From the NCBI GenBank assembly GCA_013399305.1, contig VXAI01000277.1, forward strand, positions 1 through 64,000: 64,000 nt of DNA. Direction: 5' to 3'. Positions within the stretch are counted from its first letter, which is position 1; each line of letters opens with the position of its first letter. This document shows positions 1 through 64,000 of this stretch, piece after piece. Under the pieces are notes generated by a model. That model ran no database searches. It was not told where the DNA came from and saw nothing but the letters and a program-made list of their open reading frames with translations. Source of the DNA: Rostratula benghalensis. Lineage: Eukaryota > Chordata > Aves > Charadriiformes > Rostratulidae. A program made the position numbers and the translations under genes.

Positions 1-963
1 TTTGTACGAGAGGACAGCGTAGGCTGCTTTACAGTGAGGCTGCCTTCCCACTATGCCAATTAAGTATAATCTCAGCAACTCAACTGCTTTTTTTCTGGAG
101 CTGGAGCCATTTAGCCCACCCAGAGGCATTTTGTGCCCTGGCTGTAGAGCTTGGTGGAGCTGAACATGGTCCTTGTTTTTCCTATCTCACACAAAGCTGA
201 GATCCCCAAACTCCCATTTAGCCACTCTTATATTTAGCACTTCCTCCTGCAACATCACCACCCCTTCCTCCTCCTCCAGGACAGCGGCTCCCGTCATTTC
301 AAGACACTTGCAAGTGAAAGGGCAGCAGAGCAAAGCAAGGAAATAGACTGAGCAGCTTTCCCTCTTTGTGATGCAGCTAAACATGGGCAGCATTACAGTG
401 CGCTCCTTTCTAAGCAAAAGTAAGTAAAATAAAAAGGATCTTCTTTATGAAAGGCAACACCAGCTTTCCCTGGGGAGTGCCTTCTGTGGGTTGTGTGCCC
501 TTGTGCTGAGCACTGCTGGGTTACACACCTCGGATGTTGGCTGTGCACCTCCTGGAAGGTGCTCAAGCACCCTCTTTTATTTTCTTGATTTGTGTTTTTT
601 CCTGGTAAACTTTTCTTTATGGAGCTAGCTGTGTGGGGAGTGGGGTTGGAAATCAGTCCAGAAATTTGTTGTTATGATGACTTAGTATATATTGGCTGCT
701 AACAACACCCATGGTGTCCTACAGGTTTTTCACTGTTCAAGAACGGGCAATCCCAGCCCTGAGGAATAACTCCAAGCTCAAGAAGTGAACTGAAGAGCGA
801 ATAGAAATTAAGAGCAACAATTTCTGTAAAGAATCACATCTATGTGCTATTGGGAGCACATCACGGCACCTTGTTGCATGGTGACCCTATTGTTGCATGA
901 CTTCTCCCCTCCAACCCCAGCTGGTCAGCTGCAGGATTTGTGTGCAGCCCTGGGTGAAACAGA

Positions 964-991
964 ACGTACTTATCCTCTGACGTACTTATCC
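964..991. repeat. Direct repeat acgtacttatcc, period 16 bp
   Basis: Copies at 964-975 and 980-991. Each contains cttatc, the reverse complement of the GATA-factor motif GATAAG. Confidence 0.85.
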
Positions 992-1078
992 AGAACTGAC
1001 ACCCTCTGGGGCTGTGGTCCTTTGCTCAGCTAAGAGTGGGGTGACCGTGGGACCCCCGGCATGGCCACAGAACAAAAG

Positions 1079-1104
1079 GTGCAAGGATGGGTTGTGCAAG
1101 GATG
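1079..1104. repeat. Direct repeat gtgcaaggatg, period 15 bp
   Basis: The 11-mer occurs at 1079-1089 and 1094-1104; a second short repeat, tgaggctt, follows directly. Confidence 0.75.
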
Positions 1105-1359
1105 AGGCTTATCTGAGGCTTTATTCACAATAGCAGCATTTAATAGTGGTAGGCATTAATGGAGACGTGGGCTATAAGTGTGGCAGTACGGCATGTCATG
1201 TCAGAACACGAATTAACCCTGCTGGTGAGGAGGATGGTACTAAATCCTTCAAGTGGACATCTTGAAAAACGTGCTAGGTTGGAGACAGGTTAGGGTTGGG
1301 GATTGCTTTTGCAACAATCACTTTTTTGTTGTGGCGAGACCTCTCTTTCCTGGAGTCAA

Positions 1360-1590
1360 AGTGCAAAAATACAATCAAGCTTCTATTATGCCCATAACTT
1401 GCCTGTATGATTTTATGCTTTATGCTTGTTGATAGATTGCTCTAATGATTGTGTTGACATTCATTTAATGGTATTCACTGGCACTTTCATTTAATAAAAG
1501 TCTTTTCTCACTTTGAACTGCAGCATTTTCTCCTATGTGGCCTTTATTACTAATTAAAAGTAAACGCCTTTCTTGAGAACATTTCATTGC
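1360..1590. promoter_or_regulatory. Candidate conserved noncoding element (homeodomain-site rich)
   Basis: A non-repetitive, AT-rich block with several homeodomain-type cores: TAATGATT (1443-1450), TTAAT within 1461-1470, TTTATTAC (1543-1550) and TAATTA (1551-1556). It has no open reading frame of note. This is a composition-based impression; conservation was not tested. Confidence 0.2.
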
Positions 1591-1599
1591 CATGCAGAT

Positions 1600-4500
1600 G
1601 AAGCCAGCACCTTCAAATGGATTTTTTCCATGTTTTATTTCTTTAAATGTATTACCTCCTAAAGCCTGATGAAGTAAGAATTTGAGTAACTATTTTTGAA
1701 AAGTAGAATTCACTGATAAGGTTAAGATAATCAGTTCAGATTCTTATCCTCTCAATTTAACTACTTTGGCTTATTTAAATAGGGGGAAAAAGCAACTTGC
1801 AATTCAACAAGAACTGCTTCTCCAGAGGTTTGCACTTATGTTAGTTTTGGACTGGGTTCAAGCAGTGAACTTTTATCAGGTGCCTTTATCCTGTCAGCAC
1901 TTCCATGCTCTGAGTTCTCATTTTGACTTTTCAGCCCATATGAGCCTGCTGAAACAGTCCTTGTCACAACAGTTGTGTCCAAATATGCAGAGCTAGCTTT
2001 TCAGTCAGTTCACCTGGGGATGCTCAGGACTGCTTTCCAGCCTCAGCTGCCTCACTTGTGCTTGCATTTTGATGCCAAGTACCTATGGAAAAATTCCGAT
2101 GCCATGCTGCTTCCTAAAGAAATCACCTCAGTCGGATGCCTAGACTTCAAGAAGTGTATGAAATTCTTCTTTCCAGATGAAAATCCCATGCCTTTGTGGT
2201 TTTGTGTGGGATTAAACCCCTTTACTCTCCTTGCTCTCACCTTCCTGATAGAGACTGCTGCTTTTGTTACCATTTTCCCTCCCTTTTCCCCTTCTTTTTG
2301 TCTGTCTCTACATTGTCTTTATTTACTAACTGATACTCCCATCCTGGTCTACCAAGCGACAATGTGTTCACATTCATAGGTCCCTGTAAGACCCATTTTC
2401 CCTGTAATGCCCGCAAAAGGAGCGTGCATCTAAATGAAAGCTTTAGGTGCTTCCTTCGTTTGGGCTTTCCATATGCCTGTGTGCTCCAGTCTTGTCTTTG
2501 AACTTTTTAGTCTCTAGAGCTGTGTCCTACTTTTTATGTCTTGGGAAAAGTTGAAAGGAGTAAGTGATTAATAATAAAATTTTTAAAGCCATAATGAAAG
2601 GGTATAACTCCCGTGATGAAAAACCCCTTTCCTCTCATTTGACTCAGAAGTTCCCGACAAGGACTGATGAAACACACTAGCGAAAGGATGTCTGGAGCTA
2701 AGATGTCACCATGACCCACGAGACTCTTCACTAGCAACATCCAACAGCCTCCCATATGGGAGAGGGGAATGCTCCAAAACTGACCCCTCCTCCTTGTGAT
2801 TCCCAGTGGCAATTCAGTTTGCCTGCCTGTTCTGTGCCTTGGGAGACACTTGCACAGCCCCAAGATCCCTTTGTTCTTTCTGTCCAGTTTCCACTGATGA
2901 GCAACAGATCGTGGAGGCTGCAGGGGTCTGGCCATGGTAACTCAGTTGGTCTGTTCCAGGACAAGCAGCAGAGTTGGACTCCCCTTGACTCATGAATCTT
3001 ACTAATGGGCAATCAATGACACGATGCTGCCATTGATGTGCAAGCCACAGAAGCAAGCTGGAATGGAAGAAAGGAAAGTAAAAAAAAAAAAAAGAAAAGA
3101 AAGAAAAGAAAAGAGAGGACTTCCAGCTTGTCTCAGGGAGGCATCCTACTCCAAATTAGGCAAGCAGAGCGGCTCCAGGCTCGTAGGTGGGCATGCAGTA
3201 CCTGTGCACAGCAGAGTCCAGGTTGCAAAAGCCACTGAAGGATGGTTTGCAGTGAAGGCACCAAAGCTGCAGTGCTGCCCAGCCCCACAAGGATTGTTTT
3301 TATCACAAAACTGCATGCACCGTGCCCAAAGCCTGTGCCAGCAGCGTTTGCATCTGGCCCAACTATGAATAACTTCAACTAAGGAAAGGTGATAAGTGAA
3401 ATCTCAACACCTAGAATTCATATATCTGCAGCCACATTTAGCAATGCCTCAGTTGATTAGATGCTACCTGGCTCTCTGAGCACCCACAAACTCAGCGCCA
3501 CAGACAATCCCAAAGCTTTAGTTTCAAGCACTTAATCATGAACAGTGTGGCTGAAACATTGGAAACAGAATGGTGGCTTGTACCTTGTCTTTCTGAATAC
3601 AGGGGCTCCCCTGGCCCCGGCAGTGTAGTCGTCACAGATGGGGCGAAGAAACAATGTCTTCTCACCAGCCTATCAAGGACTGCTTTAGCTGCTTCAGCTG
3701 CTTTTAGTTTTCAGCTGTTGTCCATGCAGCCCATGTTTTCTCATTCCCAGGGTTGCTTCCAAAGCCGGCAGGCAGCTCGGAGAGGGGGAGGTAAGCGGTG
3801 AGATGGTTTCTCATGGGAGACAGGAAGGAGGACAGTCTCTCTGCTGCGTGTTTACAAACAGAAAGGCTGGTTTGGAATTTCAAAATAGCTATGGAAACTT
3901 TTATTTCAGGTTACATCTAAAAAACCTCCAACACTCTGAGGGTCAGGCTTTATTCTCAGTAAAATTTCTTTCACAATCATTAAAACCATGGGCTGTTTGC
4001 ACTCTTGAGAAAAAAATCTGCTGTAGCTACTTGTGTAAATTTGTGCAAATAAGTGAAGATTTGCTTCACTTGGGGGGTCTGTGTCTTGTGCAGTGGAAGA
4101 GAGGGACCAGTGGGGAGGAGATGAGCATGCCATCCCTGCAGCCTTCTGCACCTCATGGAGCCACCTCACCCGGACAGCACAGACGTGGGAGAAACAGCAC
4201 TGAATGCTGGACGAGAGTTAGCAGCATCAAATATTTTTTTATTGGCAAGCTCAATATGATTCAGCCAGCTGTAGGAGCATTGCAGAAAAGCCTCATGGAA
4301 CAGATCCCACCCTGCTGTTGTGTTTCTGCAGGCTTTTGGGGCTGACATCAGCATTTGATGAGCTGATCCATCACCCAGGGTTTATCCCCAGAGAAACAGG
4401 GAACTAACTTGCCACGCAGCACTAACCGCTAATTTTAATGACAGCTAGCTCACCATGGCATGAACAAAATGAATTATTTCATTTTCTGGGATCTACTGAC

Positions 4501-7420
4501 TAGAAATACTTCTTGAGGAAAATGTTAAGTGGGTATCTTATAGACACTCACACTTCCAGCATTTTAAACTGCAGCACCACTGCCCAGTTTCCAAGGATAA
4601 TGTCATCTGTGCTGTTTCTCCCATTTATGCCTGGATCTATGACAAACATGAATAAGCTGCTTTCACCTTCATTTTCAGACACTCTATCTGCAAAACATCA
4701 TCCCACCGTGCTCTCTTTCTCTGGCCACCACACACTGACTCACCCTTGCTGCTCTGTCCTGAGGGACACATCAACACTATGGTTTTGTCTTTCCTTTTGG
4801 GAGTGATCTCTCTGCTCCATTTACAGATTCTCTTTCTTGGGCTTTATTATTCTTCATTTTTTCCTCAGGTTTCCCTCCCTTTGGAGCTCATCCTTTCATG
4901 TTCTTGGACTGCAGACTGGAAGCAGAGATTGGCTGTCTGATGCTCACCTGGAGATTGGTTTCCCCTAGATGTTCAGATGACTGGGGGTTTCTAAACAAGT
5001 TTTTCCAGAAGCAGACTCCGGACCTGAAGTTTCAGTCTTACATCCACTTCTGTGTCTTTTCCAGTGTCACAAACATTTCCTCGTTTATTTTTCGGTATTT
5101 AATCCTAACCTAGTGAATTCCAAATATTTAAGCTTGAGTAGAAAAGAACTGTTGTGATTCCGTATTAAAGGATCAGGGTAGCTTTATATAACCACCCGTA
5201 ATATTTAAAACATCTGGAATCTGGACTATCTTAGTGCTCAGGGTTTCATCTTTTATTCCATCAATTAGTGGAGATTAACAGAACTAAGTGAGGTGACTTG
5301 GATTTCCTCCACATTCTGTCACAAGGGCTGCTGGATCTCAACAGATCTGGTTTCCATATGCAGGCATGATTGGCCACCAGACACAGGGGCTACTACTTTA
5401 TAGATCTATGTATCTATATTGATTTTTTTTTTCCACTTTGCAAGAAGCCTGGGACAGGATACTCTCTTTGCTGTAGCCAGGCATGATTTCTGGGGTTAAT
5501 TATGCTTAGAAAAGGTAGTAAAGCATTTTCTGTGGAGGCGACTGGCTGCTGGCCACACACTAATCTTTTTTTAAAATGTCCCTCATTACCTATGCAGCCA
5601 GTTTACCTTGGTAGAGCCCAGAGAAAGGTCCCAGAACTGACACTTTCTTCTGCTTGCAAATCTGCAACCTCCTCCTTGGGTTCAGGGAGAGGTTTACAGA
5701 GCCATAGTTGCTGCAGAGATCTACAGTGTCACTCTTCCCCGTTGTCACTAGGACTCAAAATAGGGTAAACCAACAAGAAAAGTGCTTAGTTGTATTTACA
5801 AAGCTGAAAAAACCTGGAGGTACAGAGCAATTTTTATTTTAGTGTCACTGTGTTGGGGCACCTGTGAAGTGGTGCTTGGCAGCAATAATAATTTTCATTT
5901 CCCTATAGACCGTGGCACCTGAGCTGACAGCCAGTGCATTTTAAGACGGATTTGAGCAGTATACGTGCTCCTGTCTTGACTCTCACTGCACTCCCTGGGA
6001 CATGGCTTTGCTGAAAGGTGACAGAGACATCGTAATACTTTGGGGGTGTTTTTGTTCCTGCTGCCAGGCACATCATATAAGTCTGGAAGAAAAATGCAGC
6101 CTGGCACACCCTCTTCCTACCCCCTGGGTTTCACTGTAGGAAGTCTGGAGGTGTTGCAGCTCTGGAGGTGGCTGCACAGCACTGGCAAACCATTGCAGAG
6201 ACAGAGAAACATCCAGCAACGTCAGCATTAAATAAGGCATCCTAAAATCTGTTTCAGAAAACAACTGCAGACTGTATAGTGCAGTGTACATGATTTTCTT
6301 TTAAAGTTAGGGAATAAAGAGGGAGGGAGAAAAAAGACAACCTGTCTACACAGAAGATTTTAGAAAGTGGATTAATTCAGTTCAGCTCTAAACCAGTGCA
6401 GGATTTTAGATCTGGGGTTCTTCACAAGCCATCCATTATAAGTTGTTAATGAGTTCTGTAAAGTTCTTTGTAAAATAAGGGAAAAAAAGGATGCTGGTGC
6501 CTCATTGTTTCTGTTTTCATGATGCTACAGGCACAACCTCCCTCAGCAGTGAGGTCTTCCTTGGCTTTTATCATCCAAGATTGCCCTAGCACTGATGAGT
6601 TAACAAGATCTGACAAGATCACAACACAGGGCAGCATACCTGCAGGTAAAACAGAGGTCGCTTTGGAGTCATTTTCTCACAGTCTGGAGCACATACATGT
6701 TCAGCTCTGAGAGGTTTTTCAGCAGCAAGGGGTGACAAGGTCCAGTAAATGCTGTTGCACCAGTTTGATGAAGATGTACCTGTATCCCCTTCACAAGCTG
6801 CTCGAAGCAGCTGTTTATGCACCATCACCAGGACAAACTCTATGTGTTTGTATTGGCAAATGAGTTAATGGCTAAGATAAGTTAGCAGCCAGCTGTCAGA
6901 TGCAGAAGAAGCAAGCACAAAGCCTACTCCTTTGTGTAACTTAAAAAGCAATGACAGCTGGTCTGAACAGCATGCCTGTTGAAAACTGTGGTGTCCACTG
7001 CGACCCATCATTAAGGTAAACAGTTGCCTGTAGTGTTGGGATGTAACTTGTCTCCACTGGAGCCACCCAGGACTAACATGCTATGCCTGGATCATGTATT
7101 TTCAGAGCAGGACCCTCTCTTTGTTATGGAATTCTGTATAGGCTTGCTCTTAGGTAACATTGCTTGTCACCTTTTGCCTTATCTCAAAGAAAGCTCCACT
7201 GTGCTTGCCCTTCTAATGTTGTTTATTTCATTCTCTTGGTAGGGCACTCTCTGATTTAATTTTCTCTCTCCACTACCATACCTGTGTTTGCTCAATGGAA
7301 GAACACTTTTAAATAATCATGCAAAAGGCAAAAATCACCTGGTTAGACTAAGTTTATGTAACATAAGCCCCTTTTGATTCACTCACTAGGAGCACTAGGA
7401 AGGCAGGGGTGTAACACTTG
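1600..7420. other. No recognisable gene
   Basis: Unique sequence with pyrimidine-rich patches (about 2.27-2.30 kb) and the A-rich run at 3.08 kb. The longest frame (3803-4345, +, 180 codons) has no recognisable domain and no flanking gene structure. Confidence 0.55.
3080..3119. repeat. A-rich homopurine run
   Basis: Fourteen A followed by GAAAA/GAAA units and GAGAGGA, 40 bases without a pyrimidine. Confidence 0.9.
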
Positions 7421-7423
7421 TGT

Positions 7424-7475
7424 TACCAACTTCTCTACAGAGCACCTGTCTACCAACTTCTCTACAGAGCACCTG
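7424..7475. repeat. Tandem duplication, period 27 bp, two copies
   Basis: The 25-mer beginning taccaacttctctacagagc occurs at 7424-7448 and 7451-7475 with no mismatch. The identity suggests a recent event. Confidence 0.95.
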
Positions 7476-7479
7476 GCTA

Positions 7480-10390
7480 CATGCCTCACCTCCCTTTTAG
7501 CTTACCAAATCATAAACAATCTCTTTGGAGCCTGGATATCATCTGTTTTGGTCCAGTCAGGTACTGGGCAGAGGCTGATGGTTAAATATTAGTGGTTTCC
7601 CACGTCTGCAATACAGTATAGCAGAATTTGAGAACAGTCAGGTGTGTCATGACCATGCAAACAGCACATAAGCCAGCAAACTTAGTGTATTTTTCCTGGA
7701 GTGAATATGATTTTCTGAGCTTTTCCTGTCAACTGCAGACTTGCCTGTCATTCATGGAGGCAGACTGCAAATTTGCAAGGTCTATTTTCTTGAGCCAAAA
7801 TCTGAATACAAAAAAGTGTCTTCCAGCCGCAGTGGGAATAACAGCATCATAAAGACTGGGACCCATCTGAGCCCCCAGTTTGGGCTTGGCTCAGGGGAGG
7901 AATGCCTGTATTACGGACAGGGATGACAGACCTCAGCAGAAACTGTGGTACCCAGCAGTGCTGGAAAAGGGAAGCTCAGCCTGCCAGAAATTGGAGTCAG
8001 CCCCTGAGAGCATGAAAACTGCCTGTCAGAGACAACAAGCATAGGAAAGAGGGGTTTTTTTACCCTTTTATTATACTCTGCAGAACCATTAAGCCTGTCT
8101 GAGCAGAGCAGTTGGTGCACAGTCTCACAAAAATTCTGTGGTGGAGTCCTGGAAGGGAGATAATATAAAGCCAAGTTACATGTCAAGCTAGTTGCTGCAG
8201 TATGCTCTGTCTACCTCATCTTTATCTTTCCTACCACTTTCTCTAATGGAGAGAGATGCGACATCCCCATGTGACTGATCAGATTATTATCTATTAGGAT
8301 AACCAAGGCCTTTGGGGCACTTTGGGGTGCCCTTTCCCAGGGCTTTAGGAGACGTGCAAGCACAGCGAAGCAGTCTCTACCCCAAAGAGCCCATGCTATA
8401 AACCATAACAGTTATGGTTAGATAAAACAAGGAGATTGGGAGGTGGAAAGAGAAAGCAGTGAGACAGGTTTGGGTAGCATGTCAGCCAGTAATCTCAGCA
8501 CAGCACTCTAAGTGTTGGTGGAGCTGTAGCTGGTAAAAGAATGATTTGGGGGAGGTTGGCTTAGCGCTGTTTCTAATGGGGGCTCCTTCCCTAATGTGAG
8601 ACAGTCCAGAAGGGAAGCAGCAAGTTGCAGGAAAATGTGCTAGGGCTTTGCTGCGCTGTTGGGAGTTGGCACTATGGTAGCATCTGAGAGACAAGATGTT
8701 CTGAAGGCCATGGAAGCCAAGGCAAGCAGATACAAGCAAACTCCCATGCAGTGCCCTGCCTAATAGCTCTTTTTTTTCACTCTGAGGGTCCATAGTGTCT
8801 GTAGGGCAATAACATTGACTGCAGTTTCCCCCTCCCTCTTCCCTTTAATTTCCCTTCCTTCCTTTGTGCAAATAAAGAAAATGCACTGGGAATGCTTTTG
8901 AAGACAGTATGGTTGGGGTTTGCACTGGAATTTCATAAGGAAGCTTACGAGACATCATAAGATGTCTTTAGAAAAAGACTCTTTGAAGCTTTTATCTTCA
9001 TGCATTTACCTCTAGAATACACAGACTTTGCATTCAAGAAAAGCACTTTACAGGGAGAAAATTAAATACGTAATGACTTGCAGGAGACCAGGAGACTGTA
9101 TCCTGAGTTTTACTGTGGGCTAGCACCAGGGAAATTAAAATGCACACCTTGATTTTGGCATTTCTGTTTCATGACATAAAACAATCAAGTTAGTAGGAAT
9201 ATTTTATTATTGTCCCTTACAAATGAACTAGAAGCAGAATGCTGGAGATCAGTAGCGCTCATAATGGTGTAGTTGGTAGAAAATTCTGTTTCAATATTTC
9301 ACTTCAATTACAAGAGCTCATATTGCCTTAGGTGAGCGTGGTTAAAATAATCACATAATAACAGGTTATTGTGCAATGGACTGTAAAACCATCAGACAAG
9401 GGTGTAATGCTTTTTTTAGTGAAAACCAACTGAATGAAGTGCCTGAAGTATTTTTCTGTTATTTTCTGGTGTTCTCCTGAGTAGTTACTTTCTAATACAT
9501 GCTGAAGACATGCTGTAACTTCAGTTAGCAAAATACTGTTCACTTAAATGAAAACAAGAAAAATTATTATGTACAGCTGGATGAGTCACAACAGTTAGGA
9601 AGGCAGGAAACTTCAAAACCAATGTATTCTTCTGACAGTAACATACATCAAAAAGAGATAGTGAATACCAAGGCATGTGTGTCATGGAGAAAGTGAGAGG
9701 ACTGGTACTACAGTACTAGTATGGTCTCTTTAAACATTTATTAAACTAGTGAAGCTGTCTCTAGAAAGGAGGAGGCTGCACTAGATTGGCCTAAGGTGCC
9801 TTTACGCCTGTTCCACAACCACACCTCCATAAACCTGTTTCACCATAGCACAAGCAGCCTGCAGAGCAGATGTTGGCATAAGGCATCCTTGAGATTTTCT
9901 CTGCAGCTGTGAACAGGTGAGGACGTTCGGTATTTCTTGAGAGGCTGCTTCGGAGATCAAATGAACAAGTGTGTACCCTGACAGCCAAATTCTTACACAC
10001 AAAAGATACTGTAAAAACTGTGGCTCCAAAGGGCTGCTTGGTAGTTGCAGGGCTACACATAAAATTAAAAAACTTAAAAAACATAATTATAATTCAGTGC
10101 AGGCATTACGCTGCCTGTCTTTTGACCACATATGGATATTTCACCTGTACCTACCAGCTGTGGCCGTACTGCCGTTGGAATTATTTGTTTTTTCTTGTCA
10201 TGCTCTCCCTTTAGCCTAGAGCAAAGCATGACGACTCTGAAGCTATGGGAAATGGTTACCAAGGTAGGTCATGGATCAGTTCATCTCCCTTTCTCTGTCT
10301 CTGTTGGGAGAAATGGGTTCAGACGTGCTGGGAAATAAAGGGAGCCCAATTTGAGCTCAGATCTCAGAGGAGGTGATTTTTCCAAGCTAA
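7480..10390. other. No gene seen
   Basis: Unique AT-rich DNA, a pyrimidine-rich stretch at about 8.83-8.87 kb, and a possible CR1 tail at 9.77 kb. Confidence 0.6.
9770..9812 (+). mobile_element. Possible decayed CR1 3' tail
   Basis: 'ggaggctgcactagattg' followed by 'gcctaaggtgccttt' resembles the CR1 3' motif of the type ggttggactagatgacctctagaggtgccttcc, with several mismatches. It is too short and diverged to be sure. Confidence 0.35.
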
Positions 10391-10393
10391 CTA

Positions 10394-10414
10394 CCCCCAA
10401 CCCCCAACCCCCCC
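10394..10414. repeat. C-rich tract CCCCCAA x2 + C7
   Basis: Two CCCCCAA units are followed by seven C. The opposite strand has only three G runs, one short of a canonical four-run quadruplex unless C7 is counted as two. Confidence 0.85.
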
Positions 10415-10439
10415 TGTAGTCATGCAACAATGAGTAAAT

Positions 10440-10790
10440 GGTTTTAGTAGAAATACAGCATTAAAAAAATCTGCTGGTTTGCAACTGCGCAGAACAGTAC
10501 AATAATAATATGAATTTGCCATGGAATTAATTGCAGGTTATAGTTCAGCACTAATTTGTGCCTGATAAAATAATGAAAATAGCACTGAGGCAACAGCTCT
10601 GTCTCTTCTGAGTCATTACTTCAGCTATTACGTATCTGAATATTGTGAATCAGAAATAACATTGGGATTTATTTGCCACCATGCCAGACTTATTCTTCTC
10701 ATTGGAACGTATTTCATGACGTCTTGCTTTAGCATCTGTACAACCAGTTCCTATGCAAAATCTTGAGCTATAAATAAAACGTATAGTATA
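10440..10790. promoter_or_regulatory. Candidate conserved noncoding element
   Basis: Unique sequence containing GGAATTAATTGC, a CRE-like TGACGTC (10717-10723) and an octamer-like TATGCAAA, with no coding frame. It resembles distal developmental regulatory DNA in texture only; conservation is untested. Confidence 0.2.
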
Positions 10791-10842
10791 TAAATATATA
10801 CATATGTGTGTGTCTGTGTGTAAGCCTACATGTGTACATATA
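10785..10842. repeat. TA/TG-rich dinucleotide tract
   Basis: tatagtatataaatatata followed by catatgtgtgtgtctgtgtg and acatgtgtacatata: alternating purine-pyrimidine sequence of mixed units. Confidence 0.8.
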
Positions 10843-12050
10843 GGTTTTGCTACCTTGTAAATTCCTGAATGCCTTTAGAGAGAGGCTGCTTCGGTGGTGT
10901 ATGCTGCAAGCAGAAAACTCTCTTGTGAAGAAGAGGGGTGACGCCCGCAGCTCGCTGTTGTGTTCTGAGGCACAGTTCCTGCCCGCTGAAGGGATTGATT
11001 GCGCATAGGTTGCTGCTCCCCAAGCGGAAGTGAGAAGTCAGACAACACAGCAACTCCCTATCAACTCATACCTGCCATCATTAATCTTTCCCTGTGCCCT
11101 GGACTCATTCTTGTTTTATTTTGCTGTTAATGCTTCTCACCCGTTGTGCAGACCCACTCCTGCAGTAGCATCACAGCACTTAACTTCTGATACTTGCCAC
11201 TTGGCTGTCTGCAGCCAAACCATCCATGCCAGGTGGCTTATAGCTAGTGGAGAGAAGCAGGTACCTTCTGAGCATATTTCTGGCATTTCTATTTTAGACA
11301 TTTATTTGAAGATGAGGTATGCCACAGCCCAGCCTGCCTTGACTACACTGACTAGCTCCCCATGGTACTTGAATGGAGCCAATAGCAGGCAGTGTTAGCT
11401 GAGATGAAAAAAACAGTATTTAGCTAGACAAATCTCCCACTAGGTATTTAGCACTCTGTTACTGAAATATTTGATTTTCCAGCATACATTCTTCCTTACT
11501 TGAACTTTTATAAATGGTTTCTCAATGCCAGATTTGCTTTGCTTTTACTTTCCAGTGGCAGAATACTCTTTGGACAGCCTGTGACTATGAAAGTCCTCAA
11601 TCTCACCATTGAAAGAAACAGATATAACTAATTTGTCAGTACAGCAAAAATGCTCCCATAAATAGCAGGCTTATTTGGTAAAGGGTGGTTTTGTTAGGCA
11701 GGGAAGGGAGAGACATTTCAAGGCAATTTTGTCTCACTAGATATTTAGATTCAGAAATATCTTTATCCACTTTGGGAATGCATTTCCTGTTTTGACTTGC
11801 ACTCTAAATATATATAATTTTTAAATTACAGGTTTACGCCAAGAGAACAATTTAGTCAAGTATTACTTTTTTTGGAGAACACATCCTTGTTGTTACTCAT
11901 AAATTATGGCATGCATTCAGGCATAAAGAATGTACAGATATATTAATCAGAAACCATGGCCCACAGTAGGGGTTCTCTGCAGGAAACGGCTCCTCTGGAT
12001 GTGGGGGCAGTTGATACAGACCTGGCAAAATAGATGGCAAAGAAGGTTGA

Positions 12051-12079
12051 TTTGAGGTGTGGGGAGTTTGAGGTGTGGG
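12051..12079. repeat. Direct repeat tttgaggtgtggg, period 16 bp
   Basis: Copies at 12051-12063 and 12067-12079. Each contains AGGTGTG, a T-box half-site-like motif; function is not shown. Confidence 0.8.
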
Positions 12080-14218
12080 TTGGAAAGGACGTTGTGGGAC
12101 AAAAGGACACAGTAGAGATCTTGGAAGATCCAGTTCATGCCTTCATGTAACCTTTCTGCACTGCACAGTCTTGATGAGGTAGCCTGCAGTTACAGCACGT
12201 TTAGCCTTCTGAGCAGAAGTCTTTTCATGCTGACAACCAAAGGTGCAGCAAAATCAGCCAAGGTTTAGTGTCATTCAGCTACCTGGGCAGTTGCAAACTG
12301 AAATCTGGCTTTTGCTACCAGGATGTCTCTGTGCTACATCTTGCTCTAAGCCCTGGATTGCAAAGAACTGAATGGAAAGATGTCCCACATTATAGGTGTC
12401 CTGGCATTCAAACTTTATTTGTTGCAGATAATACTTTTAAGACTCAAGTTTACTCACTAGGGAATGCGCCTCAGGCGTGTCTCTGAACCACACTTCTTTC
12501 AAAGGCTCAAAGTTTGCTGCCTGATTTCTAGGCAAGGACAGGTCAGGTCAGGGATGCTGTGAGGATGGGATTTTTTTCAAGGAGCAGTCTGTTGCAGTAA
12601 GAGGGGGAAATGTACAACTGGCGTAAGCTGTACTCTATTTTCAAGTCTGTGAAAGTTGCAGTGGAGACACATGTAGAACATAGGTGGCCCAAACAATTTG
12701 GAATTGTTCAGCAGGCAGGAAGAGATCCAAAACTTTGTTCTGAGGTTCTTCTCCAGTCCAAAGTTTGGACAGGTTTTTCTCAGGGCATTTATCCCAATGG
12801 CTCCAATGTACGATCATAAGAAGAGTGTCCTACTAAACCCAATTTTTCACGTGTTTTATGGTGGCTGCTGTACCTCTTTAGATGTATAGTGATTTATTTA
12901 GCAATGTGATGTTGTGTCATAAAATGCAAGCACCATGTTTGATCGTATTAGCAGGATTACCATGTGTAAAATGACATAATTATACACTCTGAATACTGAA
13001 TAGGGCATATCTGTATACAATTCAAAATACCATGCTTGAAAAAATCTGTTTTTCTCCCATATGAATTACCATAACGAGAGCTGAATCTGTCCCAAGGAAC
13101 ATTCACTTGCGTTGGTACTCTGTCCATGACCAAAAGGACAATGCAAGATTTCTGGCTACCTTTGAGTCTGAGAATGGGACTCTGGCCATAATTCTTTGGA
13201 GAGATACCTTTGCCAAACTCTCCTCTCAGTAGCTGTGAGAGAACCCCTTTTAACTCAGTCCAAGCTTTGAACTTCTTGATATATCTCCTTCCATGCAAGT
13301 CAGCTTACAACTTGTACTTAATGGACTGGTTGTGTCATTCTGCTGCAGCTGCCTTGTGGGAGGGAGATTGTTAATTTATATAGAACTCTTTCACTTACAA
13401 CATTTTATGAGATAAAACCCTACAACTCCTGACACACACACAGAGTTGCATTTTATTTAACACAAGTGCTGATGTGCTTGGTGTCACAAATTTTGACGGA
13501 ATTTGTGTGTTCCATGTGATAAACCCAATGCTCACTTCCTCTCTCTACAAACCCTAACCCTCAGCCTTGCCCTAATTTTGGAGCTATCTGCACATCCTAC
13601 ACAAACTTGCCCCCAGGAATATTTGGTTCCCAGTATAGAGGATAACAACATCTGTTTATGACCACTGTGGTAAAGAGAAATTGCCATAAGAGCTTGGCAA
13701 TGAATTTTGAGTGTTCCCCGTTAAGCTGATTCAGCAAAGCTAAAATGAAATGGCCTGTCAGAGCATGCCAAGGGGAACCATTTACTGCTCTGAGAGCTCA
13801 CAAAGTGTCTCTGTTTGTTTCCCCCAGTATCTCAACCTCAAAACTTTCAGGACTATGACAAACAACACCTCATTATGATTGTGTCAAAAAAATTGAAATT
13901 ACTGTGCATAGCTATCAGTCACTGGCCAGGCCTCAGCCAAAAGATATTTTGGCCAAAAAAAGTGAACATATCCACCCTCTTGCTCCACAATGCTGTGAAA
14001 TCTCTGAACTAGGGTCAGGGTATTACTGGTAGGGCAGATGTGCCGAGACCCTTGCTGAGCCCACCCATGTTGCAGCAGCCTTGCGACTAGAAGATCCCCC
14101 ATCTTCCTCCACTTACTTAATCTTTCTCATATCATTATACACCCCCTTCAGAGCCAAATTCCAAAAACAGTGCCCATCCTTTTCCTTTTCAAGTTGGTAA
14201 TGTTCTTTTGTCCAGCAC

Positions 14219-14245
14219 ATAACACACATGCACACACACACAAAA
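14219..14245. repeat. (CA)n short microsatellite
   Basis: ataacacacatgcacacaca followed by cacaaaa. Confidence 0.8.
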
Positions 14246-16500
14246 TGGTTCCAGCTGTTGCGAATTATAGCACAGAAAATATTTAAAAAAAAAAAAGAAT
14301 AAGAAAAAGTGAATGGAAGATCAGAACAGAATCCAGAGAGGGAGGGGATAAATGTTTCTCATTAGTGATTAGATCTTTCACATATTCTCCTGCATACTTG
14401 TGTTCCTTGGTTAGTTCCTTGCTCTCAGATGACTTGAGTTGGACTGGAACACTTGCAGATTGCTTTTTAAGAGCCTTGATCTTCCGTGAAGGCATCTTGG
14501 TTCCTTTTTTTGTTTGAAAATTGAATTTTGCAAACTCTCATCTTGTCTGGACAGGACATTTAGATCCACAAGTTTGGCCTAAATCTCAGGTCAGCTTGGT
14601 AATATTCACAGCAGCAGCAATACCTGTAAAGGCCAGCGAAGAAGCCTCTTGTCAAATGTCAAAAGGAAAGTGTAAGTGATGCTTAAAAGTTACCTGAGAC
14701 TTTTCCTGGCCTAAATAGTATCGGTCCCTACTTTTTTTCCTTGGGACAGTTTTGCATTAAGGTACTTCATATATTTTATGCGTAGGACTAATGTTTTTTT
14801 CTGCATGTCAGTCAATTAATCAAGAGGTCAAACAAAAGTTGTTCTTTGAGTATCCAAAAAGATAACAGCTGCCAGGGAAAATAAATTCATTCTTATCTTG
14901 TTGGATTGTTATACTCCTTCATGATGGCAAGTTTTCTGATACCATCGATCTTTTTGAAATGTGTTATGGGTTTCTACATCTAATAATTCGCAGCCTAAGT
15001 GTTGAATACCAGATGAGATAGAAGCGATCTGGTACAGACCTACCAGAGAGGAAAATATGTCATTCACAAAATATGAAATCCATGCCTAATGGCAGCTGTT
15101 TGCATTTCTCCCATTATTACTCCCCAGTCTTCAAACCTGTATTTTTTTCTTGGCTTGCAGTGTGCTTACACTACATCTCAGTGCCATTAACAGTAAGTAC
15201 AGTAGAACTGAGGGCTATTTTTTAATATCTTGTAGTTTGTCATATCCCCATGCCAATGTCTCTTAGCAAGTGAGCCATTTCTTCTAACTCTCTGCATGAA
15301 AAGGTATAGTTCATATTAACTCCGAGCCAGAAAGAAGCTAGCAGATATCACAGATGAATTTTAAAATATTCCATTGGCTGAAGCTTTCGTTTGCAAGAAA
15401 CATTACGCTCTCTGTAAGTAATTTTTGCTTCAACCACAAAGAATACATTGGTGCACAGAAAATTTCTTTCAGGAATGGCTAGTTAACCTAGCAATTTAAA
15501 ACTGCTTCTGAGTACAGAATGTGGGAACAGTAAATAACCTCGGTTTCTGCTTTTCTAAATCTGTTACAGGAAAGCTCCATGATCTGTTAACTCCTTAGTC
15601 TGTGTGTGACACTGAGGTTTTATGGAGACAAGACTTAGGACTTCTTGTGTCTTCCACTAATGGCCTACTCCAAGCCTGGACACAAGAGCCAGATAAATAA
15701 ATGACAGACTCAGGCAACACATGCCAGAGGGTCCCCAATGGCTTGTGTGCAAACTGCCAGAAGTTTTTTGATGATATTGCAGAAAAAAATGACATCTGGG
15801 ACTTGGGAAAACAACATAATGGTTGAGATTGAATACCTTATACCTGAGAAACCAGACCTTTTTCAGATATCACCCAACATTCTGTACATATATTGTCCCT
15901 GCCAGCTCACTCTTAGGCATCCAGCTGCATCTCCAGCAGTATTGCAAGGCAGTAAGAACAGGGTTCTGCAGATGCAAAAAGGTAATTTGGCTTCTCTCCG
16001 CATTTGCATACATTTAAATGTTTGTGCATATTTATGAGCATTCACTTACCAATGAGGCCAGCACAGTGCACCCCTGCTGATTCACTGGCAGAACTTCATG
16101 CCCTTCTCACTTACCGGTTTTCATGAAGTCTCCCAGCAAAATGCCAAACATATTTGGCTCTGTTTTGTTATGAGGTCTGATGAGATCACAGAAAGGAAAA
16201 TGCCCTCAAGATATTGCAGTAGAAATTAACCAAAAGACTCCCTCTTGGGGAAATGCCTTAGCAGGCATGACTTAAATGTCAGCAACATGCAGATTGCAGA
16301 AAGTCCTTCCAGTCCAGTGCCATATATGGATCATAATAAGCAAGATGATCTCTATCTGGGTCAAAATCAGCACAGGCATGGTAAAGGGGTTTTTTTTTGG
16401 AGCTGAATGTATATATGGGTTTGCAGATAAGAGTCTTCATTATTCACTTTGAGTCTACATACTGTGTGCTGGTTGTAGGTTCATTTAATGTCATTAGGTG

Positions 16501-16549
16501 TTGGGGGTTTTTTAGGTTGTGGGTTTTTGGTTTTGGGGGTTTTTTAGTT
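16501..16549. repeat. G/T-rich tract with duplicated GGGGGTTTTTTAG
   Basis: The 13-mer gggggttttttag occurs at 16503-16515 and 16535-16547, separated by G/T-only sequence. Confidence 0.85.
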
Positions 16550-17090
16550 CATTTCACTCACAAAGCTTTCACGTGGAAGTATCTATGACTAGTGCTTTCC
16601 CCTGTCTCTACTCAGCCATGGGATGGTCATCCTGTTATCTGACAAGGGTAATCCACCTGACAAATCATAACTTAATGGTGACTGAACTTGTCAAGACTCC
16701 TATTTTGCACTACAGCAACAGAGCATATGTGGACGTAAAGTCTTCATCCACTTGGAAACTTCAGTTACCAGCAAGCAGCATGAGCTACTGCAAACTCAAA
16801 CACAAATATAATTTTATCTCTGTGATGACTATCAGGCCGTATGTATGGTCCTGGATGCAGGGATCCCAAGCCCTGACTGAAAGCTGTTAAATACCACCAT
16901 TTCTTTGGCACAGGTAACTTTCTCTATATCTCAGTCAGAAGTAGAACTTCCTCAGGAGCAAGCCTTAGCAGTACAAGCTCACAAAGGCACTCACAGGCCA
17001 TCACAGATCTCTCTACTCCTGCTTTTTCTTAAGATGCACATCTTTGACCTACACATGAACATTGGGTCCCAGGTAGTCAAATGGATCACT

Positions 17091-17110
17091 AACACACATA
17101 CACACACTCA
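17091..17110. repeat. (CA)n short microsatellite
   Basis: aacacacatacacacactca, a brief interrupted CA run. Confidence 0.7.
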
Positions 17111-17230
17111 TTCTTCTGAGGGAAAGGATGAAAGATGCTGACCTGCATGTGGCAGAGTTTGGTCACATCACATCGCACAGGTGAGCCTGCCATGTGGGTA
17201 CTGTGGTGGTGATGGCAGTGCCGTAGCCAT

Positions 17231-17277
17231 CAAGAACAAAAAACAGTAAAAAAAAGCAGCCCTGTTTTTTGTTCTTG
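17231..17277. repeat. Perfect 16-bp inverted repeat at CR1 5' junction
   Basis: Left arm caagaacaaaaaacag (17231-17246) and right arm ctgttttttgttcttg (17262-17277) are exact reverse complements, separated by a 15-base A-rich spacer. The right arm overlaps the first bases assignable to the CR1 fragment, so the repeat straddles the insertion boundary. Confidence 0.9.
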
Positions 17278-17818
17278 CTCTACTCTGCACTGGTGAGGCC
17301 ACAAATGGAATACTGCATCCAGTTGTGGGCTCCCCAGTTCAAAAGAAACAGGGAACTACTGGAGAGAGTCCAGAGTAGAGCAACAAAGACAATTAAGGGA
17401 TTGGAGCACCTCCCTTACAAGGAAAGGCTGAGAGAGATGGGGCTTTTTAGCCTTCAGAAGAAAAGGCTGAGGGGACACCTTATCTATGTTTACAAGTTCC
17501 TAATGGGTGGGTTGAAGGAGGATGGAGCCGGGCTCTTTTCAGTGGTTTCCAGCAATAGGACAAGGGGTGAAGGGTACAAGCTGGAACTTAGGAAGTTCCA
17601 TTCAAATATGAGGAAAAACTTCATTCTGGTGAGAGTGACAGAGCCCTGGAACAGCCTACCCAGGGAGGTTGCGGAGTCCCCTTCTCTGGAAACTTTCAAG
17701 ACCCCCCTGGATGCAGTCCCTAGTAATGTGCTCTGGGCAATCCTACTTTAGCAGAGGAGTTGGCCTAGATGATCTCTAGACATCCCTTCCAACTCTGAAA
17801 TTCCATGATTCCATGATG
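17266..17818 (+). mobile_element. CR1 LINE, 5'-truncated 3' end (about 550 bp)
   Basis: Matches the familiar avian CR1 3' sequence from the motif 'ctggtgaggccac' through 'ggctccccagttcaaaag', 'ggaaaggctgagagag', 'aggatggagcc' and 'gatgatctctaga' to a terminal 'attccatgattccatga' repeat. CR1 ends in a short octamer-like repeat instead of poly-A, and most copies are 5'-truncated, as here. The reverse-transcriptase domain is absent; only the ORF2 C-terminal part and the 3' UTR remain. The 5' edge coincides with one arm of a perfect inverted repeat (17231-17277). Confidence 0.95.
17269..17751 (+). pseudogene. CR1 ORF2 C-terminal coding remnant (160 codons, still open)
   Basis: The reading frame encodes the C-terminal tail of the CR1 ORF2 polyprotein downstream of the reverse transcriptase: [71 protein letters not shown] and REVAESPSLETFKT. 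It ends at TAG 17749-17751, about 70 bp before the element's 3' end, where CR1 ORF2 normally stops. No frameshift or internal stop is visible. It has no promoter, no start codon of its own and no catalytic domain, so it is a transposon relic and not a host gene. Confidence 0.9.
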
Positions 17819-19214
17819 CTCACACTTCATGACTTTTGATGGCATCTGGAGGAATGTCCTGTTTTCAAGAAGGAATGAAAGCAACCTAATGGTCTGTATC
17901 TGCAGGCAAGTGTAAGACCTTGTCTTATGCAAGATGTGTGTTACCATTAGAGACATCACTGACTGCCATGACAGCGGCCAGAACCATGGTCCCATCTGGT
18001 GCGAAATGGGAGGATCTGGGATGCAGCACCAGTTTCAGCAGCTAAGAAGCATGAGGAAACTGCTGGGAAAGGACAGCACTAAAAGTAGGCGGAAAAGGGC
18101 CAGTAGCAACAGTGGGCAATGGGGGAATGGATTTTGTGGGGAAAATTTTTATGAGGAAATCAGACAAGTTTGAGAGACAGCCTGCTGAGTGGAGAAGAGA
18201 AAGCAGAGTAAGACAAAGCTTGGGAGTGTAGGAGGTAGGACCTTCTCCTGTGTGTGAGGTGTGAGGTAAAGAGCAGGAATGACTGTGTGCACTGGTTGCC
18301 TGACACTGCGGGAGGTAAGGTGTGAATATCCATAAGCATTAGGCAAGCACCACACCACCATAAATAAACCACAGCTTTAAAATACAGAAAATCTCCAGAC
18401 TTCAGGAAGTAACTTGGCTGTTGCATTTAAAGCCTCACTTCCTGCTGCCCCAACAACATCCATAGGGATGGAAGAGGAAGTGTCCTTCATATCCCTCCCT
18501 GGGGAAGGTGGAGGTCAGATCTCTATGCCATGTGCAGAAGACTACTGGATTAATGGTCTATGATTTAACTGGGTGAATTAACAAGGTTCTTTCTCTACCA
18601 GGGACAAATGCCACTCACTTTCTCTGCAGACGTGAGGACTTCCAGTGCTCCCGTAGCAGTGGGTGAGGTACCGGATGTTACACACCACTGCACACACGCA
18701 CCTGCCACTACCTCCAGCCATAAACATCGCTCAGCCTTTTCCCTCAGTGCTAATTAAAGTGGAATATTCATCCAGTCCCACAAATGGGCAGCATATATCA
18801 ACATGTATCCCATTTCTCTGAGATGAGCAGTTCTCTTTATTCCCCAAAGGACCAACTAATCAGACAAGTTGAAATTTGGTCTGTTATTAAATACTTAATA
18901 GCAATATCCAGCTTTTATGGCCATCACACTGGCCCAAAAAGTCTCCAAGCCTTCAATGCTGCAAAAATGTTCTGTGGCATAATGTATCTCAGCAATATCT
19001 GCAAAGAGGTTGTAAGTTGGCAATGCAGTTAGGCCAGGATTGTCAAAACACGGAAGTTTAAATTTAAGGTACTACTTCTATCTGTGAGTCTCATGGTGAT
19101 GAGCCTGAATTTATAAAAGGAATGTGCATTATGGAGTTAACATTAAAAAAAAATCGCAGGATCTTTCCAGTATTGTGGAAATCTGTTCATGTTGTAGGAG
19201 ACCAGTCCCTTAGA

Positions 19215-19248
19215 TCCTCTTTTTTTTTTTTCCTCTTTTTTTTTCTTT
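19215..19248. repeat. Homopyrimidine run
   Basis: A continuous C/T tract with two long T runs separated by CCTC. Confidence 0.9.
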
Positions 19249-20051
19249 GAGATGCAGTCCTCAGATTTAAAATGAAATGCTGCTTTTAATTAAATTTTGA
19301 ATGCCAGGAATTGTGTTCTCACAAAGTCAGTTGCTAGCCCACCCACTTCCAGTAAAGGAAGGTCCTTTGCAGAAGTATCAATCTTGATGCTGCAAGTTGC
19401 AAACATCTCACCTAAAGGTGTATTTTCCCTGGATATAGTATAGTCTAAATAGAAGTGATAAAACCTTTCTGTATGGCAGCAATTCCTTCCACTTCTGTTA
19501 AAAATTGCACTACCATGTTTTGCCACATTTGGTAAAATAGTTAAGCTTCTGCAAGGTTTTATGATGTGGAGGCACCAGCAAGCCCTACAAATGAATTTCT
19601 TATGATCGAGTGCAGGGATACTGCATTTAGTGAGTCTTTAGTTATATTGTCTGGGATTCTGTGAAAAATACCTTACATGAATTATCCTTTGTTTGTTACA
19701 GTGTTTGTCTTCTCCTCCATAGCATGGTGCAAGGCATGTCAATATAATAATAGGGCACAGAAGTAAAAAGACATCTGTCATGGATTTGGCCAGATGGTAT
19801 GTTTCTGAGTAATAATGTATTTGCTAAGGAGTGCATTTTTAAAATCAAATTAATAATTTTGAACAGAAATGGAGATTAGAGAGAGATCAGAAAAATCAAA
19901 GCTTTTTGTTCTGATGTTGTTAAAGTGAAACAGTGTTTTTCTTTCAAAAACTCATTTTGAAAGCCTGCAAAATTATCTTGAAAAGGTCTTATCTCATGAA
20001 AAGTAAATGAAATGTCTCATATTGGGTCAAACAAAATGTTTGTTTTATCAA

Positions 20052-20059
20052 AACCGGTT
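20052..20059. promoter_or_regulatory. Grainyhead-type palindrome AACCGGTT
   Basis: An exact match to the known Grainyhead-like factor consensus AACCGGTT, in an AT-rich unique block (19780-20300). A single 8-mer match is weak evidence of binding. Confidence 0.25.
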
Positions 20060-20511
20060 TTTTCTGGATTATGCAGTTTTGCAGCTATATCAACTATGCA
20101 ATTATTTAATTGAAATAATCTTGCTCTCATCTATAAAAATATAGACCAAGACTAATTTCTTTAATACCCACCCACTGACTTTGGAATAATATCAAAGTTT
20201 CTGTACACGTATCCAAAATTTTTGATCAACATCACAGCATAAAATGCAGTTTTATGCACTCTGACTAAGGCAATGAAAAAGGTAGTTATAATTAAATCCT
20301 TCCTTTGAACAGTGTTTCCTTTCCATTGAATACTGTTTGAAAAAAGGAAGATAGATGAGAAACAGGAACTGGAAATTATTACATCTCATGCAAGACTGAT
20401 TACTAAACAAATACATAATTCTTTTCATTGTTGTTAGGCGGGCTGATGAAAACCCTCCTTTGATTCAAACAATCTGCACACCACGGCTGAAATTCAAGTG
20501 ACGTGCCTTAC

Positions 20512-20944
20512 TGCCACCAACACTGGTGAGAAAAGGCGTGCTGGCTCCCCGTGGCTGCGGTGCAGGTTTGTAGAAGACACAGCCTGGTGCTGGGCACAAA
20601 CGCAGTCAATGCAGGTGGCAGAGTGACCCATGGGGTGCGGGGTGCTCTGCTGTTCGCTGCTACTGACTGCAGAAGACATCTCCTGGGTACTCTCTCCATC
20701 CCTGTCTGGAGAGCTTTGTGGTTTTGTGAGATATGCGGGGCCAAGACTCCCTTGCTGCTTCTGAGGTGCACGTAGGTTCTGGGCTCCTGCGCTCATGTGG
20801 TCCCAGCCCCTGTGGAAGCTCCTGAAATCTTCTGAGCGGCTGGGTACACTCTGCCCATCAAGCTCCCATGTGTTGTCCTTCTGATTGCTTGGTGCCCATG
20901 CTTTTCTTCCCAAACTTGGAAGGGTCAAAAGACTATTTTCAGAG
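20512..20944 (-). other. Candidate coding exon, unrecognised (one base plus 144 codons)
   Basis: Seen: a minus-strand frame open for 144 codons in a locally GC- and CpG-richer patch. On its 5' side is a plausible acceptor (tagccttttacag) and on its 3' side a donor-like gca|gtaagg at 20511-20506; the open frame continues only five codons past the donor before TGA. The product would be rich in Ser, Gln, His and Pro (for example SRSEDFRSFHRGWDH and SSSEQQSTPHPMGH), looks disordered, and has no domain I recognise. No partner exon was found. Open frames of this length occur by chance in DNA of this composition, so this is only a candidate. Confidence 0.22.
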
Positions 20945-20949
20945 CTGTA

Positions 20950-23900
20950 AAAGGCTATGAATATGATTTAACAAAATGAACGAGCAAGCACCCTAAATCC
21001 CAAACACTGTGCTATTGGTTTTATACTCATTTGCCGTGACACCTCTTTTCAAACTATTGAGGCCATTGCAGCTTCTCTAAAAATACATACCTTATGAATA
21101 TTATCACATTCTCTCGTGAAAGATTGGAGAACCTTCAACATCTCCCTTGGCAGAGGGTCTCTGTCAAAAGCATTTTATGTCAAGATACTACTGAAGGAAT
21201 ATGTTTGGATTGCGTCTCTGATGTCATAGGCTACAGTCAGATAATGAACATATTTGTGATATATCTTGAAACAGGGAAATGCCAGGAAACATTACACATA
21301 ATGCATTCATCAAATGCATTATTGTGACCTGCCTGGTCAAAGCAGCCCCCTCAATAGCAGTATTTAGTAAATAAAACAACATTTAAAGATGGTTATAATT
21401 TTACCTTTTCATTCTCCTCCAAACCATCAGAAATGCTGTGTGTGCGTGCAAAGGAAGCCCATGTTAAACTAAGCCTAGAGTGCATAATTCAGTTCAGATC
21501 TCTAAAGCAAGTTGGATTCCAGCCTGCCTTTTAACAGAATTTTTTCCTTTCAAGTGGTAATAAAACACTGACTATTTTGGCCTTTTCATATAACTAAGCA
21601 ACTTCATTTGCAAAAAAGAAAACGTAAGTAAATGCAACTTTTGAGACCACCGCAGAAAGGCCCTCTAATTTCAGGGGATATTGTTCGTAGGCATCAAACT
21701 AGACATACAGAGTTACCAGCCCCTAGAAAGTATGAGCATCATCTCTCTTCTGTGAAAGGTGAGCTCCAGTCTAAGAATTTCACCCAGAAACAGAATGAGT
21801 CTGAACTATCAGTCATGTTTATTTTTCATCAATGTAACTAGCCAGGTAATCCTCTTATTCCTTGTTTCTATATAATGCTTTAGAAAAGTGTTAGAGATCA
21901 ACATGGTGAGTTGTCATGACAATAAGACAGAAGTTCCCCGCTGCAAACATACTTTCTCTTCCTCTCTGGGATCCCTTTAGATGAGGAGAGCTTGATACAG
22001 ATTTTTTTAAGTTTTGCACTTTTTGGTAGCATGTGATAATCTGCTGGGCAGGTTGGCTAAGGTCCTGCCAAAGGCACTCACCATCTCTGTCTGGTGATGT
22101 CTCGCAGCTTTTCCCAGAAGAGGATGCCTACCTGTGTTGACACAGTCCTTCCACCTCAAAGGCTTGGTTTCTCTTAACATAAGCAGTGACTCAAGGGAAC
22201 CAGAATCAGTCATGAGCAATCCATTGTTCAATTTCATCCCCTAACTCCCAGTCAGCTTTAAACAATTCCTCTCCATGCCTGGAATCCCTTACTAGTTGAT
22301 GCCACGTTAAGGTTAAAATGAGCAACAGATTTACGGCTCTTTTAATCTTTCTCTGTAAACTGGTCCCTCTGATACCTCCTTGATAGTACAAAAAAATCCT
22401 AAATGTTGTTATTCTTTTTCTTTTTTCTTGTTCTATTAGCAACATTTCTGAGATTCTAGAAGGACATTTCTGTTGCACCTTTTCTGCATGTTACTGACAT
22501 TATTCTTAGCTGCACTTTCTTATATTTCACTTTTCCCTTTCCCTCTCCTTTCTCCATGTTCTCCTCTGCCTTCATTAACAAGAAGGTAGCTCTGCGTTTC
22601 CCTCCGTCTCACTGGCACATATCAGGGTACACCGTTCAGCTGCCGTGGGCTGAGTTTTATGTAGAAGAGTGCAGAAGGGAGCTTGGCAAGCCCCAGCAGG
22701 TCCCTCTGGCTGCAGGATGGCAGGCTAAGACTCTGTTGTGCTCTGAAGAATAAAGCTGCTGCAGAGTTTATGTACAGCTTAGTACTCAACCCAGCAGATG
22801 TGATGGCTGAAACTGCAGGCTTTGGATGGGGAAGATCCTATCTCATGAATTTGTCTTTACTGCACCTTTCAATAGTTTGGTACTGGGGGCCTTTTGTCCT
22901 GCCAGTCCCACCCAACAGAATGCACACTATCAAGTTTGGCTGGTTTCTCTGAGCCCTCTCACACAGGGAGGCGATGAACCCCAGAGTTGAACACTGATGA
23001 GGTGACAGCTGAAGGATCAGGTGCCCATGGCCCCAAAACATTTTGTCCAAAACTGTGTTGCTGGGCAAATAAAGGAATTCTGGGGACACAAGAGTTCATC
23101 ATGTCAGCTCCATCAGACATCCCATGTGCCAAGACATCAATGTCAAGAGTTTAGATTTGTGACACCTCAGCTGGAGGCCAGTTTGCTGCCACAATCAACA
23201 CTGGCTTCTGGTCCCAGAGATGCAGCTCCTTAAATTCTTTACAGTGCCTAATCCTTCTTAAACGCTGCTGACATGACCTGCAGCCATGCCCCTAAGTACT
23301 GTATGGACGGTTATTACGTGTTAATATATATATTTGTTGGTGGCTGGTTGGATCACTGAAGGGTTCAGAAAGAAGATGCAGAGACAATACTTCCTGAGCC
23401 ACCCTAGCCTCTGTCCGTGACCTCTGATTTTTGTTGTCCAAACCATTTATCACATTGTCCTATTCTCTGAATTAGTCTCCTTCAAAATCTCACAGCTCAG
23501 AAGACGAGACAGTGCAGGAGGTAAGAAAGAGGACAATCTGAAGTGGAGACCCAGACCAAAAGCATGGGCGAGTGATGGGATTGCAAATGGCCTAGGACTG
23601 ATTTGGATAGGAGGCAAATAGGAAGGCAGGTCACAGGATGGCTGGTGCAGTAAGAACAAGAGAGAGGGACAAGGTGGGCAGCAGCATTCTTGCAGAGTGA
23701 TGAGAGAGAAATGAGTGCCAAGAGACACAGGAGCAGTGACTTCTAGCAATCAGTCTGGGAGAAACTGTAATTTAAATCTAATGGATGTTGGGTTGGAGGC
23801 AAAGTAGCATTAATGTCATCTTTCTAAATCCCAGACTAAGAACAGATTCCTTGAGAAAGCCTTGGGATTAACTGATATCACCACAAAAATTATGCAGACA

Positions 23901-25020
23901 TAGCTTACATTTTTCTCAGGCTTTAACTACTTTAATATCTCAGATAATAGAAGGATGTCAGAAAAATTTAAACACCCAGAAGACTCTGGAATTTGAAAAG
24001 CTAATTATTGAATTTGGAAAATTATTTCACTCTGGACTCCCACTTCTTTATTGTTTCTTTCACCTGCTGTGCTCCATACTAAAGTTCACACCATTCTGTG
24101 GAAACCACAGGATTCCCTTTACCGGGCAAGGCCACCAAGTCCAGCATCTTATCTTTTGACAGGTGTTTCAAGGAAGATATGTTCTGCAAGACTGTAGCAT
24201 GCTGGCTCACCTCAGCTAGGCGTAACTACAGGACATGGCTGTCACACCCCCATCCCTGGCCTCTGCAACCAGGAGCTTGCCTACCCAATCAATTGGAATA
24301 CTGACCATTTCAGAACTAAGCAGCTTATCATGTCCCATGAAAACAGCCCTGTAAGGCTTTAGTCCCAAGTTCATTCCCAGTTCTCTCTGGGGAGAAAATG
24401 ACCAAAGCGACAGCCACCATTTTATGTCACATGATGCCTTTTCAATTAAATCATAACATTTGAAGAAACTGTTTTGGTTAGTTACCATTTCTCTTTCTTA
24501 AGTGGAAGAATAACAAGGAGAATATATCAGTAATATTAAAAACCATTAATAATTTGAATATCAGATGCCCCAAATGAAATGTTATTTTTACTTTTTTATG
24601 CATAGGATATTGTGAAAAGAGGAAGGTGGTGCTTTTAACTGGAGCAAATAGGACCCAAATGTCATTGAATGAAAGTATTTCACAAAGTGAATTTCTGCTT
24701 CGCAAAAATCTGTAGTCATAGATTTCCTTCTAAAAAACACAGGATTCTGTAGGACCATCCATGGAAGTGCCCACAGGAGGTAAGGGAGCTGTGGACACAT
24801 ATGTACCAAGTAGACAGCTCATGCCAGATTTTTTTCTTCTGCCCTAGGAGTCCTTATCCTGCCTGTGTGTCCCGTAGAAGGCTGAAGAAATGATGCAAGA
24901 GGAGCAGAGGTGCTGGTCCTGATAAGCCAGAATTTTAACTTCAAGGAAAAGTTAATAGGAAATTCAACAGAGTGCTCGCTTTCAGCTACCCTGTGCTCTG
25001 CACAGCAGAGAGTACCTGGG
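20950..25020. other. No gene seen
   Basis: Unique DNA; frames are short and unconvincing. A purine-rich interval lies at 23.5-23.72 kb and a pyrimidine-rich one at 22.52-22.56 kb. Confidence 0.6.
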
Positions 25021-25024
25021 GTAC

Positions 25025-25050
25025 TTGAAATGATCAGCAGATCATTTCAA
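25025..25050. repeat. Perfect 11-bp stem-loop
   Basis: ttgaaatgatc (25025-25035) and gatcatttcaa (25040-25050) are exact reverse complements around the tetraloop agca. Confidence 0.9.
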
Positions 25051-25287
25051 ACACTGACCACACTGCCAGACTCCATCAGTCCCATCACCCCCCCTTGAGA
25101 AAGAAGAGAGAAAGGAAAGGACAGCTGTCCCTCAGGATGACTGACTGCTAGACTAGGTTTTCCTGATCTCTGGAACTGGGATTGCATTTTTAAAATTTGT
25201 CATACTCCTCCTCATTTTTCCCCCTGGGGATTTTGGAGTCCACTGGCCTGTGAATATCTGTCTTCAGGTATTCCACATGGTCTAATT

Positions 25288-25328
25288 GCATGGTCTAAAT
25301 GAGAGTGGAGACAGCATTTAGACCATGC
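25288..25328. repeat. Perfect 14-bp stem-loop
   Basis: gcatggtctaaatg (25288-25301) pairs exactly with catttagaccatgc (25315-25328) across a 13-base loop. An imperfect third copy of the left arm, acatggtctaattg, lies directly upstream at 25275-25288. Confidence 0.9.
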
Positions 25329-25329
25329 G

Positions 25330-28300
25330 AGTCTTTTTCCTCCTCTGCTGCAACTACATCGTTGTACCATCCTCTTTCCTAGCAAATGCTAGAAGGCCTA
25401 TTTGAGATGCTTTCTGCAGTTGAGTGTGAACATTCTGAGCACCTCATAGCCTCACTTCACTTCAGCATTATGTTCATTTTCTATCTGTGTCTTGTTCCTG
25501 AGGCTAATGCTGTTGCTGTTTTAGAGGCTACAATAAGCTCCCTTGTGCGTTACATTCTGCAGCCCCACACAGATCCAGCAGCACCTGAGGCAGAGGCACA
25601 CCCAGATACCACACAGCTCTCCATTAGGTTGGGTCCTTGGCGAGTCTGGCTCAGGTCACCTCTCTGTAAAGGTAGAATATATATGACCTGAGTGTAGAGC
25701 ATCAGAGCCTAGATGTCCTCAGCTGAGCTTGTCTCTTTTAGCTCCATTTAAGAGCAATGTGGAAGGAGGTGCCCACATAATACAATTCAACTAATCTCAT
25801 TTATACATCTGCTTTAAGATGGAATGAATTGTGCCCCAGATTCACTGACTACAGATACTCAGATTGCGGTGACCAGAGCAGATAAAGATGTCTACAAGAC
25901 TGCCAGATGAACCGCACCCTCTGAGATAAGTTGCTCTGAAAGCAAGTGGTTAACTCAGCAATCTCCTGAGATGGGTCTTTCTCTTTTTCACTTTATATGA
26001 ACTCAAGGCAGATTCATAAGAAATTGAAACATATTCTTAAGTAAGAATGCTCATGAAATACATGGCACCATGTTGAACTAAACTAGTAGTGCATATTCTT
26101 TTGTAGATAAGGTATGTGAAGGTATGTTTAGTCTGTTCATGGTGAACAGCTGATTAGACTGAAGTAACATTTTGCAATTAACAAAAATGTGCTTGAGACA
26201 TGCAAAAGATTTCCCTACCCTGAGACTGTCACAGCATCAATGCCAGTCTGTGCAGGTGGTCAATCTCATAATTAATCAAGGATTTTCTCATATTGTTTTT
26301 TTTCCCCCCACGTCTTTGTTTTTTGAACTTTCTTGCTTGATCTGGAATAGTTCACTCCCATGCATTATTCACAGCTCAAAATCAGAGCCACATCAGGTAT
26401 CCCAGAAATGCCCCAGTTGTCTCTGGGCTGATGCATCTCTGCACAGAAGGACAATGAGGAGCAGTCACTCTGGCCATAAATTCCCTGCATAAACAGCAGT
26501 TTACAGAAGGGTCAAAGACTGGAGATTTTTAGAAAATGTTAAATGTTTTATTTACAGGCCACACTGGGGTCACCAGAGGTGCAGCTTCTGGGAACAAACC
26601 AAACTAATTCAAGGTTCAGGGAAAGAGTATAGATTTGTTTTAGAAAACATGTCTATTAGCCTCAAAGCTTGCCGAATTTCCCTTGCTGTGACAGCTCAGG
26701 TCAAATTCAGGTGACTTGGGTATAAAATGAGAATGATGCACCTGATGAAATGTATAAAAGACGTTGATCTGTGTGAACTCCCACCTCGGTGTATTGAGTT
26801 CACAAAGGAGCACACAATGGTGAAGGGATCTGAAAGGACTGTGTTCACGGAGTAGTACAGATGCCCTTTCAAAGAGCAGGCTGTCAACTGGCTAAAACAC
26901 AAGAATTGTTCTGAAACATCACATTCTGAAAGTCATCTCCGTTGTCTGAGCCATGCATGAATCTTCTCTTCCCCCTGGCTGCCCCTGGAGCTGTTCTCAC
27001 CATCCTGTGCAACTGCTGAATGCAACCCCCAGTCCAGAGTTCAGCATTTTCACACCTTCTGCTCCTCTCCAAACTCATCAGCAATAGTCAGAGCTGTTTC
27101 AGGCCTTCAGACATGGAGGTCAGCAGCAGCAAGGCACAAGGCTGGCAGCAGTGTGATGAAAATCTTGACTGCACATTAGAGTTCCTATAAAAACAAGCCT
27201 CTGGGGAATAATCTCATTATAGGTAACCATAACCTCATTATCTCACTATATAAGTTTACTCCCTGAGTATTACCTCACTAGATTCTTGTGTGCTGTGAAC
27301 CTGTTGTTTCTCTCATGGTCTTTTGCCTTACACTCCAATTATAAGTGGGTTTAGGCAGGCACCATCATGCGAAGATGCTTGTCTGGAGAGACCTGCTTTG
27401 CAGTGAGTGGGGGTTCGGAAGTGCTGCTGTATTACAAGCAGAAAACAGCCATCCTGCCCTTTCTGAGCAATCCTGGGTTCTGGAGGTGTCTGAGCAAACT
27501 ACATTACCATACCCAAAAATTTCTGAGGTACATCCTGACACAAATAAGGAGTCAGCCAGGAGAAGGGAGTACATGATTTTTGTGATGTCATGTGTGTTGC
27601 AGACCACCCCTTCAGCTCAGCGTGACTGACAGGATGGGTGGGCAGTATCACTGTTGTCTCATACTTGGCTGAAACAGGGAGAAGTGTATGGCTGAGCAGA
27701 AAAGCACATTTAGGAATTTCAGCTCTTTAGCAGGTGAGGCAGCTGCTCAGCAGGTATGAGTCTGGAAACAGTATGAAGGGCTCCTTGCTAAGGGACCTCA
27801 CACACAGGTTGCAGAGGTGGTAGTGAGGGGAGAATGAAAACAGCGTGGGTTTCTAAGCAAAAATACATTCGACCACAGAGATATAGACAATAATAAGTGG
27901 ATCAAGCTGGTGAGTGGACCTGGTAAAAGGATGTGTGAGGAAAAGCCTGAACCTGAGAGAGGAGAGACAGCTAGTGGGGAGACTGCCAGGGTCTCACAGC
28001 TGTGGATGCATAGGCAATGACAGATTTGTAAGACATCTCCAACATCACTTTCCCGGTCTGTAACTAGAGAGACAAGTAGAAATGAGAGATTTATTTCTGA
28101 GGGGAGCAGACCTAATTTTCAGTCTGCAGTCCAGGAGACAGTCTTCCTAGAAAAGACATTTTTATGCTACCAAGAACAATCATAAACACAGTTGTTCAGT
28201 GCAAGGCTAAATGTATCTTAATTTTCTCCTTCTCTCTTTCTAGATAAAAGGATTGGTTATTAAAGGGATAAACTAGACTGAAACAAAGAGAATGGAGAGC

Positions 28301-29460
28301 TGATCTACATGCAGCCTGCTAGGCAGAATAACACTGCCAGTTCACCTGAAGGTACAGCAGGGACCTGGCAGGGACAGAAGCCCAGATGCTGTGCAGCAGT
28401 AGGGACATTCCCTAAATAAAGATACTCCTCATATGTACATAGTAGGCCTACCTAAATGACATTTCAGGTTCTACATGCAAAATCTGGCACAGGTTAGAGC
28501 AAATATGGACCATCAGAGGGAATTAGTTAGATCCCAATGGTGGGGAAACCCTTTTATTAGGGCTCATAGCATGGGAATAGATACCCTGAAAACTAGTGAT
28601 GGTCCTTCCCCTTATGGCTCCTTACTCAGGGGCATTTAGGCTGCAGCAAACTGAGAACCAGCCCCTCAAGGGGGAATGGAGAACATCAGTTCCTGAAGTG
28701 AGCATTTCTTACAGTCACTGACCAAGCAAGAACCCAGAATAGACTCTCAAGTGTCTCTGCTGGGGTACCAAAGAAAAGGTTTCCATTTGAAAGTGTATTT
28801 ATAATATAAGGGTATGTCTGTTAATTGTATATGGGAATGCAATTAAATTCAGCAGAGCCATCATACCTAAAGTGCTATGTAAAAATTACATTGAAAGGAA
28901 CCCAGGAAGAACATTTGCCTAAGAAAAAGGCCATAGACATTCTATACTACTTCAAAGGAAAGGGGCACTGACAAGATATTAAAGCTTTTCCACATATAAA
29001 AAACACAGAGTCAGTTCAACTGAAACCATCCACAGTAGCAGCAAAGAAATAATTATGCTTTCTCTCTGCAGCACTATATTCATTCAAGATGCTATGGAAT
29101 CACACACACACACTACGAATGTACTTTAGATTATACTTCTCATGACTTTTGGCTGAGATTAGCAGAAAAAGGAGGTATCTAGAACAAGTCTTTCAGTAGC
29201 AATATAGTGATGTATAACAGTGGGTCACACTTTACTGAGAATGACTGCAGTGGTTTTTTTACTGGAATGCACCCAGTTATCGATACTATGGGAAACGAAG
29301 TCTAACCAACAAAATCATTACTGAAGTATACATCAGACTCTGATCCATATACATATATTATATACAGCAGTGACTATCACTGATACTGGGCTAGAAACTG
29401 GCAATATCTGCATAATAATAAAAATAAAACTAGGTCATGCAAACACAGAAATATTTTAGA
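25330..29460. other. No gene seen
   Basis: Unique DNA without identifiable repeats apart from a short CA run. 27.65-29.46 kb is almost free of long frames on either strand. Confidence 0.6.
29101..29113. repeat. (CA)n short microsatellite
   Basis: Six and a half CA units, uninterrupted. Confidence 0.8.
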
Positions 29461-29466
29461 ATTTGT

Positions 29467-29487
29467 AAAAAAAAAAAAAAAAAAAAA
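29467..29487. repeat. Poly-A tract, 21 bases
   Basis: Uninterrupted A21 within AT-rich DNA. I saw no AATAAA-terminated, intron-less coding remnant immediately upstream, so I do not call it a retrocopy tail. Confidence 0.95.
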
Positions 29488-29489
29488 GC

Positions 29490-32400
29490 AAGAAAACGTA
29501 AATGATAGGGAGACTCAGCCTGGAACTTTTCATTTAACTAATAATGGAATATTTCATTTCAGAGTATTTAAACCCTGCAAATCTGTTTGAATTTCTTTTT
29601 GAAGTTTAGTTCAGTTCTAGAATGAAAAAAAGTTTCTGATTAAACGAATAAACAAAGTTCTGTTTGTAATATCAAACCAAAAAGTTCTTCATCTTGTCTT
29701 CTAAAGCACATCATGGAGTGTGTCAGAACAAAGATGTTCTCCAAGAACAAAAGTACATCTTAATGAATTTGTGATCCCAATTCATCAAACCTTTCAACTT
29801 TCTAAACCTCATCTTTAGAGTAATGCTCTACATATAAAGAAAAGAACTTCCACTCTAGTTAACCTATTCTGATATTTTGTCCAACAGAAAACTGATAAAT
29901 AAGCTTTCCTCCCTATGAAATACTCATGGCAAAGTAGTTGTGTATACACACATAAAAATATTTGCGTGTGTGTGTCTATATAACGGAGGAGACAACAAAC
30001 TTGTGAGAATACCCAGGTGGGAAAGGTGTTTACAGGAGGGAACTTGTGCTGCAAACAGCAACAACAGGAGGGGAAGGGCGGGGGAATTCTGGACAAAACT
30101 GTTCTTTGCAGTGCCAGGGAGCAGATGCCCACAGATGCGGTGGGAGCTTTGTTGCCTGTAGAGGTACCAGCGGCAATGGCTGTGGCAAGCTGGGAAAGCT
30201 GGTGCTCAGCTTTCAGCTTTAGAGCTCTTTAAGAGCAGTGGAACTGCTGTCTCCATGAGTGCCCCTGGCAAGTCTGTGGTGGCTGTGGGGTTTTATTTTT
30301 GTTGTGTTTGACTGGGAAGACACAGGACAAAAGTCACTTCAGAGGGTTCTGTTTAATGTCAGGTTTTATCCAGGGACATATGCTTGAGGGAAGCTGGTCT
30401 CTGGAGCTCAGTGAAATACTACCATGGTTTCCCCATCTCCACATGATGTATGGACCACTCATCCCTGTCCTGAGACCCCCTGCTCTCCTTGATAGTAAGC
30501 AGAGGCATGGCAGTCCCAGCATGAGTTCTACGAATTGAAGGAAAATGCTGGGATTCACAGGGACATGCAAGGTTTTCTCCTCCTCCTAGCTTCAAGTGGA
30601 TATCCACAGGCTCAAGATCGGGTGTTTCAGATTACATGAGTGTTATTTTCATCTTCCTCAGGAAGTCTTTATTCTCAGGGTGCTGGTTACAGACCCATTC
30701 AGAGTAAGGAGTGTAAGCTGATCTCTGGGCTCTCAGTGCCTGCAATGCTTAATCACATCCCACTCTAAAAGGAACCATCTGATGTCAAGATTTAGTTGAT
30801 AAGAATATGGGACACATTAGTCATGGAAGAGCTGCCATACATAGAGCAACAACAACATGGAGATTACCTTGATATGGCTGTCCTTCTTAGCACATGTGGA
30901 CAAGGAGAACTATTAATACCTAAAAACCAGAAACTTAATTCCTTTTGCTTCTGCTAATCAGCATCCTGCCTTTTGTTATATGAGACCACCATCCTCTGCA
31001 CCAGAGGCATACTATAAAAGCATAAATAGCATAAGAAAGCTGCTGTAAAAGGGTGTATAGATCAACTCACAAGATCCTTCCTTTCAAACAATTGTGGTTT
31101 CATTATTAGGGATAATTGTATTCTCAGTTGTTTGCAATTGAACATTGCAAAACCTGTACTCTATGCCCTTTCAATATACATATGAAAAGCATGATAGTAT
31201 TTAATTAAATCAGTTCTTAGATGAGTAGTAGAGCTCCTAATGAGGCAAAGTGCTCAGGAGAATGCCCAGAGTGCAGTATGAGTAGTTATATCAAAATCTC
31301 TTGGTGGGATGAATTAGAAACTAGGTTAATGAGCCTGGCTGTGCCAAGGCAGAACCTGGAGCATGAGATGATAGGCAGAACCTGTCACTGGGAAGCTCTA
31401 CAACCTAGGGAGCTTGGGTGCAGCTTGGGTTTCCCACCTCTCATCAGCCAAGAGGAGGAAGAAGAGTGTCACTGGGAGCCTAAGACACAGTCCACTGCAT
31501 TTGTGCCACAGCTGGAGAGGTTTTCTTCCCTGCCTCAAACCAAAGACAGACACAGAACAAATGCATCACTGACCTCATGTTCCGTGAGCTCAGGATGTGA
31601 GCGTGGGCCCAGAGCCATACAGACACCTACAGTTTTGTTAAGGAGAGGACAAACATGTAGAAAATCCCACTCAGCATAAATTAGACCATATTCCCTTCTT
31701 GTGCAGTTCAAGATCTGTTCCACCATGCACTAGGAATATTTGTGAGATGTTAGCCATCTGCCAAGCCCTCTGAATCCACCTTTCTGCCACAGTCCTCTGT
31801 GGGTATGTAGCACATCAACAACATTTCCCACATCACCAAGCTGCCAGAAGTTAATAACACATTGTTACTTTTGGAGATCCAGCACTATGGGTAAGACATT
31901 AAAGAATGATTTTTTATATTTTCCTGCATGCTTTTCACTTCAGACCACAGCACATTGCTCTACACACTTTCTATTTGAAAACTGTGTCTTTTTAAAAAAG
32001 CTGAAAACTTATCCAGAAGGTGATAAGATCACTGCTGACTACTTGGGTAACTTCTGACACCACATCTGCCCTCCATTACCTCTGTGTCATACACTGGGTT
32101 CAAAGCATCAGTCCCCTCTGTGAACACCAGAAATCAAATGCAGCCTCTGTTTCTACAGATCAGGGCTTACTTACCCCTTGCTGCAATTGCAAAGGAGAAC
32201 ATAACAAGGTCTAGTAACACCAAGGCTTGCAGAGGTGCTCTGCAGGAGATGTCTGTGCTGGCCTGGGCTGGGTGAGTGCTTGCAATGCAATCATCCCAGC
32301 TGCAGGAGGGTCACTGGAGTAGGAGTGGATCTGACAAAGCAGCTATTGCAGGTACAGGAACTCTTTGCTTGCAGATGAACACTAATGGCCAGATTTGGTC

Positions 32401-33515
32401 TTTAGACATCCCAAAGTGCCAACAAAGGCAAGAAATGTGAGTTAAGACATCAAAGTCTGGCCTCAGCTTTAAGGAGAGCAGATTAATAGTCATTGAGGAA
32501 ATATCACCCTGCGCTGGGTGCATAACATCCAAGTCATTACCGGTAAGATAAAGCAGGTCTCAGTGTCAACCACCTTCAGGGAAATGGAAGACTGACCTTC
32601 AGGGCAGGTGAGCTGGGCAGAACTCCCCTGGTTCAGGAGTTCAAGACAAGCTCTAAAGGAGCAAAGTAAGATGAGGTAAGTGACAGATGTATGGGAATAA
32701 GTTATGCAACCAATTTGAGAAAATCCTCTTAAACTGCAGGAAGAAACACCCCTAAAAACCTTATACAAGGTGACATGAACATGTATCCTTTAGCCTGTTG
32801 TCTGGGGTATTTTCCAAATGCCAGCATGGCCTAGATAAAGAGGTTTCCTGAAAAAACTTAGAGGCAAGAGGAAAGTGCTCCCACCATGGTAACACTACTG
32901 GGGAGGATACAGTTGTTTCTCCTTTCAAAGAAACTTTATCAGCTCTACACAAGGACATTTATTTTTGGTTTTTTCTAAAGAATCCAAGGCACATTGCCTT
33001 TCCTTTTTCTCTAAGTAATGGAAAAGGGACATTTTCCTCGACCTCTGCATCAGTACTGATAACAACACTTAGAAATTCATGAACAAGCCATTAGGGCCAT
33101 AAAATTAGCTCTTCCACTTTCTAAGAATATTTTACGATGCAAATAGTCCAGAGAGCCAAAGATGTCAGGACCCAGAAATCAGCAGGAGTTCTGTAAAATT
33201 CAACATGTTCTGCATTTGTAAAAGTTATCTGAAACATACAAGGGAAGCTGAACCCATCAGAGACTTTGGTGCAGGTATTCACAAAGGTCTGTGAATCAAA
33301 GTGATCATGTCTTACTTGGTACATACCTGAATTGCAGACCTTAGTGTATGAAAAGAATCTTTAATGAAATACGGATACTTAGAGTACTTGGTTTTGATTT
33401 TTTTCAGAGGACCTGATTTTAAAAGTCTTGTCAATAACATTCTAAGTGTTTTTTCTCTGACATTTCATTTTTAAATTGAGATGAGTATCTTGCATAAATG
33501 ATCATTAAAAGTGCA
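29490..33515. other. No recognisable gene
   Basis: Unique DNA. The + frame at 31221-31679 (152 codons) is within chance expectation and shows no domain. Confidence 0.55.
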
Positions 33516-33520
33516 TTCAG

Positions 33521-33584
33521 TGAGTGAATGAATGAATGAATGAATGAATGAATGAATGAATGAATGAATAAATGAATGAATGAA
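33521..33584. repeat. (AATG)n tetranucleotide microsatellite
   Basis: About 16 units of TGAA/AATG with one G-to-A interruption (aataaatg near 33570). Read on the minus strand it gives a periodic FIHS peptide, which has no coding significance. Confidence 0.95.
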
Positions 33585-33589
33585 GAGCA

Positions 33590-36500
33590 GAAACTGTTGG
33601 CAGAATTTTCACTTGCTCTTCCATAAAAAGAAAAGATTATAAATTTTCCCATTAAAATGTTATGGAATAAAATCCCTTCCTTTTTACCATGCTTAGTTTC
33701 CAGCAAAAAAATAACATAATATTACCCAGTACATTCCTGAAATAGGCACTAGATTCTTGGATACTTCAGTAGCTTTCAGCTAAATTATCTGATCCTGAAT
33801 TTATGTAATTGATCAACAATATTTCTTTTCTCAGATCATCAAATTTATTCAAAACTGCAAGTCTTGCAGTTGAAAAAATATAAAAACAGAGAGCAACAGC
33901 AAACAATATGACAGTTAGCAATGCTAAAAATCTCATGCATTTTGAGTGCAGCTCCTGGTTTCTGAAAGTCTGTCTGAGAATGCCTTCCCTGGCCCTTGGC
34001 AGGATTTACTAGGTCATCAAAACATGCTATACCGTGCTAGCCAATATCACAGTCAGAATAGAATTTAATTTAATCTCCAGAAGCAAGCCTCATGAAGCTG
34101 TGTTTATTTGGGTCTTGCAGCTTGTTAAGTGTGGGTGAGTCTGGAGCAAGGCACAAGGAGATGATGAGGGATGCTGGCACACCAGGACCCTGCTCCAGCC
34201 TGAAAGCCAGACGATGCATAAGCTTTTTCCCTTCCACATCAGTTCCTGCAGCTGATCATTTAAAAAGATTTAAACTGATTTTTTGTCCTCTGAACTACCC
34301 AAGAACACCAGGTTATGGGATTATTCTTGTCATGAGTGTGTTTCTTATGTCTTATTACACACACGCATGCACACAAAGATCATGGATGCCCAAATGGCCT
34401 TATTCATAACAAGGGCATCACATTGCAAAGACTAGTTAGACCCAGATGATTTTTTTTTAAATTCAGTTGCCCTTCTGTGCCTCTCTCTCGGGTGCTCACA
34501 TGAATTAAGTCCCTAATCTTTTGAGCTTTTCCCACCATATGTTATTAGAGCAATTGGTTTTGCAGGGATATCTTTGATATCATTAAAATAACTCATAGTT
34601 GGATCTTACTGACTGAAATGGGATGTTAGTTACTTCATCATACTTCCTTGACCCAAATCCTTCAAAACACATAGGCAGAAGAAGCAGTCCATTCTCCGAC
34701 ACACTTTCCTTTCCAAAACTGTTTGTTAGTTGGGGGAAGAACAGCAAGTCACACATGCTATGAAAATGAGATGGAGGGGATGCCACATCATCAGGCCTGC
34801 TGACCACCACCACAGGATCCACCCTTGCCACCCAGACCCATTGATCCTTCATCTCCCTTCCCACTCCTCATTCTTGCCTATGCCAGACCAATGTCAGGAA
34901 CATGGGATAGGGACAGGCACCTTAGCTAACAGACAGCTTTGCATGACCAGGAATAAAAAGGTTTTGGCAAACAAAGTTTAAGAGAAACTATGAAGTTGCA
35001 CTTTGTTCCAGGGGGTTTGTAGTTCCTCACCTCTGGCCCTGTTTAACACTATAATTACTCTCTTAAATTTCTCTTTATTTAACGTCACCCAGCCTGTCTT
35101 CTTCTGTTACCATTTATTTAACTGAAACAGGCAGAGACTGATATTGAAGGCAGGCATGGAGCCAGCATGTTAAAATCTGCTATTAATTTAAGGTTCTGGG
35201 GCTAGTTTCCTAGCCATTATCACATTTCAGAGAAAATGAATTTTCTTTCTCTCTGTCAAATGATGGCTGATCTAGATCTAATTAGGGTCAGTTTCACCTA
35301 AAGATGAGTCATTTACATTCTGAATACATGGCTTCCAAATTATTGTTTTGGTTTAAAATCAGACATGAGCAAATCCATGCATACCTTTCGTAGATGGCAC
35401 TGAAGATAAAAATAAGTGGATTTTCTTCTACAAATACCTTTCCCAGCAAAAGGATGGCAGCTGGATGATGAAAAAAAGATATAGTTCAGGATAAGGACAA
35501 ATAAGATTAAGGGTAATTGCAGAACGTAGCTTTCTGAAGTGCAGGAAAAGTGGCCTTTATGAGACTTACTGGGAAAAAAAAAAAAAAAANNNNNNNNNNN
35601 NNNNNNNNNNNNNNNNNNNNNNNNNNNNNNNNNNNNNNNNNNNNNNNNNNNNNNNNNNNNNNNNNNNNNNNNNNNNNNNNNNNNNNNNNNNNNNNNNNNN
35701 NNNNNNNNNNNNNNNNNNNNNNNNNNNNNNNNNNNNNNNNNNNNNNNNNNNNNNNNNNNNNNNNNNNNNNNNNNNNNNNNNNNNNNNNNNNNNNGGGGGG
35801 AGAGAAAAGATTCTTTAATACAACACTGAAATTCTTTAGCAGTATTGGCAAATTCTAAACCCAGTTAGGAAAATAACTCTTCTTGCTAAATATGCCAAAA
35901 TCCCATCCCCTATTTAGGTGGGAGTCATTTGTAAAATCAGTATGTATTATAGAAAAACTAAACGAGCAAAACTCAATAACACAGCATCTTGTAGCCTTAC
36001 TTTGCCAGGAAAGCGTTGAAAACATGAATTTCTGTCATCACTGTCGCTACACCTCTTTTTGGCCTACATTCACTACTACTTCCACTCTATGTTTCACTGG
36101 AAAAACAAGAATTAGCATTGGAGACACATCTCTTCTGTCCTCCACTCCAAAACCTGGCCCATTACCAGGACAATGCCAAAGCATTCAGCTGAGGCTAATG
36201 GAGACAGCTGAGACATAAGCCCTTTGGTCTAAGGAAATAATAAGGTCTCTGAAGTACACCATGAAATTAAATCTTATGCATCTTTTTATGAGATCCAATA
36301 ATATCTTCTTATTTTGTGTTTTAAATAACTTTGCCACTAGTGGAACTATTACTTTGTCATTTCCTTCCTCAGAGGAGGTCTTATCAGTAAATTCACAAGT
36401 AAATCCTCATGAGACGTGTAGATGACACCAATTTGCTGCTGTTCAGTGGGATTAAGCAAAGCAGACTTCTGGTATCAGCAAGGGGAAGCCGAGTTATTTA

Positions 36501-38120
36501 GGGCAGCCTATAAATCACTCAAGCACCAGGAGGATCTGGCATTGGTGGGACTCTGAAGAGTCCTTTTCCTGCAGATCCTTTCCCTACCGTGTATCCACTG
36601 CGGGACAGCAGTGTTAGCATATTTGCACAAACTTTCTAGATTAAGTGTATCTATCTTTCATATGTGAGCTCCTAGGACTGAGTTGAATTTTTCTTTTCAC
36701 CTTAAAAATGGGCTTATAATCATTACCACTTGTTTTGGTGGGGATAGAATGATAGAGTACAATGAATTGCAAAACTCAGAGAAGCAATGGAGTTATTTGT
36801 TGTTTTACAAGAAATAGGGATAGTCCAGGTTTGTATTTCCTACAAAATTTTGAGTCATTACATTTTCCCCAGGGCCTGAAGCATTCTGTTCATTTTAGAA
36901 CTCAGCAAAATCAGTACTTTTGCATTTGGAATTTTTCTCTGATCTCGGAAAGCCCCAAGATCCATCACTCACCACACACCAAGCATCAATGATCGATGTC
37001 AAACACACATCAATGAAACTGTGGGGTGTGCCTATACGCAGCTCAGGATCGGGTCCCTGCAGGAATAAACCCAACAGGCCAAAATTTCTTATCCCAAGAA
37101 CACAGATAGATTTAGGTCCTCTATTTCAACCTTTACCAAACTGCAATAGCAAACCAGGGGGAACAGGTATTTTGATCAAAACTTACAAAGTTCAGCCACA
37201 TATCCAAAAGGTGGTGTTTCCATCTTCTACAGTAGTGGGAGAAGAGATGCCATGTAAGTGCATAGGTGGCTCAGAGAGTAGCACTGTGGTTCCCAGAGTG
37301 CAGAGGGAGGGGTGCACAGTAGTCTAATTGAAGCCTTCTGGGAGTGAATGGCTGTGGAAATTCAGTTATGGTTTTCAGCAGGATGGTTATCTTACTTTAA
37401 TCAGCTGCAAGCAATCACAGTCTAAACTGGCCTCTTAACTTTGCGTGCACTTTCCGCTCACAACAACCAAGCTCCTGCTTGGACCCTCAGCTAATTTGAG
37501 TCAGCCATACTTGAGTAATAATAATTTCAACATTATGTCACAACTTACCCAATAACAAAAAGTTCACCCCATGCCAAACTCATCCCTGGTTCACCACTAA
37601 ACTCCATGAAGTTATTCTAGCCGTGGACTTGGCACAGAAGTGGTTTAAGTTTCCAGTCTGATCCTATTTAGCGCTAGGTCTGATATTCTGTTTCACATCT
37701 ATTGAGCACTTCTCTCTTTGATCTTATGAGCTGTTTATTTTATATCTGCCTTGTTATTGTGGTTCTTGTTTACAAGCTGCAGCCTAGCATTGCAGTAATT
37801 GCACATACACATGCCCCGACATACACAGATGCACAGACCAGATCATTGCTGGACTTGATCAACTTTTACTTCTGAGAACTTTTCCATCTTCTTTCACAAG
37901 TGCCGTCTACCTCAAATAAGCACTGCAGTTTACAGAAAAATTGTTAAGAAACCAGAGATGAGGCTCAAATTCTGCATCTTCAGCTAAGGCTTGACTGCAA
38001 ATACAGAGTCGGCCTTCAGACAACATTCGCAATGCAGGCATGCAAGTAGTTGTCCACGCAGCCTTTATGGCACAGTGAGAGATTTTGTCAAACAGAAAAG
38101 GCAGAAAGTTCTTTCAGAGA
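33590..38120. other. No gene seen; contains one assembly gap
   Basis: AT-rich unique sequence on both sides of the 35.6 kb gap. A faint CR1-like pair of words near 36.38-36.44 kb is not enough to call an element. Confidence 0.6.
35574..35800. other. Assembly gap between poly-A and poly-G
   Basis: Sixteen A (35574-35589) run into 205 N (35590-35794) and the sequence resumes with GGGGGG. The true tract is likely an A/G homopurine run of unknown length. Confidence 0.97.
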
Positions 38121-38124
38121 AAAA

Positions 38125-38150
38125 GGTGGGGGGGGAGGGGGGGGGAAGGG
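38125..38150 (+). repeat. G-rich tract (G8 A G9)
   Basis: Eight G (38128-38135), A, nine G (38137-38145), AA, GGG. There are enough G for an intramolecular quadruplex. Confidence 0.9.
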
Positions 38151-39177
38151 ACAAAGCCTGAGACTAAAACATTAGCAAGATGCAAGAACTGAAACCATTT
38201 AAAATCTCATAAACACATAAAAAAGAAGATTTCTAGGGGCAATAGTCCTTTAACTGATGGCTTCATAATAACTAACAATGAGAAAAGTTCATAATTAGAT
38301 GGTGCCTTTCATCTGAGAGATTCATCAGCTCTTAGAAATTACTTACTATTAATTTGACACCCGTTCTTCTCACAAATGCACAGCTGCTGTGTGCGAAGGA
38401 GAGGTGATAGGGAAGTGTGTGTATAGCAACAGCACACGTCTGAGCTGCAGTTACTCAGACTTTTAAGGAAAGCGCACCAGGGCCTGAATGTCTGCCCCTA
38501 AGCTGAACTGAAACATCTGCAATCCAAAACTATTCACTGCTTATTCATTTGTGTTGTTAAAAATGCCCATATTTCAGGCACCTTCTAACTCCTACACACT
38601 TGCCTGAAACCAGAGTGTTAGGATGAGCAGGGAAAGGGCTGTTGCAGCTGTGAGGAGTTTCATTGTCATTCAAATATACCTGGATATCAGAACAGCTTTT
38701 GATGTAGAAGTAGGTACAGGCAAGTAACTAACTTTACCTGTTTAAGTGCATTTCAGACACGTAGCTGCATGAATGGATAAGAAAGTGCTTTCTCTTCAAA
38801 GGACATTAGTAGCATAATGTGCATGATGAGAACCCAGCAAACTTCACGTGCAAGGATGCATGGCCAGTTAAACTATCATTCAGGCATTTCCTGCATGCCC
38901 CGTCTTTATGAGGCTCTTCAAAGATTCCTTGCAGGCATCTTTCTCACACTCACTCATGGCTTTCAAGAATGCTTTCTGTGTATGGAAGCCATTATCGTGA
39001 GTTATCTGGGGGAGCCAGGGCCTCCCAGTGCACATCCTTGTGCTGTCACCGGGAGACGTTAAGCAACCCCTTTCACCTCTCTGTTTTGGATAACAAGCAT
39101 CTATGTCAGAGAGCTGTCAGTTAACATTGGTACAGAGCTTTGAAGTTGAATGATGCAAAATAAGCATTGATTTGTAG

Positions 39178-39530
39178 TCACCTCCCCATCAGCTGGGGAA
39201 ATACGGGGCCGGGATCCCCCTGGTAATGTAAAACTCCTGAAGTTTTGCGCAGATACCTGAACAGCTTGACAAAAATTGGGCTTTGCTCCAGCTGGGCTGG
39301 CTCCTTCAGAAACCCTTCCTCCTGCGCACCTGGTTGTTGCAGGGCGAATTCACGGGGAGCCAAGCCCAGGCTGTCTCCGCAGACGGGCGCTGTTCCCTGC
39401 TGGAGCAGTAGCATTTCCGGCACCCCAGAGCATGAAACATTCATCACGGTGGTTCCATGCACTGCCTCCACTCACCCTCCTTACTCCCATCCCCCAGGGC
39501 TGGTGCTAGCAGCTCCGACCTGATTGACTT
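39178..39530. other. Local GC- and CpG-richer patch, no gene assigned
   Basis: CpG dinucleotides are denser than in the flanks (for example cgggatcc, gcgcagat, cacgggga, cagacgggcgct). Both strands stay open for 77-97 codons, expected when stop codons are depleted by GC content. No domain is recognisable. Confidence 0.4.
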
Positions 39531-40104
39531 TACTTGATTTTGCATTTGGGTATCTTTGCATCGTCCAGATCCTGTAAAACGCAGTGCAGCGATGCCAGAC
39601 TGGTCTGACAGGTAATCATCTCCCATCCACTAGCTTTTATTAGTGCTACTACAGACCACGTTGAAGTGATGCAGCTTCCAGAATGTAAGAATTGGGTCTG
39701 ACAGTTGCTTGCTTCTCTTATGCTGCGTAGATTAGACTGGGCTGTGAATGAGAAAGCATGCTGCGAATGGGGCACCAATACCGATGGATGGCTCCAGAGA
39801 ATAATGGAGGGGACAAACTAATTACACACTGCCTGTCTCTTCTAGGCACATGGGACACATACTTATCAAATGCAGGGGCACAGGAAGGGACAAAGCAGCT
39901 TGTCAGAAAATGCGTGACTGCTATGACAGTGCCCAGCCCAAGGAAACATGCTTTGCTGAGAAGCTAAATGAGGCAATGAGGATCATACGTACAGATCACT
40001 TCACAGTGCCAAGGAGATGAATGTATGCCTCTACCATGTGGCTGTCTTCAAAACTTTCCTTTTACTGCTGTGTGTCTGTCCACCCCCAAATAACCACACA
40101 ACAG

Positions 40105-40200
40105 TGTCCTCTGGCAGGGGGATTGGACTAGATGATCTTTCAAGGTCATCCCTAAATTCTGTGATTTCCCTAAATAGGTCATCCCTGAAATTCTGTGATT
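40105..40200 (+). mobile_element. CR1 LINE 3' tail with duplicated terminus
   Basis: 'gggggattggactagatgat' followed by 'ctttcaaggtcatcccta' and 'attctgtgatt' is a CR1 3' end. The last 25 bases occur twice: 40143-40167 and 40176-40200 differ mainly by one inserted base. CR1 elements normally end in a short ATTCTGTG-type repeat, so this is a longer duplication of the terminus. Confidence 0.85.
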
Positions 40201-42388
40201 CTGCATGAGGAGCAATGGGGTGGTTATTTGTAAATACAACAACTTGCCTCACTGCTCAGTTTTCTGAGACAAGAACTATTTTTCACCAAGCTGACGTATT
40301 CAGGCTGACCTATTTAGGGAAATGTGTTGCCACAGCTCATCCTTGTGTGAGAAACATGTGCGAGTCTCATAATGCTAAAGTGATTAATCAACAACATGGG
40401 CCATACATGACCCTCCATACATGGCTTTCATTGGCCTGTGAAATGCTGGGGGGAAAGGGTCACACGTGTTGCTAGACCCAGTGTCTTAAAGCCTCCAGCT
40501 TGATACGTTCTGTGTGTGTGAGTTCATGTGTTTGACTTCATCCAGGTTCAGTCCTGAAAGAGCTAAGAAGCCTTAATTTACTGCCAGTAGAAGCCATGAT
40601 TACCTAATGCATTGCATGCTTTGCAGCCCTGTGTGGCCCTAATTTAGAACTTTTACAAAAAATCATTAAATGTCTAATCCCATTTCAAGGAAACAGAGAT
40701 AGGCGCTGTTGGCAAAGGCTGTTAAAAATAGAGGAAGGTCCACTGATGTTATGTGATGACAGATGCCTGAAAAGTCACCATGTATCTTTGTGGGTCTGTG
40801 CCCAGTAGAGTCAGGGGCAAGACTCTGAGCAGTAATTCCTGGCCTATAGGAGAAACTTAGTGCCTTTGCAGATTAACCCACAAAAAGTTCACAAGCAATG
40901 TTGATAAATGATAAAAGTGCTGAACAAAGGGAAGCAACAAATTCCATACTGCTCTGTAGGAACTTAGTGCTTGTCTCAGGGCTGCATGGGAAGGACCCCT
41001 ATGCTTGGGGTAGCAAGGTCCCTCACAAGCTGGAGTGGAAGGACTTCTCATCTCTCCCGATAAAATCCTGATAATGACAATCCAGGACAACCTGTTACAG
41101 GGCTCTTCCTCTCTCCTGCTCCTGAAGGTGGCAAAGATACAGTCAAGGACACAGGAATCACTAGACAGAGGAGGGCAAGCAAGAGATCTAATTCTGTAGC
41201 CTGTCAGAGCATTGAGCTACCTGGGCTTTTGTCTCTCTGTTTCTGATGCTGTTTGTGTGATGAGATGAAAAGCCAAGAGACCTGGAGATAAAATTCAGGA
41301 GTTCAATGAGTTCAGTGGAGCATGAGCTTCAAATTAACCACCCGAATTCTGCTTGTTTCTTGCTTCCAGCACTTCCACACCCTCTCTGAGGACCTCCCTC
41401 TGCATTCCTTACCAGTTGTGGTTTCTTACTGACTTTCCATTAAATGTGGGTCGTCCTGCCCCGAGATGGTAGTGATCTTGCCCATGCATTTGTTCGTCTC
41501 AGGATCTGAGAAGAAGTAGTATATATACCCAAGCCAATTTAAGACTGTGGGATCTTGACTTCCAAGGAGTTTGCCTGCTGCTAAATGAGCCCCCAAGATG
41601 TTCATTAGGAAGGTATGGTGATGACTCAGGTAAACCAAGTGTTCTGATTACTAGTTATACCAGCCCTTGTTTCTAAGCTGTGGCTTTCAAAGTTGCCTGA
41701 CTGGACAGGCACTAACTCACACCAGCTTCCTTTGAAGCTTTAATTTGCAGCCTGAATGCACAGCTGCACCCAGGGCCACAACTGGATTTATAAGGCCTGG
41801 GAAAAAAACTGTAGAAATGGAGGTACTTTGCTCCCCTCCCACACTATCCTGCAGGGCTCAGGTCTACAGTTTAGCAGCATCAAATGTGAATTTGGTTGGT
41901 CTGCACAGCCCGAGTGATGAAAGCTCTGGATGGGAATCTGCATCTCTGGTTAGGTTGGAGCATGCTAAGAACAAAGAGGGGGAACTTTAACGCTGACTTT
42001 ATCAAAAGGCATTCAAATAACCTTATCCAATCTTTTTCTCCAACCTCTCCTGCCCACCGTAGGAAATGTCTACCTCACCATCTCTCAACAGCTGGTGTTC
42101 ACCAGCAGGAGAAGAAAGGAAGAGACATGGAACAAATCTATGTGTTTTGATGGCCTGCTGCATCCAGGACAAAGACTCTTCATTTTGCTATGTCTGCTGC
42201 TCACATGTGCTGTTGGATGGCTCTGGTGCAAGGCTGGCAAATAGGCTCTTTTCCAATTACAAGCTTTCTTGTAATGTGTCCAGCTTTCTGCTGTACCAAC
42301 CTGCTTAGGGTTTTACAGATTTGACTGCTGATCAGTCTGATGTGACTGGAAGATGGGCATGGAACTGTTTCTTAACTTTTTTCAGTAA

Positions 42389-42455
42389 GGTTTTTTGGTT
42401 GTTGTTTTTTGTTTGGTTTTTTGTTTGTTTGTTTGTGGGTTGTTTTTGTTTTTGG
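42389..42455. repeat. T/G-rich low-complexity tract
   Basis: About 67 bases of T runs broken by single or paired G, with a core of GTTT units around 42421-42436. Confidence 0.9.
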
Positions 42456-43725
42456 AAAAGCAAGATTATTTCAATGAATCTAATGCAACGCTCAGGGTAT
42501 TTCGAGTCTTTATCTCTAGTTTCTTTTGCATCTGACAGTCTTCCAGTGACTTCTGTCAGGCTTAGGTCAGACTCCTTTTTTAACTTGTCTTCATGTCTCA
42601 ACATGTCAATTGTGAAAGTCCTCTGATGGACCTATACATTCAACAACAGTCCTCTGTCGTAATGCAACAAAAATCACATTAAGAGCTTTGTGATGTCTCG
42701 GCTTTAAATATTAAATTGAGGGAAGACCTTTTATCTTCACTCTGTAGGAAGTAGGGATGAAAGTGGTCATGAATATAAGAGGTTTCAACACTTCTGTTAG
42801 GCAAAAAGTTTGAGGGGAGGGGACTAACACAGATGATCAGTGTAATGGCATGAAAAGTATTGACAGGAATCTAAATTTCAGGTATAGTGTGCAGATAAAA
42901 CTCCCTGGTGGTACTGCAAGATACTCCTTTGCCTTTTCTGGAAAACAAATGTTTTATTACCATCAGTTCTAAAAGATGAGGAGGAGAAGATGGAGGAGGT
43001 GGGAGGAACCATGAAAAGGAAAACTTTTTAGCCAGCAAGGGAGACACTTTTCCCATGCAGTACAGGAGCTGTAATGTTCTGGCATCCTCTCCCAATATTG
43101 GCCAGGAGTGCTTTAGTAAATTTGGGAAGGCAGATTTCCATGTCCCATTGCAAGAGACATGAAACAAAACCCCCAGGCAGATTTCCACTGGCAAGAAAGC
43201 AGGATGCAGCACAGAAATAAATAAATCACTATGAAATCACGCTGGGAGGAATATTATGGCTTGGCACACAGACATCTCTGTCTAGAGGAGCCAATGCCTG
43301 CCAAGAGAAAACACAAGAGAAAGAAGAAAATCCTTACCCAGCCTGATATTAGGAGCTACTTAACGTGGTGGGAAGGTCCAACAAGGATGGAACAAGCCAA
43401 GTAACATTTCTAACAGCTTAAACAAAAAAGTTCTCCCTGTCGAACAACATTTGCACCTGGACCCCAGTTCCAGAAAAGCCTTCAGTGTTTTGGATCTGTC
43501 AAGAGCAAAGCTTCAAGAGCCCAAGATCCAGGCTTGCAACCTTTTCCCCTGGTGTTGGTTGTCTTTATCTAAAATTAAGAAATATCTACTATGCTGAGTT
43601 ATGCACCTTTCTGTGATCTCAGCCCTGTGGTTATGTACATAATATGAAAATACTCCTTCTAGTGAGATACTCTCTAGGTGGCACTCTGCCTACTTGTATC
43701 GGATGATAGAGCTGACAATGATAGA

Positions 43726-43860
43726 GCTGGGAACACTCCATGGTGCTAATCCTGTGAAATCCTATTTAAAAGCCAGGGTTTAAGTTCATAAACAATTTAA
43801 TAACTTTGACTTTTCAGGCCTATTGTGTTTCAATAATAGAATCCTTATAGGGTCTGTTAA
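43726..43860 (+). repeat. Diverged direct repeat, copy A
   Basis: Shares, in order and at similar spacing with copy B (44824-44957), the words gaacactcca, atcctgtgaaa, tttaaaa, ttcataaacaattta, tttcag and atcctta. It lies about 50 bp upstream of the CR1 fragment at 43.9 kb. I do not recognise the family. Confidence 0.75.
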
Positions 43861-43911
43861 ATTTTGCTATTGTTTCATAAGAAAGAAAGAAAAAAAAACG
43901 GGTGGCAGCAA

Positions 43912-44150
43912 AGGCTTAGTGGGGATTTTATCCATGGGTGTAAATACCTGATGAGGATAGTGAAGAAATCTGAGCCAGACTTTTCTCAGCAGTGACCAAT
44001 GACAGGACAAGAGGCAGTGGGCACAAATCAAAATACAGGAAATTCTACTTAAACATGTGAGAAAATTTACTTACTCACTGTGAGGGTGGTCAAACACCAG
44101 AGCAGGTTGCTCAGGGAAGGTGCAAAGTCTCTGCCCTTGGAGACCCAGTG
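43912..44150 (+). mobile_element. CR1 LINE fragment, degraded
   Basis: Carries diverged CR1 ORF2-end sequence: 'ggtgtaaatacctgatg', 'gagccagacttttctcag', 'atgacaggacaagaggca', 'gggcacaaat', then 'ctgtgagggtggtcaaaca' and 'agcaggttgctcaggga'. The order and strand match the homologous part of the element at 17.5 kb. It lacks both the upstream part and the 3' terminal repeat and contains small indels. It lies between two copies of a diverged direct repeat of about 130 bp. Confidence 0.85.
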
Positions 44151-44823
44151 AAGCTCTTGGGAAAAGCGAGGAATGGGTTACAACGAAGCCAAATCCTAGC
44201 TTTGTTCTCTGAGCACAGGAGCACAAGCCTTGAGAAGGCTGGTCTGCTGCACCAGCGTATTGGTAATATTCCCAGCCTTGCACCCGAGGCACTTTAACAT
44301 CACTTTTTAAGGTGAAGCGGGCAGAACAGAAGCATCTCACCAGACACAGCCCTTCCTTGCCCTGCAGTCCTCTACCCAGGAGAGTATCTGGGATGGGGCA
44401 GCTAAGGCAGTTGGAGGCAGAAGCTGCCTGTGATCTAGGAGAAACACCACCCCAGAGTGCCATCTGCTGGGTCCTGGGCAGGCAGCGATGGGCAGCTCCA
44501 GTTGTCATCCTTGCACCGTAATCAGGAGGCAAGTAGGGTAGGGTTTCTCCTCTCTCCACAGGCTAGGTGGGCATGCCTCTTTGCTGAAAGCCATAAGGAA
44601 GGCAGTGTCAAGCAAGGCTGTCTGATTGTACACAACATGATTGTCACTGGAAAGAGAAATGGCAGGAGAATTACCCTGAGGAAAGCATGCTTTATAACAG
44701 GAGCTTGCCTTTATCATCATTTGAGCCTCATCATTACTCCGTTGTCCTACTCCATGCACCTCAGCAAATTACCCCAAGAGCTCTCCACTTCTCCCAGCTG
44801 AGAGGTGTTTGGTGAAAGTAATA

Positions 44824-44957
44824 GGATGAGAACACTCCACAGTACGTATCCTGTGAAAACATGTTTAAAACCCAGTTTTCAGGTTCATAAACAATTTAAA
44901 CAACAGCAACATTTTCAGAGCTGTTATATTTCTATAGCAAGATCCTTACAGGACACT
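44824..44957 (+). repeat. Diverged direct repeat, copy B
   Basis: Second copy of the repeat at 43726-43860, same orientation, about 1.1 kb downstream. The longest exact shared word is ttcataaacaattta. Similarity fades on both sides, so the intervening DNA was either not duplicated or has diverged beyond recognition. Confidence 0.75.
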
Positions 44958-44959
44958 AT

Positions 44960-46645
44960 CCTATAGCATCCTTTCTGATGCAATGCCCTAGAGAGTGTTG
45001 GATTCTTCATCTTTCCTCCTAATCATTGCACCCCAGAAGAGGCACAATCAGTGGGAGATCTTGGTGAAAGGGTGGACCACAAGTGCCACAGCAGGAGAAA
45101 GAATTCCTGTAAGTCAGGGGAAGCTCATGAACGATATCTCTGGCAATCACTAGCTATCTGCAGTTTTGACCAGATTGTGCACTGCCTGAACTGGCAAATT
45201 GTTCCCTTATGGTTTTAAAATCACGATATCTCTGTTCCTGAGCCTTATTGCATCTCCTCCCATCATACACAGGGCTGCACTGCTAGGCAAATATGCCCTG
45301 ATCAGACAGGAGCAGGAAGACAAAAGCAAGGAAGTCTCTGGTGGCAAAAGAAGCACATTCAGAACAGGGAGTGGAGCATGCCCAATAGCCCACGTTACAG
45401 CCTGCTGTTTCATGGCTTCCCTAGGCTATGTGGGTTACATCGTCATGGACACTACCTCCTAGATAAGACAGGAGACATTCCATCCAACCATACTTGCAAC
45501 TCTCTAGGAGGTTTATCCTGGTGATACTCATTTTACTACTAGTCTATAAGTAATCTTAATGTAGTTCTGATCCAAAGCAGTGTTGAGCTTTCTGTTCTGC
45601 TAGCAAGCTCTGGTCTTCATAACGCCTATTGTGGCCATGTAGGTGACTTTTTTCTTGAGAACAAAATCCTGGTTACGCTCTAAGCTGAAGATGTGTGGTA
45701 GCAGCAGTTCTTGGTCAGTGATTGTGATCCTGAAGAGTAAAGGGACAGCTTTGGTGAGCAGTCTGCTTTGTCCTTTGCCAAAGAGATGCTTTGAGGGCCA
45801 GAAATAATTTCTTCCCTCTATCTAGAAGTGTCTTGCTTGACCAGTGTACTCCTGTCTTTGGAGAGTAGAGTGCTTTTGGAAGAACCTGGGTCCTGCTGCA
45901 CTCTACAGTATTTTAAAACATTGGAGTGTGCAGGACTTCAGTGACAGAGTTTAGGTCTGGAGACTTTCTATGTCTGGAGACTTTTTTAGACATAGACTGG
46001 TCTATGCCACTCCATACAGCCACATGAAACAGTTCTTGTATTAACCAGTAGCATTCACACACTGCTCTGCTGTCCTTTCTGCTGCTTTGCAAGGCAATGA
46101 TGGCCCAATGAAGCTTTGGAAATCACTTGCCCCAGCAACCAAACATCATAGGAACCATATTTTCCTACAATGTTTCTGATGAGCAGGCTCCTAGAGTGCC
46201 TCACAGTGTAAGTCATCCCTCTAAGGAGATTTAAGTATGCTATAGATGGGATTTAGAGACAGTTTTTCTTAATTTCCTTTTGTGAAACTCTCCCTTCTGC
46301 AGTATCCACCCAAAGGTAAATAGTGATTAACTGGCTTGAGACAAAGGAAACTCCATAAGAATGGAGAGCAGTAACACCAGGGTGTAGAGTGAATACTACC
46401 AAACTTGCAGGTGTCAGGCATAGAGGAAGTATTGAACAGCAATGGCAGTAGTTTAGACCAATCTGCAGTACTTGGTTTGGCAGGCCTACCTTGGATATGT
46501 AGTACCCAAGAGCTACCAGAAGATCTTTTCCTGAGAAAAATGGCCATCTAGATCCGTTCAATCCCAAATTCTGTGGTTCACTCCACTTTACTATCTGCAG
46601 TTCTTTGACAGGCCTGAGATTGCTAGCTACTCGTTTGCTTGGAGA
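44960..46645. other. No gene seen
   Basis: Unique sequence with one short direct repeat at 45.96 kb. Frames below 105 codons show no domain. Confidence 0.6.
45955..45984. repeat. Direct repeat gtctggagacttt, period 17 bp
   Basis: Copies at 45955-45967 and 45972-45984. The region also contains ctatgtct and agacatag as a short inverted pair. Confidence 0.8.
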
Positions 46646-46652
46646 GATTTTC

Positions 46653-46665
46653 GGGGGGGGGGGGG
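46653..46665 (+). repeat. Poly-G tract, 13 bases
   Basis: Uninterrupted G13, preceded by TTTTC and followed by AAAGG, about 55 bp left of a minus-strand CR1 end. Confidence 0.9.
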
Positions 46666-46720
46666 AAAGGCAGAAAAAAGAATTTGCCCTGACAAAGAGG
46701 GAATGGGCACAGGAAGAGTT

Positions 46721-46807
46721 ATCACAGACTCATAGAATGGTTTGGGTTGGAAAGGAACCTCAAAGACCATCTACTTCAACTCCCAGACAAATTATTGCCA
46801 GGGGCAC
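46721..46807 (-). mobile_element. CR1 LINE 3' end fragment, minus strand
   Basis: The + strand shows 'cacagactcatagaatgg', 'tttgggttggaaaggaacct' and 'aaagaccatctacttcaac', the reverse complement of the CR1 3' terminus. Only the last 80-90 bp are recognisable; the sequence to the right no longer matches clearly. Confidence 0.85.
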
Positions 46808-46809
46808 AA

Positions 46810-49800
46810 TATGCATCTCCCCACTGGTGTTCTCCATTCAGCTGTGGGTAGCCGGGCACAAACCCCCCCAAACCTCTGCAATCTCCTGCCAGCCCTTCAT
46901 CACTACCCCTGCCAACCTCTTCCCACCAGCTCAGGCTCGTGGGCAGCTATACTCCCTGGGGTGGGACAGAGCTGGGGAAGGGACCCGGTGAATCTTTCTG
47001 AGGGCAAGAAACAAGGTTTAGTGTGTAGCAGGAGCAAAAGAGAGATGCTGTGCTGGTTTGTCTTGCAATGACTGTCCTCATCCCTGAGACAGTGCTGCTC
47101 ACACAGGAAAAACCCTGACTCTGTATAAAGAAGAGTGTTTCCAAATCAATAAATGAATAATAATACCTATTTAGAAACTATGTTTAATTAGAACATTTTG
47201 GCAAGGTATCAAGGCAGCATGAGTTTGGGCAAATGAGTTCCAAAAGTAAATAAGCAGTGTCTGGATTAATAGCAAAAGTACTGGAAGTATTCTCCCATAC
47301 ATTACTGAAATCTGTCTATTTAGTGAATATCTTGAGTACTAAACTACTGTGCACACCATCTTATCACTTGTGCCACCAGGATTTTTTATCTATTGATACA
47401 TCTCATTTTAAACAAAAAAGGCCATTCTTGGCTTACTGCTTTTATTATTTTATGGGAATTAGAGCTGTGAAATTGCAGTTCCAGTTTTTTAATGAAATGG
47501 AATATTCTGCTCTCAAATGAATAGTTTGAACTGGTTGTGCCTATGTAATCTAGGCTGAATTCTGTGTTTATAGAATCTTAGTGACATGCTAGCCTGTATC
47601 AGATATTGAAATAGGATCTTCCTCCAGGTCTTGGTTTCAATATCCCACCGTCAAGTCAATTAGTGGTGGGTGGGCATAAGACTGTAACACACACCAAAAA
47701 TACTCTGATATAGCAAAGCTCTAGAATCTAGATAAGCTTATGCTTGTTTTTCTGAGTGCAGAAAATGTATAATAAGTGTTTTACCAAACTGGACCCCAAA
47801 TAAACTCTTCAAGAGGTAAAGCACAGACAAATAAGAAGTGGGCAAAAGGGAATTCTCCCCTTCTCTTTTATAGGCTTTACAGGGGCACAATTTAAATACG
47901 GTCTCAAAATTCTGCAGCTGGGGGGAAAGGAGAGCTGCCCTGAGTTGAACTGCACCAGGATGGAGCCTGGCTCCTCACCTGCTGTTGGAGCTCAGGCGTT
48001 GCACATCCCTGCTTGCACAGCTGATGGCCTGGCACCGCAGTCCCGTGGCTGGTCTCATTCTGCCATGGGACTGAGTGGCTGTTATTGAGGGCTGCTGCTT
48101 CATCTGCTGCAGCCCTTTTGAGAGAAGAGCATTGGGCACTGCATGGAGCAGGAGATTCTGCTGTGATCCGAGGGGATGCAATGCAAGATAACATTAAGCA
48201 GAGTTAAACATTTTCACTCCATCTTTGTTGTCAATTGAAAGTGTTTTGATAAGAGTTGCTTTGCCTTCCCAGCAAGTACCTTATTTTAAGAGACAACCCC
48301 CACTCTCCCCAGAAAATCCACCAAGACCAAACCAAAACTGGATGCAACCCATAGAATAAAAGCCTTGGCCTGGAATAGACATGTTCTTTGCTAAAGAAGG
48401 TGTTGATGAATTTTGTTTTCCATTTTCCATCCTGCTCTGAATAATGCCTACGTTCCTGGCATTAGCAGAGACTTTTCCCACCTCTCCTCTTTGAGAGCAG
48501 AAAGAGAGTTTTGGGCATGAAATCCTTGGAGCCAGAGCTTAAAGGGGAGCACAAATATTATGGGAAGACACAGAAGGCTGGTATGAAAGTGTTTCATCTT
48601 AAAATCCCTGGACTTTTCCACTGTATCACAGAACAACAGCTGATTAGCAGATCTTCCACATGATGCAGAAATAATTTCTAAACTCCTGGACCTGGCACCC
48701 ATTCCTGGCCTTGGTGCAGTGGAAAGAATGTTAACGACAAAACGGGAACACATAAGCATGAAAATAAATTCCCTATTACAGTCATTTTCTGCAACGTGTC
48801 CTAAAGAAATATTCTGTGCTTAAAAATGTTTAAAAAGGTAGAAAAGGATTTGGAGCAGAATAGTTTAATGTATTGTCAGAAATACAAATAAAAAGTGTTA
48901 GTTTATAAAATAGAGGAATTGTTTTCTGGCTTTGCATACTCTACTTAACACAGTCCCTCTGGTAAGGGTTTCCTGATAGTCATGCTACTTCCTGGCAACA
49001 TTTTTTGTTGCTTTTTTTCTTCTTTTAAATAAATCAACAGTCAGGCTACTGTCCCCATCCTGTGGAACAAAGCCGAATGCTCTGAGTTGGTCCCTGGGCT
49101 GTTTACACGAATGACTTCAGAGGAAATGTTCTCACGTTGGCATCAATGGAACCACAAATATTCATAGAGATCAGCCTGAAAAGTGGACAGTGTGAAGCCC
49201 CCTCCAGCTGTCCCCCTGGCACCATTAAGAAGAGCGCTTCCGAGTAGCCTGCAAAGATCTAGCAGATGAATTCAAAGAAGGGTGGAATTTTCCTAATGTG
49301 ACTCCAGGTGCCTTGTTAATAAGATTTCTTAAAAGTCCCCCTGAGAAAGCCCAGCAACTGAAATCTCTCTAACACCAGGCTGCCCACGCTGGGTGATATA
49401 TGTGCACTTTGGCTGCATTAATCCTGCCACACAAGTATGCTTCGTGAAGGTGACTGGGAAGGAGCGGGAAGATTGCTGGAATGGGCTGAATCACAGACCA
49501 CGTGCAGACTTCAAACATAAAGCTGAGCAAAACAAGCACTGGGCTCAACACAATGAGTATTTCTAAGTTGCTCTGTGTTTACCTTGTATGAAATGTACTT
49601 GCTGTTCGTGCACATATCCAGATGTTTAACTTTATTCTGCAGGTTGCCCCATTGGAAAAGCTTAGCCCTATTGAGTTTGCAATGTGCAAACCTATACAAA
49701 GTATAAACTGGGATGGATTCACCCCTTTCTTCCTTTCCTCATGAATATATAGTTTAACCCTCTTTTTGCTTTTCAAGTTATAATTCAAATCAGAAACAAC

Positions 49801-52800
49801 CACAACTAGAAGTAAGAGTGCTGCAGGTAACAACAGTACCTCTGCTACCCCAGCATTTCTAGCTCAGAAAGCAGCAGTGTTTACTTCAAGGCTCTGCAGG
49901 CATCCAGGGTGTTGCTGTTCCCATGTCATCGTGGCTTTGCATCTCCTGGGTCCCAAGCTGTGCAAGTACTCATCCCCAGGCTCCAACTACCTCTCCCGTG
50001 GCCATGCAGGTACCTTCACCTTCTCTTAAGGGTATATATGTCTTCTGTGCAGCAGTGTGCTGATTAACAGAAGAAAGTTGCATAGTCCAGGGAAGACGGA
50101 AGCAGGTTACAGACAAGTTAGCTGGCATGGGCACAGGGACTGCTGCAGCTTGAATCTTTTGCGTTTTCTGTTTGGTGTTTTTGTGACAGTTCTCCTCTGT
50201 TTCTTCTGCTGCATCTCCATGTTTCAGGCTTTGAGTATTTGACACAACTCCAAGGGAGAGAAACCAGGCTTCTGAAAGCAGATTCGGTATAAATTTCAGG
50301 TATGCAGGACAACCAGGAACTAGTGCCACCAAGCCCCTTGGAGCATCCCCTAAGGAGAAGGAACATCTGCAGGTGTGTGGCTACTGCAAAGGACAAAACC
50401 TTGCTCCTGTACCCAGGGGTCTCTGGTCCTTGAGTGGTGTGGTGTCTCGGTGTACCTGGAAATAATACCAATGTTACTTTAACTATATGCAAAGTTCATT
50501 GCACTTCCAGGTTCTGGAAGGAGATTAATATCAGGTCTCTCACTTGCCTCTGGGATCCATGAGGAACCCCCAGAAGCTGGCACGTTGCATGTTGTTTTGA
50601 GAGTGTACAGGCTTGAGGTTCAAAGGTTTCCTTTGAACTGCCAGCCATTACGTTAAAGGACGACAGGATAAAACAACCACACAGCCAGAGACATGGATTT
50701 TCATTCAGTCTCAGATACTGTGGCACAGCACACCAAGGTGAGCTCATCAGACATGCTCCTCTCGCCAAAATACTGTTTCCTAGTAAAGCAGATATTTTTT
50801 CTTAAAGTACATGGCCTATTTAGATTTTCCTTTGAAGAAGCAAACTTGGGACCTAGAAGTCAGGCTGGCTCAGTGCCTGCACAAATGGCAGAGCTCCAGA
50901 GCCACACACACAGGTGGCTCTGGGGTAACGGGGACGTTTCACAATGCCAAGACTCTGCTCAGTTTACATTATGCCTCCCACAGTATCTCCCTATGCTGCA
51001 GCTAAAAATCCTATCCTTGAGAAGAACTTATTGATTTGGCAGAGGATGAGAAGATGAGGCAACATACTTATGTCCTGACTCACCTCCATGGCAGAAATCT
51101 TGCATTTCCTATAAGGCTTACTATCGCGATCAACGGCAGAATGATCAGGTTGATGTTTCAGCCACTGAAGAGACTCCTTGACAGTTTTCCGTGTCTTTTT
51201 GACACACTGATGTAATACTGCCCTTCAAGAACAATTTGCAGCATCCACAGCTCATAAATAACTCATGTGAGAATTATTAGTTAGAAGACCTTCTAGAGAA
51301 ACAAATGTCCAGGAAGACACCTACTATATCTTTATTTGCTGGCAATTGTGAACAATTTTGTCTTCCACGTAGATGAAATACTCCAAATGTTTCAACCTGG
51401 CAGCAGGTCAGAGAAGGCAGAAGCATTTAATGTCAGAACAGATTTAATGCCATGTTGAGATTTCAGATCTGAACTTCTGCTGCCTTATATCTTCAGTGAT
51501 ATTTTCTCTCATCAAAGTGGAGGCCAGCTCTACTACCTGGAGAACCCCAAATATCCTGCCAAGTGTGACATGGATGAGAAAATAATTGGTTGCCAAGAGA
51601 AATTGAGGAGTAATGTCAGTGAATCCAGCAAGTTTCTTGAGAGACCTGCTCTCTTACTGTCAAGCCCTGTAGCATAGTGCACGGTGGCTGAAAAGGAGAC
51701 ATGGAAGGTCCAGCATCCTCCTGTGTTAGTGCACATGAAAGACAATGTGGGTTACTGCTACGGGCTGGCCCATCTTGGTTAGTGTTGTGGGTTGCATCTG
51801 CAGTCTTATTTTAATTTTGTTGTAGCTGCTAAGCAAAGATAAAGCAAATAAACTGGCAGACATCTCATGTAAGAGCAGAAATTAAAAGGGTTATCCGGTC
51901 ACCAGCATAGAGATCTTTGTTGTATTTACTTGCAAGACTGTTATTTTTTCAGACGAAACAGTGCATGAGACTTTCGATGTCAAAGTGCTTGTGAAACAAA
52001 TTTGTATTTTGTGCTTCACTGCATAAAAGTTATTAAGGGGGAGGGTCATGTTTTTCCTTCCTCTCTCTCTACCTCAGAAAGAAATTCCAGGGTCAGTTGT
52101 TTTATTTCCTGGGGAGAGGGGTGTTGCAAGGGAGAGATCAGTGAAAATCACTGCTATCTTGGAAGAAGCCCTGTTGTGTATCTGGTGTCTGTACATGGAG
52201 CAAAGCAGATGCTGTCAGACTTTCCCAATTAGGACTGTGACATGGGTGAAATAAACAATTCTTCTTTCTCACAGAGAGCTGTAACCCCAGTTCATTAATC
52301 AGCCATCACTCAGACAGGCTCCAGCGAGGAATGCTGATAGCATTGCAGCCGGAGCAAGCAGGCTGCAGCAGGGAGAGCGATGCTGACAACACCCTGTGCC
52401 ACAGCTCCCACCGCAGGGGCTACCAGCATCAAACCCTGCCATGTCTCAATACTTTTCTATATCCTAAAGGTGAACTACAGGCGATCTCGGATCTGGCTCT
52501 GAACTTTTAAACAAAGGGACCTTTAATATCTCAACAGGACAGAGCCAGGAGCCCCTTCAGCCTATATGAAAGGCTGTCATAATTAAAACCAAACAGAAAC
52601 CATCTGAATTCCTTATTAGGGACACTTACTAGAACAACTTTAACCAATGAGTAGCCTAGAAAGCTTTTAATGTTTACAGATGTTGACGGGAGTGTATATA
52701 CAAAGGTTTTCTTGGTTAATGCTCAGGGGCCAGATTTGAAACCAGTATAAACTGAGGGTGGGATGCTGTGGCTGTGGCTGAGCCCAAAACATGGCTTGTT

Positions 52801-53480
52801 TTAGTGCCTTTCTTTGTTCATGTTATACCTGAGAAAACAGAGGGGGAAAAAGGAATCAAAAAAGAACAACCAAAAAATGAACTGGAAATCTGCCCCTTAT
52901 TTGTAAATTATCTTTCTGGGTTATTTTCCAGTCATCAGAATTGGACAAACTCCAGAAATACTTATCTTCACCTTTCTATTGGGGAGAAAAAAGAATTTAC
53001 AAAAGCATTCTGCCACCTCTCATGTGGTATTAACAGAACTGATGCAGTTAACTTATGGTATTAATGGATAAACATATGTACATATTACGTCTCCAAAATT
53101 CCTAAATTCCCTTACAAGTAGGAACAGAAATGACACCAAACATTATTTTCTTATATGCCAGACCACAAATACATTAAAATATCCTTCTAAGCTAATAACA
53201 TTTCCAGTATTCTCTTGAGTGTGAAATTTAAGTGTCAGGAACAGTCACAGTAAAGCACACGCAGTGTGTTTCTTAGACAAGCATGAAGGCTGTTAAAGGA
53301 ACTACAAAACTGGATCTGTGACTTTGTTCAATAAAATCATGATACAATAATCAATTGAGAATGTGAGGGTGCCATTAATTCAAAAGAATTCACATTATAA
53401 CTCTTTTTTCCTTGTATTTACAGTATTAGGAAATGGATTTGAAAATAAAGAAATATTTTGTGTGCGTAAAGCTACATGCA
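46810..53480. other. No recognisable gene
   Basis: The longest repeat-poor stretch in the window. Frames up to 124 codons overlap on both strands at 50.0-50.5 kb and look like chance. A GC-richer 120-bp patch lies at 52.32-52.44 kb. Confidence 0.55.
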
Positions 53481-53485
53481 TGACT

Positions 53486-53512
53486 GCGCGTGTGTGTATA
53501 TATGTATATATG
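53486..53512. repeat. TG/TA dinucleotide repeat
   Basis: gcgcgtgtgtgtatatatgt continuing as atatatgc: a short alternating purine-pyrimidine tract. Confidence 0.85.
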
Positions 53513-53573
53513 CAAATATTCCTAGTTTGTTACATTAAGCTTTTTAGTGACATAACTCCCATTTAAGTTATAA

Positions 53574-53632
53574 ATTATTATCATTATTATTATTATTATT
53601 AACAACAACAACAGTAGTAGCAGTGGTAGTAA
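53574..53632. repeat. Compound trinucleotide repeat (ATT)n(AAC)n(AGT)n
   Basis: A TTA run to 53600 passes into AAC units (53600-53613) and then AGT/AGC/GGT units to about 53632. Consecutive blocks differ by single substitutions in the unit. Confidence 0.9.
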
Positions 53633-56600
53633 AGCAGTATTAGTCTACCAGATAAAACCCGCTGTGTATGAACTTGAGAAAATTCCCTTCAGATATAAAC
53701 TAAAATGCCTTATTTACCCCCTACATAAAAATTATATGAGTTCAGACAAGCACCAACATTCCTTCCACAACTAAAGCATTGTTCTTAAAAGATAAGGACA
53801 TGGATGAAACAGACCGTTGTGTGTGACTTGGAAAAAGCCTGACACTGCATACAAAATGTCAAGGTATTTATAGAAAATAAAATTCAAGGCAAAGCCAAAG
53901 TATGGTTGTCAACATAGATCATTTCCCAGGAACAAGGTTCAGTGCCATTGACATTATATGCTGTTGAAGTCAGTTCCATCCCCCAGATGGTGCATGAAGG
54001 AGAGTTGTTATTGGCTAGAAAAATGTTACTTCTGGGTGAGGGGTGCAATTACTCTTTTTTGCAAGGGATTCACTGCTTACATGCTGGTACCTTGGAAATG
54101 CACCAAGGCTTTGGTGTTGCCCCATTGCAGTATGGTGCCAAGCAGGTCCCTGGCTGATGCCAGCCTCTGGCTCCTGGGTGCCATGCACTGCTCCCAGGTG
54201 ACATGGAAGAACACTTCCTAAACCACAAACTGCCCGCTGACACACGTCTGGCTGACAGAGGCCTACATGTCCCTTGCATCTCCCTGTGGCATCCATGCCT
54301 TGGAACTGGCTGCAGGGGACTGCCTGGGTGGGGACAACATGCTTCTGTGGGGATTGTTGGGGATGCAGACCCCCCACTCTGGGCAGGGCTCTGCTGCTGT
54401 GTGCACAGGCACCCACCACCAGCCTTTCTGCGCCCCGGGCTGAGTTAGCAACTTCTTCAAAGCCAGGGCTGCTGCTTCAGGAGGTTTCATCAGATGCAGG
54501 CATTAGTCTGACTGACTTCAAAGACCCACTGGAAATGTCACGACATGGTACATATTGTAGGCTACCATTCCCATCAGGTGTGCTGCGACACTACCTAGCC
54601 AGCTTCAAAGCAGGCGAGACTTGCTACCATATGTTTTCAAGCACACTGCCACATTTAGAGATGCTGATGTCATGAGACTGAAAAAAAAAGAGAAAGGTGA
54701 GGAAGATTTGGGTCTTGATATCTGATGCACCTGGAAATGAGCTTTCTCTTCCCCAAAGTTGTAGTGTGCCTGTTTCTCTCCAGGCTTTCCTCAGAGAGCG
54801 TAACCAGTGTCCTCATAACTCAGCTGACCCTCAGCTGGATACAGAATGGCAATGGAGATGCGCTGAAATCTGAGTCCTCAGAAAAGTTGTGTAGCTGAGA
54901 TGTTTCCACCAAGCTGGCATGGCTCTAGAAGCAAAGGACAGCCTATCCCTGACGCCTTCCAGCCGGCTGGCCATCTCTGGTGGGAACTCTGCGCTGGATT
55001 GCGGTACTAGTTCCTGTCAAAGGGACATACCTCGTCCTCAGTTAGACAGACACAAAGGCTCCCATCAGTACCCCAGGGACAAGCTCTGCTCCACAGTGTC
55101 TGTGCACTGCTGCTGCTGCACAGAGTGGGAAAAATATTCCCATAGCGTGTGGAAGACTGCTCAAAGCAACCACGGAGATACATTTCATCGTAATACATAA
55201 ATTAAGGGAAGAGCTTAGAGTTCATAAATAGTCTAATTAACCTAAATCCTTTATTTTGCTTTAGCTGTAAGAAGCTCTGGATTATTAGCTAGTTTTTCGT
55301 GCCAAACAAAATCTTTTTTGCTGCTTCATTACTGACCCAGCAAAGTTAAGTGGTGTCATTTTTATTGAAAAAACATGGTCAAGCGTGTCACAAACTGAGA
55401 AGCAGTAATGTAATTTGCTACTGCTCTGCTTCAAGCACTGAGAGAACACAAACAAGTTTAGCTAAAAAATGAAGACTGCCAAAAGCTATGTTTCTGTTCT
55501 GTATTGGCTGTGTTTTGGAGATGAAAGAGGAAGAATACTGTATTTTGAAACTAGAAAGACTTACAAATATAAATCAAAATCTGCCTGCTCTGCAGCATTT
55601 AGTTAGTACTTTCCTGAATCTGTTGTTATTGTGCTGGCTATATCATGGGCCCAATCTTTTCATTTTGTTTATATTTTCCTAATGCAAATTGTGACTCCTA
55701 CCCTGGGAACATGACAAAATCTTTCTACACAAATGCAAATAAGACAGGAAGCTCATGGTTTCCACAAAGCAGCTTTGACTCTTACTAGATGTGATAATTT
55801 TGTTACCAGGGTCCCAGACATCATAGTGAGCCAGACTAATCAGCCATGAGGGTTCCTGTCCACCCATGGAAAGTGGCTCATCTGAACAAGGTCCAGTTTT
55901 CTATTCGTCCTCCCAGGCCAAGATATGCAGCTTTTCCTTGCCGAGCATGAGTTTCACAGAAGCAGATAAGTGATCTCAATCTCTGCCTTCGTTCTACCAC
56001 TGGCAAGGTCCAAAATAGAACTCCTGATCAGTTGTCTTCAGCCGACCCCAAGAGGCGCATCAGCCTGTGCAATTGACTGCTCAGCCCCTCTAATCCTGCT
56101 GTGCCTGCACAGCATTTGCAGACACCCCTGTGCAGCAGCAAGCTTGTGGGCAGCAGCAACCTCCACAAGGCAAACCAGTGGAGTGTTTACCCAACTTCTT
56201 GGGTGGGTTTTACATTCAGCAGAATATTGTGCTTTCCCAGCCATGCTTCTCCCACGTCCTGAGCTGCCTGGTTTCAAACACAGCAAGGTTTTTCTGCTCC
56301 ATTCAGCAAAGGAGGTAGCCACTGCAGTTTGACAAAGCCTTTCCAAGGAGCACATTTCTTTGTGAAATTTGCTGGTGTCCCTAAGTGCAAGATCACTCTT
56401 TTAAATAAGACCTTCAGATCCTAAAGTTGTCTAATTACATGCCTTCATCACGTTAACTTTCAGCTCCTGATGTCTTGTCAATTCTATGCCAAAAGATGCT
56501 ACAAAGCAGACAAGTCAAAGCTACACTGTGGCTGATCACCTGGTACCAGAGGAAAACACATTCAGATAAGATATGCGCCATTGTAGTGAAGGCATGGGTG

Positions 56601-56851
56601 AGATTTATGGTTAGCGTGTGGGGGGCTGAGCCCTTTTATACCAAGGAAAGAAAAACAGATCCAAGGCAAAGTAGCCAGGGCTGGATATTACTGTGATATG
56701 GGGCCTGCTCAATGGCTCAGATTTTCTTCTGGCACGTGATAGTGTTTTTCCACAAAAAAGGCCAGAATTACCTTCTCCACAGTCACCTACTCTCTGCTTC
56801 TGAGAAACACATGCATTCACCCATGAATGCATGGGCTTTACTGAGTGGGTC

Positions 56852-56887
56852 AAAAAAAAAAAAGGGGGGGGAGGGGGGGGAAAGAGG
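56852..56887 (+). repeat. A12-G8-A-G8 homopurine tract
   Basis: Twelve A (56852-56863), eight G, one A, eight G (56873-56880), then AAAGAGG; 36 purines in a row. Confidence 0.92.
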
Positions 56888-57107
56888 CTGGAAATTTTAT
56901 TTAGGAACAAATTGCCCTCTGTCTATACCCATTGGGCCAAAACACATGTAAAATTTCTATCAGAAGTCAATGGGCTCATCATTTGTCTGTACCAAGGTTT
57001 GTCAGTCAGAGAAGCTCAGCTCTTGGTGCCTGCCTTTACTTTGTGCCTTGGTTTCACTACAGGTGGACACGTGTAAGTTGCTCCAGCAACACATAAAAAC
57101 ATGGAGA

Positions 57108-57127
57108 TTTTTTTTTTTAAAAAAAAA
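57108..57127. repeat. T11A9 palindromic tract
   Basis: Eleven T are followed directly by nine A, a self-complementary AT palindrome. Confidence 0.9.
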
Positions 57128-57170
57128 TTGATCTGATCATCAGACACAGGTCATCAAAAGGTTGGTGGAA

Positions 57171-57292
57171 TGGGACCTAATTAATTATATTTATCATATA
57201 TGGAAGAAATGAAATAAAAATGTGAATTTCTGAAAAGAATGATAAAGTGAACCTTCGTTTGGGATTAGAAATAGGCAGTTGGGACCTAATTA
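57171..57292. repeat. Spaced direct repeat tgggacctaatta
   Basis: The 13-mer occurs at 57171-57183 and 57280-57292, 109 bp apart, with unrelated sequence between. Confidence 0.7.
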
Positions 57293-57995
57293 TACAATGC
57301 AATTTCTGAGTAAGCAGATCCTGCAGGAAGAAATGCTGTGCAAAAATAAATCTGCTGCTTAGAAAGTAATATATGAGTTATAACATAAAGGATTTGGACT
57401 CCTAATAGAAAGGTATTTAGAGACTAATACCAATGTTGGCTGTTGTTCAAAGCCTGCCCATTGAAAAGAAAATAATAATGATAGATTAATAACATGAGCA
57501 TTATTGAACAGATGATGCCAGTAGGACTGGGAAAAAGGAAATGTCACAGGTCCCCTCTCCCATAAAGAAGGAGCCCATCATGAGCTACCAGAGGACAGAT
57601 TCCCCATGAGATTTGGGGTCTACATCCCCTCCTTACCCCATCTGTGCAGGGAGCTGAGGTGCGAAGGTGCCAGGCTGTGTGAGGGAGGAACAGCTGGTAC
57701 CTCCTGTACAACAACAATACTTGGCCTCAGGAAGCTGAGCCTGGAGGTGCCCAGACCAGGTTGTGCCCCCCAGCACTCAGGCTGGGTCCACTACAATGCA
57801 CAGGAGCTCCTGCCTATCTGGGTCTTCCTCTTTCTGCCCCTGGAAAACAAAGCCTGGGGATGGAAAAAAACAGTGGAGACCAGCCATTTGAGGAGCATTG
57901 GGCTTCCAACATGCTTTCTGTATGTGGTAAATATGTGGAGAACACCCTAGTGGCCTTTTATGAGTTTACATCCAGTCTTGTACTTTCATGCCCGC

Positions 57996-58455
57996 AGAAG
58001 GAAGGAAGGAAGGAAGGAAGGAAGGAAGGAAGGAAGGAAGNNNNNNNNNNNNNNNNNNNNNNNNNNNNNNNNNNNNNNNNNNNNNNNNNNNNNNNNNNNN
58101 NNNNNNNNNNNNNNNNNNNNNNNNNNNNNNNNNNNNNNNNNNNNNNNNNNNNNNNNNNNNNNNNNNNNNNNNNNNNNNNNNNNNNNNNNNNNNNNNNNNN
58201 NNNNNNNNNNNNNNNNNNNNNNNNNNNNNNNNNNNNNNNNNNNNNNNNNNNNNNNNNNNNNNNNNNNNNNNNNNNNNNNNNNNNNNNNNNNNNNNNNNNN
58301 NNNNNNNNNNNNNNNNNNNNNNNNNNNNNNNNNNNNNNNNNNNNNNNNNNNNNNNNNNNNNNNNNNNNNNNNNNNNNNNNNNNNNNNNNNNNNNNNNNNN
58401 NNNNNNNNNNNNNNNNNNNNNNNNNNNNNNNNNNNNNNNNNNNNNNNNNNNNNGA

Positions 58456-58547
<92 letters not shown>

Positions 58548-58550
58548 AGG
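57996..58550. repeat. Purine microsatellite (GGAA)n / (GAAA)n with internal assembly gap
   Basis: The left side (57996-58040) is a GGAA array, the right side (58454-58550) is an uninterrupted GAAA array of about 24 units, and 413 N (58041-58453) lie between. All known bases on the + strand are purines. The change of unit, GGAA to GAAA, happens inside the gap. Confidence 0.95.
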
Positions 58551-61080
58551 CACATCTTTTGTCAGTTCATTCCCAGGCTGTTAAGTCATGGGGTTAGATT
58601 TGCGGTACTAGGCAGCTGACATCTCTGCAGCAGCAAAGATGAAAGTCAAACAAAATAATCCAAAGAAGTTCTTAACTGTGACTATTAAGTCCCAAAGGAT
58701 TTATCAGAGTTTACTTCTAGGAGAGACTTCGGCTGAAGTCCATTAAGCAAATTAAAAAGCAGAAGGAAAATAAACACCGATTAATGGAGATAGGAATTTT
58801 ATGAAGGAAAGGAAACAGCCAGAGACCTTGTGACAAAGCTCCTGGGTTGCTATTCAGGTTTTAAGGCCCCCAGACCTTATAAATGGAGGAGATTATTCTC
58901 TTCACATTGCCCTGCTGGTAGTCATAAAAGAGAGTTAATAGAATTTTTTTTCCCCCACTGAGAAGTCCTGTAGAAACTCAAGTAATAATAATCCATAATG
59001 TTTCAGTTCAGTGCGTGACATACAGCCATTTGTTCCTTTGTTTCCAGGCAGGGAATCTAGCTGTAAATCTTGTAGTGACACAGATATTGTACTGGCTCTG
59101 TGGCATTTTATCTCCTGCTGAAACTGAAACCCATCTGAGCGGCTTCCCACACAATTAGGGACTTGCACGTCAGAACAACCAGGCAGGATTTCTATATTTT
59201 TTACTTTGGCATCATGATTAATATTTAATCCAGAGGAGATATCACAGACATGTTTGAAACCTCATTTTGCTTGTTAAAAAATACTTTGAAACCAAGAAAA
59301 TGAGCTAGTTATGTCATTATGGAGCCCTGTTATTTATTATCTTTAGATTGTTTAAATTAAAGCAAATGCTCCTATAAGGGGGAGATTCCTTCTGCTGTTC
59401 CTCTTCTAAGTGATTTTCTAATTTTCATTGGGTTTACTATGCTGTCCGCTTTGATGCTCTGAGCAGTGTTCGTGGCCAAAAACAAAGAGGTACAAGAATG
59501 GTAAGAGACAAGTGAATAAAGACCTCCATCTTGCTGTGTTCAGCCATGCAGTGGTACCAGTCTGTGGGGCAGAAGTGGTTTTCATTGAAAGCTGGAGTTG
59601 CCAACAAGCCAGGAACAAGCACTAATCACTCTTGATGCATACAAAAAAACCCCTCTTCAGGTCCTTGCCACAAGCCTGAGGAAAACAGGCATGCGCATAT
59701 TTCTTTTTATTGTCTTGACTGGAAGACACTTTTGCTAATTTTCTCTGCAGCATCTAATCCAAAACAAGTATGTAATTAATCACTTGCTCATCAATTCAAC
59801 TGTGTGGCAATTTGTTTGCCACATACTCATCCCTGTAGAAATTAACAACATTTTGGACACATTTACTGGAATTTTGTTCATGGGATCCCACCTCTGCCTG
59901 GCTGGATGCACTAGAAACAGTTCTAATATTATTCTTGGTGAGAATGTGATATTTCTCTGTCTGTGCAAATATGAGCTTGAAACATAAAATATACTGCCGA
60001 CAGCAGGTATACTTGCAGGATTATTTTCAGGTGAAACAAAAAATGAACCCCAAAGGGCTGTCCCTGAAAAGCACAGCTACAATGCTCCCTGGCTGTGCTG
60101 GGTCCCTGTTCCCATGGCATGGGGCAGGGCTCACTGGGCTTCATCCCAGGTGACAGGGTGGAAAAGGTCCTGGAAGGGCAAGGATTTGCCAGAAGATGCT
60201 CATCCTAGGCCTGGCACTGAGCCCTGTTGCTGGAGGTACCGATTACTCTAGGTATACCTGTCTTTTTTTTATAGCAGCCCCTATTGCCATTGCCCACAGA
60301 GGATGATCACCAGGGGCAGCACCGGAGCTGCCCCTCGCCTTTGCCCCTTGCTTGCAGGGGTAAATGGTTCTGGTTGCATGGGCACCTGGGCATAATCCAC
60401 CAGGGATGAGGGACTGCACTGCATGACCAGAAAGCAAACCTCTGGCAGCTTTGGTAAAAGAGGGTGCAGAGGGATGAAAAAAGGAAGAAAGGAGGGATGA
60501 GAGAGAAATAGCCCCAAGCAAAGGATTTTAATTCTATTTGTTAAAGAACACATTTGAAGTCTTTCTTCAGATACACTCCTTGGACTTGTAGGATGTGACT
60601 CACTGCATGTGCCTGTCATGGTGTGAAAGGCTGATGTGCAAACTGGGACAAAGGGTCAGTGAGTTTGGGAACAGCAGTGAGGCCACTGCACATCACGGCT
60701 TCTACTCAGAATCTGACCAGCACCAGGGTAAGGGGCTGAGATGTCTGAGCAGCTAAGGCATGTAACCCTTCCCTTAGTGGGTTCTATTTGTTGGCTTGCC
60801 AGTTCCCATGGGACACCTGACCTTTCACCACTAATATAAGAAAACTGCAAAAGGGCAGTGCCTGAAGCTCTGTGTTTTCCATGTCTGCACCAATAAAACC
60901 TCTTTGTGGCCCAGGCTGTCCGGCTCAGCCACTGCATACGTGCATTCCTGCAGGCATGGGTGTGCACACCCCAACCGCAGGAGGGAGCAGCCTGGGGTCA
61001 CCACAGCCAGCCGTGTCACTACCTGCTGGGCAGCTGGCCTCGGATGCCTAACTGAGTTTTACTGGCTGCTTACACCTTGA
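58551..61080. other. No recognisable gene upstream of the lysozyme-like pseudogene
   Basis: 58.6-60.0 kb is AT-rich unique DNA; 60.0-61.1 kb is GC-richer. No start codon in frame with the pseudogene leader is present between the stop at 61078-61080 and the leader, and no clear promoter was seen. Confidence 0.55.
60313..60334. repeat. GC-rich 8-bp stem-loop
   Basis: ggggcagc (60313-60320) and gctgcccc (60327-60334) flank accgga. Confidence 0.8.
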
Positions 61081-61110
61081 TTTTGTTTTTCACTCTGGGG
61101 ATTCCAGTAC

Positions 61111-61266
61111 GTGAGTACCAGCAGTCCTGCAGGGTCTCCCCTGCTGCTGCTGCTGGTCTTGCTGACTGTCATCACCAAAGTCAAGGTGTTCAGGCAGCAC
61201 AAGCTGGCTTACATGCCTCCAGGACGAGCGACTGGATGGCTATGGGGGCTACAGCCTTGCCAACCA
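61111..61266 (+). other. Lysozyme-like pseudogene, exon 1 (leader and mature residues 1-27)
   Basis: The frame is open from just after a stop at 61078-61080 but has no ATG. It encodes PLLLLLVLLTVITKV, a signal-peptide-like core, then mature residue 1 (Lys, 61183) in KVFRQHKLAYMPP. One extra base at about 61222 shifts the frame; after it DERLDGYGGYSLAN continues to residue 27 (61262-61264). Allowing for that base, spacing from residue 1 to residue 27 matches hen lysozyme without any other gap. Cys6 is His (61198-61200). The codon for Trp28, which is split by intron 1 in this family, has become CAC or part of it, and the donor reads like a damaged version (caagtt in place of gtaagt). Confidence 0.85.
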
Positions 61267-61371
61267 CAAGTTTCAGCCCCCTGTGTGCCCACAGCCTTTC
61301 CTTCCCAGCTGCTGCCATCACCATAGAAGGCAGCTGTGGCACAGATTGAGTGCTTTCTGCCCCTACCCAAG

Positions 61372-61524
61372 GGTCTTCATGACCTTTTACAAAAGCACCT
61401 TCAGAATGGCAGCTCAGAGCATCAAAGCGGATAGCAGTGCTGATTACAGCATCTTGCAGATCAGCAGCCAGCTATGCACATGACCACGGCCACTCAAATA
61501 ACTGCTGCAGGATGGCTTGCAGGG
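61372..61524 (+). other. Lysozyme-like pseudogene, exon 2 (residues 29-81, active-site region)
   Basis: An acceptor AG at 61370-61371 is followed by one base (end of codon 28) and VFMTFYKSTF, then DSSADYSILQISS, colinear with the lysozyme residues 29-60. Codon 35, catalytic Glu in active lysozymes, is AAA (61391-61393), one transition from GAA. Codon 52 is GAT (61442-61444), so catalytic Asp52 is kept. Cys30 is Phe. The frame runs into TGA at 61481-61483, but shifting frame at about 61476 restores HDHGHSNNCCRMAC, matching the region of Cys76 and Cys80. The exon then ends in AGG G followed by GTACCA, a plausible donor. The stop is therefore a product of a frameshift. Confidence 0.9.
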
Positions 61525-62236
61525 GTACCACAGCAGCGCTCCTCCAGAGCCAGCCCCAGGAACAGAGACAGGAGCCTGAGCCATCCCGCTCTGCCCAACT
61601 TCAACCTCTGGCCAAAATGGAGCTGCAGGCATACACGAGGACCAACCTGGGCAACTTGATGCTTGTGGTTGCAGGGAGTTGCTGGGTGTGTGGGTAGCCA
61701 TGTTGACTCCTGAGGCTGGGGAGTGAGAGGCCATGGCAGTTGCCAGAGGTGTTTCTCACAGGCACCTTAGCATCACTATAATCACTGCCTCCAGACCTCC
61801 AGGGTTTCTTTTTGCACCTCTGGGCCAGCTCCTTACCTTTTCCCCTTATCCATCCTTTCCTATCCTGGCATACTGGGAACTCCAGAGCTCTCTGGGTGTT
61901 TTGACTGTGGCTGGAAGACAGACCATCTTGATTTGGGTGGGTTGTGGTACGGGGCTGGATGAGATAAATGCATGCCCCTGGTTGTGGAGTCAATAGCTGA
62001 GGAAGCGATCACCCAAGGCTGTATTGCTGCCAGGCAGATCCAGGTCTTGGCTCAGGGTTTACCACTAGAGAGGAGCACCCAGGCAGAAATGGGAAGGGTT
62101 TTGCTATATCTGACCAGCAGACATCCTGCTATGTGATAAAATCCAAGGTCTAGGAGGTTCGGACTGGACCTCCTGTTCCTCTTCAGACCAAAACCTCCTT
62201 TCCAGATAGGCAGAAAAGCTCCCTAAGAGTGTTGGG

Positions 62237-62270
62237 GTTTTTTGCTTTTTTCTTTTTTTCTTTTTTTCCC
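62237..62270. repeat. Polypyrimidine tract
   Basis: T runs broken by C or G: ttttttgcttttttcttttt continuing as ttctttttttccc. It lies in intron 2 of the lysozyme-like pseudogene. Confidence 0.8.
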
Positions 62271-62500
62271 AGCAGAGCAAGCAGAAAGGCATTGAACTAT
62301 CATAACCATAGATGGGTCTGCCTCCCATTTTCCTCCCTCCTTCCATTTTTCTCTCTCTCACATGTCATTCCAGAGGGATCCAACCTCACACCAATGCCCA
62401 GGGGTGCCTGACTTCCCTTCCTGCACCCAGCAAGGAAACCTGCTCTGGGCTGGTGTCCTGTCTGTGAGTGAGGACAGGAGCTGTGCTTCTCTCCATGCAG

Positions 62501-62576
62501 ATCTGCTATCGAGTAATATAACTGATGACATCCATGCCCAAAGAATTGTGAGAAACCCACAAGGAATGAGCTCCTG
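62501..62576 (+). other. Lysozyme-like pseudogene, exon 3 (residues 82-107)
   Basis: A strong acceptor (ttctctccatgcag, ending at 62500) precedes AT CTG CTA. Joined to the final G of exon 2 it gives Asp82-Leu-Leu, so the splice phase is intact. The frame reads DLLSSNITDDIH, AQRIV and RNPQGMSS, matching family sequences such as human lysozyme ALLQDNIAD and RVVRDPQGI. There are 24 whole codons where 25 are expected; the missing one is the Cys94 codon between DDIH and AQRIV. The exon should end in TG of codon Trp108 followed by GT. Here TG (62575-62576) is followed by ATAAGG, consistent with a GT-to-AT donor mutation and producing an apparent TGA. Confidence 0.88.
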
Positions 62577-64000
62577 ATAAGGGGCTTTGGGGATTGTTTC
62601 TTTGGCAGGGCTCACATGTGTTTCTGAAGGGGCATGGTTGCCCTTTACCTGACTGTCACACAAAGGCAGCACAGCCACACCAAAGAGGAGGAAACACAAC
62701 TTCGGGGGACACAAACTTGCACAACTTCAGTCTCTGCAAAGCATCTCACAGAAGAGATTAGGGAGGATGGAGAAGACTAAAAAATGTTTCAGAAAAAACA
62801 TCTCAAGTGAAAAATAAATGGTCACTAAACAGCCCATCACCTAGTAGGTTGTCTGTCTTTTGCTTTCAAAGTCCTTGAAAGTGCTCCTTCCAGACTTTTT
62901 GCAGTCTTTTCTGTTAGCTGGAAGGACCTAGCAATTCTTCCCAGAGCATTTCAGAGAATTAATCACTGAAATATCCTGATGAATCTAGGTGACAGCCCTT
63001 GCTTGGTACAGTCCTGAACCATCCCTGGGATTCCAGGCTGCTGTATCATAGGAAGCTTGTAAAGGCAGAATAACCAACAGACAGAGAAAACACAAATGGG
63101 GGTAGAAGACAATTCCAACGATCATATTTATATGTGGTTGTCTGAAGTCCCAAGGCATTCTGTGTGAAAATAGTGGCTTTAACCGCTAAATCCTTAATAT
63201 GTTCCAAGTTGAGGGACAAGATTCTGCCTTCAAATTCCCCCCACCCCCTCCCTGCCTTTGCCGTTTTACTCATTAGCCATTTTTGCTTCCTGTGGTAGCT
63301 GCTGCGAAGCCTGGCTCACTGCAAAAGCAGCAGTGTTTCTGAGCAGAGTTGAGGTAAGTAATTTGTGTGGCATACAAGTGAATGGTCTCAGGGCCCCTGT
63401 GGTGAGCATTGCCGTTGCATGGTCTGCTGCACCCTCAACACACTGTGCTCAGCTGTGATGTACCAGCAGAAGAGGGACCCTTGCAGCGGCCAAAGGTGGC
63501 AGGGCCTGCCATTGCAATTCACTGTTCCTGGCCAGGACTCAGAGAGAGCTCAGGTGGCATCGAGGGACAGTGAAGATTGCACTCCTCAATACAAAACACT
63601 CAGCCGTATTGGAAGAGTCTGCAAGTCCTTCGCCAGGGCTAGTGATGGGAGGTGTCTCAGTGGGAAGAACCCGACAAAAGCACAGAGCCTGCTCATACTG
63701 GATGTCAGTTATACCAGTCTGTGACCTAAATGGTCTCTCTTTCCTTCCTCTGTCCTCAGGGAGGGCTGGGCAATGCACTGCAAGGGAAATGACATGTCTG
63801 AGTGGGCAGAAGGATGTGACCTGTGAGAAAGTCCCCAGCTCAGCTCTGCTGCGGCTGGTGGGGGCTGCCTCTCCCCTGCTGCAAGGGGAGAGCTTTCCTG
63901 TTGCTGCACAATACTTCTCAGTTAGTATTTGCAAACCCAAAGTATTCCACCATATCTGAAATAACTTTAACAGCATGGCATGTTTGGTTTTTTTTTAAAA
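62577..64000. other. No confident gene; expected site of missing lysozyme exon 4
   Basis: The last lysozyme exon (Trp108 to the C-terminus, with Cys115 and Cys127) should lie here. Two weak candidates were seen: a VSWKDL-encoding stretch at about 62918-62935 near a good acceptor, and an EAW-encoding stretch at about 63305-63313. Neither keeps the cysteine spacing. Frames at 63.3-63.98 kb have no recognisable domain. Confidence 0.5.

What the first reader, a model, noticed from the sequence alone, without database searches (positions are those of the whole stretch)
61111..62576. Unannotated C-type lysozyme family pseudogene with preserved intron positions
Three segments on the + strand match C-type lysozyme residues 1-27, 29-81 and 82-107 in order. 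The exon 2 end (G|GTACCA) and the exon 3 start (gcag|AT CTG) join in phase to give Asp-Leu-Leu. With one extra base removed, exon 1 has the same residue spacing as hen lysozyme over 27 positions. No single open frame spans it, so ORF-based annotation would miss it. The CRMAC-DLL stretch points towards the SPACA3/LYZL branch, so this could be a lost sperm lysozyme-like gene in this lineage.
Basis: partly seen in the sequence, partly recalled or inferred. Interest (0 to 1): 0.8.

Follow-up and report, generated by a model that had tools for sequence, protein, structure and literature searches.

The report
Dead lysozyme-like gene in a bird
A bird genome carries the decayed four-exon remains of a lysozyme-like gene that other birds and turtles appear to keep; it is a clear but ordinary case of gene loss, useful because an earlier survey credited birds with at most two genes of this family.

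Summary
The read-through protein matches the avian gene annotated "lysozyme C, milk isozyme-like / LYSC1 / LYZL1" (best Anhinga, 70% identity, E 6e-41). Intron places and phases are those of C-type lysozymes, and intron sequence is shared with a crane gene model. The gene looks dead: no start codon, frameshifts in exons 1 and 2, splice sites lost at both ends of intron 1 and at the intron 3 donor, three of eight cysteines gone, catalytic Glu35 now Lys. A whole-genome search with a penguin orthologue matched only this locus. The tree puts it with the other birds, next to turtle and tuatara "LYZL1", near SPACA3 but not inside it. Contig neighbours (a PKS, a Patched-family gene, MASTL, ACBD5) fit, from memory, the human chromosome that holds LYZL1/LYZL2, so LYZL1/2 orthology is preferred but unproven. 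Of 25 avian rows (of 53 named avian hits), 16 lack Glu35 or Asp52. A sperm role was not tested.

The parts
54919..55074 (+). possible 5' leader exon (MALEAKDSLSL...), as in gene models of Ciconia and Pterocles
   Evidence: tblastn: P0022 residues 1-24, 75% identity, E 1.6e-6; P0032 residues 1-47, 58%, E 4.9e-10; its splicing to exon 1 is inferred from those models
61132..61265 (+). exon 1: signal peptide and mature residues 1-28 (first base of codon 28); no in-frame ATG; one frameshift between about 61209 and 61217
   Evidence: tblastn; upstream stop at 61078 with no in-frame ATG between
61266..61370 (+). intron 1, 105 bp, reads AC at its start and AA at its end by alignment with relatives; the next AG lies one base on
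   Evidence: read-through translation homologous to the intron-retaining Grus model P0035 and to P0073
61371..61524 (+). exon 2: residues 28-82; Glu35 to Lys, Cys30 to Phe, Asp52 kept; frame broken between about 61471 and 61482
61525..62500 (+). intron 2, 976 bp, GT donor and AG acceptor kept
   Evidence: its start is homologous to read-through in P0035 and P0073
62501..62576 (+). exon 3: residues 82-108; Cys94 lost, one residue short
62577..63759 (+). intron 3, 1183 bp, starts with AT, AG acceptor kept
   Evidence: tblastn P0002, 86% identity over 21 residues, E 5.2e-10
63827..63956 (+). 3' flank shared with the C-terminal extension of the Falco model P0023
   Evidence: 63861-63956, 75% over 32 residues, E 5e-11

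Best explanation
This is a unitary (non-processed) pseudogene of a sauropsid lysozyme-like gene, annotated in other birds as LYSC1, LYZL1 or 'lysozyme C, milk isozyme-like'; it may well be the orthologue of mammalian LYZL1/2. The working gene would make a small secreted lysozyme-fold protein from four coding exons. Here it can hardly do so: start codon, reading frame, three splice sites, three of eight cysteines and one of two catalytic residues are gone. Shown: homology, exon structure, lesions, no second match with an orthologue query, place in the avian clade. Inferred: loss followed relaxed need for the enzyme, since relatives repeatedly lose catalytic residues; LYZL1/2 identity (about 0.5); a host related to Anhinga. 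The confidence below is for the pseudogene of the avian LYSC1/LYZL1-like gene.
For: Read-through hits 22 proteins at E <= 0.01, 70% to Anhinga. Four exons in order on one strand. Intron sequence shared with the Grus model P0035 and with P0073 from an unnamed contig. Lysozyme intron places and phases (rule in PMC3141428, passage). Avian clade 100/99; beside Anhinga 93/76. Window differs at 9 of 38 near-invariant avian sites; the worst of the 25 other rows, Podiceps, at 6 of 39. P0002 matches only here in 1.087 Gb. Neighbours: PKS domains and a Patched domain (Pfam), MASTL (5loh, E 3e-17), ACBD5 (3flv, E 5.6e-9).
Against: Exon 4, both intron 2 sites and Asp52 are intact, and an AG lies one base beyond the lost acceptor, so the loss may be fairly recent or another splice form might exist. 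No expression data and no DNA of relatives, so no dN/dS. The join with Anhinga is below the tool's star threshold. Paralogue order is unresolved with recalled human sequences. The Patched gene's first piece has no Pfam match and its name PTCHD3 is recalled; LYZL1 lies about 2 Mb from that block in human (recalled), so the synteny is of a block, not of next neighbours; BAMBI could not be placed (searches busy). The genome search scores only its best candidates, and a copy in an assembly gap is not excluded.
Confidence: 0.9

Rival explanations
1. It is a lost SPACA3 (sperm acrosome lysozyme-like) orthologue.
For: Same wider clade as SPACA3 (100/99); some bird models carry the name SPACA3 (P0010, P0012); in the second tree avian + turtle LYZL1 + SPACA3 as one clade is not rejected (p-AU 0.517).
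Against: A turtle SPACA3-like protein (P0106) pairs with mouse SPACA3 apart from the avian clade (100/94); window + both SPACA3 rows rejected, p-AU 0.0006; contig neighbours are not those I recall for SPACA3.
Confidence: 0.06
2. It is a dead duplicate of conventional LYZ or of the pigeon/hoatzin calcium-binding lysozyme.
For: All are C-type lysozymes; bird lyz genes form conventional and calcium-binding groups (PMC6487185, passages).
Against: Window + hen and pheasant LYZ rejected, p-AU 4.5e-5; the neighbours found are not CPSF6 or YEATS4, reported for LYZ (PMC3141428, passage). Pigeon and hoatzin sequences were not in the tree.
Confidence: 0.04
3. The gene is alive and the lesions are assembly errors or are bypassed by altered splicing.
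For: Exon 4, intron 2 splice sites and Asp52 are intact; the window is the start of a contig and has two N gaps elsewhere.
Against: Several kinds of lesion in 2.7 kb plus an excess of change at conserved sites (9 of 38); Cys6, Cys30 and Glu35 are changed by substitution, not by indel noise.
Confidence: 0.03

Closest known systems
Avian 'lysozyme C, milk isozyme-like' / LYSC1 / LYZL1 proteins (Anhinga P0001, Spheniscus P0002, Balearica P0005)
   Same: 70, 69 and 67% identity over 90-99% of the read-through; same clade
   Different: Annotated as coding; the window copy has no start codon, broken frames and lost splice sites
Turtle and tuatara lysozyme-like proteins P0029 (LYZL1) and P0046
   Same: Nearest group outside birds (91/79)
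   Different: Glu35 and Asp52 kept in both; P0029 is full length, P0046 is 122 residues
Mammalian LYZL1/LYZL2
   Same: Human genes are on chromosome 10 (PMC3141428 Table 1, passage), the chromosome that I recall for MASTL, ACBD5 and PTCHD3
   Different: Sequence tree does not resolve it (55/86 with a recalled sequence); BAMBI adjacency untested
SPACA3 (mouse, PDB 4yf2; turtle P0106)
   Same: Same wider branch
   Different: Its own pair in the tree; direct grouping with the window rejected
Mammalian LYSC1 milk (calcium-binding) lysozyme
   Same: Best solved-structure match is horse milk lysozyme
   Different: The four mammalian milk rows form their own clade outside the SPACA3/LYZL clade

Membership tests
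C-type lysozyme / alpha-lactalbumin family (PF00062) | sequence homology over most of the domain | tested here: met
   E 6.4e-41 to P0001, which carries PF00062; 3.6e-19 to 2eql. Single pieces do not pass Pfam's cut-off; the whole read-through was not run in Pfam
C-type lysozyme / alpha-lactalbumin family (PF00062) | four coding exons with introns at codons 28, 82 and 108 | tested here: met
   exon bounds and phases; rule of fixed intron places in PMC3141428 (passage); the codon numbers are recalled for hen lysozyme
C-type lysozyme / alpha-lactalbumin family (PF00062) | eight disulphide cysteines | tested here: not met
   5 of 8 kept; Cys6, Cys30, Cys94 lost. The alignment also put another residue at 64
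active lysozyme enzyme | Glu35 and Asp52 | tested here: not met
   Glu35 is Lys, Asp52 kept
avian LYSC1/LYZL1-like gene | inside the avian clade of the tree | tested here: met
   26 rows, 100/99
SPACA3 | groups with known SPACA3 | tested here: not met
   p-AU 0.0006
LYZ (conventional) | groups with hen and pheasant LYZ | tested here: not met
   p-AU 4.5e-5
mammalian LYZL1/2 orthologue | tree grouping with LYZL1/2 | tested here: inconclusive
   55/86 with one recalled human sequence
mammalian LYZL1/2 orthologue | next to BAMBI or Dnm1p17 (PMC3141428, section 9) | not tested
   search for PF06211 in the genome was busy at each try
unitary, unprocessed pseudogene | introns present, no intact copy elsewhere | tested here: met
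   introns; P0002 has 3 matches, all in this locus; gaps in the assembly not excluded

The most novel reading that the evidence does not exclude
Birds and turtles carry the orthologue of mammalian LYZL1/2 in a conserved chromosome 10p-like block, so this lysozyme-like gene predates the split of mammals and sauropsids; in birds it has been losing its catalytic residues in several lineages and has died in this one.
Probability: 0.5. Interest if true: 0.5.

Novelty: new member of a known kind. Interest (0 to 1): 0.35.

Why it matters
A 2011 survey found at most two lysozyme-like genes per bird genome and could not class any non-mammalian member except LYZ (PMC3141428, section 6); a 2016 paper calls it unclear why LYZL2 had not been found in reptiles or frogs (PMC5104373, passage). 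A gene shared by birds and turtles, with the four-exon structure, dead in one lineage and lying near genes of the LYZL1/2 chromosome, makes both points testable, and offers a natural series for watching a lysozyme lose its active site.

Tried and rejected
Pfam on single exon pieces: none passes the cut-off. A solved-structure search with 28 residues of exon 1 found nothing at E <= 10. Rfam at gathering thresholds: 0 matches in the window. Viral contigs: 8 stretches matched a pattern, none encodes a relative. A tree with recalled human LYZL2, LYZL4, LYZL6 and SPACA5 did not resolve the paralogues and warned of long branches. Own-genome searches with hen LYZ, turtle LYZ P0154 and turtle SPACA3 P0106 gave nothing; a cross-species positive control (P0029) did not complete, so I do not claim that LYZ or SPACA3 is missing. 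Family searches PF00062 and PF06211 did not complete. PMC3434135 on gamete genes (passages) shows nothing on a bird lysozyme-like gene.

Full report
What is there. The window is the first 64,000 bases of a 995,891-base contig (C495) of a 1.087-Gb assembly. Its ORFs include a CR1-like LINE fragment, read by eye. Between 61132 and 63826 on the + strand lie four lysozyme exons in order. A 5' leader-like stretch at 54919-55074 matches the N-termini of the Ciconia and Pterocles gene models; several mammalian LYZL genes are annotated with an additional 5' exon (PMC3141428, passage).

Is it more than chance? In tblastn, penguin P0002 gives E 6e-18 for exons 1-2, 7e-8 for exon 3 and 5e-10 for exon 4. 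The best value in 30 dinucleotide shuffles of the window, three queries each, was 0.036. The read-through (120 residues, exons 1-3) finds 22 proteins at E <= 0.01 among 38 candidates, each listed with PF00062 and led by Anhinga at 70% identity, and horse milk lysozyme as the best of 277 solved-structure sequences at E <= 0.01. Against: one weak minus-strand hit (P0060, E 0.001), and single pieces that do not pass Pfam's cut-off.

Why a pseudogene. No ATG lies in frame between the upstream stop at 61078 and the signal peptide, and two residues that the Ciconia model has just there are missing. The frame shifts in exon 1 and again in exon 2, where stops follow. By alignment with relatives intron 1 reads AC and AA at its ends and intron 3 starts with AT, while intron 2 keeps GT and AG. 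Cys6, Cys30 and Cys94 are gone; in hen lysozyme they belong to three different disulphide bonds (recalled). Glu35 is Lys. At sites where at least 95% of the other avian rows agree, the window differs at 9 of 38; the next worst of 25 rows, Podiceps, differs at 6 of 39, and five rows at none. Intron sequence is kept: the Grus gene model (P0035) and P0073, from an unnamed contig, read through intron 1 and the start of intron 2 and align with the window there. So this is the old gene in place, not a processed copy.

No other copy found. P0002 matched three places in the whole genome, exons 2, 3 and 4 of this locus, at E 1e-5 to 1.4e-4. Since these decayed exons rang, an intact copy should have rung better. 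The tool scores only its best candidates, and a copy in an assembly gap is not excluded.

Which gene. Of the 53 named avian proteins I chose 25 by hand, one per genus; the rest, many of them short, fused or second models and some from further genera such as owls, were left out. With 27 other vertebrate rows, three rows copied from solved structures and the window this makes a 56-row tree. The window is in the avian clade (26 rows, 100/99), beside Anhinga (93/76); tuatara and turtle LYZL1 are the next group (91/79); SPACA3 and another turtle group join at 100/99. Window with SPACA3 or with hen and pheasant LYZ is rejected (p-AU 0.0006 and 4.5e-5). With recalled human LYZL2, LYZL4, LYZL6 and SPACA5 the order is unresolved: LYZL2 joins the avian-turtle group at 55/86, while grouping that set with LYZL6, LYZL4 or SPACA3 is not rejected (p-AU 0.43, 0.45, 0.52). 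The window shares with Anhinga a Met directly before the AAQS motif; the other 24 avian rows have Thr there (20 by script, 4 by eye). So the bird is probably a relative of Anhinga (Suliformes); this is inference.

Neighbours. Downstream on the contig: polyketide synthase domains at 115.7-118.1 kb, with more by eye to 121.5 kb (- strand); a Patched-family gene (+), PF02460 E 1.6e-26 for the piece at 157.3-159.0 kb and no Pfam match for the piece at 151.0 kb, which together I take for PTCHD3 from memory; MASTL at 191 kb, 5loh E 3e-17; ACBD5 (-), 3flv E 5.6e-9 for one exon at 237.3-237.5 kb, other parts between 220 and 240 kb by eye. I recall MASTL, ACBD5 and PTCHD3 as one block of human 10p12; LYZL1 and LYZL2 are on human chromosome 10 at 29.6 and 30.9 Mb (PMC3141428 Table 1, passage). 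This favours LYZL1/2 over SPACA3 (chromosome 17, recalled). The neighbour that section 9 names for mammals, BAMBI, could not be tested.

A gene losing its active site. Among the 25 chosen avian rows, 7 lack Glu35 and 12 lack Asp52; 3 lack both and 16 of 25 lack at least one. The fewest changes on that 35-row tree are 7 for each site; the tree also holds the window, mouse SPACA3 and other turtle rows, so not each change is avian. The five palaeognath rows keep Glu35 and have Asn or Ser at 52. The turtle LYZL1 and tuatara rows keep both. Many bird models are partial or flagged low quality, so some of these may be pseudogenes too. This suggests loss of catalysis before loss of the gene; expression and dN/dS are needed.

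What is known. PMC3141428 (sections 6 and 9 and passages) reports at most two lysozyme-like genes in birds and says that, if the duplicates predate the mammal-reptile split, they must have been deleted from bird genomes. PMC5104373 (passages) says LYZL2 had not been found in reptiles or frogs, and that turtle and alligator SLLP1 (SPACA3) keep Glu35 and Asp52. PMC6487185 (passages) treats conventional and calcium-binding lyz in 48 bird genomes. In six searches (only the top rows of 23, 26 and 94 were listed) I recognised no paper that describes this avian gene; most subscription papers are not in the library.

Verdict. A real, well-supported lysozyme-like pseudogene, larger than reported, from the LYZL/SPACA3 branch, possibly LYZL1/2. 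Ordinary as a gene death; of moderate interest for lysozyme family history.

Noticed in passing
25 avian proteins among P0001-P0038: Catalytic residues of this lysozyme-like gene are lost repeatedly in birds: Glu35 in 7 of 25, Asp52 in 12 of 25, at least one in 16 of 25; the five palaeognath rows have Asn or Ser at 52.
   Followed up: partly
P0001 (Anhinga): The nearest relative's partial model stops after exon 3, has Arg at 35 and Tyr at Cys94, so it may be decaying too.
   Followed up: no
L009 (C495:114001-124000), 1715-4078 minus strand: A polyketide synthase gene lies about 52 kb downstream of the pseudogene.
   Followed up: partly
whole genome G000: Hen LYZ, turtle LYZ and turtle SPACA3 gave no match; without a positive control this does not show absence, but conventional LYZ in this bird deserves a look.
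   Followed up: partly
window 54919-55074: A 5' leader-like exon 6 kb upstream of exon 1, matching N-termini of stork and sandgrouse gene models.
   Followed up: partly
window 17227-17751: 3' part of a CR1-like LINE reverse transcriptase frame, read by eye; similar fragments elsewhere on the contig.
   Followed up: no
window 35590-35794 and 58041-58453: Runs of N; the second lies inside a purine-rich simple repeat.
   Followed up: no
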